From JACPSX01 sp035288405 [NCBI: bacterium] (GTDB lineage Bacteria > JACPSX01), in contig DATEAK010000278.1 of the NCBI GenBank assembly GCA_035288405.1, positions 1 through 8,276 of the forward strand: a stretch of DNA of 8,276 nt. Direction: 5' to 3'. The notes below the pieces were generated by a model. The model had not been told where the DNA came from, did no database searches, and saw nothing but the letters and a program-made list of their open reading frames with translations. Made by a program: the position numbers and the translations under genes. This document shows positions 1-8,276 of the stretch, piece after piece (the stretch's first letter is position 1; each line of letters begins with the position of its first letter).

Positions 1-386
1 CCGCCAACATCTTGCCAGTGGGCCCTCAGGCAGGGAAATCCGAAGATCTCTCCGTCCAGGATCAGCGGCGTGAAGACCACGACGTTGTTCAGGTGTTGTC
101 CTTGGGAGACGGGATCATTGGACAAAATGATGTCTCCCTCCTCTATACCCTCATCGCCGATTTCTTGCAGAGCTGCCTTGACCACGAAACCCAGGTCCGC
201 GGTGAAGGCCGGATGGGTGATCCGGGATTGGGTGATGATGTTCCCCGCATGGTCGATGAAACCTACGGCAAAGTCCCGAATCTCGTAGTTCATATAGCTG
301 TAGGAGGTGCGCCAGAAGTTGTTGGTCATCTCGTCCGCATAAGCCAGCAGGGACGAGCTGATCACCTCAAGAGTAATTGGATCCAT
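1..386 (-). CDS. hyuB: Hydantoinase B / HyuB-family protein, N-terminal part (cut by window edge)
   Basis: The reading frame starts with ATG at 386 and stays open to the left edge, giving the first 128 residues of a protein whose family members usually run to 500-600 residues. It opens MDPITLEVI, the usual HyuB start, and has an SNDP...GQHLNNV segment (about residues 97-108) followed by RAHWQDVGG at the edge, matching the family's NDP...GTHL and RAH..DvGG motifs. The family includes the B subunits of ATP-dependent N-methylhydantoinase, 5-oxoprolinase and acetophenone or acetone carboxylases, which work in the cytoplasm with a HyuA partner; HyuA would lie outside the window. The site AAAGGGG (393-399) lies 6 bases before the ATG and abuts the TAA of the upstream IclR gene, suggesting co-transcription and translational coupling. 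The family is clear; the substrate is not. Confidence 0.85.
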   Translation of the reverse strand, partial: MDPITLEVISSSLLAYADEMTNNFWRTSYSYMNYEIRDFAVGFIDHAGNIITQSRITHPAFTADLGFVVKAALQEIGDEGIEEGDIILSNDPVSQGQHLNNVVVFTPLILDGEIFGFPCLRAHWQDVG

Positions 387-397
387 ACTGTTCCCCT

Positions 398-1204
398 TTA
401 CGAAAACCTCACGCTTGAACCGAGATCGGCGGAGAGATCTCTGGCGAGATCGATGAGGTCCCTCTGGAAGAGTTTCGCAGTCTTGTAACGATAGCTTGGA
501 CATACAATCGCCACACTGCCGATCACTTGGTCCTTGTGGTCGAAAATCGGGCTCGCCATGGCCCAAGTTTCGGTTGCTCTCTCGCCTTTGCTGACGGTGA
601 GAAAATGCTTTTGTATCTGACGGATCTCTTCCTTCAATGCCCGGGATGTACTGATCGTCGTGTCGGTTAAGGGTTTGAGGGGGCGGGAGAGGAGTTCTTT
701 TAGAAGCTTCCCATCCAGGAACGCCGTGATTACTTTTCCCGCCGCCCCATAGGGGAGAGGGATCGACTGGCCTACGTTGATGTGGGTGCGCACCACCCGT
801 GAGGGGTGTTCGACAGCCAGGACAATCCTCGTCAATCCGTTCAGCATGGAGAGCACGACTGTCTCGGTGCACTTGTCCCGGAGATTCCGGATTCGCTCCG
901 GGCTGAGTTTCAGGAGGCTCACATTCCTTAGGTAAGAGGAGGCCCAGGGGAGCACCTTGGGGCCCAGTGTATACCCTTCCAGTCCTCCGTTCTGTGCAGC
1001 CAGACCTTCCTCCTTCATGAACGTAAGGAGACGAAACAGGGAAGGTTTATTGATCTTGAGCTTTGCGCTGGCTTCCCTGAGCGTGACTGGACGCTCGCCG
1101 CTGGCAAGAAGATCAATCATCCTCACGAATCGCGCTAAAGTTCTAGGTTGCATTTTTTGAAACGTCATTTTAATTTTGGACTCTAAGGGAAACAACCTTT
1201 CCAT
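398..1204 (-). CDS. IclR-family transcriptional regulator
   Basis: At 268 residues this is a full-length IclR regulator (usual size about 250-270). Residues 19-70 form the winged helix-turn-helix (LARFVRMIDLLASGE, then a recognition helix near KPSLFRLLTFMKEEGLA), and residues 95-265 form the effector-binding domain. Family landmarks include GQSIPL...GAAGKVITAF (145-162), and GERATETWAMASPIFD (207-222) followed by the IGSVAIVCP strand. The start is uncertain: ATG codons at 1204, 1168 and 1153 are all in frame and none has a good Shine-Dalgarno site. The 1153 start (MQPRTLARF) is close to the usual family N terminus and would fit a promoter overlapping the 1204 start. The gene is divergent from the cupin pair and 11 bases upstream of hyuB, so it probably controls one or both. 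The effector is unknown, though relatives often sense aromatic or small organic acids. Confidence 0.92.
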   Translation of the reverse strand: MERLFPLESKIKMTFQKMQPRTLARFVRMIDLLASGERPVTLREASAKLKINKPSLFRLLTFMKEEGLAAQNGGLEGYTLGPKVLPWASSYLRNVSLLKLSPERIRNLRDKCTETVVLSMLNGLTRIVLAVEHPSRVVRTHINVGQSIPLPYGAAGKVITAFLDGKLLKELLSRPLKPLTDTTISTSRALKEEIRQIQKHFLTVSKGERATETWAMASPIFDHKDQVIGSVAIVCPSYRYKTAKLFQRDLIDLARDLSADLGSSVRFS

Positions 1205-1209
1205 GTCAA
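1180..1209 (-). promoter_or_regulatory. Candidate sigma70 promoter for iclR-hyuB
   Basis: On the minus strand a perfect TTGACA (1209-1204) is followed by an 18-base spacer and TAGAGT (1185-1180; four of six matches to TATAAT). Transcription would begin near 1173, inside the longest IclR reading frame. If the site is real, translation must start at 1168 (nearly leaderless) or 1153. The consensus -35 supports it; the modest -10 and its position weaken it. Confidence 0.35.
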
Positions 1210-1283
1210 TCGTTTTTTTGGCGTCGACTTATTCCCGACTTCCTGGGTGCATTGAAGGATGGCATGGGAGAGGTATGGGCTTC

Positions 1284-1315
1284 CGGTTCAAAGGGAGGCG
1301 ATTTGGGCGGAACCG
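1284..1315. promoter_or_regulatory. Spaced inverted repeat, possible IclR operator
   Basis: CGGTTC at 1284-1289 is the exact reverse complement of GAACCG at 1310-1315, with 20 bases between. A second inverted repeat, GGGCG/CGCCC (1305-1309 and 1317-1321), overlaps the right arm. The site lies between the divergent iclR and cupin genes, upstream of the candidate cupin promoter, where an IclR-type operator would be expected. No experimentally known IclR site is matched. Confidence 0.25.
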
Positions 1316-1343
1316 TCGCCCGTTGAGCTCCGCATCATTTCAG

Positions 1344-1372
1344 TGGAAATGGAGGTGGATCGGAATTAAAAT
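1344..1372 (+). promoter_or_regulatory. Candidate sigma70 promoter for the cupin pair
   Basis: TGGAAA (1344-1349; four of six matches to TTGACA) is followed by a 17-base spacer and TAAAAT (1367-1372; five of six matches to TATAAT). Initiation near 1379 would give a leader of about 110 bases before the cupin start at 1492. It is the best-scoring site I found by eye on this strand, but is not strong. Confidence 0.35.
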
Positions 1373-1479
1373 ACGCGCCGGGAAGCCACCCCGCTAACTC
1401 AACTGCCCGGATTTTTCCTATTACTTTGGATGGGGACCTTGCAATTGTGAAGGCCCGACCCGTATCCCACTCAGAATCG

Positions 1480-1485
1480 AGGAGG
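1480..1485 (+). promoter_or_regulatory. Ribosome binding site that sets the first cupin start
   Basis: AGGAGG lies exactly 6 bases before ATG 1492, the optimal distance. It touches ATG 1486 directly and lies 54 bases downstream of ATG 1426, both also in frame, so 1492 is the start used. Confidence 0.85.
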
Positions 1486-1491
1486 ATGTCC

Positions 1492-2166
1492 ATGGCAAAG
1501 CGGAAGACGGCACGGAAAGCGACGGTGCGGAAGACGAAGACCCGGTCTGCGCCGGCTCGAAGCTCGCGCCCGGCAAAGCCGGTTCGGAAAAAGACCGTCT
1601 CGAAAAAAACAGCCCCAAAGAAAATGACCCCGAAGAAGACGGCTTCGAAAAAAACAGCTCCAAAAAAGACGGTGAAATCGAGTGTCAAGGATGAGAGTTT
1701 GTACGATCAATTGTGCCAGTATTTCCGCGACATGCTGCACCGGGCGGAGAACGGAAAGGTTCACCTGAAGGCCAAGGAAATCCCCTGGGAGCGCAACCGC
1801 CACGCCCTCTTGCGCTACTACCTCCACCCCCTGATCAAGGACACGTGCCTGCCCACGATGCAGGTCTTTGAAAACGTAATTTCACAGCATGGCGGTATGC
1901 ACCGCCACCAGGGGGGAGTCGTTATCTTTGTTATGGAGGGGAGGGGTTACTCTCTGGTCGATGGTCAGAGGTACGATTGGGAAGCGGGGGATCTCCTTCT
2001 TCTGCCCATGAAGCCTGGCGGCGTGGATCACCAGCACTTTAACTTGGAGCCCGACAAGCCCTCTCGCTGGCTGGCCTTCATTTCCAATTCCTTCCGCGAG
2101 CACACGGGCTACGAGATCGTCCAGGTACAGGAATCGCCCGAGTGGAAAGGGGTCAACCGAGCCTAA
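1492..2166 (+). CDS. Cupin protein with a histone-H1-like lysine-rich N-terminal tail
   Basis: The product has 224 residues. Residues 1-66 are a disordered-looking basic tail: 20 Lys, 7 Arg and no acidic residue, with Ala, Pro, Thr, Ser and Val filling the rest, and six five-residue KKTxx repeats at 33-62. Residues 68-130 are a pre-cupin segment with PWE.N (98-102) and YLHP..KDTC (110-119), both conserved in the next gene. The cupin barrel spans about 130-200: HRH at 137-139 (motif 1) and P-G-G-V-D-H180-Q-H-F-N184, a perfect motif 2. The motif 1 glutamate is replaced by a hydrophobic residue, leaving a three-histidine metal site. Such tails in other bacterial proteins (AlgP, Hc1, some topoisomerases) bind nucleic acid; here that role is inferred. 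The enzyme reaction is not identifiable. A gap of 61 bases separates it from the paralogue downstream. Confidence 0.9.
   Translation: MAKRKTARKATVRKTKTRSAPARSSRPAKPVRKKTVSKKTAPKKMTPKKTASKKTAPKKTVKSSVKDESLYDQLCQYFRDMLHRAENGKVHLKAKEIPWERNRHALLRYYLHPLIKDTCLPTMQVFENVISQHGGMHRHQGGVVIFVMEGRGYSLVDGQRYDWEAGDLLLLPMKPGGVDHQHFNLEPDKPSRWLAFISNSFREHTGYEIVQVQESPEWKGVNRA
1588..1677 (+). repeat. Six imperfect 15-base coding repeats (KKTxx)
   Basis: Six in-frame 15-base units encode KKTVS, KKTAP, KKMTP, KKTAS, KKTAP and KKTVK, residues 33-62 of the first cupin. The units differ at wobble positions, and the two KKTAP copies lie 45 bases apart and are nearly identical. This looks like tandem expansion followed by drift. 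The coding strand is almost all purine at the Lys codons and contains two A7 runs (1603-1609 and 1648-1654). Confidence 0.85.
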
Positions 2167-2193
2167 CGATCCGGAATCGTGGTTGCGTCAACC
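2167..2193 (+). other. Two small adjacent hairpins between the cupin genes
   Basis: Directly after the stop of the first cupin gene lie CGAT-ccgga-ATCG (2167-2179) and GGTTG-cgt-CAACC (2181-2193). Neither is followed by a T run, so they are not an intrinsic terminator. They could modulate mRNA stability between the two genes or be chance. Confidence 0.3.
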
Positions 2194-2227
2194 GGCAAAG
2201 CATAGCGACTCTTACAGAGGGAAAAAG

Positions 2228-2710
2228 ATGGAAATGAGAACACCGAATAATCTGATGGACGAGCTGTTCGCCATGCGGAATGAATTTCGGGAAAGGAACC
2301 GTACGGGGCTCAAGGTCGTCAAAGGCAGAGATCTCCCCTGGGAATGCAATGCGCAGGGCAAGATCAAATGGTACGTGCACCCGCGCAAGACCGACACGTG
2401 CTCGAAGAGCTTCGTCCTCTATGTGCAGGAGATTCCGCCCGGCAGCCGCACGGGAAAGCAGCGCCATCCGGGCGGCGTCGCCCATGTGGTCTTGAGCGGC
2501 CGCATGGTGGCCGTCGTGGATGGGAAGCGCTACGAATGCGAGACCGGAGACTGCATCGCCCTGCCCATCAAACATCGGGGAGTGGAGTACCAGTTCTTTA
2601 ACCCGGACCCCAACGTCCCCTGCGAGTTCATCGCCGGGTCTCCCAACTTCTACGACGTCCTGGGAATGGATATGGGCTCGGAGTTCGAGCAGTTGGAAGA
2701 AGCGCCTTAG
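2228..2710 (+). CDS. Tail-less cupin paralogue with degenerate metal site
   Basis: The product has 160 residues. ATG 2228 is chosen because AGAGGG (2216-2221) lies 6 bases upstream; a TTG at 2183 would only add an unsupported extension. It aligns along its length with the cupin part of the preceding gene: PWECN (37-41), YVHP..TDTC (49-58), GGV (82-84), GDCIALPIK (108-115) and FFNPDP (123-128). It has no basic tail. At the metal positions Gln78 and Tyr121 replace the first motif 1 histidine and the motif 2 histidine; only His80 remains. A catalytic metal site of the usual kind is therefore unlikely. It may be a structural or regulatory partner of the first cupin, a ligand-binding protein, or an enzyme with altered chemistry. 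No substrate can be inferred. The gene ends 47 bases from the convergent xdhC, with no clear terminator between. Confidence 0.9.
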   Translation: MEMRTPNNLMDELFAMRNEFRERNRTGLKVVKGRDLPWECNAQGKIKWYVHPRKTDTCSKSFVLYVQEIPPGSRTGKQRHPGGVAHVVLSGRMVAVVDGKRYECETGDCIALPIKHRGVEYQFFNPDPNVPCEFIAGSPNFYDVLGMDMGSEFEQLEEAP

Positions 2711-2757
2711 GAAGACGCGGGGAATTCCGCACGAGGATAGCGAAATCCGCAGAGTTC

Positions 2758-3936
2758 TTAAGAGCCGTGCCGGGCTGGATGCATCGGATGCCGGGATTCC
2801 TGAATGGCTTGCGAGAGGGAGATTTTGGAACCGGAACCCCGACGACGGACACTGACCAATTCGGCCCCGACACTGATGGCGATTTCGCCGGGGCTTTCGG
2901 CTCCGATATCCAGGCCGATGGGAGAGTAAACTCGATCGATTGCAGCGCGGGGGTACCCGTCCTCTTCCAGGCGCTGCTTGATTCCCTTCACCCGTCGCTT
3001 GCTGCCAATCATGCCGATGTAGGCATGAGGCTTCCCGATCACCGTCCGCAGGGAAATCTCATCGAAGTTGTGACCGCGGGTGACCAGCACCACGTACGTC
3101 TGCTTCGTAAACGGGAAGTTCTCGAGAGCCGGCACAAAGTCGCTCACGATGATCTGGTCCGCATGCGGAAAACGCTCTCGGTTCGCGTACTTGACCCGGT
3201 CGTCCAGGATGACGGTGCGAAATCCCAGCATGACACCCACTTCGCACAGAGGCTGAGCCACGTGTCCTGAGCCGACGATAAGCAGCGTGGGGATGGTGGG
3301 GAGCACATCGACAAAGACCTTCACTGCCGAGCGGCTGTGGGAGAGACCCCGCTCCACGGTTTCCCCCTGGGGAGTGATCCCGATCATTTGCGACCGTTCT
3401 CCGCGAGCCACGGAGACGATCCGGCTTCTCACTTCCCCTTTTTCGAGCAAGGAGAAAGACCGGGCGAATGTCTCCTCCTGGGGGTCCGCCAGTGTCTTCC
3501 ACCCCCGCACGAGGTCTCTCATCTCACCGGGATCGACGACGGTTAAGAGGCTCAGTGGGGAGCCTTCTCGCTCCGCCTGGGCCATTCGTTGTGCAGTCTC
3601 CAAGTCTGTCTGCGGTTGCCATAGGTCGACGAGGACATTCATCACCCCGCCGCAGATGGCCGTCTCGTCTTGATGGATTTCCCCGGTGAGATCCACTTCC
3701 ACAATCCTGCTCTGCCCACGGCGCTGCAGGACTTCAACCGCTTCCCAGAAAACCTGATTCTCGCCGCATCCTCCCCCGATGGTTCCCAGGCTGTCCCCCC
3801 CTTCCCGCAAGATCATCTTGGTGCCGACCTCCCGGGGGGTGGAGCCTCGGGCTTCCACGATGGTGGCCAGGGCAATCGATTCCCCTTGGCTGAGCAAATC
3901 GTGAACTCTTGTCCAAAAATGAGATTGGGAATTCAT
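2758..3936 (-). CDS. xdhC: XdhC/CoxI-family molybdenum-hydroxylase maturation protein
   Basis: At 392 residues this has the two-domain XdhC/CoxI layout. The N-terminal domain (about 8-110) has ATIVEARGSTPREVG, GTIGGGCGE (51-59) and CGG (95-97). The C-terminal Rossmann domain (about 215-365) has LLIVGSGHVAQPL (218-230), the acidic pair DD at 245-246, VTRGHNFDE (285-293), YIGMIGSKRR (306-315) and PIGLDIGAESPGEIAISVGAE. Family members bind molybdenum cofactor and help install its sulfido ligand before insertion into xanthine-dehydrogenase-type hydroxylases; it acts in the cytoplasm. The start is set by AGAGGGG 6 bases upstream. A terminator and a TATAAT box lie between it and mocA, so it seems to be transcribed separately although it serves the same cofactor. 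Its hydroxylase client is not in the window. Confidence 0.93.
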   Translation of the reverse strand: MNSQSHFWTRVHDLLSQGESIALATIVEARGSTPREVGTKMILREGGDSLGTIGGGCGENQVFWEAVEVLQRRGQSRIVEVDLTGEIHQDETAICGGVMNVLVDLWQPQTDLETAQRMAQAEREGSPLSLLTVVDPGEMRDLVRGWKTLADPQEETFARSFSLLEKGEVRSRIVSVARGERSQMIGITPQGETVERGLSHSRSAVKVFVDVLPTIPTLLIVGSGHVAQPLCEVGVMLGFRTVILDDRVKYANRERFPHADQIIVSDFVPALENFPFTKQTYVVLVTRGHNFDEISLRTVIGKPHAYIGMIGSKRRVKGIKQRLEEDGYPRAAIDRVYSPIGLDIGAESPGEIAISVGAELVSVRRRGSGSKISLSQAIQESRHPMHPARHGS

Positions 3937-3984
3937 GCCGGACCCCTCTTGGATTCCTTACGAAGCTGCAAACCCACAAAAAGA

Positions 3985-3990
3985 ATTATA
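3985..3990 (-). promoter_or_regulatory. -10 box of a probable xdhC promoter
   Basis: A perfect TATAAT on the minus strand lies 48 bases before the xdhC ATG, giving a leader of about 40 bases with a good ribosome site. The -35 position falls in the T-rich end of the upstream terminator and matches TTGACA poorly, so this may be a weak or activator-dependent promoter. Confidence 0.5.
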
Positions 3991-4004
3991 ACAGAGATCG
4001 GTTG

Positions 4005-4035
4005 AAAAAAAAGAGCCAGGCTTAATGCGGGGCTC
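4005..4035 (-). terminator. Probable rho-independent terminator after mocA
   Basis: On the minus strand GAGCC (4035-4031) pairs with GGCTC (4017-4013) around a 13-base loop, directly followed by eight T (4012-4005). It lies 47 bases past the mocA stop. The T run is strong and the 5-pair GC stem is short, so efficiency may be partial, with some read-through into xdhC. Confidence 0.5.
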
Positions 4036-4081
4036 CTACCGCGGTTCGACAGGGAGAGTTCCTTTGCCATGGACTTCCGGA

Positions 4082-4714
4082 TCAAGTTTGCGGCGGTTGG
4101 AGAAGCCTGCGGTATTCCTCTGGGGTATCGACGTCCAGCAGGATTCCCTCTCCCTCCACGGGAACTTCCAAAATCTCCTCGGGACGCGCCCGCAAGACCT
4201 GGCGGAGGCCGACTTCTTTCGAGGCAGCGAGCATCTCCGCTTTCAGGCTTAAGTCGAAGAGAACGGGATGTCCCCTTCTGCCGGAGCTGACGGGGATGAT
4301 AATGCGTTTCTCTGTGCTTCCGAAGGCTGCAATGAGCATTGTGACGACCTCGGTGGAAATGCCGGGTTGATCTGCAAGTCCGATAAGGACTGCTCGAGCT
4401 CTGGGGCTGATCTCTTGCAAGCCCCTCTGGATCGATGATCCCATCCCTTCCACGAATTGCTCGTTCAGGACGATCTTCACCGGATAAGCGGCAAGGATTT
4501 TTTGGACTTCTTCGGCTCTGTATCCGACCACCGCAATGACTTCTGAGACGGCTGGATGAAGGAGTGGAGCCAGTGCCCATTCCACGAGTGTTTTTCCTCG
4601 AAAGGGGAGCAATTGTTTCAGTTCCCCCATGCGGGTTGCCTGTCCGGCGGCCAGCAGAATGGCGGAGATAAATACAGTCTGGCGGTCTTCCGACATGGAG
4701 CCTCCGTCTATCAT
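4082..4714 (-). CDS. mocA: MocA-type molybdenum cofactor cytidylyltransferase
   Basis: The 210-residue product is a full-length nucleotidyltransferase of the MobA/MocA group. It has the nucleotide-binding loop LLAAGQATRMG (20-30), Lys33 in KQLLPF, the GMGSS segment (90-94), LADQPG (113-118), GRRGHPVLF (145-153) and DVDTPEEY (194-201). ADQP together with RGHPVLF points to MocA, which joins CMP to molybdopterin for xanthine-oxidase-family enzymes, rather than MobA, which uses GTP. ATG 4714 overlaps the stop of the AOR-like gene (ATGA), implying translational coupling. ATG 4696 is the alternative, giving 204 residues, with GGAGG only 4 bases upstream. The overlap ties this enzyme to the UbiD and AOR-like genes, which is odd because classical AOR uses a non-nucleotide bis-pterin tungsten cofactor. 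Confidence 0.9.
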   Translation of the reverse strand: MIDGGSMSEDRQTVFISAILLAAGQATRMGELKQLLPFRGKTLVEWALAPLLHPAVSEVIAVVGYRAEEVQKILAAYPVKIVLNEQFVEGMGSSIQRGLQEISPRARAVLIGLADQPGISTEVVTMLIAAFGSTEKRIIIPVSSGRRGHPVLFDLSLKAEMLAASKEVGLRQVLRARPEEILEVPVEGEGILLDVDTPEEYRRLLQPPQT

Positions 4715-6246
4715 CCCTTTCGATCCTTGAGGATTCGGCGAACCTCTTCCTCCAAGCGGGCGATTCTTTGACTGACCGCCAGTCCTTCCCCGACTGAAAA
4801 ATCTTCCCAGCCGGTAGCGGCTCCCAGGGCGCGCGCCAGGAGATCCTCAATTTCCGGGACTCCTTCGGCGGCGAACTGGCAAACCCCGCAGCAGTCAATC
4901 CATGAAACGAAAAGATCCCTGGGGAAAAAAAACTCTCTCCCGGTTGAAGCGGCCAGGGGAAGAGGAATTTGAGGTGCCGGTATCTCTTCTTCGGAAGAAA
5001 GAGCATCGTTTGGCTGGGGAAAGGGGGGAGTGGGGAAACGTTCCGGGTGGGCAAGCAGAAAATCGAGTAGCTCCAATGCGGATGAGAGATCTCCCATGCG
5101 GGGTTGACTTCCTCCCAGATCAGAGCCTGGGACCTCTCCGCGCTGAAATTTCTGCAGAAGGTCCGCAATCTCTTCGACGGCGCGCGAAGGTTGCCAGCCG
5201 ATTTCCTCGCAGTAATCCGTGAGGGCCAGGGCAGCCGCAGGATCCACGATTCCGAAGCGTTCCGTTTCTCCTTCGAGGCATTTGCTCCCGCCTCCCATAC
5301 GCACGACTGTGCCCTGGAGGGGTCCCGAGGTGATTGTAGCCTGAAAGGAGCAGGCAATCTCGCAATTGAACGAGGAAAATGGGTTGACCTTCCAGGTTGG
5401 AGCAGCGGAGATCAGAGCCTCAACTTGAGGGGAAATGGGGATTCCAGGGTCGTTCAATGTCTCGTGGATTTCCCGGCGAAGGAAGCCTGCATCTTTCAGC
5501 AGTCTTCCCTTGGGTGGGTGACCTGGACCGGGGTCCTGGAAAAGCCGCCGGGACCAGAGACTCGCAACTTCCTGAAGCATTTGCGGCTGGGCCGTTTCGG
5601 GGCGGGTGGAACCGCGGACACTGATGGCCTTGATATTTTTTTGCCCCAGAAGGGCTCCTACGCTGCCTCGACTGACCCCGTAATGTTGATCGTTCTTCAC
5701 GAGCGCCTCTGGAAATCCGCGTTCCCCGGCAGGTCCGATGGTGAGGACGCTCATCTCCTCGGAAGAACCACCGAGTTCTCGTAACACCAGCCGCTCCGTT
5801 TCTCGTGTCCCTTTTCCCCAGAGATGTTTCGCATCCCGGAAGCGGCAGTTTCCTTCAGGGGAAATTTCCAAGAAGACGGGGCGGGGTGCCTGCCCCACCA
5901 GGATGAGACCATCATACCCGGAGAATTTCAAACGCGGTCCCCAGTATCCATGAGAATGACCGATGGCCGGCCGCAGGCCGGCGCTGGAGTCAACGCTCAC
6001 CAGAGAAAAGTCGGCCGAACTGGGAACCGGGGTGCCTGTGAGGGTTCCGGTCATGAAGATGACGGGGAGGTTGCTCGGGGTGAGCGGTAATCCCGTGCGG
6101 AGAAGATAGTCTTTGAGAAAGTGCAGAGCGAGCCCGCTCCCTCCGAGGTAGAGGCGTAGTTCCCTGTCTGCGGGCAGCGCAAGGGCTTCCGCGCCGAGAT
6201 GGGTCAAATCGAGACGGAGAATCTTCCCTGCGTAACTGTTGGACAA
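4711..6246 (-). CDS. Shortened aldehyde:ferredoxin oxidoreductase-like protein
   Basis: The first 210 residues are a good AOR N-terminal domain: GKILRLDLT (7-15), FMTGTLTGTPVPSS (64-77), GYWGPRLKFSGYDGLI (100-115), HLWGKGTRETE (141-151), IGPAGE (170-175) and VGALLGQKNIKAI (196-208). The rest is unusual. The cluster motif C-x2-C-x3-C is S292-F-N-C295-E-I-A-C299, so the first cysteine is serine; the distal cysteine survives in DCCGVC (Cys456). About 40 residues are missing between Cys299 and Cys456, and the protein stops soon after the GEGLAVSQRI helix, so it is 511 residues instead of about 600. The start is TTG 6246, with AAGGGGGG 8 bases before it; ATG 6254 is out of frame. Classical AOR oxidises aldehydes to acids using tungstopterin, a [4Fe-4S] cluster and ferredoxin; whether this one is active is uncertain. 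It sits 38 bases after ubiD and overlaps mocA. Confidence 0.85.
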   Translation of the reverse strand: MSNSYAGKILRLDLTHLGAEALALPADRELRLYLGGSGLALHFLKDYLLRTGLPLTPSNLPVIFMTGTLTGTPVPSSADFSLVSVDSSAGLRPAIGHSHGYWGPRLKFSGYDGLILVGQAPRPVFLEISPEGNCRFRDAKHLWGKGTRETERLVLRELGGSSEEMSVLTIGPAGERGFPEALVKNDQHYGVSRGSVGALLGQKNIKAISVRGSTRPETAQPQMLQEVASLWSRRLFQDPGPGHPPKGRLLKDAGFLRREIHETLNDPGIPISPQVEALISAAPTWKVNPFSSFNCEIACSFQATITSGPLQGTVVRMGGGSKCLEGETERFGIVDPAAALALTDYCEEIGWQPSRAVEEIADLLQKFQRGEVPGSDLGGSQPRMGDLSSALELLDFLLAHPERFPTPPFPQPNDALSSEEEIPAPQIPLPLAASTGREFFFPRDLFVSWIDCCGVCQFAAEGVPEIEDLLARALGAATGWEDFSVGEGLAVSQRIARLEEEVRRILKDRKG

Positions 6247-6254
6247 GGACGCAT

Positions 6255-6262
6255 CCCCCCTT
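6255..6262 (-). promoter_or_regulatory. Ribosome binding site for the TTG start of the AOR-like gene
   Basis: AAGGGGGG on the minus strand lies 8 bases before TTG 6246. The nearest ATG (6254) directly abuts the site and is out of frame, so the rarer TTG is the start. It yields an N terminus matching the AOR family. Confidence 0.65.
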
Positions 6263-6284
6263 CTACTTGCTCCCTGCCGAACAC

Positions 6285-7667
6285 TTACTTAAGATAGCGC
6301 TCGATTTGTATCCGGTCCAGGGCCTCCTGCGGAATCTCGTTCTTGATCGGGAAAGTTCGGTTCTTGGGTCGGGTTGCATCCACGATAGCGATGGCATCTC
6401 CCAGCCAGCCTCGGAAGCTCTGGACCTTGTTGATGAGCTGAAGATCGGAATCCCACCAGGTGCGGGTCACCATGGCCCAGAGAACTTCGCGCTCGTTGTA
6501 GACGTCCACGTCTTCATCGACGACTACGGCAAACTTGAGATTGGGCATTTCAATGAAGGCCTGCATCCCGGCCTTTCGTGGTTCGTTCTCAAACTCTTTC
6601 TTGAGAGAAATATAGCAGGAGACCCGGCCGCACCCGGAGGGAGGAAGATGAACCGCGGTGACTCCCGGTACATTCTTCTTGATGGCGTTGTAGGTGCTGC
6701 CCTCTTTGGGAATCCCGCCGAGAATCCAGTGTTCCATGTGCCCGGGGAATATGCCCTGCATGATCGCTCCGTCGCGGTAAGTGATGGCTGTTACCTCGAT
6801 GACGGGCATCTTGCACTCCGCCTGGTAATATCCCATGATCTCCCCGAATGGGTTCTGGGTTTCCCTCACTCCCACGGGGATTTCCCCTTCGATGATGATC
6901 TCTGCGTCTGCTGGAACCAGAAAGTCTTCTCCCCAGGTTTCCGATGCAGTGAGACGCATGGGCTCCTGGAGAAAGGAAGCTGCCGTCGAGTAGTCGTCGT
7001 TTCCGTAAGCGGTCAGGCAGCAGGTGGAAAGATAAAAGGCCGGATGGTGACCCAGGACGATGGCAACCGGGGCCTTGCGGTTTTCCCGTTCGTATTCCCC
7101 GACCAGCGTGTCCAGGTGATGGTGAACATGCGACGAGATGCTCATCTTGCGCGGGCCCTTGATCAGATTCTTGGTGAAGGTCATGTCGTAGAAATTGTCT
7201 CGGGGAGATTTCATAACACAGACCATGGTGAGATAAGGCCCTACATCGAGTTTGTGGTGCATCCCGATGGGGAGTTTTCGTACATCGGCTTTATCGCCGG
7301 TCAGAACGGTTTGCTTGCAAGGGGCTTCCTTGGCCGGAATGACGACGGTCTTGCCGGGTTCCCGTTCCCGGCGCGCAAACTCTTGAGTGAGTTCCATTTT
7401 GTAGTCAGCGGGGGGCATATCGAGAGACACGGCGCAAAGTTCCCGCGTTACAAAGGCGTTGTGCAGAAGAGGGAAACGAGAAGGGGTGCCCTCCAAATTC
7501 TTGATGTTTTCAAACAGGGTGATCTTGGGGATGTTCCGGCGGTCCAGATGTTCCAGTAAGGCTGTCACTTCGAACGTGTTTGGATCGATGGGATCTTGGA
7601 TCCGGAGTAGGGAATCCGGGTACTGTTTCTCGACGAGTTTCAGGAAACTCTGCAGATCTTTGCTCAT
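6285..7667 (-). CDS. UbiD-family (prFMN-type) decarboxylase-like protein with altered active-site residues
   Basis: The product has 460 residues, normal for UbiD-family (de)carboxylases of aromatic, heteroaromatic or unsaturated acids, which use prenylated FMN made by UbiX (not in the window). ATG 7667 is chosen because AGGGGA lies 7 bases upstream and the protein then begins like relatives; the open frame to 7796 lacks this support. Family landmarks are PVAIVLGHHP (200-209), LVPADAEIIIEGEI (250-263), PFGEIMGYYQ (273-282) and the late RKAG...FIEMPNLKFAVVVDEDVDV region. Aligned from memory to fungal Fdc1, the metal/cofactor residues N168, H191 and E233 become Asp161, His184 and Asp225, and the catalytic R173, E277 and E282 become Lys166, Gln271 and Glu276. 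It may have different chemistry or belong to a divergent clade. It is the first gene of the ubiD-AOR-mocA operon. Confidence 0.9.
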   Translation of the reverse strand: MSKDLQSFLKLVEKQYPDSLLRIQDPIDPNTFEVTALLEHLDRRNIPKITLFENIKNLEGTPSRFPLLHNAFVTRELCAVSLDMPPADYKMELTQEFARREREPGKTVVIPAKEAPCKQTVLTGDKADVRKLPIGMHHKLDVGPYLTMVCVMKSPRDNFYDMTFTKNLIKGPRKMSISSHVHHHLDTLVGEYERENRKAPVAIVLGHHPAFYLSTCCLTAYGNDDYSTAASFLQEPMRLTASETWGEDFLVPADAEIIIEGEIPVGVRETQNPFGEIMGYYQAECKMPVIEVTAITYRDGAIMQGIFPGHMEHWILGGIPKEGSTYNAIKKNVPGVTAVHLPPSGCGRVSCYISLKKEFENEPRKAGMQAFIEMPNLKFAVVVDEDVDVYNEREVLWAMVTRTWWDSDLQLINKVQSFRGWLGDAIAIVDATRPKNRTFPIKNEIPQEALDRIQIERYLK

Positions 7668-7890
7668 GGCAGTTTCCCCTAACCGGTGGTAGAAGATTAA
7701 GAGCCTGTGCGGAATTCCTCGGCCTTTTCCCGGATAACGTGGGCAGGCGAGCAAATCACGGTGGAAAGACTCTATCAAAGAGGCCGGCAGAATCATAGGA
7801 TTTTCTTGGGGTCCATTTTCAGGCTGCGGAGAGGTTCATTGGAATCTACATGACCCTACCCAGAGGAAATTTTGAGGAGGCCGACAGACC
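7668..7890. other. Divergent intergenic region between ubiD and the DUF885-like gene
   Basis: This 223-base stretch must hold the promoters of both divergent genes, but I could not pick a convincing sigma70 -35/-10 pair on either strand. TTGATA on the minus strand, just right of the UbiD leader, has no good -10 partner. No RNA gene, strong hairpin or repeat is apparent. Confidence 0.4.
7675..7680 (-). promoter_or_regulatory. Ribosome binding site that sets the UbiD start
   Basis: AGGGGA on the minus strand lies 7 bases before ATG 7667. It favours this start over the in-frame ATG at 7796, whose 43 extra residues do not resemble UbiD sequence. Confidence 0.75.
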
Positions 7891-8276
7891 ATGGAAGAAC
7901 AGTTTCTTCAACGTACCCACGAAATTCTCCAGGAGCGCTGGCGGACTTCTCCGGTCGCTGCAACACGGGATGGGATTCACGATTGGGATTCCGATCTGGA
8001 TTGCTTCGATCCAGACTTCCGGCAGGGAGTGTTGAACCGAAAGAAGGAACACCTGCGGGAATTGGAGAAGTTTTCCCCGAACCTCCTTTCCGCCGAGGCC
8101 CGGCTCGATCATCAGCTTTTGACCAACGCACTGCTCTCGGAAGTGGCCGACTGGGAAGATTTTCGCTGGTGGCGGAAGGATCCAGGACTCTACTTTTCCC
8201 TGGCCTTGCAGGGGATTTACCTCTTGCGTGTGCGCGAGTTCGCACCGCTGCAGGAGCGCGCCCGTTGCATTTTAAG
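7891..8276 (+). CDS. DUF885-like protein, N-terminal part (cut by window edge)
   Basis: ATG 7891 follows GAGGAGG (7874-7880) by 10 bases, and the frame stays open to the right edge, giving 128 residues. The order of features matches the start of DUF885 proteins, usually about 550-600 residues: SPVAATRDGIHDWDSDLDCFD (about 20-40, the family's P..A...G.H..D..L.D segment), a helix with LRELEKFSPNLLSAEARLDHQLL, then DPGLYFSLALQGIYLLRVREFAPLQERA near the edge. DUF885 proteins resemble zinc metallopeptidases, but any metal motif would lie beyond the window. There is no signal peptide, so the protein is probably cytoplasmic. It is divergent from ubiD. Family assignment is by pattern only. Confidence 0.65.
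   Translation, partial: MEEQFLQRTHEILQERWRTSPVAATRDGIHDWDSDLDCFDPDFRQGVLNRKKEHLRELEKFSPNLLSAEARLDHQLLTNALLSEVADWEDFRWWRKDPGLYFSLALQGIYLLRVREFAPLQERARCIL

What the first reader, a model, noticed from the sequence alone, without database searches (positions are those of the whole stretch)
1492..1690. Histone-H1-like tail fused to a cupin enzyme domain
The first 66 residues contain 27 Lys/Arg and no Asp or Glu, with six KKTxx repeats, fused to a small metal-type cupin. Tails of this kind are known on DNA-binding or nucleoid proteins such as AlgP, Hc1 and some topoisomerases, but I do not know of one on a cupin of this type. The strong ribosome site at 1480-1485 places the tail inside the translated protein. 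It could tether a small-molecule sensor or enzyme to DNA, RNA or a polyanion such as polyphosphate.
Basis: partly seen in the sequence, partly recalled or inferred. Interest (0 to 1): 0.68.

Follow-up and report, generated by a model that had tools for sequence, protein, structure and literature searches.

The report
Lysine-rich tail on ring-cleaving-type cupin
One subunit of a small metal-binding enzyme, of the kind that opens aromatic rings, carries an unusual histone-like, lysine-rich tail that none of the relatives examined has; it probably sticks the enzyme to DNA, RNA or another negatively charged polymer.

Summary
ATG 1492, 6 nt after a full AGGAGG, opens a 224-aa protein; residues 1-66 hold 27 K/R, no D/E, and six 5-residue units (five KKT, one KKM). 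The rest is a 3-His cupin related to gentisate/salicylate 1,2-dioxygenases (3bu7, E 4.4e-17). The next gene (2228-2710) is the matching degenerate cupin: in the closest relative found (69% identity) both are one fused 346-aa bicupin without the tail. None of 54 readable N-termini among 55 distinct homologues (E<=1e-34) has such a tail, nor did a screen of 117 at E<=1e-20 find one. The window's own genome was not held, so close relatives are missing. AlphaFold2 gives the tail no secondary structure. Repeat units differ most at third codon positions, weak support for translation. Best reading: a nonspecific polyanion tether working like the Lys-rich N-termini of Dps; binding is inferred, not shown. 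A parallel in genomes of the closest relative's order: hemerythrin-domain proteins with H1-like tails.

The parts
1344..1372 (+). sigma-70-like promoter match upstream of the tailed cupin gene (weak)
   Evidence: Consensus scan, 9 of 12 matches; 2 sites found against 0.5 expected in shuffles; not evidence of function
1480..1485 (+). AGGAGG ribosome-binding site, 6 nt before ATG 1492
   Evidence: Sequence, start comparison
1492..1690 (+). Lys/Arg-rich N-terminal tail, residues 1-66, predicted disordered
   Evidence: Composition; charge +26.5 at pH 7, pI 12; AlphaFold2 no secondary structure before residue 70, block-mean pLDDT 45-61 for residues 1-60; sub-cutoff HC2 match 19.8 of 40 bits
1588..1677 (+). 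six 15-nt units coding KK[T/M]xx (residues 33-62)
   Evidence: TRF array 1603-1667 with period 15, 4.3 copies, 70% matches; adjacent units differ 6/5/15 at codon positions 1/2/3
1690..2163 (+). catalytic-type cupin domain; putative metal ligands H137 (1900-1902), H139 (1906-1908), H180 (2029-2031)
   Evidence: Cupin_2 37.2 bits against cut-off 27.2; gentisate dioxygenase 3bu7 E 4.4e-17; the three His are invariant in 32 aligned sequences; AlphaFold2 block-mean pLDDT 90-98 for residues 71-200
2228..2710 (+). second, degenerate cupin subunit (160 aa), proposed partner of the tailed cupin
   Evidence: Cupin_2 41.7 bits; 80% identical to the C-terminal half of the fused bicupin L085; keeps at most one of the three metal His (H137 position is Q, H180 position is Y)
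398..1204 (-). divergent IclR-family regulator, possible regulator of the cupin pair
   Evidence: IclR_C 100.7 bits, HTH_IclR 32.9 bits; position only

Best explanation
The gene encodes the metal-binding subunit of a two-gene, gentisate/salicylate-dioxygenase-like bicupin. This lineage has added a ~60-residue disordered polycationic tail to the N-terminus of that subunit. In the assembled oligomer several tails would be displayed together, giving many-site, sequence-independent binding to a polyanion (DNA, RNA or polyphosphate), so the enzyme is held on the nucleoid or in a polyanion-rich body, as the Lys-rich N-termini of Dps do. Shown: the tail's presence in the frame, its start site, the domain family and the neighbouring second cupin. 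Weakly supported: that the tail's amino acids are under selection. Inferred: pairing of the two cupins, an active enzyme, polyanion binding and its benefit.
For: 27 K/R and no D/E in 66 residues; AGGAGG at 6 nt spacing. The tail carries nearly all the net charge: tail +26.5, core -2.4, second cupin -1.2. The 15-nt repeats differ mainly at third codon positions (15 of 26 differences, P 0.009 under equal shares), at the level expected from random synonymous choice (mean 15.1). No secondary structure predicted for the tail, confident cupin for the rest. [quoted passage not shown] DNA binding by Deinococcus grandis Dps is primarily through its flexible N-terminal tails, tested with a variant lacking the first 46 residues (PMC13319912, abstract); KPAA tails of AlgP and PhaF (PMC9239181, passages). 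In the 35 genomes of the order of the closest relative, two hemerythrin-domain proteins carry H1-like C-terminal tails.
Against: No binding data. No homologue read has the tail (54 readable of 55; 117 screened), so no conservation supports a function. In the repeat comparison, of 20 differing codons 10 are synonymous and 10 are not, and the register was chosen by the KK[T/M] motif, so the test is weak. Codon choice fits the window's usage less well in the tail than in the core (the core was part of the reference set). The cupin has Ile where salicylate dioxygenase has its essential Arg, so even the reaction is uncertain. A Lys-rich tail could also serve assembly, or nothing.
Confidence: 0.5

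Rival explanations
1. The tail is translated but has no selected role: a lineage-specific extension built from a Lys-rich repeat and tolerated because it is disordered and lies before the folded domain.
For: Absent from the 54 readable N-termini of 55 homologues and not found among 117, including the 69%-identical one that begins MSSSSYAGRNLY. Half of the codon differences between repeat units change the amino acid (10 of 20).
Against: Not one acidic residue in 66 positions and a third-position bias between repeat units look maintained; a neutral Lys-rich stretch should gather acidic residues and stops (inference). No population data.
Confidence: 0.22
2. The tail acts inside the enzyme complex: it contacts the mildly acidic partner subunit or other pathway enzymes and helps assembly, like the flexible N-terminal segments that hold 5-nitrosalicylate dioxygenase tetramers together.
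For: [quoted passage not shown] Here cupin 1 and cupin 2 are separate chains, whereas the nearest relative fuses them, so a new way of joining may be useful. The separate-gene pair in L086 has a short basic N-terminus, 9 K/R in 19 residues.
Against: Other separate-gene pairs (for example in L022, L027, L043, L060, L067) have only short, mixed-charge N-termini. Partner charge is only -1.2. The N-terminal helix (70-87) is already present in the core.
Confidence: 0.15
3. The tail binds anionic membrane lipids or the cell envelope rather than nucleic acid.
For: Strong polycation, no acidic residues.
Against: No hydrophobic or amphipathic segment: GRAVY of the tail -1.37, no helix predicted, no signal-peptide-like core by eye.
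Confidence: 0.06
4. The tail is not made: translation starts at GTG 1672 (residue 61) or TTG 1699 (residue 70), giving a protein that starts near where the homologues do.
For: GTG 1672 lies close to where the start of the nearest relative aligns (VKSSVKDESLY against MSSSSYAGRNLY). TTG 1699 has AAGGA 7 nt upstream, a short site of a class that many of the homologues' starts also have.
Against: No ribosome-site match precedes GTG 1672, and TTG is a weak start codon, whereas a perfect AGGAGG precedes ATG 1492 at 6 nt; the frame is open through the whole tail.
Confidence: 0.07

Closest known systems
Gentisate / salicylate 1,2-dioxygenases (bicupin; 3bu7, 2phd) and the monocupin 5-nitrosalicylate dioxygenase (8ch4)
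   Same: Cupin fold, 3-His site in one cupin, degenerate second cupin; best sequence matches among solved structures; the model of the fused relative aligns to 2phd_B at Z 22.0 over 283 residues at 4.8 A, below MncA (23.8) and oxalate decarboxylase (23.6) and tied with many other bicupins
   Different: Two separate genes here; Ile145 stands where salicylate dioxygenase has the essential Arg127; a Lys-rich 66-residue N-terminal tail
Hydroquinone 1,2-dioxygenase (two different cupin subunits)
   Same: Heterotetramer of two cupin subunits of which only one has a working metal site (PMC10306065 passage), as proposed for P0001 + P0002
   Different: Not compared by sequence here; no such tail known to me (recall)
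Dps
   Same: Oligomeric iron protein whose Lys-rich, flexible N-termini bind DNA without a separate DNA-binding domain (PMC2588596 passages; PMC13319912 abstract)
   Different: Ferritin fold (recall); protects DNA rather than breaking down a compound; no homology
AlgP / PhaF / Hc2-type histone H1-like tails
   Same: Disordered and Lys-rich; weak HC2 match; KPAA tails of AlgP and PhaF bind or are thought to bind DNA and position granules (PMC9239181 passages)
   Different: C-terminal and longer (154 aa in AlgP); attached to granule proteins, not to a cupin; HC2 score below cut-off
Hemerythrin-domain proteins with H1-like C-terminal tails (L119, L120)
   Same: Metal-site domain fused to a Lys/Arg/Ser/Ala-rich tail, in genomes of the same order as the closest relative of the window gene
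   Different: Different fold, C-terminal tail, no sequence relationship shown; HC2 match sub-cutoff there too

Membership tests
Gentisate/salicylate-type cupin ring-cleaving dioxygenase | Sequence relationship to the family, cupin fold | tested here: met
   3bu7 E 4.4e-17; NF049978 34.4 bits, far below its cut-off of 650; AlphaFold2 cupin
Gentisate/salicylate-type cupin ring-cleaving dioxygenase | Three-His metal site | tested here: met
   H137, H139, H180 in 32 of 32 aligned sequences; metal itself not tested
Gentisate/salicylate-type cupin ring-cleaving dioxygenase | Second cupin present but degenerate | tested here: met
   P0002 follows as a separate gene; 80% identical to the C-terminal half of fused L085; at most one of three ligands kept. 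The monocupin 5NSDO has none
Gentisate/salicylate-type cupin ring-cleaving dioxygenase | Essential active-site Arg (Arg127 of salicylate dioxygenase, six residues after the second His) | tested here: not met
   Residue H139+6 is I145, and Ile (25) or Leu (7) in all 32 rows of A1; the alignment of L085 to 3bu7 pairs Ile with Arg. 5NSDO also lacks it, so it defines GDO/SDO proper, not the wider group
Gentisate/salicylate-type cupin ring-cleaving dioxygenase | Ring-cleavage activity | not testable with these tools
   Needs an assay; substrate unknown
Histone H1-like Hc2 (PF07382) | Score over the curated cut-off | tested here: not met
   19.8 bits against 40; NCBIfam HC2 11.7 against 135; resemblance is composition
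Histone H1-like Hc2 (PF07382) | Binds DNA | not testable with these tools
   No binding data
Dps | Ferritin-like fold | tested here: not met
   Protein is a cupin; only the way of working is compared

The most novel reading that the evidence does not exclude
A catabolic ring-cleaving-type cupin is tethered to the nucleoid (or to RNA/polyphosphate) by a histone-like tail, so that a metabolic enzyme is placed on the chromosome; this would be one case of a wider habit, in little-known bacterial lineages, of grafting H1-like tails onto metal-site proteins (cupin here, hemerythrin domains in L119 and L120).
Probability: 0.25. Interest if true: 0.6.

Novelty: new variant of a known kind. Interest (0 to 1): 0.4.

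Why it matters
If the tail binds polyanions, it shows a simple route by which bacteria can place a metabolic enzyme on the chromosome or in a condensate, without a dedicated DNA-binding domain. It is cheap to test with one protein and its tail-less form. If the tail proves neutral, it is a clean example of how H1-like tails arise and are lost.

Tried and rejected
Sensor/regulator reading: rejected as the main one. The AraC_binding match (29.6 bits) reflects the cupin fold; no helix-turn-helix is listed for the protein, and the closest homologues are bicupins related to ring-cleaving dioxygenases.

Borrowed histone gene: the tail alone as query found nothing at E<=1e-4 in 35 genomes of the order of the closest relative; that search had no positive control and low-complexity handling may hide matches, so it shows little. 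The HC2 family search in the same 35 genomes gave three matches, none over the cut-off: two are the hemerythrin-domain proteins, the third (L118, an 88-aa frame with a stop inside) was not pursued. In its 14 control genomes it rang in 1 (Corynebacterium glutamicum), over the cut-off in 0.

Search for the tail elsewhere: genome contigs 12 loci (found by exact short peptides, so it misses many); plasmids 10 distant cupins at 27-51% identity, all starting at query residue 96 or later; viral contigs none; 43 genomes of the phylum of G307 none at E<=1e-30 (no positive control). Genomes with a match to the full protein: 5 of 301 (E<=1e-40), 1 of 297 (E<=1e-30), 12 of 35 (E<=1e-25), 4 of 16 (E<=1e-35), 4 of 148 (E<=1e-48), 7 of 393 (E<=1e-38). 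In the large runs at most the top 7-20 candidates per genome were scored, so tailed copies may have been missed. PHROGs gave no family.

Screens for basic N-termini: with a 20-residue, 33% K/R, D/E-free rule 2 of 55 open frames were flagged (L068, Arg/Ser-rich, upstream of its better-scored start; L070, 21 residues far upstream of the cupin, which is second in that chain). With a 25-residue, 30% rule 3 of 117 (L066, L068, L084; 2-3 Lys each). I read these as upstream frame, not as tails like the window's.

Literature, seen as listings only unless named: H1-like tails (8 listed); lysine-rich + cupin + N-terminal extension + dioxygenase; phasin tails (10 of 16 listed); PhaF/PhaM (10 of 21); polycationic tails of enzymes; gentisate/bicupin (10 of 196); hydroquinone dioxygenase (8 of 9); lysine-rich N-terminal + nucleoid + enzyme; Dps tails (6 of 28); cupin expansion in Dehalococcoidia. 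No paper on a Lys-tailed cupin was among those listed; subscription papers are mostly not held. Passages read: PMC9239181, PMC10306065, PMC2588596; abstract and outline: PMC13319912.

Fold search: the model of P0001 alone has many cupins tied near Z 12-14, which says cupin but not which enzyme; gentisate and salicylate dioxygenases appear in the Foldseek list but not among the 50 rows.

Full report
WHAT IS THERE. The window holds, on the + strand, a 224-aa frame starting at ATG 1492 and a 160-aa frame at 2228-2710. AGGAGG at 1480-1485 ends 6 nt before ATG 1492. Residues 1-66 have 27 K/R and no D/E; residues 33-62 form six 5-residue units, five KKT and one KKM. The tail's calculated charge at pH 7 is +26.5, the cupin core -2.4 and the second cupin -1.2. 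In the seven window proteins or domains checked, no 66-residue stretch exceeds 15 K/R.

IS THE TAIL MADE? The start-site argument favours it: of the downstream in-frame starts only TTG 1699 has a ribosome-site match, a short AAGGA. The repeat units offer a second, weak test. Between adjacent units, differences at codon positions 1/2/3 are 6/5/15 over 25 codon comparisons; a third-position share this high has P 0.009 under equal shares, and 15 third-position differences is what random synonymous choice would give (mean 15.1). Of the 20 codons that differ, 10 differences are synonymous and 10 are not. So the KK[T/M] part is kept while the DNA drifted, and the other two places vary. Caveats: the register was set by the amino-acid motif, which biases the test, and n is small. 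TRF sees an array of 4.3 copies of 15 nt at 70% match. Codon choice in the tail fits the window's usage less well than the core does (mean log probability -1.22 against -0.94; the core was part of the reference set), which may reflect the small sample or a later origin.

WHAT THE CUPIN IS. Pfam gives Cupin_2 for both frames. [quoted passage not shown] four others near 1e-7). H137, H139 and H180 are present in 32 of 32 rows of alignment A1. The residue six after the second His, Arg127 in salicylate dioxygenase (PMC10306065 passages), is I145 here and Ile or Leu in all 32 rows; the alignment of the relative L085 with 3bu7 pairs Ile with Arg. So it belongs near the family, but the substrate and even ring cleavage are not established. 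The window pair is therefore a two-gene form of that bicupin; L086 and several other relatives also have two genes. A two-subunit ring-cleaving cupin enzyme with one working site is known, hydroquinone dioxygenase (PMC10306065 passage). The AlphaFold2 model of fused L085 is a bicupin (pTM 0.83); it aligns to salicylate dioxygenase 2phd_B at Z 22.0 over 283 residues, below MncA (23.8) and oxalate decarboxylase (23.6) and tied with many other bicupins, so the fold does not name the reaction.

DO RELATIVES HAVE THE TAIL? None seen. From the 88 loci then held, 55 distinct homologues at E<=1e-34 were read. A recount finds 50 of 55 with a ribosome-site-scored start 7-20 residues before the core. The exceptions are L042 (no scored site), L066 and L070 (metal-site cupin second in the chain), L076 (masked) and L084 (scored starts at -6, -61 and -87). 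The N-termini are short, often of mixed charge, such as MVERxxERKREPEP or MRERERER. L086 has the most basic: MRDGGRKRVRKKLKRELQA, 9 K/R in 19 with 2 D/E. After adding further loci, 117 distinct homologues at E<=1e-20 (second cupins and partial ones included) were screened; 3 have a K/R-rich, D/E-free stretch of 25 or more residues in the open frame upstream (L066, L068, L084), each with 2-3 Lys. For L068 the stretch lies upstream of a start that is shared with relatives and has the better ribosome site. Coverage is limited: 1461 genomes counted over 12 searches, several more than once, few candidates scored per genome in the large runs, and the window's own genome not held. The window's UbiD gene has a 58-64% identical relative in 30 of the 35 genomes of the order of G670 (33-47% in the other 5) and no match at E<=1e-60 in the other 113 genomes of that class, so the window may come from a lineage near that order; this is inference.

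HOW IT MOST LIKELY WORKS. AlphaFold2 finds no secondary structure before residue 70 and a confident cupin after it. A disordered polycation on an oligomeric metal protein is the arrangement of Dps, whose Lys-rich N-terminal regions take part in DNA binding (PMC2588596 passages; PMC13319912 abstract). AlgP and PhaF show that H1-like tails also serve to place non-chromosomal cargo on the nucleoid (PMC9239181 passages). Within the order of the closest relative, an HC2 family search (three sub-cutoff matches in 35 genomes) led to two hemerythrin-domain proteins with H1-like C-terminal tails (L119, L120), so such grafts occur in that neighbourhood. I therefore put nonspecific polyanion tethering first (0.5), a translated but functionless extension second (0.22), a role in assembly third (0.15), no translation at 0.07 and membrane binding at 0.06.

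SETTING. Upstream lie a divergent IclR-type regulator (398-1204, -) and the start of a hydantoinase B gene at the left edge. Downstream on the - strand are XdhC-, MocA/MobA-, aldehyde-ferredoxin-oxidoreductase- and UbiD-like genes, then the start of a DUF885-like gene on the + strand (the DUF885 match is below its cut-off, 23.4 of 32.4 bits). The setting fits breakdown of aromatic or heterocyclic compounds (inference). Among the loci held (most of them only 1-4 kb, so flanks are short), relatives of the window's hydantoinase B lie beside these cupins in L066 and L070 (42-43% identity) and L086 (27%), and UbiD-like stretches (22-31%) in seven loci (L004, L023, L045, L046, L050, L054, L055). The IclR, XdhC, MobA, AOR and DUF885-like proteins had no match at E<=1e-8 in any. 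So part of the setting recurs; the order of genes was not compared.

VERDICT. A real, odd, so far single observation: a Lys-rich tail on the metal-binding subunit of a ring-cleaving-type bicupin. Parts and principle are known; the combination was not among the papers listed by the searches. Interest 0.4.

Noticed in passing
G001 (genome of L001, Chloroflexi MAG JACQUA010000134.1): 71 matches to this cupin at E<=0.001 in one 6.5-Mb genome, some of them two halves of one bicupin (19 in G002; 28 at E<=1e-15 in G305), including tandem pairs and fused bicupins: a very large family expansion in some Chloroflexi.
   Followed up: partly
L119:1087-1719 and L120:1003-1632: Hemerythrin-domain proteins (PF01814, 64.9 and 64.4 bits) with Lys/Arg/Ser-rich H1-like C-terminal tails, in two genomes of the order of G670.
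   Followed up: partly
L066, L070: Bicupins in which the metal-site (HRHQGG) cupin comes second and the degenerate one first, the reverse of L085; both have a hydantoinase B relative next to them, as the window does.
   Followed up: no
window 4711-6246 (-): Aldehyde ferredoxin oxidoreductase-like frame of 511 aa with a full N-terminal domain but only fragmentary AFOR_C matches (42.9 bits, 2 stretches); it may be a diverged or shortened member, next to XdhC and MocA-like genes.
   Followed up: no
family of P0001 (alignment A1): HxHQG is invariant in 32 rows (the next G nearly so), with Ile or Leu six residues after the second His where salicylate dioxygenase has Arg, suggesting a distinct subfamily with unknown substrate.
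   Followed up: partly
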